Source: a virus
Length of the DNA: 30,699 bases
Direction: 5' to 3' (one strand)
IMG/VR virus record: IMGVR_UViG_3300045738_000572
Coordinates: 1 to 30,699 of that record
Part shown: positions 1 to 30,699 of the stretch, in pieces
How the letters are laid out: every line of letters begins with the position of its first letter
Position numbering within the stretch: the first letter of the stretch is position 1
Position numbers and translations under genes: made by a program
Notes under the pieces: model-generated
What the model saw: the letters and a program-made list of their open reading frames with translations, nothing else
What the model was told of the DNA's origin: nothing
The model's database searches: none

Positions 1-3000
1 TGCTTTAAACTTCTTACCAACTGTAGCGGCGCTTTTACCTCTATTTGATAAACGTTTAAGTTCGTTTCTCCTCATCTGTGGTGCAAGTTTAACAGCAATA
101 CGATTAACTAATGGTTGGAATCTTTTTATCATAGTTTCCAAACGTGACTTCTCTGCTGGTGGTAAAGTAGATCTGTCTCTGCCACGCAATAGTCTTTTAT
201 AAACCATAAGTCTCGCACCACGTGTTGCTCTCCTTTTTAATCTCTCTGGAGTAGAACCACGTCTCATTGCTATACCGCGCGCTACTGTTAATCTTTGTCT
301 GTTACGTCTGGCGGCAAAACGTCTTTTCATACGTCCTTGAACGGATAGAACTTCTAAAATTTCTGTATCATTCCAAGGTTCATCATCAAAATCATTGGCT
401 TCTAATTCTTCAGGATCATACAAGCCCATTTTAACTTCCTGGTCAAATGTAATATTTTCTGCTTCTTTATCTAATGCTTCAACATCAGCCCAAGTTATTT
501 TTCCACCTTCGTATGCTCCTGTAAGAATACCGTCTAAATTTGCTTGCCACCGAGCATTTACTTCATTGTCTTCAGGGTATTTTTCTTTTGTATATTCTGC
601 TTGTTTGGCAACAATACTACTTAAATCAATAGGTTCTTTTGGGCATACATTAATTCCATCACCTTCTGTTATCTTAACTCCTTTCTCATCTTGTGGCTTC
701 CTTGCTTTGATGCTTAAAGGTTTAATTGGATCTTCTGGTGGATTGTCTTGGCCAGGCGTTAGCTTTTTAAAATAATCTCTTCCAATATCTGTACCCCATT
801 CGTGACTGCCAGGGCCCATTGCTGCTTTATATTCTGCTGTTTCAATAATAATACCTAACTTATTGTTAATAGCTATATCACCTGCTGTTAATGCCGCTTG
901 TCCTATAGAATATATTGGCTGTGGATATCTTTTTATTCTTTTGCCAACCCATTTGCCTTTTGGTTTAGCAGACAAAAGCCTTCTGTCTTTTGGTTTAGCT
1001 GCTGTTTCTGCAACGATTGGTTTTAGTCCCATCTTGGCACCAATTTTGTTTCTTAACGAGTAAGAGCCTATTACATTAGACTTAGGACTTGAGAATATAA
1101 ACGCTCCATCTTTGCCGCTGTCTTTTTTCTTGATCTTTTTAACAGGTTTTTTAATAGGACGTCCTGAAGCTGCGTCTTCTTCTACAGGGATCCCAGTGGC
1201 GTACCCTTCAGGACCGTACCCTTTTGGAGTTACATCTTTAACTGTAAATTTAGGCTTCTTACTAGAGAGCACCTGTGGCTTGTTCATACGTTTTTCGTAC
1301 TTTGATTTTAGATTGCCTGTTTTAGGATTTATAAACTTGGCAAGGTGAGGTGGTAATTCAGTTTCTTTTAACTTTTTTTTTGATTTGTCTTTAATTATGT
1401 GCCGCCAACTGTTAAATTTAAATTTGTTTTTGTTTTTGGCCTTATCTTGGTCCTTCCACCAAGTCTTATCATGCTTATCAGCTTGTTTGTTCATGTCTTT
1501 AATGGCTGATTTCGGATACACAATAGCTTCTTTTTTAAGCCCTAATCCCTTATGCGTAAACCTCTTCATCAACTCTCGCCTGGCCTCTTTATTACTCTGT
1601 TCTTTTTTCCAGTCGAATTGTGGGCCAGGTTTTAATCCTAACTTCTTTCTAATTTTGTTCTTAATTCTTTGTTTGCCTTCTGTGTATTCAGGCTCTAATT
1701 GATCTTTAAATGTTCCTTCTTTCTGTAATCTCTTGGCAGTTTTTTTAATCAAGTTATAACGCTTACCCTTAGGACTTTTATCATGTTCAGTAGGATTCCC
1801 ACCGGTGATTATTGGGTGGTTAGTAATGTGAAGTTTCTTAGGAGTCGAGCTGTCTGCACTCAAGGCCTTGTGATCATATGAAACATCGCTAGGCTTATAT
1901 GTTTTTCTTGCAGCCATATTCTTTGCTTTCATATCCCGGTGGACACCGGCCGGTATATTCTTCCAGCCATGGTGTTTCTTTTCTGCGTCTTTATGGGCCT
2001 TCACTTGTTTAGCATACTGTTTGTCGGATGTAGGTTTACCAACACCGTGTTTAAGTTGCATCTCCCTACTCATCATAGCTTCCATGTAAGGGTTTTTAGT
2101 TGAATGTTTTCCTTTGCCCCACATGGTGTCTTTTATATGGTGCATGCTTGGTGTAGGATTAGTAATTTTGTTGGTTATTTTACCGTGATCCTTGGTTACT
2201 TTTTCCCTTTTGGCCGCTTCCTTTTTTCTATAATGCCATGCCAAGGCCTTATATCCCTCTCCAAATTTTTGTCTTGTTGTTGTGGCTCTGATTCGGGCCT
2301 TTGCTGTTTTTTGTAACCTTTCAGCAGTTGCTTTTCTTACTGCTTTTCCAGGATCTATCTTAAGTTTTTTTTTTTGAATTGGTTTGTGGTCGAGGCCTCT
2401 ACTGGTCAGGTTAGCAAGGGATTCAATAACTCTTTGTTGTTCTTCCTTTACGCCACCTTTCTTCCATTGTTTCCCATGTGCTTTTGCAAACTCGCCTGCT
2501 CTCATCTTCTTAAATTTTTGGGTTTGTCTGGCAAGTCTCATCTTTTGATACGGTGAAAGTGTAGCTGGTGGAGTCGCATCATTTGGATCTTCTCCATGTC
2601 CTGCCACATCAGTCCACTCCTTAATCTTTAGCTTTTTCTTTAATTTGGTTCTGTCAAAAGGACCGTACATTTTCATCATTGGACCAGGTGGGTGTCCTTT
2701 TGGCTTCTTGCCAATTTCGCCTTTAATGTCAGCCTGTCTTATTTCTTTTTTAGTTGCTTTTTTAGGATCTAGCTTCGTACCTTCTTTAATGCCGGCTTCC
2801 TTACGCCATTTGTTGTATTCTTTCTTGTCCACATTTTGAGCATCTTTCTGCCACTTCTTATGTCCTTCATTATCGAAGTTATCTTTCTTGGTGTTATTTT
2901 TAGTTTCTTCAACATATCCTTCCGGAATGCCAAGATATTCTGTTGCTTCTTTTGCAGACATCTTCTTTTTTAATAGACGATTTGGATGGTGACGTGCAAG

Positions 3001-3159
3001 GATTTCGCTGGCCCAAGCATCCTTATCTTTCTTTGGTTTTTTATTTTTCCGTTGATGTAAGTCATCTCCACGGCTTCCATGGCTAAAGTCTGTCGGGATA
3101 CCGTATTCAAAGATAGCTTGAATGCGTTCGTTAAAATCTTTTAAATCTAATTTTGCCAC
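1..3159 (-). CDS. Giant lysine/arginine-rich phage protein, 3' end outside window
   Basis: This minus-strand reading frame is open from a GTG at 3159 to the window edge, giving at least 1053 codons with no stop. The GTG follows AAAGGAAC, a usable Shine-Dalgarno. The product starts MAKLDLKDFNERIQ and is extraordinarily rich in Lys, Arg and His, with many KKPK/KKKLK-type runs and few hydrophobic segments. A more acidic part lies at about residues 740-940. The last visible part (about 950-1053) is again Arg/Lys-rich, with PPAEKSRLETMIKRFQPLV. As I recall, a C-terminal segment of this type occurs in conserved uncharacterised proteins of T4-like marine cyanophages; that is unverified. The charge suggests nucleic-acid binding or packaging with DNA, which is inference. 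A TATAAATA late-promoter match lies 54 nt upstream, consistent with a virion-related gene. Function unknown. Confidence 0.8.
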   Translation of the reverse strand, partial: MAKLDLKDFNERIQAIFEYGIPTDFSHGSRGDDLHQRKNKKPKKDKDAWASEILARHHPNRLLKKKMSAKEATEYLGIPEGYVEETKNNTKKDNFDNEGHKKWQKDAQNVDKKEYNKWRKEAGIKEGTKLDPKKATKKEIRQADIKGEIGKKPKGHPPGPMMKMYGPFDRTKLKKKLKIKEWTDVAGHGEDPNDATPPATLSPYQKMRLARQTQKFKKMRAGEFAKAHGKQWKKGGVKEEQQRVIESLANLTSRGLDHKPIQKKKLKIDPGKAVRKATAERLQKTAKARIRATTTRQKFGEGYKALAWHYRKKEAAKREKVTKDHGKITNKITNPTPSMHHIKDTMWGKGKHSTKNPYMEAMMSREMQLKHGVGKPTSDKQYAKQVKAHKDAEKKHHGWKNIPAGVHRDMKAKNMAARKTYKPSDVSYDHKALSADSSTPKKLHITNHPIITGGNPTEHDKSPKGKRYNLIKKTAKRLQKEGTFKDQLEPEYTEGKQRIKNKIRKKLGLKPGPQFDWKKEQSNKEARRELMKRFTHKGLGLKKEAIVYPKSAIKDMNKQADKHDKTWWKDQDKAKNKNKFKFNSWRHIIKDKSKKKLKETELPPHLAKFINPKTGNLKSKYEKRMNKPQVLSSKKPKFTVKDVTPKGYGPEGYATGIPVEEDAASGRPIKKPVKKIKKKDSGKDGAFIFSSPKSNVIGSYSLRNKIGAKMGLKPIVAETAAKPKDRRLLSAKPKGKWVGKRIKRYPQPIYSIGQAALTAGDIAINNKLGIIIETAEYKAAMGPGSHEWGTDIGRDYFKKLTPGQDNPPEDPIKPLSIKARKPQDEKGVKITEGDGINVCPKEPIDLSSIVAKQAEYTKEKYPEDNEVNARWQANLDGILTGAYEGGKITWADVEALDKEAENITFDQEVKMGLYDPEELEANDFDDEPWNDTEILEVLSVQGRMKRRFAARRNRQRLTVARGIAMRRGSTPERLKRRATRGARLMVYKRLLRGRDRSTLPPAEKSRLETMIKRFQPLVNRIAVKLAPQMRRNELKRLSNRGKSAATVGKKFKA

Positions 3160-3171
3160 GTGCGTGTTCCT

Positions 3172-3564
3172 TTACTGATCATCCTCTACACCAACTTGTG
3201 CCCTATATACATTATTTATACTTTTCTCATAGTAGACAATGATGGTTTTCTGCTGATCTAAGTATCTTTTCAATTCTCCCATATTTAATGCCAGATTTTC
3301 ATAGTCGGGAACACTTATGGCGAAGAAAACAAAGTCTCCAAAGTCCTTTTCAAATCTTTCTCTGAAATCCTCGAAGTTATCTGATGTTACTGCATAAAAC
3401 TGTACAGGATATAGATTAACACCTTGTGGGTGCCCTACTATGGGTATGTTTCGTTCTACAAATTTAGTCTGGACAGTTACCTCTTTAGGCAACAAACTAC
3501 AACTACTCAGGATCGACAGTAGCAGTAGAAGACTCAAAATCTTCGAATAACTTTTCTGTTGCAT
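3172..3564 (-). CDS. Candidate o-spanin (Rz1-like outer-membrane lipoprotein)
   Basis: This 130-aa protein starts with a short basic N-terminus, a Leu-rich hydrophobic stretch (residues 9-19) and the lipobox L19-S-S-C22. That is a type II signal peptide predicted to give a lipoprotein with Cys22 at the mature end; Ser at +2 favours outer-membrane sorting. The start lies inside the 3' end of the preceding gene (62-nt overlap, different frame). The preceding product is a short protein with an N-terminal membrane anchor and a coiled coil. Overlapping genes with this pair of topologies are the hallmark of Rz/Rz1 spanins, which fuse inner and outer membranes in the last step of lysis of Gram-negative hosts. 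At 130 aa it is longer than many Rz1 proteins, and no Pro-rich tract is seen. It could be an unrelated lipoprotein. Confidence 0.6.
   Translation of the reverse strand: MQQKSYSKILSLLLLLSILSSCSLLPKEVTVQTKFVERNIPIVGHPQGVNLYPVQFYAVTSDNFEDFRERFEKDFGDFVFFAISVPDYENLALNMGELKRYLDQQKTIIVYYEKSINNVYRAQVGVEDDQ
3213..3220 (-). promoter_or_regulatory. T4-type late promoter match TATAAATA
   Basis: The minus strand reads TATAAATA exactly, the T4 late-promoter consensus recognised through gp55. It lies in the 3' part of the o-spanin gene, 54 nt upstream of the GTG of the giant basic protein, a sensible position to drive it. Chance matches occur in AT-rich DNA, so this rests on position and on the enrichment of the motif on this strand. 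Confidence 0.5.
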
Positions 3565-3880
3565 TATTTACTCTCGTTTCGATTAACCCAGGTTTTCTCA
3601 AGGTTAACATTGTTAAATTGTGTGTTCTTAATTTTTCCCGAAGTACATCTCCATATGATTCAGATGCTCGTAATTTTACTTGTAGTTCAGCGTTGGCTAG
3701 TTCATAAGCTTTATTGTCTCTAATCATTTGATCTATTGTCTCTTGATTAGTAGTTGATGCTATTGTTAGTGCTGCGTTATTTTCTGTTAGCCTTTCTATT
3801 TTTCTTTCAGACAGCCAATAATATCCTCCAAATGCTAGAACCAGAGCTACTATTACTCCTATAAGTATTTTAGCTATCAT
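3503..3880 (-). CDS. Candidate i-spanin (Rz-like, membrane-anchored coiled coil)
   Basis: This 125-aa protein has an N-terminal transmembrane segment at about residues 3-23 (IAKILIGVIVALVLAFGGYY), followed by a charged helix-forming region at about 27-95 with heptad-like spacing. This is the layout of inner-membrane spanin subunits (Rz): an N-in anchor with a periplasmic coiled coil. Its 3' end overlaps the start of a predicted lipoprotein by 62 nt in another frame, as in many Rz/Rz1 pairs. The ATG begins directly after the stop of the upstream gene, with GGAG 15 nt before it, so initiation may be coupled. No holin or endolysin was recognised beside it, so the lysis role is inferred from topology and arrangement only. 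Confidence 0.6.
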   Translation of the reverse strand: MIAKILIGVIVALVLAFGGYYWLSERKIERLTENNAALTIASTTNQETIDQMIRDNKAYELANAELQVKLRASESYGDVLREKLRTHNLTMLTLRKPGLIETRVNNATEKLFEDFESSTATVDPE

Positions 3881-3917
3881 TTACTTTTTTGCTCCAAAAT
3901 TTCGTTGATTATTTTTT
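3879..3917 (-). repeat. Copy A of a ~38-bp dispersed near-identical repeat
   Basis: This segment matches 26133-26170 with about two substitutions and one or two single-base indels inside A/T runs. On the minus strand both contain TTTTGGAGCAAAAAA followed by GTAAAT. In this copy the repeat encodes the C-terminus NQRNFGAKK of the 74-aa gene and runs up to the ATG of the i-spanin candidate. Confidence 0.7.
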
Positions 3918-4105
3918 ACCATATTTTGGTTATATATCTCTGGCCGCTGTCTATTTTCTAAAAATTCTAATCTTTCTATAAGATGTGGAAATCTCTCGGC
4001 CTGCTTCTTTTCGATTTCAATTATTCTTTTTTCCATCTTTTTACCCCGAGCTAGTAACTTTCTTAACAGAACATCTCGAGATGCGTCTTTGTTTATAATT
4101 AACAT
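3881..4105 (-). CDS. Hypothetical small charged protein
   Basis: This 74-aa protein is rich in Lys, Arg and Glu. The middle (about residues 10-52, including KKMEKRIIEIEKKQAERFPH) should form a long amphipathic helix or short coiled coil. It overlaps the preceding cytidylyltransferase-like gene by 7 nt, and its TAA directly precedes the ATG of the candidate i-spanin, so all are probably cotranscribed. Its C-terminus NQRNFGAKK is part of a DNA segment repeated almost exactly in front of gene 44 (26133-26170). I do not recognise the family. Confidence 0.6.
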   Translation of the reverse strand: MLIINKDASRDVLLRKLLARGKKMEKRIIEIEKKQAERFPHLIERLEFLENRQRPEIYNQNMVKNNQRNFGAKK

Positions 4106-4728
4106 TTAAATTCTTCTATAAGTAGAAATCTTTTGAAATCGTAATATCCTCTTTCACCTTCATTTAATTTCATACCTTCTCTTGTTGCTTTATATAGTTT
4201 CTTAGCTTGATCGTCAGCATGGTTAGGATGTAGTCCTGCTTTAAATGATTTATAATCATTGTTTCTAGCATGGTCTCTCATCTTACTACCACTGATTCCT
4301 TTTACACCTTCAGCATCTGGGTCTCGTTGTCCTGCTGAAAGTATGTTTATTTTCTTATAGTTGTATTCCTTTCCATTATACTTTTTAACCAATGCTTTAA
4401 ATTGGTGTACTCTATCAGAACCTACAACCATTGTTGCGTGTGTATGGCCTTCCTGATTGAACTTTTTTAATTGATGTAAGAATGAAGGGTGTTCTTTTGT
4501 TGAATTTTCAAAATTTACATCTGGGTGCACATGTTTTAAAAATTCTTTTTTCTGTTCGTGGTGTAAAGGATTATCTTTATGGTGTTGCTTATGGCTAACA
4601 ACCACAGCATGATTTGCACCTATCTTATCTGCATGTGACTTAACTTTATCTACGACTTTGCTATGTCCAGCAGTAGGTGGATTCATCCTTCCATATGAAA
4701 ATACTATATGTTTATCTTTTGTTTCCAC
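4099..4728 (-). CDS. Cytidylyltransferase-fold nucleotidyltransferase (HxGH-type)
   Basis: This 209-aa protein begins with strand-loop signature FSYGRMNPPTAGH (residues 10-22), the T/HxGH nucleotide-binding motif of the nucleotidylyltransferase superfamily (NMN adenylyltransferase, cytidylyltransferases). A second family motif, ISGSKMR (145-151), matches the ISxTxxR site that contacts triphosphates. The enzymes transfer NMP to a phosphorylated acceptor; NMN (NAD salvage), glycerol-phosphate or sugar phosphates are possible, and the acceptor cannot be told here. The best start is GTG at 4728 with AAGG a few bases upstream, overlapping the small basic gene before it. The neighbouring gene upstream encodes a ligase-like nucleotidyltransferase, and another cytidylyltransferase-fold gene lies at 7183-7647. 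His content is unusually high, as in the ligase-like neighbour. Confidence 0.75.
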   Translation of the reverse strand: METKDKHIVFSYGRMNPPTAGHSKVVDKVKSHADKIGANHAVVVSHKQHHKDNPLHHEQKKEFLKHVHPDVNFENSTKEHPSFLHQLKKFNQEGHTHATMVVGSDRVHQFKALVKKYNGKEYNYKKINILSAGQRDPDAEGVKGISGSKMRDHARNNDYKSFKAGLHPNHADDQAKKLYKATREGMKLNEGERGYYDFKRFLLIEEFKC

Positions 4729-4822
4729 GCTTCGCCTTCTTCTTGGCCTTCTTTTCTTTAATACTAAGTGAGGGCTTCTTTTTGTTTTTATTCCCTCGGT
4801 CTCTATTTTGTCCTTTACTCAT
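4712..4822 (-). CDS. Small very basic protein (36 aa)
   Basis: This short ORF reads MSKGQNRDRGNKNKKK, continues with SLSIKEKKAKKKAK and ends GNKR; about half of its residues are Lys or Arg. It is preceded by AAGGA seven bases before the ATG, a good ribosome binding site. It starts 9 nt after the stop of the ligase-like gene and overlaps the next gene by 17 nt, so it fills an otherwise empty gap. As I recall, similarly small basic proteins occur in marine T4-like phages. Nucleic-acid binding is likely from composition only. Confidence 0.65.
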   Translation of the reverse strand: MSKGQNRDRGNKNKKKPSLSIKEKKAKKKAKRGNKR

Positions 4823-4831
4823 TTATTATCC

Positions 4832-6004
4832 TTATTTTCTGTTGTCATTCTTGTTAAAGTTTAGCGCACTAAACTCCTTCCTGTCTACAAATTTGGAAGG
4901 TCTGCCATTTCTTATAGCCACAAAACCTTCTGGTTTACTATCTGCACCTGCGATCTCATGCCCCCATTTTGACTTTGTAGACAAATTATTAGTTATAATA
5001 TTCTTTGCTGCTTGAAGATGCTTGTGCATATTCATCGGTCCTTCAAAGTGCTCTTTATTCTTATTTATGTGATCTATTGTGTTATCTTTTGTCGTTTGAT
5101 GTCTCGCCTTTGCCGCGTCAGTTTTCACACCATCTATTTTCTTTTGGTGAGCGTTTGAATGATGTTTTACGAATCCTTCGTGAGAATGTTCCTCTCCTGT
5201 TCGTACTGTGTGGTTAATGTATGTCTTTAAAGCAACAGCATGTTTACTTACTGTCTCGTGATGCTCGTCTGGTGTGTTTTTAAAGTGTGCTACGGCCTGT
5301 TCTAGGTGATGATCTACCTGTTTCCTGTCCTCTAAGGGGTATCTATGTTCAGATGTATCGTGGGTTGGATCCATTAAATGAACGTCTTTATGACTCTTAA
5401 AATGGCTCATATCAGGGTTATAGACTGCCTTTAACGACTTTATATCCTTACCTTCGTATTGTGTGTGTACCGCCAGACCTAACTTAGCTTTAACAGCTGC
5501 TTTGCCGTGATCTGAGTCTGCTGGTGCGTGATATGTAATTAACTGTGGTGTAAAGTCTACTCTATTATTTTTCTTATCGTGGTTAACATCTCCAGCGTGC
5601 ATTATATCTGCTTGGTATATTCCCTGTGGCTTAATTTTGTGTGCGTGATCTAAGGCTGCTTTTAATTTTTGTACTAACCCAGGTGCATGTCCATGATTCT
5701 TTTCTATATCCTCATGCGTATGGTTTATTTTAGGGGTTTTATTAAAGGCTGATTTGGATGCTACAAAGAACTTTTTTGTTTCAGGATGTTCACCAAATAT
5801 AATAGCAGGACTGCCATCATACTTCATTGTAACGGCTGTATCCTTTCCGCCTTTGCCTGCTAGTTTTTTATGGACGTCGTTAATGGTGTGAAAGGCATGT
5901 CCAAACCCTTTTTTCCCAGCATGGATGACATGATCTTCGACATGCTCTAAGTGTTTGAGTTTGTCCTCATCCCCTTGTTCTATTAGAAATTCAATAAATC
6001 TCAT
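4832..6004 (-). CDS. Ligase-like covalent nucleotidyltransferase (putative)
   Basis: This 390-aa protein carries what look like the motifs of the DNA/RNA ligase and capping-enzyme superfamily: motif I K61-Y-D-G64 (MKYDGSPAIIF), a motif-III-like segment Y130-Q-A-D133, motif IV E359-G-F-V362 and motif V-like K371-F-V-D-R375. K61 would be the adenylated lysine. The middle (about 220-330) is unusually rich in His and Lys and separates motif III from motif IV by much more than is usual. Proteins of this kind are common in T4-like marine phages and, as I recall, are filed as a domain of unknown function (possibly DUF6267; unverified). Substrate unknown; an RNA or DNA ligase or a template-independent nucleotidyltransferase are options. 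The next enzyme gene downstream is a cytidylyltransferase-fold protein. A TATAAATA match ends only 5 nt before the ATG. Confidence 0.65.
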   Translation of the reverse strand: MRFIEFLIEQGDEDKLKHLEHVEDHVIHAGKKGFGHAFHTINDVHKKLAGKGGKDTAVTMKYDGSPAIIFGEHPETKKFFVASKSAFNKTPKINHTHEDIEKNHGHAPGLVQKLKAALDHAHKIKPQGIYQADIMHAGDVNHDKKNNRVDFTPQLITYHAPADSDHGKAAVKAKLGLAVHTQYEGKDIKSLKAVYNPDMSHFKSHKDVHLMDPTHDTSEHRYPLEDRKQVDHHLEQAVAHFKNTPDEHHETVSKHAVALKTYINHTVRTGEEHSHEGFVKHHSNAHQKKIDGVKTDAAKARHQTTKDNTIDHINKNKEHFEGPMNMHKHLQAAKNIITNNLSTKSKWGHEIAGADSKPEGFVAIRNGRPSKFVDRKEFSALNFNKNDNRK

Positions 6005-6009
6005 ATCAG

Positions 6010-6017
6010 TATTTATA
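6010..6017 (-). promoter_or_regulatory. Late-promoter match TATAAATA abutting a start codon
   Basis: An exact T4 late-promoter octamer on the minus strand, followed by CTGAT and then the ATG of the ligase-like gene at 6004. T4 late transcripts start a few bases downstream of this box, so a transcript from here would be leaderless or nearly so. It may also be a chance match. Confidence 0.35.
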
Positions 6018-6783
6018 ATACTTTAATGAATGGGAAATTTAATCTCCGTTTTACCGTTCCTTTTAGCTTTTTTACTTCTAATTCTCTCAAAGGAACATAA
6101 AAAAACTCATCATCTATGTATCTTGTCTTTTTCTCATCACCCTTTACAATGCCATGTCTGCCTAATCTTTTTAGAACAATAGAAGTTTCTGTAAATTCTA
6201 TCTTTACTCCATTATCTTCTAGCCTACTTAAGAACTCATTATCACCGAAATGATGTCCTGTAAAAGATTCGTCATAACCTCCTGCCTCCCAGAATGTTTT
6301 CTTACCTATTGCAAAACAATTCCGATGTCCTGGTTGTTGCATTACTGTTTGTTTTGGCTCTACATAAGCATGATGATAATACAGCATGCCTTCTTTAAAC
6401 ATTTTTCTTTTTAATCTAGCAATGTCAGGAGCATACATCAACATATCCATATCAAAAAATGCTATGAAATCTGTTTCTGCGTATTTTGCTATTAAATTTC
6501 TACAACCGTGTGAATTAAAGCCTAGGTTTCTAGTACATCTCCACAGTTGTATGGTGGGGCCTGAATCAGGTATCCAAACGTCTTTTAATAATTCTTCTGC
6601 TTTAAATATTTCTGATCCGTCATCGACGATAAAAATATCAATTTGATCTGGCCAGGTTTGCCAAACTTTAATTTGCTGTTCTAATTCATCAGGCTCTTGA
6701 AAATAAGTATAGCCTGCCGTAAATCTATTCTTCAACCTTGATGTTGGTGATGTCTTCTGCGGGAAAATCAATCGCGTCTCCAT
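6013..6783 (-). CDS. Family-2-type glycosyltransferase (GT-A fold)
   Basis: This 256-aa protein has the GT-A pattern: nucleotide-binding FIVDDGS (residues 51-57), RNLGFNSHGCRN (85-96), the metal-binding DxD motif D111-M-D113 in FFDMDM, and a downstream GGYDESFTGHHFGDNEF block typical of the acceptor/catalytic region. It should transfer a sugar from an NDP-sugar, to phage DNA, a virion protein or a host surface glycan; which cannot be told. No membrane segment is seen. The ATG at 6783 overlaps the preceding gene by 59 nt and has no clear Shine-Dalgarno. A TTG at 6735 (LKNRFTAGY) would cut the overlap to 11 nt and keep the whole domain, so the start is uncertain. Confidence 0.8.
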   Translation of the reverse strand: METRLIFPQKTSPTSRLKNRFTAGYTYFQEPDELEQQIKVWQTWPDQIDIFIVDDGSEIFKAEELLKDVWIPDSGPTIQLWRCTRNLGFNSHGCRNLIAKYAETDFIAFFDMDMLMYAPDIARLKRKMFKEGMLYYHHAYVEPKQTVMQQPGHRNCFAIGKKTFWEAGGYDESFTGHHFGDNEFLSRLEDNGVKIEFTETSIVLKRLGRHGIVKGDEKKTRYIDDEFFYVPLRELEVKKLKGTVKRRLNFPFIKVL

Positions 6784-7054
6784 ATTTTAATTGGAAATTT
6801 TCATTATGTGTCAAATTGTTTTGTTCATAAACTTCCCAGCCTGATATAACTTCAATTACCGAAGGACTAAGTCTTCCTTCTAATATGTGTTGAAGTGAAG
6901 TTATCATTTTACCGATGTCTTTTAATGTAGGTTCCTTATTGGTTCTACCTACAATATATTCTCTACTACCAACTGATTGCCACATAGGGAAGTCTTTAGT
7001 CTCTCCTTTGGACTCCCAAATATTAGTGCATGCTACGACCTTCAGTTGAGGCAT
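6725..7054 (-). CDS. Hypothetical protein (109 aa)
   Basis: This 109-aa protein starts MPQLKVVACTNIWE. It is soluble, mixed alpha/beta in appearance, with no motif I recognise. It overlaps the preceding 63-aa gene by 32 nt and the following glycosyltransferase gene by up to 59 nt, so the group reads as one translationally linked run. No signal peptide or membrane segment is visible. Confidence 0.6.
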   Translation of the reverse strand: MPQLKVVACTNIWESKGETKDFPMWQSVGSREYIVGRTNKEPTLKDIGKMITSLQHILEGRLSPSVIEVISGWEVYEQNNLTHNENFQLKYGDAIDFPAEDITNIKVEE

Positions 7055-7214
7055 CGTATATCTCCAAGTTTTCTTTTACATCAACTATATCTATATTGTT
7101 TTTAACAGCCAATGTCTCGGCGGTGCGTTTCCAATATGATCTAAAGCTGGGGTCCAGGGTTCTATTTTCTGCTTTTAGACAGTTAATCACTCTTTGTAGT
7201 GCTGTTGTTTTCAT
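7023..7214 (-). CDS. Hypothetical small protein (63 aa)
   Basis: The ATG at 7214 is preferred over the in-frame GTG at 7218-7220, because AAGGAG lies just upstream at the right distance for the ATG and would be too close to the GTG. The product (MKTTALQRVINCLKAENRT...) is helical and charged, with no recognised domain. It overlaps both neighbours (32 nt each side), which is typical of this phage. Confidence 0.55.
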   Translation of the reverse strand: MKTTALQRVINCLKAENRTLDPSFRSYWKRTAETLAVKNNIDIVDVKENLEIYDASTEGRSMH

Positions 7215-7647
7215 TTTCACTCCTTACGGTTCTATTTCTAAGATCAGTCGTGCTAAACGAATGATCTCTCTTATTATAAACTATTTGTATATCTCTTTGC
7301 TTGCAAATGTTCCTGCCAGTAAAGGTTTTGTCCCTATATTCCTCGCCTATAATTCTTACATTAATAGGTAACGTTAAGAACAAGTCTTCTAAATCTTTTT
7401 CAGTATTATACATGACAATCTCATCTACAAATTTTACTGCTGCTAATTGTATTTGTCTTTCTACAATACTTTGAACAGGGTAATTCTTTTCTGGCCTATC
7501 TATGGTTGGATCAACTTGTAACGCTGCAATAAGATAATCACAATGTCGTTTAGCTTCTTCTAACATAACAACATGTCCTGCATGTAAGAAATCAAAGGTA
7601 CTACATGTAATTCCTATTTTGCCCACGTCTTTATACTCTAATCGCAT
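7183..7647 (-). CDS. Cytidylyltransferase-like protein (TagD/RfaE-C type)
   Basis: This 154-aa protein has GITCSTFDFLHAGH (residues 12-25), in which H22-A-G-H25 is the HxGH catalytic motif, and near the end FSTTDLRNR, the second superfamily motif ([IF]STTxLRxR). Length and the FDFLHAGHVVMLEEAK segment fit glycerol-3-phosphate or heptose/phosphosugar cytidylyl- or adenylyltransferases. These activate small phosphorylated alcohols or sugars as CDP or ADP derivatives for surface polymers. The acceptor is not determinable here. The nearby glycosyltransferase (6013-6783) suggests a sugar-modification role, which is inference. It overlaps the upstream gene by 10 nt at GCATGCGATTAG. Confidence 0.8.
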   Translation of the reverse strand: MRLEYKDVGKIGITCSTFDFLHAGHVVMLEEAKRHCDYLIAALQVDPTIDRPEKNYPVQSIVERQIQLAAVKFVDEIVMYNTEKDLEDLFLTLPINVRIIGEEYRDKTFTGRNICKQRDIQIVYNKRDHSFSTTDLRNRTVRSENENNSTTKSD

Positions 7648-8135
7648 GCTTCAAAGCCCCAGTATTCAATTAGGTCTGTTATATAGTCAGGCAAATCTAC
7701 TGGCTCCCCACCTTCTTTATCGTGTTCTTTTTTAAACCAAGCGCCACTCTCTTCCCTTAAATCTATATCTTCATCTTTCCACCAGTAAACACCAGCAAAA
7801 TTATAAAACTCATCCACATAAGTCATGGTTAGTTTGACATCAGGATCTAATCCTGATAAGTCTTCTCCTAATATTCTAAAGAAAATGTTAGGAGAGATCC
7901 AAGCAGATGTGGTTTCAACTTCTGTTCCCATAAATTTCGTTATATAAGCCCACTTTGGACCTATATTGAGTTCCATAAATTCAGCATCTGCAAATTCATC
8001 ATCAGGTAAAATATGAGTAAACTCAAGGCCGTGTTCCCCTACATCCTCTATCCATTGGAAGACCTCTAGGAACGCGTCCTCAGCTTCTTTACTTCCTGAT
8101 ATGAATTTTATTGTACTATAAACGTTGTTTGCCAT
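7638..8135 (-). CDS. Conserved phage protein, possibly YubB/Api92-like ferredoxin fold
   Basis: This 165-aa acidic protein begins MANNVYSTIKFISGS, followed by a predicted helix, and ends with segments such as TTSAWISPNIFFRIL and EFYNFAGVYWWKDE. The order of short strands and the Trp-rich C-terminal half recall the YubB/Api92-like ferredoxin-fold proteins (DUF1281) of phages and plasmids; this is a weak resemblance by eye. Function unknown. The start overlaps the preceding 74-aa ORF by 20 nt, with GGAGC about 7 nt upstream. Confidence 0.6.
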   Translation of the reverse strand: MANNVYSTIKFISGSKEAEDAFLEVFQWIEDVGEHGLEFTHILPDDEFADAEFMELNIGPKWAYITKFMGTEVETTSAWISPNIFFRILGEDLSGLDPDVKLTMTYVDEFYNFAGVYWWKDEDIDLREESGAWFKKEHDKEGGEPVDLPDYITDLIEYWGFEACD

Positions 8136-8340
8136 CTTTGCTCCTTTTGTTAACGAATTCTTGTGCCATTTCTAGAGAGTCTTGCTCCCCTGCTACCTTA
8201 CTATCATTAAAGACAAAGGTTTCAAAAACCTTTTCTCCGTCTCTAATGTATATTACTTTGTGCATATGTTGGTGATTAGTAATCTCACTATATTCAACAC
8301 TTGCACCTAAAAATTCGTCTCCAAAAGAAGCAACTAGCAC
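8116..8340 (-). CDS. Hypothetical protein (74 aa)
   Basis: This small acidic protein is read from a GTG at 8340 that shares one base with the stop of the gene before it (TAGTG), suggesting coupled initiation. An ATG further in (before HKVIYIRDGEKVFETF) is an alternative. The strand-rich middle and helical C-terminus give no family assignment. Its end overlaps the next gene by 20 nt. Confidence 0.5.
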   Translation of the reverse strand: MLVASFGDEFLGASVEYSEITNHQHMHKVIYIRDGEKVFETFVFNDSKVAGEQDSLEMAQEFVNKRSKDGKQRL

Positions 8341-8549
8341 TACCAGTCCTTACTGAAGTGTTGGTCTAATGCCATTAGTTTGTCTTCTGCTTCCGCAATC
8401 TTACTGAGTTCTTGATCGATTGCTGATATGATGTCAGGATGTTCTCCTATCCCAACAGGATTTGTTAAATAAACCTGTACGTTCGCTCTGGCTGCTCCAA
8501 TATCACCATTGTATCTTGCCTTCAAGCCTGCTATTAATTGTTGTTTCAT
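8340..8549 (-). CDS. Conserved hypothetical phage protein (69 aa)
   Basis: This 69-aa protein starts MKQQLIAGLKARYNGDIGAARANVQ and contains NPVGIGEHPDIISAIDQEL followed by a helical C-terminus. As I recall, small proteins with the N-P-x-G-[IV]-G-E-H-P-D segment are widespread in T4-like marine cyanophages, always of unknown function. The ATG overlaps the preceding stop in an ATGA arrangement. All-helical, soluble and acidic. Confidence 0.65.
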   Translation of the reverse strand: MKQQLIAGLKARYNGDIGAARANVQVYLTNPVGIGEHPDIISAIDQELSKIAEAEDKLMALDQHFSKDW

Positions 8550-8779
8550 AGTTTATCCTGTAAAATTATAGGCCTTTTTATTTTAATAAGTGTCACGTTT
8601 CCGCTTGTTATATACCTAGGACACTTAATATTTATCATGTTATATTCATCTTTATATAAGTTTGGTGGTTTGGCTCTGACACCGTGGACACCGTCCAAGC
8701 TCACCTTTTCTGTTGCCAACCAAAATGGCAGGTCCGAATCTAATTCAAAAAAGTGTGGGGGTTTTAACGCCCCCGCCAC
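8546..8779 (-). CDS. Hypothetical small protein, start uncertain
   Basis: The frame ends at a TGA that overlaps the ATG of the next gene (ATGA), which argues that it is translated. The longest version starts at GTG 8779, but its first ten codons lie inside a terminator hairpin and its T-tract, so an internal start such as GTG at 8704 (VSLDGVHGVRAKPPN) or a TTG at 8719 is more plausible. The C-terminal part, NMINIKCPRYITSGNVTLIKI, looks like beta strands. No family recognised. Confidence 0.45.
   Translation of the reverse strand: MAGALKPPHFFELDSDLPFWLATEKVSLDGVHGVRAKPPNLYKDEYNMINIKCPRYITSGNVTLIKIKRPIILQDKL
8747..8779 (-). terminator. Rho-independent terminator after the winged-helix gene
   Basis: On the minus strand a GGGGG / CCCCC stem (8770-8774 pairing with 8757-8761, loop CGTTAAAA), extended imperfectly by GTG / CAC, is followed by ACAC and six T residues. 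It lies just after the stop of the gene ending at 8792 and closes the transcription unit begun at the tandem promoters near 9430-9540. Confidence 0.8.
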
Positions 8780-8791
8780 TTAGGGCTACGC

Positions 8792-9046
8792 CTAGTTAAA
8801 GCTGACGCCAACTGCGTGTGCAGCTGCTATCATAGCTCGACTAGGTGTACCAAGACGGTAAGTTGTATTACCTGCCTTGTTCACGTTGGTGTAAATTGCA
8901 TACCCCTCAGCTCTGAGTTCTGAAACTCTAGCTGGAAGTTGCGTTACACCTAAACGTGATACAGCCTGTGCGATTGACAGGCTTTTTCCAGTCTTTAGAA
9001 AATTTAAAATTTTCACAGGCTGGCTCACCACTTTACGAGTAGACAT
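8792..9046 (-). CDS. Winged-helix DNA-binding protein (HTH_39-like)
   Basis: This 84-aa basic protein (MSTRKVVSQPVKIL...) has helix LNFLKTGKSLSIAQAVSRLG, recognition helix LPARVSELRAEGY and a beta-wing IYTNVNKAGNTTYRLG. This layout matches small helix-turn-helix/winged-helix proteins of phages. As I recall, closely similar proteins are conserved in marine T4-like phages. A role in phage gene regulation is plausible but unproven. The gene is followed directly by a strong terminator, and tandem early-type promoters lie upstream of its partner gene at 9072-9401. The ATG is preceded by GGAGAG. Confidence 0.75.
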   Translation of the reverse strand: MSTRKVVSQPVKILNFLKTGKSLSIAQAVSRLGVTQLPARVSELRAEGYAIYTNVNKAGNTTYRLGTPSRAMIAAAHAVGVSFN

Positions 9047-9071
9047 ATTTATCTCTCCATATTATAGGTTA

Positions 9072-9401
9072 CTAAAGTGTCCCTTCATTTACAATCGTGT
9101 CAGTTGCAACAGCGTGTGCTGCTACATTAACAGTTCTTGTAGACTTAGGAACATTACGATACACGACCTTTTGCAAGGCATCTCGCACTTCGAAATTAGA
9201 AGATAAATCTTCCATTGTCAGCAAGTGTTTAGATGCGTCTTGTTTGGTCATAGCTTCCGGCAATTCACAAAACCAAGTATCGGTATTTGCGTTAGCCGTA
9301 AGTTTCTTAATACGTGAAACCATATCATTACCAAATCTAGCCTTAGTTTGACCAGCCGGGGTAACGCTATAGCCTGCGTATGTAAATAATTGTTCAGTCA
9401 T
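9072..9401 (-). CDS. Conserved hypothetical phage protein, first gene of an early unit
   Basis: This 109-aa protein (MTEQLFTYAGYSVTPAGQTK...) has no membrane segment or catalytic motif I recognise. The N-terminus reads like a small beta domain and the middle like a helical domain (DASKHLLTMEDLSSN). It is preceded by GGAGAAAA and by two perfect sigma70-type promoters within 140 nt, so it should be among the most strongly expressed early genes. The winged-helix gene follows after 25 nt in the same transcript. Confidence 0.65.
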   Translation of the reverse strand: MTEQLFTYAGYSVTPAGQTKARFGNDMVSRIKKLTANANTDTWFCELPEAMTKQDASKHLLTMEDLSSNFEVRDALQKVVYRNVPKSTRTVNVAAHAVATDTIVNEGTL

Positions 9402-9428
9402 AACAAATTTTCTCCATTAACTATACAT

Positions 9429-9457
9429 ATTATAGACCCATACTAAGTATAAGTCAA
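9429..9457 (-). promoter_or_regulatory. Sigma70-type promoter, TTGACT-17-TATAAT (proximal)
   Basis: Minus strand: TTGACT (9452-9457), a 17-nt spacer and TATAAT (9429-9434). Both boxes are near-perfect for host sigma70 and identical to those at 9513, 19258 and 27652. It lies 28 nt ahead of the ATG at 9401. Confidence 0.85.
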
Positions 9458-9512
9458 GTACAAATAGGACCAAAGTGCAAATTAATTAACCTTTTCCTCA
9501 TTTGTAACTACT

Positions 9513-9541
9513 ATTATAGACTCTTTGGAACCATAAGTCAA
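9513..9541 (-). promoter_or_regulatory. Sigma70-type promoter, TTGACT-17-TATAAT (distal, tandem)
   Basis: Minus strand: TTGACT (9536-9541), 17-nt spacer and TATAAT (9513-9518). The -35 box overlaps the stop region of the oxygenase gene that ends at 9538. Together with the promoter at 9429 it forms a tandem pair 84 nt apart in front of the 109-aa gene. The rest of the 9402-9537 gap shows no ORF. Confidence 0.85.
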
Positions 9542-10134
9542 CCTTTTTCTGGTGTTGTAACCTCTTGATTCTCTTGCTTTTCTGCATAGTGTAAATAGGT
9601 AGTTAGGACATATTTGTCCCTATCTGTTGGATTTTTGCACTGATAAGGGTATTCCCATGAGGGTGGAAACACCACAGCTCGCCCTTTTCTGGGTTCAACC
9701 CCAATAGATTGTCTTGGAAATTCTGTGTTGCCATCATTATCTGTTAGATATACTCTAAATCCTACTGCTCTAATAGAATCAGTATTGTTCATTACATCTA
9801 TATGGCCTGCATAACTGTCATCTGAATTAGCTCGAAACCTGGTTAGAAGAATCTCTTCCATTCCTTGGTGAGCTATTAAATTTGGTATCTCTAATTCTTC
9901 TAAATATCTGCCATAGAGTTTGGCGACTTGTTCGATGATTCCATTATGAAAGTCCTCGTTCAAATGGTATCGTGTGTATTCGTATCCTGTTGCGGTGAGC
10001 CCAGTTTCATCTTCTACTGATTTTTGAAGATCTAAATTTAATTTAAATATGTTTACGAGATCATCACAATTCTCTTCTGAGAAGACACCGTCAAATATTC
10101 TAAGGGCCCCTAGTTTTGGGTTTGGTTTGTCCAT
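9538..10134 (-). CDS. 2OG-Fe(II) oxygenase-like protein, distal His apparently replaced
   Basis: This 198-aa protein has the double-stranded beta-helix pattern of 2-oxoglutarate/Fe(II) dioxygenases of the prolyl-4-hydroxylase type. The first iron pair is H111-I-D113 in SYAGHIDVMN, and the C-terminal strands read RAVVFPPSWEYPY and DKYVLTTYLHY, the latter with a Lys/Arg position for 2OG. The distal iron-binding His expected after the FPP segment seems to be Tyr164 (WEYPYQCKNP). Loss of this ligand would weaken or abolish iron binding unless another residue substitutes. Typical members hydroxylate protein side chains; the target here is unknown. It overlaps the upstream 76-aa gene by 25 nt. Confidence 0.7.
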   Translation of the reverse strand: MDKPNPKLGALRIFDGVFSEENCDDLVNIFKLNLDLQKSVEDETGLTATGYEYTRYHLNEDFHNGIIEQVAKLYGRYLEELEIPNLIAHQGMEEILLTRFRANSDDSYAGHIDVMNNTDSIRAVGFRVYLTDNDGNTEFPRQSIGVEPRKGRAVVFPPSWEYPYQCKNPTDRDKYVLTTYLHYAEKQENQEVTTPEKG

Positions 10135-10340
10135 TGTATTTTCACTCCACGCCGTACCAATTCATTAACATACTGTTGTCGTTTTTTAGGCTTTGTTCTA
10201 TCATTATTTATAGCCTCTAATAATTCCTTTTTTGAGGTGCATTTTAAGTAATAATGTTCTTCTACAGATATGTTTGTTGATCTACCTGTTGTTGGATCTT
10301 TAATCCAGCTTCTTCCTGATTTTCTAAACTTTGGTGGCAT
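10110..10340 (-). CDS. Small basic hypothetical protein (76 aa)
   Basis: This protein starts MPPKFRKSGRSWIKDPTTGR, is rich in Lys and Arg, and has a helical middle (SKKELLEAINNDRTKPKKRQQ) ending in a strand (GVKIQW). Its ATG shares one base with the upstream stop (TAATG). A nucleic-acid-binding role would fit the composition but nothing specific supports it. Confidence 0.6.
   Translation of the reverse strand: MPPKFRKSGRSWIKDPTTGRSTNISVEEHYYLKCTSKKELLEAINNDRTKPKKRQQYVNELVRRGVKIQWTNQTQN
10205..10212 (-). promoter_or_regulatory. Late-promoter match TATAAATA
   Basis: Exact T4 late octamer on the minus strand inside the 76-aa gene, 70 nt upstream of the oxygenase start at 10134. The position allows late expression of the oxygenase. 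Single matches can be chance in this AT-rich sequence. Confidence 0.35.
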
Positions 10341-10699
10341 TATTTTTTAGTGTGATGCTCTGTTGATGTACTATTAACATATAAGCCAAACCATGCTGCT
10401 CCTGCGCCAACCAATACTGAAATCAGTCCTGATTGTGCTACTGTTGGGTCTGGTAAATCCATAAACCACATTACCGAAAACCACAACAAGTATATATACA
10501 TCGTGATAAACGCTCGAGGAAAAATTCTCCACCTACTAAAATATTCTGGCGCAACCCACATCCAACCTCTCTTGTCAGGCTGTGCCCACCAAGGTCGTAA
10601 GGCAGGATCATCTTTATCACCTGCCTTAGCTGATAATTTGTTATAATCATCTAAGCTAATGCTAACGTGATCGTCTGTTCTTTGCGTGTTATCCGCCAT
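10340..10699 (-). CDS. Small membrane protein with two transmembrane segments
   Basis: This 119-aa protein has a soluble, acidic N-terminus (about 60 residues), then two hydrophobic segments, AFITMYIYLLWFSVMWFM and SGLISVLVGAGAAWFGLYV, joined by a short PDP loop, and a hydrophilic His/Lys tail. The two-helix hairpin could suit a holin-like or membrane-remodelling protein, but no holin family is recognised and no endolysin lies nearby. It overlaps the upstream gene by 11 nt. Confidence 0.65.
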   Translation of the reverse strand: MADNTQRTDDHVSISLDDYNKLSAKAGDKDDPALRPWWAQPDKRGWMWVAPEYFSRWRIFPRAFITMYIYLLWFSVMWFMDLPDPTVAQSGLISVLVGAGAAWFGLYVNSTSTEHHTKK

Positions 10700-11429
10700 T
10701 TGTAAATAACTCCGTGTAATTTTTATGCCTAATCTTTGCCTTCAATAAATGCTGGACTAGATCACTACTATTTATATCAGTTTTGAGCTTAGCAAAAGGT
10801 ATGTACCCTAATCTAAGTGATGGATCGTTCCATTCTGGTAGATCTAGTCTTTCTTTTAATGCTTTATGAAAATTTTTGGCTCTTCTCTTAAAAGCAGATC
10901 CATCAACTCTAGGCCCTAACCACACATTAAACCCTGTCCTAGCAATTGATTGTGGATGCCATTGTTCTTTTTTAACCATAACATCATTAGAAAAGACTAT
11001 TTCTGCAAAATGTTTACCTACATGTGGATAATTAATATACAAGTATCCTGGTTTTCTTTCTAAAGTAAACTCTTCATAGTCTTTTGGAAACAAATCCATA
11101 TAACTATTGCCTGATTCGTAACCCCATCTGGGTGGATACCCTGCATCTACTAACTGATAATAATGAATTAAATGATTTAATCTTGCCATCTCGGCTTCGT
11201 CTTCATGCTCTGCAAAATATTCATGTAGTTTGTTAAAATTATCTGTTGGTTCATGTCCCAACATAAAAACTATTTTGTCTATTTCTGCCTTAATTTCTTC
11301 TTGAGTTTCACCCATATAAAAGAACTCTTTAGCTTCATGTTTATTTTTCTCTAAAAATAAAGCGTATCTTTTTGCCACTACAGTATCAAGTGGTTCCCAT
11401 TCAATACCATTAAAATTTAAAGTTGTCAT
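10689..11429 (-). CDS. Conserved hypothetical protein following gp41
   Basis: The ATG at 11429 (MTTLNFNGIEWEPLDTVVAK) is chosen over a longer frame from 11456, because it gives a short 20-nt overlap with the helicase gene and follows GGAGACAAA. The 246-aa product is soluble, with many Tyr, Trp and His residues and a mixed alpha/beta look (SYMDLFPKDYEEFTLERKPG; GFNVWLGPRVDG). No catalytic motif is recognised. Position right after the replicative helicase suggests a DNA-metabolism link, which is only inference. Confidence 0.65.
   Translation of the reverse strand: MTTLNFNGIEWEPLDTVVAKRYALFLEKNKHEAKEFFYMGETQEEIKAEIDKIVFMLGHEPTDNFNKLHEYFAEHEDEAEMARLNHLIHYYQLVDAGYPPRWGYESGNSYMDLFPKDYEEFTLERKPGYLYINYPHVGKHFAEIVFSNDVMVKKEQWHPQSIARTGFNVWLGPRVDGSAFKRRAKNFHKALKERLDLPEWNDPSLRLGYIPFAKLKTDINSSDLVQHLLKAKIRHKNYTELFTNGG
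10769..10776 (-). promoter_or_regulatory. Late-promoter match TATAAATA
   Basis: Exact T4 late octamer on the minus strand, inside the 3' part of the 246-aa gene and 69 nt upstream of the membrane-protein start at 10699. Spacing is similar to that of the match at 10205. Confidence 0.35.
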
Positions 11430-12786
11430 ATTTTGTCTCCGTTGTCGCCTTTTCAAATACCGGAACGTCTATGTTTGCATCTGTTAATTGTTGTTGTGCA
11501 GATGGGTCTAAATCAAACAATTTCATTCTTGCTCTATCCACACCTATCATAAATCTTTTGTTTCTAGTAGGATCAGCATATCTATTTTTTAACTGCTTAA
11601 TCATAAACTGACCCATCTGTTCTAATTCGTCTGTACTTATAATGGCAAACATTAAGTCTGCAGTTGCCGGCAACCCAAAGCTTTCTGCAGTATCTGTCAT
11701 AGATATATCACTACTAGCAAACCCTGCTCTTGTTGTCTGTGTTGCACTAAGTATAGGAACATTTTGTTCTACTGCCAGTCCTCTTAATTCTTCTGCAATA
11801 CTTTTAATAATAACATAAGTGCTGGCTTGACTGCCTGGTCTAAACCTAGCACTTGTACATATATTTAAATAGTCTATGAATATAATATCTGGAAAGAAAT
11901 TTCTCTTTAATTTTAATTCATTTATTAATGCTTTGAAATGTCCTGTGTGTGCTGATGCTGTTGGATACTCTTTTATAATAAGTCTGCCTTCAATCTTATC
12001 ATTAATCTTTTTAATTCTATTATCAAACATTGCCTTAGATAGGTCTTTAAGCTCCATAATAGGCATGTTCATTAAATTAGCGTCTATACGTTCAGCAATT
12101 CTTTCTTCTGCCATTTCTAGGGTAATATATAACACATTTTTACCTTTAGCGATGCAACTAGACGCCATATGGCACATAAAAAGTGATTTACCTACACCCG
12201 TGCCTGCTAATGCTATGTTTAAAGTTTTATTAGATAGGCCACCTTCTGTTATTTTATTGAACATCTCTAAATCAAACTCTACTTTCTCTTCTAGTCTATG
12301 ATAAAAGTCATAACGTTTTTCTGAGTCTTCAGACCAATCATGTCCTATATTTGTATCAAACCCTACTGCAAGTGCATCTGATAATATCTGTGGTAATGCG
12401 TCCCTGCCTTGGTCTTTATTCTTTCCATCAAGTATCTGGATACTATCCATGACAGCCAAGTATAGTGCTTTATCTTTACAGAACTTTTCTGTTTCATCTA
12501 TTAACCATTTCCTATCAACCTTATCACCATTTAAATTATCTAATATCTCTAAACATTTTTTATGACTGTCCTCATTTAAAGAAGTGTCTTCATTTAAGCT
12601 TAAAACTATTGCCTGCTTAGTTGGTGGATTGTTATATTTTTCTACAAAGTCTTGGATAATAGTAAAGACCTTTTTATCCGCAAAATTCATAAAATATGAA
12701 TCTTTAAGGAAAGGTATAACCTTTCTTACATACTGTTCATCCTTAATTAGGTTTTCAAGTATTACCTGATCAATTCTGTCCTTCAT
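11410..12786 (-). CDS. 41: Replicative DNA helicase, T4 gp41 family
   Basis: This 458-aa protein is a DnaB-type hexameric helicase. Walker A is A194-GTGVGKS201, Walker B IIFIDYLNI (301-309), and an LEMAEERIAERI segment (223-234) matches the DnaB-like motif after Walker A. The N-terminal 150 residues form the helical domain typical of gp41. T4 gp41 is 475 aa, so the length fits. It unwinds the fork 5'-3' on the lagging strand and recruits primase, working with gp43, gp44/62 and gp45, all encoded upstream in this window. A zinc-binding small ORF precedes it with a 17-nt overlap. No gp61 primase gene is seen in the window. Confidence 0.93.
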   Translation of the reverse strand: MKDRIDQVILENLIKDEQYVRKVIPFLKDSYFMNFADKKVFTIIQDFVEKYNNPPTKQAIVLSLNEDTSLNEDSHKKCLEILDNLNGDKVDRKWLIDETEKFCKDKALYLAVMDSIQILDGKNKDQGRDALPQILSDALAVGFDTNIGHDWSEDSEKRYDFYHRLEEKVEFDLEMFNKITEGGLSNKTLNIALAGTGVGKSLFMCHMASSCIAKGKNVLYITLEMAEERIAERIDANLMNMPIMELKDLSKAMFDNRIKKINDKIEGRLIIKEYPTASAHTGHFKALINELKLKRNFFPDIIFIDYLNICTSARFRPGSQASTYVIIKSIAEELRGLAVEQNVPILSATQTTRAGFASSDISMTDTAESFGLPATADLMFAIISTDELEQMGQFMIKQLKNRYADPTRNKRFMIGVDRARMKLFDLDPSAQQQLTDANIDVPVFEKATTETKYDNFKF

Positions 12787-12949
12787 CTATATCCTTTACA
12801 TACTCATTATATACTTCTGCCACACAAGGTGCACAAATGTATGTCTCTTCCATGTCATCATTATGGAAACAATATGATTTTTCTTTCTTTGGATTTAGGT
12901 CTTTTTCACACCTATCACACTTTATCGTATTCTTGCTCAATGTCTTCAT
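12770..12949 (-). CDS. Small zinc-ribbon-like protein between uvsX and gp41
   Basis: Read from the ATG at 12949, the 59-aa product (MKTLSKNTIKCDRC...) has C11-DR-C14 and C40-AP-C43, with C27 and H29 between them. Two CxxC knuckles about 25 residues apart indicate a structural zinc site. The frame extends upstream only to a TTG without a clear ribosome site. It overlaps uvsX by 35 nt and gp41 by 17 nt. A nucleic-acid or protein-binding adaptor would fit, but no named family is recognised. Confidence 0.65.
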   Translation of the reverse strand: MKTLSKNTIKCDRCEKDLNPKKEKSYCFHNDDMEETYICAPCVAEVYNEYVKDIDEGQN

Positions 12950-13982
12950 CTGAAAATTCTGCTTGTATATTTCCAACGCCTATCATATATCTATTCTTAA
13001 CCCATTCATTAAATCCTTTATCTTTTAATAACGGTAACCAAAAGCTACCATCTAGGTCTTTAAGTCTTCTTTTTACCTCAGGGTGAAGTTCTCCTGTTTC
13101 AGGATTCTGTTTTTGATACCAACCAACACTAGGTTTAATAACATATCCAGATTCTAATCCCATTTCCATCAAGCCAGACCAAGGACTAATACCTGATTCC
13201 CAAGAAACCTGTACAATTATCTTAGATTTCTCTCTAACAAATCTAGACTTCTCAACATTTATTATAAATTCATACCCTGTAACTTCTGTTCCTGTTTTCT
13301 GTTGCCTTCTGCCTATAATATAAATGTTGTCTGCTGAGTAATATATACCTGTTCCACCACTTACAATGTCTTTAGGAAACAATCCTATTTCTTTATATGT
13401 GTGATTAACAACAATCGCTGGTATATCTTTTATAGTTAAATGAGGTGTAATCATTCTAAACAATGACTTCATTTGTTTAGCTCTTGTCATATCTGCTACT
13501 GATTTACCCTCTAAAGCATCTTCTACTTCTTTTTTACTTGCCAAGTTACCCACACTATCAACAATAATCATTACATGGTCGTCTCTTTCTAAACCATTCA
13601 ACTGTTGCATAGCATCAAATTTTAATTGTTCTATATCTGTTATTGGGCAATGTATCACCTTAGAAGTGTCTATCTTAAAGGCATCAAAATATGCTTGTGG
13701 TGCTCCAAACTCACTATCATAAAACAAAATAACACCATCATCATATTTGGTTAAAAACGCCTTAGCTAATAACATAGCAAATGCTGTTTTAAAATTTTTA
13801 CTTGGTCCTGCAAATACAGTTAATCCTGTTGTCAGACCTCCGTCTAATTTCCCACTCAACGCAACATTAACTGCAGGAACATTTGTCGGTATTATGTCTT
13901 GCTCGTTAAAAAATTTAGAATCTGTTAAAATCTCAGATTGACTAATTGTTGTGTTTTTCTTAAGTTTTTCCATTAAGTTCAT
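12915..13982 (-). CDS. uvsX: UvsX, RecA-like recombinase
   Basis: This 355-aa protein has the UvsX form of Walker A, GPSKNFKT (59-66), with TVFAGPSKNFKTAFA, then MIIVDSVGNLASKKE as Walker B and the following loop. The C-terminal DISPWSG-type region and length (T4 UvsX 391 aa) agree. UvsX forms filaments on single-stranded DNA and drives strand exchange in recombination-dependent replication and repair. Its ATG overlaps the dehydrogenase stop (ATGA), so it is coupled to that gene, and a TTGACA-18-TATAAT element 54 nt upstream could give it separate expression. Confidence 0.93.
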   Translation of the reverse strand: MNLMEKLKKNTTISQSEILTDSKFFNEQDIIPTNVPAVNVALSGKLDGGLTTGLTVFAGPSKNFKTAFAMLLAKAFLTKYDDGVILFYDSEFGAPQAYFDAFKIDTSKVIHCPITDIEQLKFDAMQQLNGLERDDHVMIIVDSVGNLASKKEVEDALEGKSVADMTRAKQMKSLFRMITPHLTIKDIPAIVVNHTYKEIGLFPKDIVSGGTGIYYSADNIYIIGRRQQKTGTEVTGYEFIINVEKSRFVREKSKIIVQVSWESGISPWSGLMEMGLESGYVIKPSVGWYQKQNPETGELHPEVKRRLKDLDGSFWLPLLKDKGFNEWVKNRYMIGVGNIQAEFSDEDIEQEYDKV

Positions 13983-14749
13983 TTACTTCTCCTATCTTTG
14001 TTTGCAGTTACCGCCGCCTTTAGTATATTATTAGTATTATAGCACAAAGACGAAGTGTGTGTCAAATCTTTTGGTAAACAAGTACCACCAAATCCTACCT
14101 TTCCATCTGGACCCGGAACGTTCCAATGTGTCTTTCCTAAATTAGGATCGTTGCCTAAAAATTCTGCCACCACATTATAGTCCAGATCACAGTCATCACA
14201 TATATTTTTAAATTCATTTGCTAAACCTACCTTTACAGCAAGTGCAGCATTTCTTGCTACTTTTATCATCGCTGCTTCATTGGGTTTAACTTCTATAATC
14301 TTTTTGTGGCATTTAATAGACTTTATAAAATGATGCATTTGAAAACCGCCTACTACCATAGGTGCCTCTGGGTTATCAACATCTTCTCGCCACCATCTTT
14401 CCCTTAAAAACTCTGGCCATATAATAGCTGAATAATTCTCTATGTATTTTGCTGTTTGATCAGGGCCAATTGTACTCCTTATAATAATTCTATCTACTTT
14501 ATTATAAACCTTTTTACATACTTCATCTATTATATCTGTATCTAACCTTCTTCTTATAGCTCTACCACTTCCAATTAATGGAGTTGGAACACATATAAAA
14601 GCATACTCAATGCTGTTCCAGTTTGTTATTGTTTTACCTAACGCAGGATCATGAATCAATATTGGTGGTTTCCTTTTAATATGGTTGGCAAAGAAATATT
14701 CTGTAGCTTTACCTACAAAACCATATCCTACTATTGCTATCTTACTCAT
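13979..14749 (-). CDS. Short nucleotide-sugar dehydrogenase (UGD family), no C-terminal domain
   Basis: Starting at ATG 14749 with GGAGA upstream, the 256-aa protein has an N-terminal Rossmann motif IAIVGYGFVGKA, the YAFICVPTPL segment after beta-6, helix APMVVGG, and the catalytic loop GFGGTCLPKD near residue 230, whose Cys forms the thiohemiacetal in UDP-glucose/GDP-mannose dehydrogenases. Family members are usually about 390-450 aa; this one stops about 25 residues after the active-site loop, so the C-terminal UDP-binding domain is missing. It could work as a minimal dehydrogenase on another substrate or with a partner. Neighbouring methyltransferase and FkbM genes suggest glycan modification. 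It overlaps a 36-aa membrane microprotein at the start and uvsX at the end. Confidence 0.8.
   Translation of the reverse strand: MSKIAIVGYGFVGKATEYFFANHIKRKPPILIHDPALGKTITNWNSIEYAFICVPTPLIGSGRAIRRRLDTDIIDEVCKKVYNKVDRIIIRSTIGPDQTAKYIENYSAIIWPEFLRERWWREDVDNPEAPMVVGGFQMHHFIKSIKCHKKIIEVKPNEAAMIKVARNAALAVKVGLANEFKNICDDCDLDYNVVAEFLGNDPNLGKTHWNVPGPDGKVGFGGTCLPKDLTHTSSLCYNTNNILKAAVTANKDRRSK
14036..14065 (-). promoter_or_regulatory. Probable sigma70-type promoter for uvsX
   Basis: Minus strand: TTGACA (14060-14065), an 18-nt spacer and TATAAT (14036-14041), within the last codons of the dehydrogenase gene. The -10 box lies 54 nt before the uvsX ATG. The 18-nt spacer differs from the 17 nt of the four TTGACT promoters here, but both hexamers are consensus. 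Confidence 0.6.
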
Positions 14750-14852
14750 CTTCTCTCCAAAAATCATTATCAAATGCTATACCAATTCCTACATACATTG
14801 CACTATTAAGAAATATCAATACTACAAACAAAAACCAACCCATTATCATCAT
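14742..14852 (-). CDS. Membrane microprotein, 36 aa
   Basis: A short ORF starting at an ATG that overlaps the preceding TGA (ATGA), with AGGA nine bases upstream. It encodes MMIMGWFLFVVLIFLNSAMY followed by a glycine-rich hydrophobic stretch and an acidic tail ending WREDE. A single transmembrane helix covers about residues 3-27. It ends 8 nt inside the dehydrogenase gene, whose Shine-Dalgarno lies in its last codons, so it may serve both as a microprotein and as a coupling leader. It fills the otherwise empty 14750-14848 gap. Confidence 0.6.
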   Translation of the reverse strand: MMIMGWFLFVVLIFLNSAMYVGIGIAFDNDFWREDE

Positions 14853-15154
14853 GCCAGCAATCCTACAATTAAAGTCTTTAACAACAACAGCAATCCAAAA
14901 GAGTTTAATATAATTAAAGCTCTATCTTCCCATATTGCTGAGACCACTAACCAACCTGTCACCCCAACAATTGAAAGGCTTAAATCATAAAATTGTAATC
15001 CTTCTACTCCTCTCATTGACATTGCAGCAAGAAGAAAGAAACTAGCTACCCATTTAATATACCAATCTGTAGTATATTTGGGTGTAGCTGATTTAAACCA
15101 CCTTTTAGAATGCTTTAGTTCTTCTGGAGTAGGATTTGGGTGTGCTTTATTCAT
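14849..15154 (-). CDS. Conserved small membrane protein with three helices
   Basis: The ATG at 15154 overlaps the methyltransferase stop (ATGA) and is preferred to an upstream in-frame GTG. The 101-aa product (MNKAHPNPTPEELKHSKRWF...) has a hydrophilic N-terminus and three hydrophobic segments: IKWVASFFLLAAMSM, LSLSIVGVTGWLVVSAIW and LIILNSFGLLLLLKTLIVGL. As I recall, proteins with this N-terminal segment are conserved in marine T4-like phages. Role unknown. Its stop overlaps the start of the next membrane microprotein. Confidence 0.7.
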   Translation of the reverse strand: MNKAHPNPTPEELKHSKRWFKSATPKYTTDWYIKWVASFFLLAAMSMRGVEGLQFYDLSLSIVGVTGWLVVSAIWEDRALIILNSFGLLLLLKTLIVGLLA

Positions 15155-15813
15155 CTTGTAAATGTGGCCAGCCACATTCCCCCTTTCGCTCTCTCATCGT
15201 TACCTCCTGCATACGTTGGCACGAGCCAGTCAGTTATAGATACCATTTCGTATCTTGGATCTTCCATAAATTCTTCAGATACTACTGAGTCTTGCCATTT
15301 AGTTCCATACTCATAAAATTTATCTAATTTCATAGGTGTAGTTTCTAAGGCCATAACAACCTGTTCTCCTTTGGGTCCACAATTAATTTGTAGAGGATAT
15401 TCTATATCTACATCAGCATGAGCATTACCTGGCTGGGCCCAATCTATTTCCCTTGCTGTTCCACCTATGTCTTTCTTCAAACTTTCCACTATTAATACCT
15501 TTGGTTTAGATAAATTTACAATCTGTTCCAACAAATGAAATGGACTGTGCAAATGATATAACAACCCCAGACATAAGACAACATCGAATTCTGGATTCGC
15601 TACCTGTTTGTAATAGTCATTGGCTGTACCATAAAAATCTGGAGTAATATCTCCACCGGGATCATATCTTATATGTGGGTCTACTGTAAATAAAGTATCT
15701 GCATATTCTCTAACGATCTCTGTGTGAATACCACAAGAAGCACCAAGTTCAAGGACTCTCTTGCCTGTTGTATATTGTTCAAATAGATCTTTTAAAAAAC
15801 CAGAATACTTCAT
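15151..15813 (-). CDS. Class I SAM-dependent methyltransferase
   Basis: This 220-aa protein carries SAM-binding motif I VLELGASCGIHT (20-31), an acidic residue after beta-2 (FTVDPHIRYD), and motif IV/V FDVVLCLGLLYHLHSPFHLLEQI, typical of small-molecule or glycan methyltransferases in which the YHL segment marks the catalytic region. Its ATG overlaps the FkbM stop in ATGA form, so two different methyltransferases are made together. Substrate unknown; the nearby dehydrogenase suggests a nucleotide sugar or polysaccharide. A membrane protein gene follows with the same overlap style. Confidence 0.85.
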   Translation of the reverse strand: MKYSGFLKDLFEQYTTGKRVLELGASCGIHTEIVREYADTLFTVDPHIRYDPGGDITPDFYGTANDYYKQVANPEFDVVLCLGLLYHLHSPFHLLEQIVNLSKPKVLIVESLKKDIGGTAREIDWAQPGNAHADVDIEYPLQINCGPKGEQVVMALETTPMKLDKFYEYGTKWQDSVVSEEFMEDPRYEMVSITDWLVPTYAGGNDERAKGGMWLATFTR

Positions 15814-16652
15814 GTAAATAAATTCTCTAATGTTCTTTTTTCATACCTACTCTTATGTATGAAAAATCTCTCTACATTCTTCTTATAATAGGTAAACTCG
15901 TCATCAACTTCAGTACCATTTGGCAGAGTAATAATAAAGTCTCTTTCAAGGAACCAGTCTTGTATCATTTGTAATGTAAATCCAAATCTTTCTGGTTGGC
16001 CTTGAATCATTTCTAACTGAACAACAGGTTTATCTCTCATTATAGTTTCTTCAGCTCCCATAACTACAGGATATTCATAACCCTCAGCATCTACTTTAAT
16101 TATGTCTACATTTTCGTAGCCATAACAATCTAATTTGTTTATTATAACGGTTTGTATTTCATCTACACTTGGTTTTGTAGTTGCACCCACTGGTCCTCTC
16201 TTTGTATGCGTTCTTTTAAGATGATTTGAGCCTGCGTTGTTCTTCTTAATTTGTATTTCAAATGATCCTGGCTTATCGCCTAAACCACAATTATGAGTTT
16301 CTATCTTTGCTCTTTGTAGAAGAGATGAATTGGGCCACCAAGCTTTTAAAAATTCTTTTTGTTCTTTTGCCAGCTGTATATTAAGTGTTGCCATGTCATA
16401 AGTTTGTTTAACAGGTTCAAATGATTTTACTTCATCAGCCCAAGTTGCATATTCAATAGTGTTCATACCTATATTCATACCGACATCAATTATTGTTCTA
16501 GCATTAGGAACCAAGGCCCTTAAATATTTTAAATTTTTCTGTTGATAAGGTCCTGCGCCTGCAATCCTTTGTTGATAAAATGTATCATCTCTGTAAATCC
16601 ACAATGGTCTGCCTAAAGCGTTATGTACTAATTCTTTTTCGTATTCAATCAT
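15810..16652 (-). CDS. FkbM-family methyltransferase
   Basis: The core motifs of the FkbM family are present: TIIDVGMNIGMNTIEYA (SAM motif I), a VKSFEPVKQTYD segment, IIKVDAEGYEYPVVMGA (the signature DxEG[YH]E) and PVVQLEM. FkbM enzymes O-methylate sugars or macrolides. I choose the ATG at 16652 (MIEYEKELVHNALG, 280 aa) because it overlaps the stop of a 29-aa ORF in ATGA form. The frame can be read up to a TTG at 16742, adding 30 residues, but that stretch lies over the small membrane ORF and has no clear ribosome site. It ends with an ATGA overlap onto the second methyltransferase gene. Confidence 0.85.
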   Translation of the reverse strand: MIEYEKELVHNALGRPLWIYRDDTFYQQRIAGAGPYQQKNLKYLRALVPNARTIIDVGMNIGMNTIEYATWADEVKSFEPVKQTYDMATLNIQLAKEQKEFLKAWWPNSSLLQRAKIETHNCGLGDKPGSFEIQIKKNNAGSNHLKRTHTKRGPVGATTKPSVDEIQTVIINKLDCYGYENVDIIKVDAEGYEYPVVMGAEETIMRDKPVVQLEMIQGQPERFGFTLQMIQDWFLERDFIITLPNGTEVDDEFTYYKKNVERFFIHKSRYEKRTLENLFT

Positions 16653-16738
16653 CTTATTATATACATCAAAGCTGCGACTATAATAAGCAGCGCCAACGGA
16701 CCTACTATTATTATAAAATCTAATAGTGTCATTCTCAT
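16649..16738 (-). CDS. Membrane microprotein of 29 aa between gp43 and fkbM
   Basis: The ATG overlaps the polymerase TGA (ATGA) and the ORF's own TGA overlaps the ATG of the FkbM gene (ATGA). It encodes MRMTLLDFIIIVGPLALLII followed by VAALMYIIR, essentially one transmembrane helix with a positively charged end. The two-sided coupling is the same architecture as at the other junctions in this cluster, which argues for translation. Function unknown; a membrane tether, regulator or translational bridge are possible. Confidence 0.6.
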   Translation of the reverse strand: MRMTLLDFIIIVGPLALLIIVAALMYIIR

Positions 16739-19230
16739 CCAAATAAACCCTCTAAGGTTGCTTGTGGTTCTGTATGCCAACCTAATGGATTTAAAATATG
16801 TTCCAAAGGATCTACAAATGCCTTTTGGAAGATTAAATCATAATCAATATATTTTTGTAAACCAAATTCTGTAGGAAGTTTTGTAACGAATGCTACTGTA
16901 TTTTCTTTTATAGGATTGGGTTCTTTTAAATATAAGAACTTAATTTTATCTCCCTCATGAATTTTTTCATACTTTAATCCTAATTTAAATTTATTTATAT
17001 AATAGTTATATAACAAGCTTCCCCTAACATGAATAGGTGTTCCTTTAGAATAAATATCTGCCGTACTTCTATACTTCTTCATATTGTTACACCCTCTAGG
17101 GAACGCAATTAGTTCTGCAGACTTAGTAAGGAAGTCCTCTTTGGCGTCTGCTACGTAGCTTTGTAATGTTTCTTCATCGCTAGTAAGTATAAGACGTACG
17201 GCCTCCCTTAGAGAGTCTCTAATTACGCCTGGCGTACTTGATCTCACTATCTCTAAACCCATTACCTTTAACTTAGGAACTTGTAACCTGAGTCCTTCAT
17301 CATCATATACGTTTAAGGCGTAACGTTTCTTAGCTACAAATATGCCTTTATCTGCTATTATCTCTCTTGTAAAGTTTATTTTCTTTTCAAAAGCATTAGT
17401 GTAATTGGCCAGTTGTAACATTGCCTGATCTAATATTGGTTCTATTTTCTCAGATGCAATCTTATCTATTAAACTAATTATCTGTGGCCTGGATTTGTCA
17501 GGAAAAAAGTTTTTAACCATGTTATCTAATGTAACATAACAAGAATCAGTATCACTATAAAAAGAATAAGTCTTATCTTCTGTACCGCAGACTTTATTAA
17601 CATACTTGTCAATTGCCTTTGCTGTGTCTCTAATCACTAATTGCCCAGTCATTGTAATACCTTCTGCAAGTCTATCATCATAGAATCTAAAGTATTGGTT
17701 TGCCAGGGCACCATATAAACTATTCAATTGAATTTTTCTTGCCATTTGGAAATTATTATATTTACTAATCTCATTTTCATAAACTTTAGCACCTGTTTCT
17801 TGGAACTTCCTTTGTGCCTCGTGCATCTTTCTTTTAAATCTTAATCTTTCATTAAAAAGCTTCTGTACTATCTCAGGGAATAATCCTTGCTTCTCCCTTG
17901 TATAACAAGTTCCATTAGCTGCCATGGCGTAATTCTTTTCTTTTAACTTGTCTAACTTATACCTATCTAACAAGTCATCTACTTTTACGTCATATCGAAA
18001 CCCAGGAACAAGAGTTTCTGGGCTCATATTGTATTGCATAATAATAGAAGGATACAGGCTTGTAGCATCAAAACTACATATCCAATCATAGGCACCAGGT
18101 ACGGGTTCTTGTACATAGGCTCCTTCGATTGTTCTTTCTTTCCTGCCACCACCTTGGTGTAAGACAATTTTCTTTTTCCATAAGTGATTATATAATAAAC
18201 TATCCCATGTTCTAACCGCAGAATATATGTCATTAAAATTACATTTAGCATCGTATGCCATTGTAATAGCCAGTTCAATAAGTTTCATTTTGTCTTCTAA
18301 CTTATCAACAAGGACTGTATCAATAATATTATACTCTACAAATCTATTCCAATCCTTTTCGTAAAACTGTTGAAGGGTATCAAAACCGTGTTCTAATTTC
18401 TTTTCACCTAGCTCTGTTTCTGCAATAAAATCTAACTTGTAACTCTCTCTAGTGACATAGGTAAATTTTCTATACAAGTCATAATAGTCTAATTGGGCAA
18501 CACCTGTTATTTCGTATGCTGTCTTTTCCTGCCCCATAAATCTAACATTTCTTTTCTGTACTATCCCAAAGGGAGAATATTTTTTATGTTCATTCTCGCC
18601 TAATACTCGTTCTGTTCTAGCAAGTATATAAGGAATATCAAACAATTGAATATTCCAACCTGTTATTATATCAGGAGTATTATTTTCCCACCACTCTAAA
18701 AAAGTTTTAAGAAGATTGTATTCATCTGAACATACAGTATAATCTATATCTAAATGTTTTGTGGCCTCCCCTGGTGTAAACTCCCCAAGTCCGAAAGTTG
18801 TTATCTTCTTGGTGTTGTTGTTTTGAAGTGTGATAACTACTATTTTCTCGCTTGGAGAGTCTACGTTAGGAAATCCGCCTTCTGACGTTGTTTCAATGTC
18901 AACAGAGTAAATAGCTATTTTGTTAGCATCCCATTTAATATCCTTAGGATATTTTTCTGTTATGTATTGGTAACCATAATAATTTTGTCCAAATACTGGA
19001 AAATTAGAAACATCTTTGTACCTATTAAAAAATTCTGTTGCTTCTTTATTGGATTCAAACTGTATAGGAGATACTGACTCTCCAAAAATGCTTTTATATT
19101 CTGAGGGTTTGTCTGATTTGACAAATAGGGTAGGTCTGAAATCGTGTCGTGATGTAAAACGTTCTCCGTTCTTCACTCCACGGACCAGGATTTTGTCGCC
19201 ATAATGACGCGCATAAGTATAAAAATTCAT
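16735..19230 (-). CDS. 43: Family-B DNA polymerase, T4 gp43
   Basis: This 831-aa protein is the phage replicative polymerase. Exonuclease motifs: Exo I D111-I-E113 in IYSVDIETT, Exo II GWNIQLFDIPY, Exo III EYNIIDTVLV. Polymerase motifs: A SFDATSLYPSIIMQY, B QLNSLYGALAN, C FYSDTDSCYV with the catalytic Asp pair. T4 gp43 has 898 aa, so it is slightly shorter. It works with sliding clamp gp45, loader gp44/62 and helicase gp41, all in this window. Expression should start at the perfect promoter at 19258-19286, only about 20 nt before the ATG. RegA represses its own and other early messages in T4; whether it acts here is not visible. The stop overlaps a 29-aa membrane ORF. Confidence 0.96.
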   Translation of the reverse strand: MNFYTYARHYGDKILVRGVKNGERFTSRHDFRPTLFVKSDKPSEYKSIFGESVSPIQFESNKEATEFFNRYKDVSNFPVFGQNYYGYQYITEKYPKDIKWDANKIAIYSVDIETTSEGGFPNVDSPSEKIVVITLQNNNTKKITTFGLGEFTPGEATKHLDIDYTVCSDEYNLLKTFLEWWENNTPDIITGWNIQLFDIPYILARTERVLGENEHKKYSPFGIVQKRNVRFMGQEKTAYEITGVAQLDYYDLYRKFTYVTRESYKLDFIAETELGEKKLEHGFDTLQQFYEKDWNRFVEYNIIDTVLVDKLEDKMKLIELAITMAYDAKCNFNDIYSAVRTWDSLLYNHLWKKKIVLHQGGGRKERTIEGAYVQEPVPGAYDWICSFDATSLYPSIIMQYNMSPETLVPGFRYDVKVDDLLDRYKLDKLKEKNYAMAANGTCYTREKQGLFPEIVQKLFNERLRFKRKMHEAQRKFQETGAKVYENEISKYNNFQMARKIQLNSLYGALANQYFRFYDDRLAEGITMTGQLVIRDTAKAIDKYVNKVCGTEDKTYSFYSDTDSCYVTLDNMVKNFFPDKSRPQIISLIDKIASEKIEPILDQAMLQLANYTNAFEKKINFTREIIADKGIFVAKKRYALNVYDDEGLRLQVPKLKVMGLEIVRSSTPGVIRDSLREAVRLILTSDEETLQSYVADAKEDFLTKSAELIAFPRGCNNMKKYRSTADIYSKGTPIHVRGSLLYNYYINKFKLGLKYEKIHEGDKIKFLYLKEPNPIKENTVAFVTKLPTEFGLQKYIDYDLIFQKAFVDPLEHILNPLGWHTEPQATLEGLFG

Positions 19231-19257
19231 AATATATCCAACACCAACATATAGTAC

Positions 19258-19286
19258 ATTATAGGCTCTTTCGAACCTCGAGTCAA
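19258..19286 (-). promoter_or_regulatory. Sigma70-type promoter for the polymerase gene
   Basis: Minus strand: TTGACT (19281-19286), 17-nt spacer, TATAAT (19258-19263), in the only gap between the nuclease-fold gene and gp43. The expected start site gives a leader of about 20 nt with GGAT before the ATG. Confidence 0.88.
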
Positions 19287-19289
19287 CTA

Positions 19290-19739
19290 TTAATCTTCGA
19301 AAAAGGTACGGTTAATTAAATGTTCTTCTGCTCTTTGTTCTTTTGATTTTCCATGATATGTAACCGCATGATGTGAGGCAATCATATGTTCATTTACATT
19401 GTGTCTATATTTGATAGATGCAACAGGACTACCATTAGCATCTGTCCCGGACTCTGTTTCTTTTATAGTAATAAATTCACCGAGGATTCTTCCATATTTA
19501 CCTTTTCCATCAAGCCTCGTTTTGAGTACAGCTCCATCTGCAAGTTCTTTTTTGAGGAATTCTTTTGCCATGAGTCCGTATTTCTTTTCGTCGAGATCTC
19601 GGGTTCTACATGCCGGCGAATCGATGCCATGTAGCCTGACATGTCGTTTATGTAACCACACGCCAAAGCCCAAGTCGATGTCAACAACTACTGTATCTCC
19701 ATCAATTACTCTTACAATGTTTGCTCTATATTCGTACAC
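19290..19739 (-). CDS. Staphylococcal-nuclease-fold protein with altered catalytic site
   Basis: This 149-aa protein shows the SNase domain: VRVIDGDTVVVDID (calcium-binding D13 and D15), VRLHGIDSP with R35 and D40, and KYGRILGEF with R84. These match D19, D21, R35, D40 and R87 of staphylococcal nuclease. The general base E43 of that enzyme (in DTPE) is replaced by Ala here (IDSPACRTRD). The protein may therefore have little phosphodiesterase activity or use another base. The start is a GTG directly after the upstream TAA. Related phage proteins are presumed to degrade or process DNA. A perfect promoter for gp43 follows its stop. Confidence 0.78.
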   Translation of the reverse strand: MYEYRANIVRVIDGDTVVVDIDLGFGVWLHKRHVRLHGIDSPACRTRDLDEKKYGLMAKEFLKKELADGAVLKTRLDGKGKYGRILGEFITIKETESGTDANGSPVASIKYRHNVNEHMIASHHAVTYHGKSKEQRAEEHLINRTFFED

Positions 19740-20081
19740 TTAATTTTTAATTTCATTTAATACCTTTTTATTTATAAAATCAGGCGTCACAACGATACCT
19801 GAACCAAATTTGGAATTATAAGCATTTAATAAATTTGTGTCAGGATCATAGACAGAAATTATGTGATTAGGGAATATAGGAACCTTATGTTGTTTTGCAA
19901 AGGGAGCATAAGGAGCAAGACCAACGCCAAATTCGTTTTCGTCGCCACCAGGTTTTGGCATCATTAAAATAACTGCTGGGTTCTCTATAAGTAAAAATGC
20001 TTTACCATCTATTTCTGTATCAGAAACCACACCCATGATGTCCTCACCTGAGACTAATTTAATAATCTGAACGTTTGCCAT
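19740..20081 (-). CDS. Conserved hypothetical protein, beta-rich (Sm-like?)
   Basis: This 113-aa protein starts MANVQIIKLVSGEDIMGVVS, continues with LLIENPAVILMM and ends with a helix (FINKKVLNEIKN). The opening, a strand with SGE-D-I-x-G followed by another strand, recalls Sm/LSm-like small beta-barrel proteins found in T4-like marine phages, but this is only resemblance. A good GGAG lies ahead of the ATG. It sits between hsp20 and the nuclease-fold gene, about 15 nt after hsp20. Confidence 0.6.
   Translation of the reverse strand: MANVQIIKLVSGEDIMGVVSDTEIDGKAFLLIENPAVILMMPKPGGDENEFGVGLAPYAPFAKQHKVPIFPNHIISVYDPDTNLLNAYNSKFGSGIVVTPDFINKKVLNEIKN
19769..19776 (-). promoter_or_regulatory. Late-promoter match TATAAATA
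   Basis: Exact T4 late octamer on the minus strand near the 3' end of the 113-aa gene, 30 nt ahead of the GTG of the nuclease-fold gene. The position would allow a short-leader late transcript. Confidence 0.4.
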
Positions 20082-20096
20082 GCTCCTACTCCTGCA

Positions 20097-20555
20097 TTAT
20101 TTAGTTTTTATTTCAATTGATTTAGGCTTTTTAGCATCTGGTATTTCATTTTCCAAAGATACTGTTAAGACCCCGTCTTTTAACTTGGCACCCTTTACTA
20201 CTACGGTGTCAGCCAAAGACCAGGAGCGTCTGAATTTGCGTTCAGCTATTCCTTTGTGTATAAAATTGTCAGGTTCGCCGTCTACTGCTCCCTGATGTTG
20301 ATCTCCTGTGATAGTAAGAGTTCCATCCTCTACAGAAACATCCAACTGTTTTTCTTTGAAACCAGCGAGTGCTAGTTGAACTTCAAATTTATAGTCGTCT
20401 ATTTTTTGGATGTTAAAAGGTGGAAAGTTATTATTTACCGGCTCAAAGTCCTTTTGAAGTAAATCAAAGACTCTATTGAATCCGATAAATTGTCTTTCTA
20501 TTTGTGGAAATGTGTGGACGAAATTGTCCCAATTCGCTGTGGTTAGTTTTACCAT
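20097..20555 (-). CDS. hsp20: Hsp20 / alpha-crystallin small heat-shock protein
   Basis: This 152-aa protein has a short N-terminal arm (FNRVFDLLQKDF), an alpha-crystallin domain from about residue 45 (FNIQKIDDYKFEVQLALAGF) through KLKDGVLTVSLEN, and a C-terminal tail ending KPKSIEIKTK. It is an ATP-independent holdase that keeps unfolding proteins soluble. Small heat-shock genes are a hallmark of marine T4-like phages, where assembly or host-protein protection is suspected. The ATG is preceded by a strong AAGGAG. The 190-nt gap upstream is structured and the SD can pair with an upstream CUUUU, a possible thermosensor (see 20562-20586). Confidence 0.93.
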   Translation of the reverse strand: MVKLTTANWDNFVHTFPQIERQFIGFNRVFDLLQKDFEPVNNNFPPFNIQKIDDYKFEVQLALAGFKEKQLDVSVEDGTLTITGDQHQGAVDGEPDNFIHKGIAERKFRRSWSLADTVVVKGAKLKDGVLTVSLENEIPDAKKPKSIEIKTK

Positions 20556-20561
20556 TGTTTT

Positions 20562-20586
20562 CTCCTTATTAAGCGAGTTGTAAAAG
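20562..20586 (-). promoter_or_regulatory. Possible FourU-type pairing over the hsp20 ribosome binding site
   Basis: In the message, CUUUU (20582-20586) can pair with AGGAG (20562-20566), the Shine-Dalgarno of hsp20, with C-G, U-A, U-G, U-G and U-A pairs and a 15-nt loop. A run of four U facing AGGA is the core of FourU RNA thermometers, known in front of small heat-shock genes. The stem is short and the loop is long, so this is a hypothesis. Confidence 0.3.
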
Positions 20587-20587
20587 T

Positions 20588-20608
20588 GGACACCCTTTCG
20601 GCGTGTCC
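20588..20608 (-). terminator. Hairpin GGACAC / GTGTCC ahead of hsp20 (possible weak terminator)
   Basis: On the minus strand GGACAC, loop GCCGAAAGG and GTGTCC form a 6-bp stem followed by A-CTTTT. The short T run makes it a weak or leaky terminator at best. It could also be a 5'-UTR structure of hsp20. Confidence 0.45.
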
Positions 20609-20744
20609 GTTGGAATGATCAGGGGGTTCTGTTTTCAATGTAAACATCTTCAGTTTTCCCCCCATCACAAACTGCTGGTCTTCATTCTATTCAGTAGCGC
20701 CTGTTTGACCAGGCATTCCTGCGTTGTTTTCCGACTTCGCATTT
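20609..20744 (-). other. Non-coding structured segment between oxygenase and hsp20
   Basis: No convincing gene is present. The minus-strand RNA can form GCCTG / CAGGC around GTCAAA (near 20709-20724), and a longer-range GGGGG / CCCCC pairing (about 20659-20629) enclosing CUG...CAG and GUUU...AAAC pairs. A TATAAATA match stands at the 5' end (20746-20753). Two ORFs of 25 codons or fewer here lack support. The segment could be a small RNA or a long leader of hsp20. Confidence 0.4.
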
Positions 20745-21416
20745 TTATTTATAATCCTTTGTGCTTTTAGATACAAGTTTATCCCTAATTTGGTCCTCTA
20801 TAGGGAGATTTCGGAACCATAAGTTCAGGGCATACTTCTCGCCTGCCAGTACTGGTTGTGCTTGATGTCTTGTTTTGGGATCAGGAACCTGTGTTCCTAT
20901 AACTGTGTTGCTGAATAAAACTACTCTGCCTGCTTTAGGCCTAATACCTTTACCTAATTCTACGAAGACTGTATCTCCACCGTCTGCTACTTCATTACAA
21001 TATAAAAGAAGTGTTACTACTCTATTTCCTTGTATGCCTCCCTTCTTCTCTTCCTTTGATCTCTCTGTGCCTGCAGGAAAAGCATCTAAGTGGGCATCAT
21101 ATTCCTCACCTAGTTCGTAATGTAATGCTTGTACATTTTCTGCTTGTGAATAATGTAGGTTTGTTAATTGTGAGGATCTTATTAGAAAGGTAACGGCTGT
21201 TGGGCTTTTTTTATAATCCAACCAGCCCATTTGATTTGTTCTTCCATAATGATCATGATCATCGCCGTCTTTACCTTGTGTAACTTTGCCTCGAGTCCAT
21301 TGAACGTTCTCGTTCATATCTATTATTAATTGTTTACATTCAGGCTCACTCATAAATTCATCCCACACCATAATTGTGGGGTTGAATAAACTAATTACCT
21401 GCTTTAATTTTGCCAT
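20745..21416 (-). CDS. Prolyl-4-hydroxylase-like 2OG-Fe(II) oxygenase
   Basis: From the ATG at 21416 (MAKLKQVISLFNPT, with AGGTGG five bases upstream; an in-frame GTG lies three codons earlier) the 223-aa protein has all expected ligands: H109-L-D111 in EYDAHLDAF, distal H184 in KTRHQAQPVLAGEKYALNLWFR, and K194 for 2-oxoglutarate. It should hydroxylate a protein or peptide side chain using O2, Fe(II) and 2OG. The gene overlaps the radical-SAM gene by 26 nt, so both enzymes are probably made together and may act on one target. It differs from the second oxygenase (9538-10134), which lacks the distal His. Confidence 0.88.
   Translation of the reverse strand: MAKLKQVISLFNPTIMVWDEFMSEPECKQLIIDMNENVQWTRGKVTQGKDGDDHDHYGRTNQMGWLDYKKSPTAVTFLIRSSQLTNLHYSQAENVQALHYELGEEYDAHLDAFPAGTERSKEEKKGGIQGNRVVTLLLYCNEVADGGDTVFVELGKGIRPKAGRVVLFSNTVIGTQVPDPKTRHQAQPVLAGEKYALNLWFRNLPIEDQIRDKLVSKSTKDYK
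20746..20753 (-). promoter_or_regulatory. Late-promoter match TATAAATA
   Basis: Exact T4 late octamer at the stop codon of the prolyl-hydroxylase-like gene and at the 5' end of the non-coding segment before hsp20. Transcripts from here would carry about 190 nt of structured leader. Confidence 0.5.
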
Positions 21417-22704
21417 AAAATCCACCTAATTCAGGAAAGGTTTTAATAAAATCTGTTCCCCTTCTCCTGTCATGTTCATCTACAAAGTTTACAAAATCAT
21501 CTCTTTGTACTTTTAATTCTAATCCTTTAAATCTGTTTCTTTTGATCCAATCAGTTGTTCTTTGTAGCTTCATTATTTCATAGGGTTGAAATATATTATC
21601 AAAGGACTTCATACTTTCTAAACTATTATCTAATATACTTATAACATTATCATCAGCAATCCTAGCAGTCAGGTGTAACGGCTCAACCATATTAGGCATG
21701 TCTATTGTAATTAAGTCACCATAAGTATTTTTTAATTCTGCCATTTTAAATATGAATTGTTCAAAGTTAGGTATAGATAAAAAACAAAAGGTGCACATAA
21801 TACCAACAGGAATTCCGCTTGCTAAAACCCTATGTAGATTTTGTTCTAACGTATCCATCTTTAATCCGTTCCTTATATACTCCGCCTGTTCACCCCAGCT
21901 GTCTAAACTGACATAACATTTTTGTCCAGGGAGATCTTTAACTAGGGAAATATACTCTCGAACTCTCCTTTCAGTCGCCATCAAATTTGTGCTGATTTCG
22001 AAGGATAAGTTCTCTTTAGGATGATCTTTGACATACTGTAATAACTTGAACGTATTCTCGTCTAGTAAGGGTTCTCCACCAGTCAAGCGTATAGTATTTA
22101 GGTGTGGATAAGCCTCAGGCAACCACTTCCAAAACTTCTTAACATCGGGGTTCTCAGAGGGTATTAGAATGTCACTTCTTGGTATGTACTTATCGTGGTT
22201 GGATTTACTTTTTAAGTCGTAAGGCCCGTGCTTAGCTAGCTCCTTTTGCCAAGTTGAGCTTTTACCTGCTCCACAATAACTACATGACATTTGACATTTA
22301 TTAGTAAAGCTAACTGTTAAGTACCTTGGCCATACATCTTCATCGGCAGGTATTGCTGCCGTTTTTGCTATTAGGTCTGGATCGTGTTTTAGAAACTGTA
22401 CAGCGAGCATTTGCCTATCGCTAAAGTTTCCTGTTTCTTCTATATCGTAACAATAAGAATCTTCAGCGGGCTTGCCGCCGTCTAACATTTGTTGTCTTAC
22501 TGCTTTGGTGTAGGGTGTGTTGTGTAAATCGCTATCGCTTGGGATCTTATGCTGAGGGCAGTGGTAGCAGGAATGTTTCAATCCTTCTGCTAAACTAAGT
22601 TCTAGATAATACCACTTTAATAAACAGAAGCCTGGACCTACATCGTCCAAATCATTTTTTATTTTTGTTAACCAGTATTCCTGACTATTTGATTTTTTTA
22701 CCAA
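21391..22704 (-). CDS. Radical SAM protein (twitch-domain type)
   Basis: This 437-aa protein has the radical SAM cluster motif C137-xxx-C141-xx-C144 (FTNKCQMSCSYCGAGKSS), the TGGEPLL segment (about 203-209) and EISTNLM and KCYVSLDSWG strands of a TIM-like barrel. A pre-domain with C46-YH-C49 and C85 could hold a second metal site, as in proteins modifying peptides, but no SPASM domain is clear. It cleaves SAM to start radical chemistry; substrate unknown. No ATG exists near the 5' end: the best start is TTG at 22704, 20 nt before the regA stop, so initiation probably depends on RegA translation. It overlaps the oxygenase gene downstream. Confidence 0.85.
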   Translation of the reverse strand: MVKKSNSQEYWLTKIKNDLDDVGPGFCLLKWYYLELSLAEGLKHSCYHCPQHKIPSDSDLHNTPYTKAVRQQMLDGGKPAEDSYCYDIEETGNFSDRQMLAVQFLKHDPDLIAKTAAIPADEDVWPRYLTVSFTNKCQMSCSYCGAGKSSTWQKELAKHGPYDLKSKSNHDKYIPRSDILIPSENPDVKKFWKWLPEAYPHLNTIRLTGGEPLLDENTFKLLQYVKDHPKENLSFEISTNLMATERRVREYISLVKDLPGQKCYVSLDSWGEQAEYIRNGLKMDTLEQNLHRVLASGIPVGIMCTFCFLSIPNFEQFIFKMAELKNTYGDLITIDMPNMVEPLHLTARIADDNVISILDNSLESMKSFDNIFQPYEIMKLQRTTDWIKRNRFKGLELKVQRDDFVNFVDEHDRRRGTDFIKTFPELGGFYGKIKAGN

Positions 22705-23107
22705 TATTGTATTTAGGGACTAATTCCCATTCACCTTTCTCTTTAAATGATATAATTTTTATCTGACTTAAAGGTGCAAAATCCTCAGCTATTGGTTCCA
22801 TTAAAACTACTAATCCCCAATCTGATAATAGCTTCGCTATAGTGTTTCGCCTCTCTATGTCGTTATCTTGGAAGGTTGCCTCCTTTCCATCTAGTGCAAA
22901 TAATTCTTTAAAATGTGTTATAAAGTATCTGCCTTTCTTATGTAATATGTGGCACGACTGGTAAAGAACTTTTTCTTTCTTGGAAGCTACTCCTATTCGC
23001 GATAGAGTTTCCCTTACTTTTAGGAAATCCTCGGGGTCCTTCAAAGAAATTTCTAAGGGGAAATACCCTGGATAGTCAATGTTGAAGTAATTTTCTCGAT
23101 CACTCAT
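22685..23107 (-). CDS. regA: RegA translational repressor
   Basis: Read from ATG 23107, the 140-aa protein matches T4 RegA along its length: LKDPEDFLKVRETLSRIGVA, KVLYQSCHILHKKGRYFITHFKELF, RNTIAKLLSDWGLV and GEWELVPKYNIG. T4 RegA has 122 aa; this one has about 17 extra residues at the N-terminus (SDRENYFNIDYPGYFP). RegA binds ribosome-binding sites of phage early messages and blocks their translation. Its place after gp62 and before gp43 is the T4 order, with a radical-SAM and an Hsp20 module inserted before gp43. A TATAAATA match stands 48 nt upstream. Confidence 0.93.
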   Translation of the reverse strand: MSDRENYFNIDYPGYFPLEISLKDPEDFLKVRETLSRIGVASKKEKVLYQSCHILHKKGRYFITHFKELFALDGKEATFQDNDIERRNTIAKLLSDWGLVVLMEPIAEDFAPLSQIKIISFKEKGEWELVPKYNIGKKIK

Positions 23108-23154
23108 TCTCAATACGTCTCGGTTGTATAATATAAATTATTAGGTTATTCCAA

Positions 23155-23162
23155 TATTTATA
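23155..23162 (-). promoter_or_regulatory. Late-promoter match TATAAATA ahead of regA
   Basis: Exact T4 late octamer on the minus strand, overlapping the gp62 stop and 48 nt before the regA ATG. The short gap 23108-23157 holds no gene. Late RegA expression would be consistent with shutting off early messages, but the match alone is not proof. Confidence 0.45.
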
Positions 23163-23622
23163 ATTTACCACCTTTAGACGTATTCAGGTATAATTTTATA
23201 ACATCTATATCTGTTTCAGATAAAAGTCTTAAAGCTTCTTTTGCTTTGTTAAAACTATAATGAAAAAATCGCTGAATCGCGTCAATATTCTCCTCTTCAG
23301 ATTTTAGCCATTTATTATATCTCTTTGCCTTTCTTACCACCACACGTAGAAAGTCATATTGTAATTTTTTGTCAATATGCGATCTAGAATTCATTTCATT
23401 GCCTGCAATAACTGTATCAGGTCCAAATCCCATAGCCCTATTTACAATAAAGGCGTTATATTCATTCTCAGTTCTCTCATCAACCATCAAGTCTTCTTTT
23501 GTAAAGTTGATAGAATTTACAAAATCAAAAGGAGAAATCTTCTTCAATTTCTCTTGAAATTGTTCTTCAGCAATGTCCTCTACGGGATCGCCGAATCCTT
23601 CTAATATTGCGTTGTCATCCAT
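23158..23622 (-). CDS. 62: Clamp loader small subunit gp62
   Basis: This 154-aa protein matches gp62 of T4-like phages: SPFDFVNSINFTKEDLM, a DERTENEYNAFIVNR segment, FGPDTVIAGNEMN, LQYDFLRVVVRKAKRYNKWLK and a C-terminal helix. T4 gp62 is 187 aa. One gp62 with four gp44 subunits opens and loads the gp45 clamp. Its ATG shares a base with the TAA of a 38-aa lipoprotein ORF (TAATG). In T4, gp62 directly follows gp44; here a ribbon-helix-helix gene, an exported Cu-monooxygenase-like gene and that lipoprotein ORF lie between. Confidence 0.9.
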   Translation of the reverse strand: MDDNAILEGFGDPVEDIAEEQFQEKLKKISPFDFVNSINFTKEDLMVDERTENEYNAFIVNRAMGFGPDTVIAGNEMNSRSHIDKKLQYDFLRVVVRKAKRYNKWLKSEEENIDAIQRFFHYSFNKAKEALRLLSETDIDVIKLYLNTSKGGKL

Positions 23623-23738
23623 TAATCAAATATTATTTTATTTGCTGGCAACAATAATTCGAAGTCACTCTCAAGGGTCTCGTAGGTGACGTTGCAGCTT
23701 GCTAAAAATAACATAAATATTGCATATCTAGTTTTCAT
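23622..23738 (-). CDS. Predicted small lipoprotein, 38 aa
   Basis: An ORF in the gap between the Cu-monooxygenase-like gene and gp62. It starts inside the last codons of the former (11-nt overlap) and ends TAATG onto gp62. The product starts MKTRYAIFMLFLASCNVTYE: a basic N-terminus, a hydrophobic stretch, and the lipobox L12-A-S-C15. A mature lipoprotein of 24 residues with Asn at +2 would be predicted. The Shine-Dalgarno is weak (AAGAGAT). Tight coupling to a periplasmic enzyme suggests a shared envelope role; that is inference. Confidence 0.6.
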   Translation of the reverse strand: MKTRYAIFMLFLASCNVTYETLESDFELLLPANKIIFD

Positions 23739-25011
23739 TTATATCTCTTTTATCTATAAGTTCATTATAACCCTCGTCATCTAAATGGGTAATAGCCATC
23801 CAGTTATGAGTCATTTCATCACCAGTTCTACTACCACCCACTACCCATTGATCTGGGTCTGGATTATTAGGATTGTTGCTTGTATTATCATACCATTGTT
23901 TCATAATTAAAACAGAGCCTGTAGGTACCAACGGTGCCGCTCCAGGAGCAAATATATGGCTGTGATGCCAGACTGCACTCCAATTTGATACTTGACTTAT
24001 TTCGTCGGTCTGGCCTGTTGTTGGATTAAAAATCTCCAAACTGGCAGCGTTCATTCTTAAGTGACCGTGGGGCTGCCAACTATCTATTCTTACAGGGTGA
24101 TCAAAAGATTTAAACCCTTGAGTCATATAATATCCATTAGGTGGAATAACTATATCAGCTTGGGCTCCAAGTCTATATAAACTTAAATCTTGCTTATACT
24201 TAGCCTCAAAGTCTGGCTCATGGAACCACAGTCCAATTTCAACTACATTATCTTTAACCATTTCACCTTGTGCCATTGCTCCCACCCCGCCTGGAAACAT
24301 ATGAATATCCCAACGTATTTGGGCGTTTGCTGGAAATGTTCTACATACTCCTGCAGGTACTAACTCTCCCCACTTGCCCATTGCATACTCAGTAAGCATT
24401 GCACCAGGTATACCATCCATTACTATATTAGAATTGGCATGATGTACTACCGCTTTGGCGCGCCCTAATGGTTTAACTTGAACGGCTTTAATACATCTAT
24501 CTTCTGTAACTCCAGAGTTCACAAGATGTTTATGCCACAGGTCATTTCCACTAGCTGGAATGTCTATAGGGATTGACGGGATTACTAAAGTTGGGGGTCC
24601 AAGTTCAGCGGCAAAGCTCCACTCATCCAGATCTGGTAATTCAGGTCGTGCTGCTTCTATATCAGGATCACCTTGCGGTGCGCCTGCTCTTACCCAATTA
24701 ACTACCGTATCAATATCATTTTGTGGAAGTCGCCAATCCCCTTGTAAATCTTGAATGCCTATACCTTGATCATAAGCATATGGTGGCATCTCTCTTGTTG
24801 CTATTTTATGTTGTATTAACGGTGCCCAAGGTCTTACTTGTTCATAAGACTCAAAACTCATTGGACCTATACCACCTTGTCGATGGCATACAACACAATT
24901 ATTATTAATTATTGATGAAACTTCGTCAACGTAGGTTACTTCATCAGCATACATTTTGCTGGCAAAAACCAACAAGGCTGCAACTAACAATACTGCTAGT
25001 AATGTTTTCAT
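23728..25011 (-). CDS. Exported cytochrome c / copper type II monooxygenase-like protein
   Basis: This 427-aa protein has a Sec signal peptide (residues 1-22, likely cleaved after MYA), a haem c site C39-VV-C42-H43 with likely axial M75 (REMPPYA), and then two domains resembling copper type II ascorbate-dependent monooxygenases (PHM/DBM family). All six copper ligands seem present: H190-H191 (VVHHANSN) and H237 (WDIHMFPGG) for CuH; H315-G-H317 (WQPHGHLR) and M400 (GDEMTHNW) for CuM. These enzymes hydroxylate C-H bonds with O2 and electrons; the haem domain could feed them. It should act in the host periplasm. AAGGA precedes the ATG. It stands between gp44/RHH and gp62 in the clamp-loader operon, which is not usual. 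Substrate unknown. Confidence 0.85.
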   Translation of the reverse strand: MKTLLAVLLVAALLVFASKMYADEVTYVDEVSSIINNNCVVCHRQGGIGPMSFESYEQVRPWAPLIQHKIATREMPPYAYDQGIGIQDLQGDWRLPQNDIDTVVNWVRAGAPQGDPDIEAARPELPDLDEWSFAAELGPPTLVIPSIPIDIPASGNDLWHKHLVNSGVTEDRCIKAVQVKPLGRAKAVVHHANSNIVMDGIPGAMLTEYAMGKWGELVPAGVCRTFPANAQIRWDIHMFPGGVGAMAQGEMVKDNVVEIGLWFHEPDFEAKYKQDLSLYRLGAQADIVIPPNGYYMTQGFKSFDHPVRIDSWQPHGHLRMNAASLEIFNPTTGQTDEISQVSNWSAVWHHSHIFAPGAAPLVPTGSVLIMKQWYDNTSNNPNNPDPDQWVVGGSRTGDEMTHNWMAITHLDDEGYNELIDKRDINEN

Positions 25012-25022
25012 TCTTGGATCCT

Positions 25023-25196
25023 TTAATTAAAGCCAAAATCTTTCTCTTTCATTTCTCTGTAACTTTCGAGCAAAAGCTCAGTTATAGAAATTTTACGTTT
25101 TTTTGCTTCTGCCTTTAATTCCTCTTTTAATTCTTCAGGAACACGAATATCTATTCTGGCAGTTGCCTTTCCTGCTTCATTATAATCTTTTGTCAT
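25023..25196 (-). CDS. Ribbon-helix-helix DNA-binding protein
   Basis: The ATG at 25196 overlaps the gp44 TGA (ATGA), preferred to a longer in-frame version. The 57-aa product (MTKDYNEAGKATARIDIRVP...) has an RHH pattern: strand ARIDIRVP, helix EELKEELKAEAKKRK, turn, helix ISITELLLESYREMKEK. Such proteins bind operators as dimers (Arc/MetJ/CopG type). It lies 11 nt before the Cu-monooxygenase-like gene and is a natural candidate to regulate that cargo or the operon. No operator was identified. Confidence 0.8.
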   Translation of the reverse strand: MTKDYNEAGKATARIDIRVPEELKEELKAEAKKRKISITELLLESYREMKEKDFGFN

Positions 25197-26131
25197 ACAA
25201 ATTCCACACTTGCCATAATTTCTGTTAAACATGCAGTAAGGTTAATTTCCTGATCTGCCACAAATGCCGCTTTATACTGATAATCGGCGATTAACAGAAC
25301 TAACTGTGGAATTGACTTAATCTCAGGTATTAGTATGTCATATATCTGTCTAAATATACCCTGAGGGTCAGTATCCACATTATTCGATACCCACTGTCTC
25401 ATCTGCTTCCAATCCTTGTCCCTAAGGGCCTCTATAAGCTGCTTAGCGTTGATTTCCTGGAAGTTACTTAGTACACCCTCATCTATTTTCCCTGCCACAG
25501 AGTACCTCTGTAGCTCATTGATGACCCTCCTATAGTCAGGGAAATACTTCATTAGGAGCTCCGCTAACACCTTCTCAGAGTACTCAATCCCTTCATTATC
25601 CAGGATATAAGCCATCCTTTGAAGGAACTTAGCAGCGAGCTTAGGGCGGTCTGAGGGGGCTATTTTAAAGTCCACCACTGTCGTTCTACTGTGCAAAGGT
25701 GTTATTATTCTATTTATATAGTTACAAGTAAAGATGAACCTACAATTCGACGAAAACGTCTCTATAAACGCCCGTAGTGCCGGTTGGACACTTTCTCTGT
25801 TCAAATAGTCAGCCTCATCGAGTATTACTACCTTAGTTTTACCCTCAAAAGACACTGCTGATGCAAAGCTTCGTATTTTAGTTCTTAGGGTATCTATCTG
25901 TCTACCTTCATCTGAACCATTAATAATTATATAGTCACAATCAAGTTCTTCGCACAATGCACGCGCAAGGCTTGTTTTACCTGTACCTGCTCCGCCAGTT
26001 AATAGTAAGTTGGGTATTTCCTTTTTAGCAATAAACTGCTGGAATGTAGTTTTTACCTCTTCAGGTAATATACAGTCTTTTATTGTATGTGGGCGATATT
26101 TTTCAACCCATAAAAATTGTTCAGGATTCAT
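25193..26131 (-). CDS. 44: Clamp loader ATPase subunit gp44
   Basis: This 312-aa AAA+ protein (T4 gp44: 319 aa) has FLWVEKYRPHTIKD at the N-terminus, Walker A GGAGTGKTS (46-54), Walker B with D105-E-A-D108 in VVILDEADYL, sensor 1 FIFTCNYINRI, and the arginine finger region LHSRT (146-150; usually SRC). It uses ATP to load the gp45 clamp with gp62. The typical SD is not close: GGAG stands 15 nt before the ATG, inside a repeated element (26133-26170). It overlaps the ribbon-helix-helix gene downstream. Confidence 0.95.
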   Translation of the reverse strand: MNPEQFLWVEKYRPHTIKDCILPEEVKTTFQQFIAKKEIPNLLLTGGAGTGKTSLARALCEELDCDYIIINGSDEGRQIDTLRTKIRSFASAVSFEGKTKVVILDEADYLNRESVQPALRAFIETFSSNCRFIFTCNYINRIITPLHSRTTVVDFKIAPSDRPKLAAKFLQRMAYILDNEGIEYSEKVLAELLMKYFPDYRRVINELQRYSVAGKIDEGVLSNFQEINAKQLIEALRDKDWKQMRQWVSNNVDTDPQGIFRQIYDILIPEIKSIPQLVLLIADYQYKAAFVADQEINLTACLTEIMASVEFV

Positions 26132-26132
26132 G

Positions 26133-26170
26133 ATTTACTTTTTTTGCTCCAAAATCTCTTTGATTTTTTT
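26133..26170 (-). repeat. Copy B of the ~38-bp dispersed repeat, in front of gp44
   Basis: Near-identical to 3879-3917. One minus-strand frame of this copy reads KNQRDFGAKK, parallel to NQRNFGAKK at the end of the 74-aa gene at 3881-4105. The 26132-26185 gap between peroxiredoxin and gp44 has no complete ORF, so copy B looks like a coding remnant that now forms the gp44 leader. Confidence 0.65.
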
Positions 26171-26185
26171 CCTCCAAAAAAGGGT

Positions 26186-26773
26186 CTAACCGAATTTCTC
26201 CTTAACAGAAGTCGTATCTGAGAAGTTCAGCTCTATATTAGTACCGACACTTGCTGCTTCTTTTACGACTCGGAATACATTTTCAGGTGTACTGACTTCA
26301 TAAGGATCTCCTTCAGCATTATCTTGGAAACCTTCTTCAACAAATGACTTGATTATTGTCCCATCAGTTACCACTGCTGCGTATCTCCAGGATCTCATTC
26401 CAAATCCTAAGTTATCTTTCCGAACATCCATGTTCATTTTAATTGTAAACTCACCACTGCCATCTGGTATCAGTTTAACGTTTACAATACCCTGGTTCAT
26501 TCTCCACTCATCCATAACGAACGTATCATTAACACTAAAGCAATAGATATCATCTATACCTTGTTGTCTAAAAGGTTTATACATGTTTTCAAATCCAGGA
26601 AGCTGTTGTCCTGAACATGTTGGCGTAAATGCTCCAGGCAATCCAAAAATAACTACTGTCTTGTCTTTAAAAAGATCGTCTGTTGTTAATGTGACCCACT
26701 TCTTTTCGCCTGTTGTCAACACCACTCTCTTATGGAATGTTGCTTGTGGAATCTCAGCTGGTAATTTACTCAT
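26186..26773 (-). CDS. Peroxiredoxin (AhpC/TSA, Prx5-like)
   Basis: This 195-aa protein has the peroxidatic site P46-GAFTPT-C53 in VVIFGLPGAFTPTCSGQQLP, typical of the Prx5-type family, and a conserved Arg in FGMRSWRYAAVV. It reduces hydrogen peroxide or organic peroxides using thiols. No signal peptide, so it acts in the cytoplasm. It stands between the clamp (gp45) unit and gp44 in the same operon as the Cu-monooxygenase-like gene. A protective role against oxidative stress in the infected cell is likely. It overlaps the 60-aa gene before it by 8 nt. Confidence 0.9.
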   Translation of the reverse strand: MSKLPAEIPQATFHKRVVLTTGEKKWVTLTTDDLFKDKTVVIFGLPGAFTPTCSGQQLPGFENMYKPFRQQGIDDIYCFSVNDTFVMDEWRMNQGIVNVKLIPDGSGEFTIKMNMDVRKDNLGFGMRSWRYAAVVTDGTIIKSFVEEGFQDNAEGDPYEVSTPENVFRVVKEAASVGTNIELNFSDTTSVKEKFG

Positions 26774-26948
26774 CTGCTTCGTCTCTGTTAAAAATATCTA
26801 ACTCACCCTTCATTACTTTTCTGACAAGCGATATTGCTGGGTTCGGACGAGTAAAGATGTACTCTATTGTCTCACCAAACTTATTAAACTCAACGATCCA
26901 TCCGTTGGTTGCCTCTCTTAGAGTTACCTCTAAATTATCTTCATTCAT
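26766..26948 (-). CDS. Small acidic hypothetical protein following gp45
   Basis: This 60-aa protein (MNEDNLEVTLREATNGWIVE...) looks like a small beta-hairpin domain followed by a helix (PAISLVRKVMKGELDIF). A strong AGGAG precedes the ATG. The place right after the clamp gene and before the loader suggests expression with them. No family recognised. Confidence 0.65.
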   Translation of the reverse strand: MNEDNLEVTLREATNGWIVEFNKFGETIEYIFTRPNPAISLVRKVMKGELDIFNRDEADE

Positions 26949-26957
26949 AAACTACTC

Positions 26958-27614
26958 CTATATTTGTGATGAACGTTCTAATGCTAGCCAATATTTTAAT
27001 TCGCCTTTACTGCTTTCTAAGAACATAAATTTCTTCTGTGAAATCGTAACACTATAACTTAAAGGTATAACCTTAAAGTTTTCTATTGCTAGTCTAGCAT
27101 CAAATTCTTTATCAGTTGTGCCTATTACTTGCCTAAAGCTGTTAGACTTAGGTGTACTAGGATCACTAACTGTTACTACTACTTCACCATCTTTACCAAC
27201 GACACATAACATGGGTGCTGCTGTAATAGCTGCTGCTTTTAATATCATGTCAACATCGTCCTTAGTAATGTCAAACTGGAAGAAGTTATCTACTTCAATA
27301 GTTTTATCAGGGGCACTTACTATAATGTTAGGGTCTGCATAATAATATTGAAAGACAGATGTACCTCTACTCACTTTTAAACTTTCGTCTTGAAAGTCAA
27401 TATTGGTATCTTCCATAAGGGTTAATAGTGAAAGCAAACTATTTAAATCATAGATTGCAAATTCTTTTGGAAAACTCTCACTAATCTCAGCCCTAGCAAA
27501 AATATTTTTACCTGTGCTAATTGTGGATAGTGTGTTCCCTTGACGAACAAGTATGTTCGTATTGATTGTCGCAAAGTTCTTGAGTATGTCAAGAGTCCCT
27601 GTGCTTATTTTCAT
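26958..27614 (-). CDS. 45: Sliding clamp gp45
   Basis: This 218-aa protein matches T4 gp45 (228 aa): MKISTGTLDILKNFATINTN, SFPKEFAIYDLNSLLSLLTLME, an IVSAPDKTIEV strand and FKVIPLSYSVTISQK near the C-terminus. The trimer encircles DNA and tethers gp43. In T4 it also activates late transcription through gp55/gp33, relevant to the TATAAATA boxes seen here. A perfect promoter stands 38-66 nt upstream, and GGAGT lies before the ATG, making this gene the start of the replication operon. Confidence 0.93.
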   Translation of the reverse strand: MKISTGTLDILKNFATINTNILVRQGNTLSTISTGKNIFARAEISESFPKEFAIYDLNSLLSLLTLMEDTNIDFQDESLKVSRGTSVFQYYYADPNIIVSAPDKTIEVDNFFQFDITKDDVDMILKAAAITAAPMLCVVGKDGEVVVTVSDPSTPKSNSFRQVIGTTDKEFDARLAIENFKVIPLSYSVTISQKKFMFLESSKGELKYWLALERSSQI

Positions 27615-27651
27615 AATGTATTACTCCAAAGATTTATTCTTTATTATGCTT

Positions 27652-27680
27652 ATTATAAACTCTATCCAACTTAGAGTCAA
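27652..27680 (-). promoter_or_regulatory. Sigma70-type promoter for the gp45 operon
   Basis: Minus strand: TTGACT (27675-27680), 17-nt spacer, TATAAT (27652-27657). The -35 box overlaps the end of the SGNH-like gene. It would give a leader of about 30 nt for gp45 and drive the clamp and clamp-loader genes. Confidence 0.88.
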
Positions 27681-28657
27681 CAGTTAAGCATACCAAAACT
27701 GTCTAATTCAAATTCAATTTTATCTGCTAAAGCTTTATGGTGTTTCGCTCCTGGATGTAAAAGATCTCTGCCCACATCATCTAAAGAAGCCCCAGGAGGA
27801 GGCACCTTTTCTCGCATAGGTTTTAATACTGTTTCACTCATTACTCTTAAACAAGAATCAGGATCTGTTGGTAATGAAACTCCAACTCCATGTGTGAAAT
27901 GGTGAACGATATGTAGTTTACTATCATCTATAAAATTATATGTTGATTCATCAGACATATCTTCTAATGTATCTGATGTTATGTCTATCCATAAGATAGG
28001 TATGTCCCAATTCTCAGCTAGTCTAATAATAGTCTTCATCATGAGCATGTGTTGCCATTTTGCCACGCCTAAGGATTGATATAAAAAGAGTAGATCTTTC
28101 TTTTTCTCCCCAGCAATTCCTCCAAGCTCATAAGCTGCAGGAATGTAATCTATATTCTTTACGCCAACCGGAACCCCTGGAACACCTACAGAAATTCCTG
28201 TAGAATTTTGTGAACCAAGCAATATTATATGTTTGGGAGGTGTTTTCCAATACTTGCTTAACTGTAAAAGATTAAAAGGCACGTTCTCTACTCTACCACC
28301 ATAGGTAGATGCATTATAAAAAGGGATGCCATGTCTCTCTTCTAAAATTTTATGATATAAATCTCTGTTATGTACCCCTGGGCCTACCCCGATGCATTCC
28401 GTAGAACATAAGACCCAATCGCTATTCAAATCTTCTACTTCATAATCAGATCTGAAACCCAAAGAATCAAATTTATAAGTAACGGGATCATCCTCATCAA
28501 AATAATACTTCCACTCTCGCCCATGAATCTCCCTTGCTTTTGTGAACCAATCAAATGATTCATGTAACAACCATCTATATTCTTCTTTGGGATCGGCCTG
28601 ATATGATATCAAGCCATGTTTCCCCAACGTTACACGTTGCATAGGAGTATTATTCAT
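27677..28657 (-). CDS. SGNH-hydrolase-like protein with altered nucleophile block
   Basis: From the ATG at 28657 (MNNTPMQRVTLGKHG) the 326-aa protein shows SGNH blocks: block I VLCSTECIGVG (82-92), aligned with VxGDSxTxGxG; block II YNASTYGGRVEN; block III HIILLGSQN; block V D298-LL-H301 in RDLLHPGAKHH. In block I the usual GDS reads CST, so the nucleophile Ser is Thr86 or is shifted to Ser85. An esterase, lipase or acyl-transfer role would normally follow; activity here is uncertain. A longer start at 28684 would overlap the crotonase by 35 nt; with the chosen start the overlap is 8 nt. Confidence 0.7.
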   Translation of the reverse strand: MNNTPMQRVTLGKHGLISYQADPKEEYRWLLHESFDWFTKAREIHGREWKYYFDEDDPVTYKFDSLGFRSDYEVEDLNSDWVLCSTECIGVGPGVHNRDLYHKILEERHGIPFYNASTYGGRVENVPFNLLQLSKYWKTPPKHIILLGSQNSTGISVGVPGVPVGVKNIDYIPAAYELGGIAGEKKKDLLFLYQSLGVAKWQHMLMMKTIIRLAENWDIPILWIDITSDTLEDMSDESTYNFIDDSKLHIVHHFTHGVGVSLPTDPDSCLRVMSETVLKPMREKVPPPGASLDDVGRDLLHPGAKHHKALADKIEFELDSFGMLNC

Positions 28658-29417
28658 TCTTAAAAACCGGTGGCCTCTTTTCATAAAATGCTGCTATGCC
28701 TTCTTCTGCATCTTCAGATTCTAAACACATGTCCTTAGCCCAAAGAGCAAAGTCAACAGCCTCATCGTAATTAGAGTTTAATGTATGCCAAACTGCTCCC
28801 TTAGTCCCCCTTACAGCTATTGGTCCACACTCTGTGGCTATACGATGTGCATAGGCTAAAGCTCTCTCATCGGAGTCACCACGGCATATCTGAGTACACA
28901 GTCCTACTCTCTCCAGCCACCATACATCATGTGGCTCTCCCAGAATCATAAACTCCATGGCCCTGGCATGTCCTATTCTTTGAGCTAATTTTACTTGCAT
29001 AGTGACTGCATTAAATCCTAGTGTAACTTCAGGACATTTAAATACACTACGCGTATCTGCAAAAACAAAATCCCCAGCTAACATTATTCCAAAACCCTCT
29101 CCTATACAGACACCTTTGGTAGACACCACAATAGGCTTTGGTGTTACCATATCGCCATCTGTTATTGTGGTACCAACACTTCCATCTCTCATGCCTGGAA
29201 GTAAACCTGCGACATCAAAGCCTGCAGTAAAATGTTTGGGATTACCTGATTGTATGACGAGAACCCTAGCTTCATCATCATCTCTGTATTCAACTAGGGC
29301 GTCATTGTATCCTTGGTAAAAAGGTTTTTGTAAAATATTTAATGGACCGTCACCGTTTATGGTTAAAACGGCTACATGGTTATCTAAATTGTAAGTGACT
29401 GATTCACCTGATGCCAT
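28650..29417 (-). CDS. Crotonase-family protein (enoyl-CoA hydratase/isomerase)
   Basis: This 255-aa protein has the crotonase fold markers: oxyanion-hole segment 1 HFTAGFD (62-68), segment 2 GVCIGEGFGIMLAGDFVFAD with the second oxyanion Gly near 107-108, and VFKCPEVTLGF with E130. In enoyl-CoA hydratase two Glu residues act (E144, E164); the first corresponds to G110 here, the second to E130. One-Glu variants are usual in delta3-delta2-enoyl-CoA isomerases and other branches, so isomerase or another acyl-CoA reaction is more likely than hydratase. Acts in the cytoplasm on acyl-CoA. It overlaps an SGNH-like gene; a fatty-acyl modification or lipid-metabolism role during infection is inference. 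Confidence 0.88.
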   Translation of the reverse strand: MASGESVTYNLDNHVAVLTINGDGPLNILQKPFYQGYNDALVEYRDDDEARVLVIQSGNPKHFTAGFDVAGLLPGMRDGSVGTTITDGDMVTPKPIVVSTKGVCIGEGFGIMLAGDFVFADTRSVFKCPEVTLGFNAVTMQVKLAQRIGHARAMEFMILGEPHDVWWLERVGLCTQICRGDSDERALAYAHRIATECGPIAVRGTKGAVWHTLNSNYDEAVDFALWAKDMCLESEDAEEGIAAFYEKRPPVFKNE

Positions 29418-29435
29418 AATATAAAGTTGCCTAAA

Positions 29436-29768
29436 TTAGAAGTTTGCGAATTCAGTTCCTTCGCTGTCTGATATTACAATACCTATTCCTGCTGCCAGGC
29501 ATGCTGACTTAACTGCTATACGTGATGCAACTTCGTCTGGTAATGTGTCCAAGTCTGCTACATAATTATCATAGCTTACTTTGTCTGTGGCTTCAGCTAC
29601 TATCGTGAGGACTAATTCATCGGTATCCCAAGTATAGGTCTTGATGACTCCTGCCTCTGCTGCCTTCGTTCTCCAAACCGTATCATGATCTGGATGGGAA
29701 TCAGAAATCCTAGGTAGCTCCACACCTGTATTAGGTCTGGTCATTGTTGTTGTCATTTGATATGCCAT
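29436..29768 (-). CDS. Hypothetical protein behind a late promoter
   Basis: This 110-aa protein starts MAYQMTTTMTRPNTGVELPR, is acidic and has a mid-part like TYTWDTDELVLTIVAEATDK followed by a helix, DNYVADLDTLPDEVASRIAV. A TATAAATA box stands 31 nt upstream of the ATG and GGAGAC precedes it. A structural or virion-associated role would fit late expression, but no family is recognised. Confidence 0.65.
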   Translation of the reverse strand: MAYQMTTTMTRPNTGVELPRISDSHPDHDTVWRTKAAEAGVIKTYTWDTDELVLTIVAEATDKVSYDNYVADLDTLPDEVASRIAVKSACLAAGIGIVISDSEGTEFANF

Positions 29769-29798
29769 TTATGTCTCCAAAGTTATGCTGTACAGTCT

Positions 29799-29806
29799 TA
29801 TTTATA
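29799..29806 (-). promoter_or_regulatory. T4-type late promoter
   Basis: Exact TATAAATA on the minus strand immediately after the terminator hairpin at 29808-29831 and 31 nt ahead of the next ATG. The order terminator then late box makes it the best-supported late promoter in the window. Confidence 0.7.
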
Positions 29807-29807
29807 A

Positions 29808-29831
29808 GGAAAAGGCCTGCTAAGCAGGCCT
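29808..29831 (-). terminator. Strong rho-independent terminator
   Basis: Minus strand: AGGCCTGC, loop TTA, GCAGGCCT form an 8-bp perfect stem followed by TTTCC. It closes the transcript that carries the DUF3310-like and CobS-like genes and isolates the downstream late promoter. Confidence 0.85.
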
Positions 29832-29847
29832 GAATGGTTGAATAAAT

Positions 29848-30144
29848 CTACGGGTTCCACTTATCATCGTGGACATGTAAGGCAATTAATGCATAATGTA
29901 GGACCTTAAGTAAGTCTCCTCTGGCATCGGATGGTTTTCCTTTCTTGCCATACCTTTGTGCATACTTTAAGATGTTTCCTATACAAAATCCGGTTCCATG
30001 TCCTCCGTCAATAATAAATTCAGTTGCCTGAAACTTATCTGAGGAGTAGTGTCCGGTGCCGTATGTTGCATCGATGTAACGACGGAGCTCGTCTATGAGC
30101 TCCCCTTCGTTAAATTTATAATTAGGACTCGTCGAAGTCTTCAT
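29848..30144 (-). CDS. DUF3310/SaV-like phage protein
   Basis: This 98-aa protein has the pattern F-Q-A-T-E-F-I-I-D-G, then GFCIGNILKYAQRYGKKG and a C-terminal helix with DLLKVLHYALIAL, which match small phage proteins of the DUF3310 (SaV-like) family, where GFxxGNxxKYxxRxxxK is the signature. Function is poorly defined; links to nucleotide metabolism have been suggested for relatives. It overlaps the upstream AAA+ gene by 23 nt and is followed by a strong terminator. Confidence 0.75.
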   Translation of the reverse strand: MKTSTSPNYKFNEGELIDELRRYIDATYGTGHYSSDKFQATEFIIDGGHGTGFCIGNILKYAQRYGKKGKPSDARGDLLKVLHYALIALHVHDDKWNP

Positions 30145-30699
30145 GTATTTCCTGTTCCTCTACTTCCTCAGTAAGTTCTACTGTTGGATCTACCTTGGTG
30201 TACAAATCGATGAATGCTGTTTTGGTATCTTCATCGAACCTATTAACACAAAGTTGAACTGCTTTCTTTTTGTCTCCAAAAACTGCATAAGCGTTAACGA
30301 TGTGCTCCAATCTACGGGTTGAAATTAGCTCATCAATAGCTCCTTCGTAGTAAGTTTTTCTTATTACGTCGGACCAAGTAACTAAGTGAGTTGCAAAACT
30401 TTCGTCTACATTGTTCACTCGTTCCATTTTCTTGATAACTATTTTCTTTTCCGTAGCCATTGTAGGGTACTCCTGCTCCACGGTAATTGCAAACCTTTCA
30501 AGGAATGCTTCGTCGAGTATGTTGGCACTTATATATTTGCCATCATCTGATCCTCGACCCTTCGTATTGGCAGTTGCCACTATGTTGAAGCCGGGAACAG
30601 GAGTTATGGTTTCGCCTGTCTTCTTGTTGAAATAGGGCTTCCCCTCAAGGATGGCTTGTAAGCACATCAACTTGTTTGAACCCCTATCAATTTCATCAA
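30122..30699 (-). CDS. CobS-like AAA+ ATPase, 5' end outside window
   Basis: The reading frame is open to the window edge; about 192 C-terminal residues are visible. They start with Walker B DEIDRGSNKLM, then FNIVATANTKGRGSDDGKY (sensor 1), an ILDEAFLERF segment with the Arg finger, and a helical region ending in an acidic tail. This matches the MoxR/CobS-type AAA+ proteins common in T4-like marine phages, annotated as porphyrin biosynthesis CobS. Walker A lies outside the window. In cells CobS works with CobT in cobalt chelation for vitamin B12; the phage role is not established, and no CobT is seen here. Confidence 0.85.
   Translation of the reverse strand, partial: DEIDRGSNKLMCLQAILEGKPYFNKKTGETITPVPGFNIVATANTKGRGSDDGKYISANILDEAFLERFAITVEQEYPTMATEKKIVIKKMERVNNVDESFATHLVTWSDVIRKTYYEGAIDELISTRRLEHIVNAYAVFGDKKKAVQLCVNRFDEDTKTAFIDLYTKVDPTVELTEEVEEQEIHEDFDES

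Follow-up and report, generated by a model that had tools for sequence, protein, structure and literature searches.

A predicted exported cytochrome c-dicopper monooxygenase encoded in a conserved T4-type phage clamp-loader locus

We analysed a window of 30,699 nucleotides, positions 1 to 30,699 of the IMG/VR virus record IMGVR_UViG_3300045738_000572, in which one gene, here called A (23728..25011, minus strand, 427 amino acids, ATG start), is predicted to encode an exported cytochrome c/PHM-DBM-type dicopper monooxygenase. Its neighbours on the minus strand are the genes for the clamp-loader large subunit gp44 (25193..26131; phrog_168, E 7e-121), a ribbon-helix-helix (RHH, Arc/CopG-like) protein just upstream of A, whose functional link to A is unproven (25023..25232), and the clamp-loader small subunit gp62 (23158..23622; phrog_225, E 2e-37). 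The order gp44 - RHH - A - gp62 - regA confirms the placement of A between gp44/RHH and gp62 in the initial annotation. An additional feature is a 38-codon ORF between A and gp62 (23622..23738, minus strand), which encodes a putative 38-aa lipoprotein with the lipobox LASC, overlaps the stop of A by 11 nt, and has its own stop overlapping the gp62 start (TAATG). The T4-type genes of the window comprise gp43 polymerase, a gp41-like helicase, UvsX, gp44, gp62, gp45 and RegA; the polymerase comes nearest to those of cyanophages and shares no more than 48% identity with any isolate-phage polymerase.

Protein A begins with a signal peptide (residues 1-22; 24946..25011, minus strand), read from the sequence by its basic n-region, hydrophobic core and small residue at -1, with likely cleavage after MYA. 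Residues 2-19 form a helix in the predicted model and the hydrophobic N-terminus is found family-wide, bearing out the export signal proposed earlier. The haem c attachment motif CVVCH (C39, C42, H43; 24883..24897, minus strand) is invariant in all 58 rows of an alignment that joins the window protein to 37 orthologues and 20 paralogues (B) from viruses. M75 (24787..24789, minus strand), equally invariant and part of an MPP motif ('REMPP'), would be the distal haem ligand, and helices 27-38, 56-71 and 97-108 of the predicted haem domain have high pLDDT. The N-terminal region thus has the predicted make-up of a class I-like cytochrome c: an exported domain of helices with a CxxCH motif and a distal Met. 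Further along the minus strand lie H190-H191 (24439..24444) and H237 (24301..24303), the predicted CuH ligands corresponding to PHM H107/H108 and H172, followed by H315-G-H317 (24061..24069) and M400 in 'GDEM' (23812..23814), the predicted CuM ligands corresponding to PHM H242/H244 and Met314. All are invariant, the H315/H317 pair in every viral sequence. In PHM, H107, H108 and H172 bind CuH, and H242, H244 and M314 bind CuM (PMC6123673); A therefore carries complete predicted ligand sets for both CuH (H-H, H) and CuM (HxH, M). The initial annotation had named CxxCH at 39-43, a likely Met ligand of the haem and all six copper positions, and each was located as claimed. Additionally, a cysteine pair, C173 and C223, is invariant in A and missing in B.

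Sequence searches linked A to known families at a distance. The window protein matched no Pfam model at the gathering cut-off, its cytochrome c matches there being sub-threshold; its NCBIfam matches were cytochromes, all weak, and PHROGs gave none. Neither as a single sequence nor as a profile did A meaningfully match the sequences of solved structures, and its sequence matches to 7ona and 8pjr were rejected as repeat artefacts. Among the 58 alignment members, 55 matched Cytochrome_CBB3 at E values up to 1 (best 2e-5) in whole-protein searches, and 16 weakly matched PF03712 (Cu2_monoox_C; best E 5e-4). In four of five host genomes, family members exceeded the Cu2_monoox_C cut-off, so the A family is tied to this Pfam model through intermediates. 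PF01082 (Cu2_monooxygen) found no match even in the host genomes or the controls.

Structure prediction placed A more firmly, and both models recovered the DBH/PHM fold. For the first, built from 58 sequences (pLDDT 75), the top 31 Foldseek matches were all DBH and PHM. The second, built from 107 viral and host sequences (pLDDT 91, pTM 0.87), aligned structurally with DBH (4zel) at Z 21.2 and rmsd 3.2 over 266 residues, and with PHM entries at Z 16-20 over residues ~140-414. In these structural alignments, sequence identity between A and DBH/PHM is 13-17%. If no late gap intervenes, M400 falls on Met314, judging from the alignment ends (model residue 414 on PHM 328 in 1phm and 1opm); in other rows it is shifted by one or two residues. 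The initial annotation had named a structure model whose six ligands fail to cluster at two copper sites as grounds for refutation; the fold (Z 19-21, against 8.4 for the best unrelated fold, PNGase F-like) and the six invariant ligands gave no such refutation and uphold its assignment of A to the PHM/DBM family, and A is modelled with a PHM/DBM double jelly-roll catalytic core. A capsid-like double jelly-roll was rejected for A, as PRD1/STIV-type capsid proteins reach just Z 7-8; PHM has the same general fold as these (PMC8812541).

A scan of viral contigs found at least 236 viral stretches encoding an A relative, and 80 viral A loci, 68-94% identical, were kept for analysis. All ten metal-ligand positions are invariant across 38 A and 20 B sequences, B being about 26% identical to A. 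In a larger set, all 79 complete viral sequences retain them, as do 158 genome sequences, which indicates that the ligand pattern is not due to chance. Ligand loss does occur in the family, solely in a redoxin-fused host paralogue (at L116:2660-4399 and at comparable loci of hosts), where Arg-x-Asn/Ser/Gly replaces the CuM HxH and the CuH ligands and the Met are retained; the fold by itself therefore does not account for ligand conservation in the viruses. Such non-canonical members could suggest that A is also a non-catalytic protein with a PHM-like fold, serving copper or haem binding or electron transfer. However, every ligand is kept in all complete viral copies, and comparison of the window gene with close relatives gives a low dN/dS (0.12-0.16, about 0.13), indicating purifying selection; we regard a non-catalytic role as very improbable.

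The residues around the presumed substrate site differ from those of PHM. PHM R240, N316 and Y318, which we take to be its contacts with the substrate carboxylate, correspond to the fixed residues Q313, H402 and W404 in A and to L, F and A in B. Peptide amidation is therefore not expected of either protein, and A and B probably act on different substrates. Although the fold and copper ligands of A are the same as those of PHM, these substitutions and the lack of a PAL lyase domain (Pfam) make it extremely improbable that A amidates glycine-extended peptides as PHM does, and its substrate is probably of another kind. A different possibility is that A serves redox balance, consuming O2 as an electron sink or shielding the infected cell from copper or oxidative stress; its haem domain would offer a route for electrons, and the locus also has a peroxiredoxin gene immediately upstream of gp44. 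We find this improbable, as the CuM site is uniformly kept and the pocket residues are fixed yet different in A and B, which points to specific substrates.

The initial annotation had also named a host/phage chimera at 23728-25011 as a finding that would overturn its proposal. The neighbourhood recurs in contigs from other metagenomes, seven of which (L001-L004 and L006-L008) share the order enoyl-CoA hydratase - 335-aa protein - gp45 - peroxiredoxin - gp44 - RHH - A - gp62 - regA - radical SAM in whole or in part. The GC3 of A (0.266) resembles that of phage genes, whereas four sampled host copies range from 0.54 to 0.77, which suggests an old acquisition. With purifying selection on the gene, these results rule out a chimera or host contamination: A is a host-derived gene within a genuine, conserved viral locus. 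Three other genes of this T4-like phage are kept in the sister contigs: an enoyl-CoA hydratase family gene (28650-29417; ECH_1, E 4e-28), the peroxiredoxin gene between gp45 and gp44 (26186-26773) and the radical SAM gene after regA (21391-22704).

The nearest cellular relatives of A, 61-69% identical, come from MAGs and SAGs of marine Gammaproteobacteria (Pseudohongiella, OM182, Pseudomonadales). Five Pseudohongiella/OM182-type genomes (G001-G005; L134, L110, L084, L105 and L151) contain 12, 38, 18, 20 and 29 family matches, counts that include some split fragments of one gene. In a quick tree, viral A forms one clade (SH-aLRT 99) nested inside the host A sequences and viral B falls elsewhere among the host paralogues, suggesting two separate acquisitions. 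The viruses apparently acquired A from marine gammaproteobacteria in the distant past, and the same ancestry points to a marine gammaproteobacterium as the probable host. Matches binned in Flavobacteriales and Neomarinimicrobiota MAGs lie on phage-like contigs (L082 and L083), which suggests misbinning. In the bacteria, A-family genes stand in tandem arrays, with as many as five copies each. A redoxin-cytochrome c-PHM fusion is usually encoded divergently from these arrays, and a 317-aa secreted protein with no Pfam match is encoded beside them in 48 loci (e.g. L116:4759-5712). Genes for a cupin, an MFS transporter, a GMC oxidoreductase, gluconate-2-dehydrogenase subunit 3 and a PQQ dehydrogenase are often nearby; in the phages, no GMC/PQQ-type dehydrogenase was noticed adjoining A.

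In the phages, A stands at the head of small cassettes with partners of its own. A lipoprotein of 57-65 aa follows A in 33 viral A loci and in L083, overlapping or abutting the stop of A in most of these 34 loci, and its mature part conserves the pattern '..F(E/D)W..P..(F/W)..N(L/I)..CR....C.A..LF'. The short ORF of the window appears to be a shortened version of it; a search of the window for the full-length protein recovered just this form, which a model of the family matched at E 0.29 and which we retained because of its position, its lipobox and a copy in L007 that is 81% identical. B, a second cytochrome-monooxygenase 24-34% identical to A, is encoded by 124 viral stretches and lies downstream of A in 33 of the 80 loci. 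Across all viral loci collected, a set chosen partly by B, 98 have A and B without the lipoprotein, 33 have A and the lipoprotein without B, 8 have all three and 16 have A alone; B occurs without A in only four, where A may have been cut off. Furthermore, about 12 A-B loci encode a small cytochrome c between A and B (L028:7290-7658; also L027, L048, L051, L062, L069 and others), 101-123 aa long, with a signal or membrane segment at the N-terminus and the motif CAACH, replaced by CSACH in a single case.

These partners also bear on where A might act. Rather than boosting metabolism, A could oxidise a component of the host envelope (a lipid, glycan, peptide or porin-bound ligand), for example blocking superinfection or easing lysis. 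Its export and its pairing with phage-specific lipoproteins, found in none of the fetched bacterial A loci, would fit an outer-membrane role. Its presence in unrelated phage types also speaks for an envelope function: some of these phages have ribonucleotide reductase genes, others T4-type tail-fibre or SbcC-like ones. On the other hand, the closest relatives of A are chromosomal host enzymes encoded beside transporter and dehydrogenase genes, and we know of no envelope enzyme of the PHM/DBM class. An envelope function is therefore unlikely.

We consider it probable, from sequence and model together, that A is an auxiliary metabolic gene by which the phage encodes a secreted dicopper C-H hydroxylase with covalently bound haem. 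During infection, A would be exported to the host periplasm, where the host cytochrome c maturation machinery may attach its haem and copper would be loaded. Electrons from the host respiratory chain could reach the fused haem directly or via the small cytochrome c of some phages, and the haem, rather than ascorbate, would pass them on to CuH and CuM. With O2, a small organic compound would then be hydroxylated by A, which would work in addition to the 12-38 family members that the host encodes itself. Anchoring or positioning A at the membrane is probably the task of the co-encoded lipoprotein. Further oxidation of the product could fall to GMC or PQQ dehydrogenases of the host, and the metabolic purpose of A is a guess prompted by the host gene neighbourhoods.

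PHM/DBM enzymes are known mainly from animals, with ascorbate as the electron donor. PHM and DBH, which are Cu type II monooxygenases, resemble A in their double jelly-roll core, their HH/H and HxH/M ligand sets and their export. They differ from it in using ascorbate, whereas the donor in A is apparently the fused cytochrome c, in their substrate-contact residues and in sharing little sequence with this phage-borne protein. Closer still are the gammaproteobacterial cytochrome c/Cu2_monoox_C proteins, with the same architecture and all ten ligands; unlike A, these are chromosomal, arrayed in tandem, numerous within each genome, high in GC3, and have no phage-type lipoprotein found with them. 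Virus-borne copper monooxygenase genes are known, namely phage pmoC (PMC7674155) and archaeal-virus amoC (PMC12713726), and these share with A a cellular origin and an apparent role as a metabolic supplement. However, pmoC and amoC each encode a single subunit of a multi-subunit, unrelated membrane enzyme, while A is predicted to be a soluble enzyme that is complete in itself and carries its own redox centre. Among 50,697 isolate-phage records, neither A nor B found a match, none of the matches listed among the predicted viral structures of BFVD had a TM above about 0.3, and no paper on a phage PHM-type enzyme was found in the literature covered, outside which lie many subscription papers and preprints. 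The initial impression that no phage enzyme of this kind is well described therefore holds. The catalytic core of A is a PHM/DBM relative; as far as could be checked, novelty lies in the fused haem domain, in the phage setting and in the cassettes.

Taken together, and with somewhat more reserve, we favour the view that phages carry an undescribed secreted hydroxylase system, a self-wired cytochrome c-dicopper monooxygenase with lipoprotein, B and cytochrome c partners, and that viruses take a direct part in oxidising C-H bonds in the periplasm of marine gammaproteobacteria. If true, the haem-wired form would represent both a new electron supply for PHM/DBM enzymes and a viral metabolic gene of a new class. 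The A-B and A-lipoprotein pairings of the phages offer compact, testable units. The findings also draw attention to an extensive, uncharacterised family of oxygenases in marine gammaproteobacteria; a phage apparently gains from oxidising the substrate of this family, and identifying that substrate would reveal an unknown pathway.
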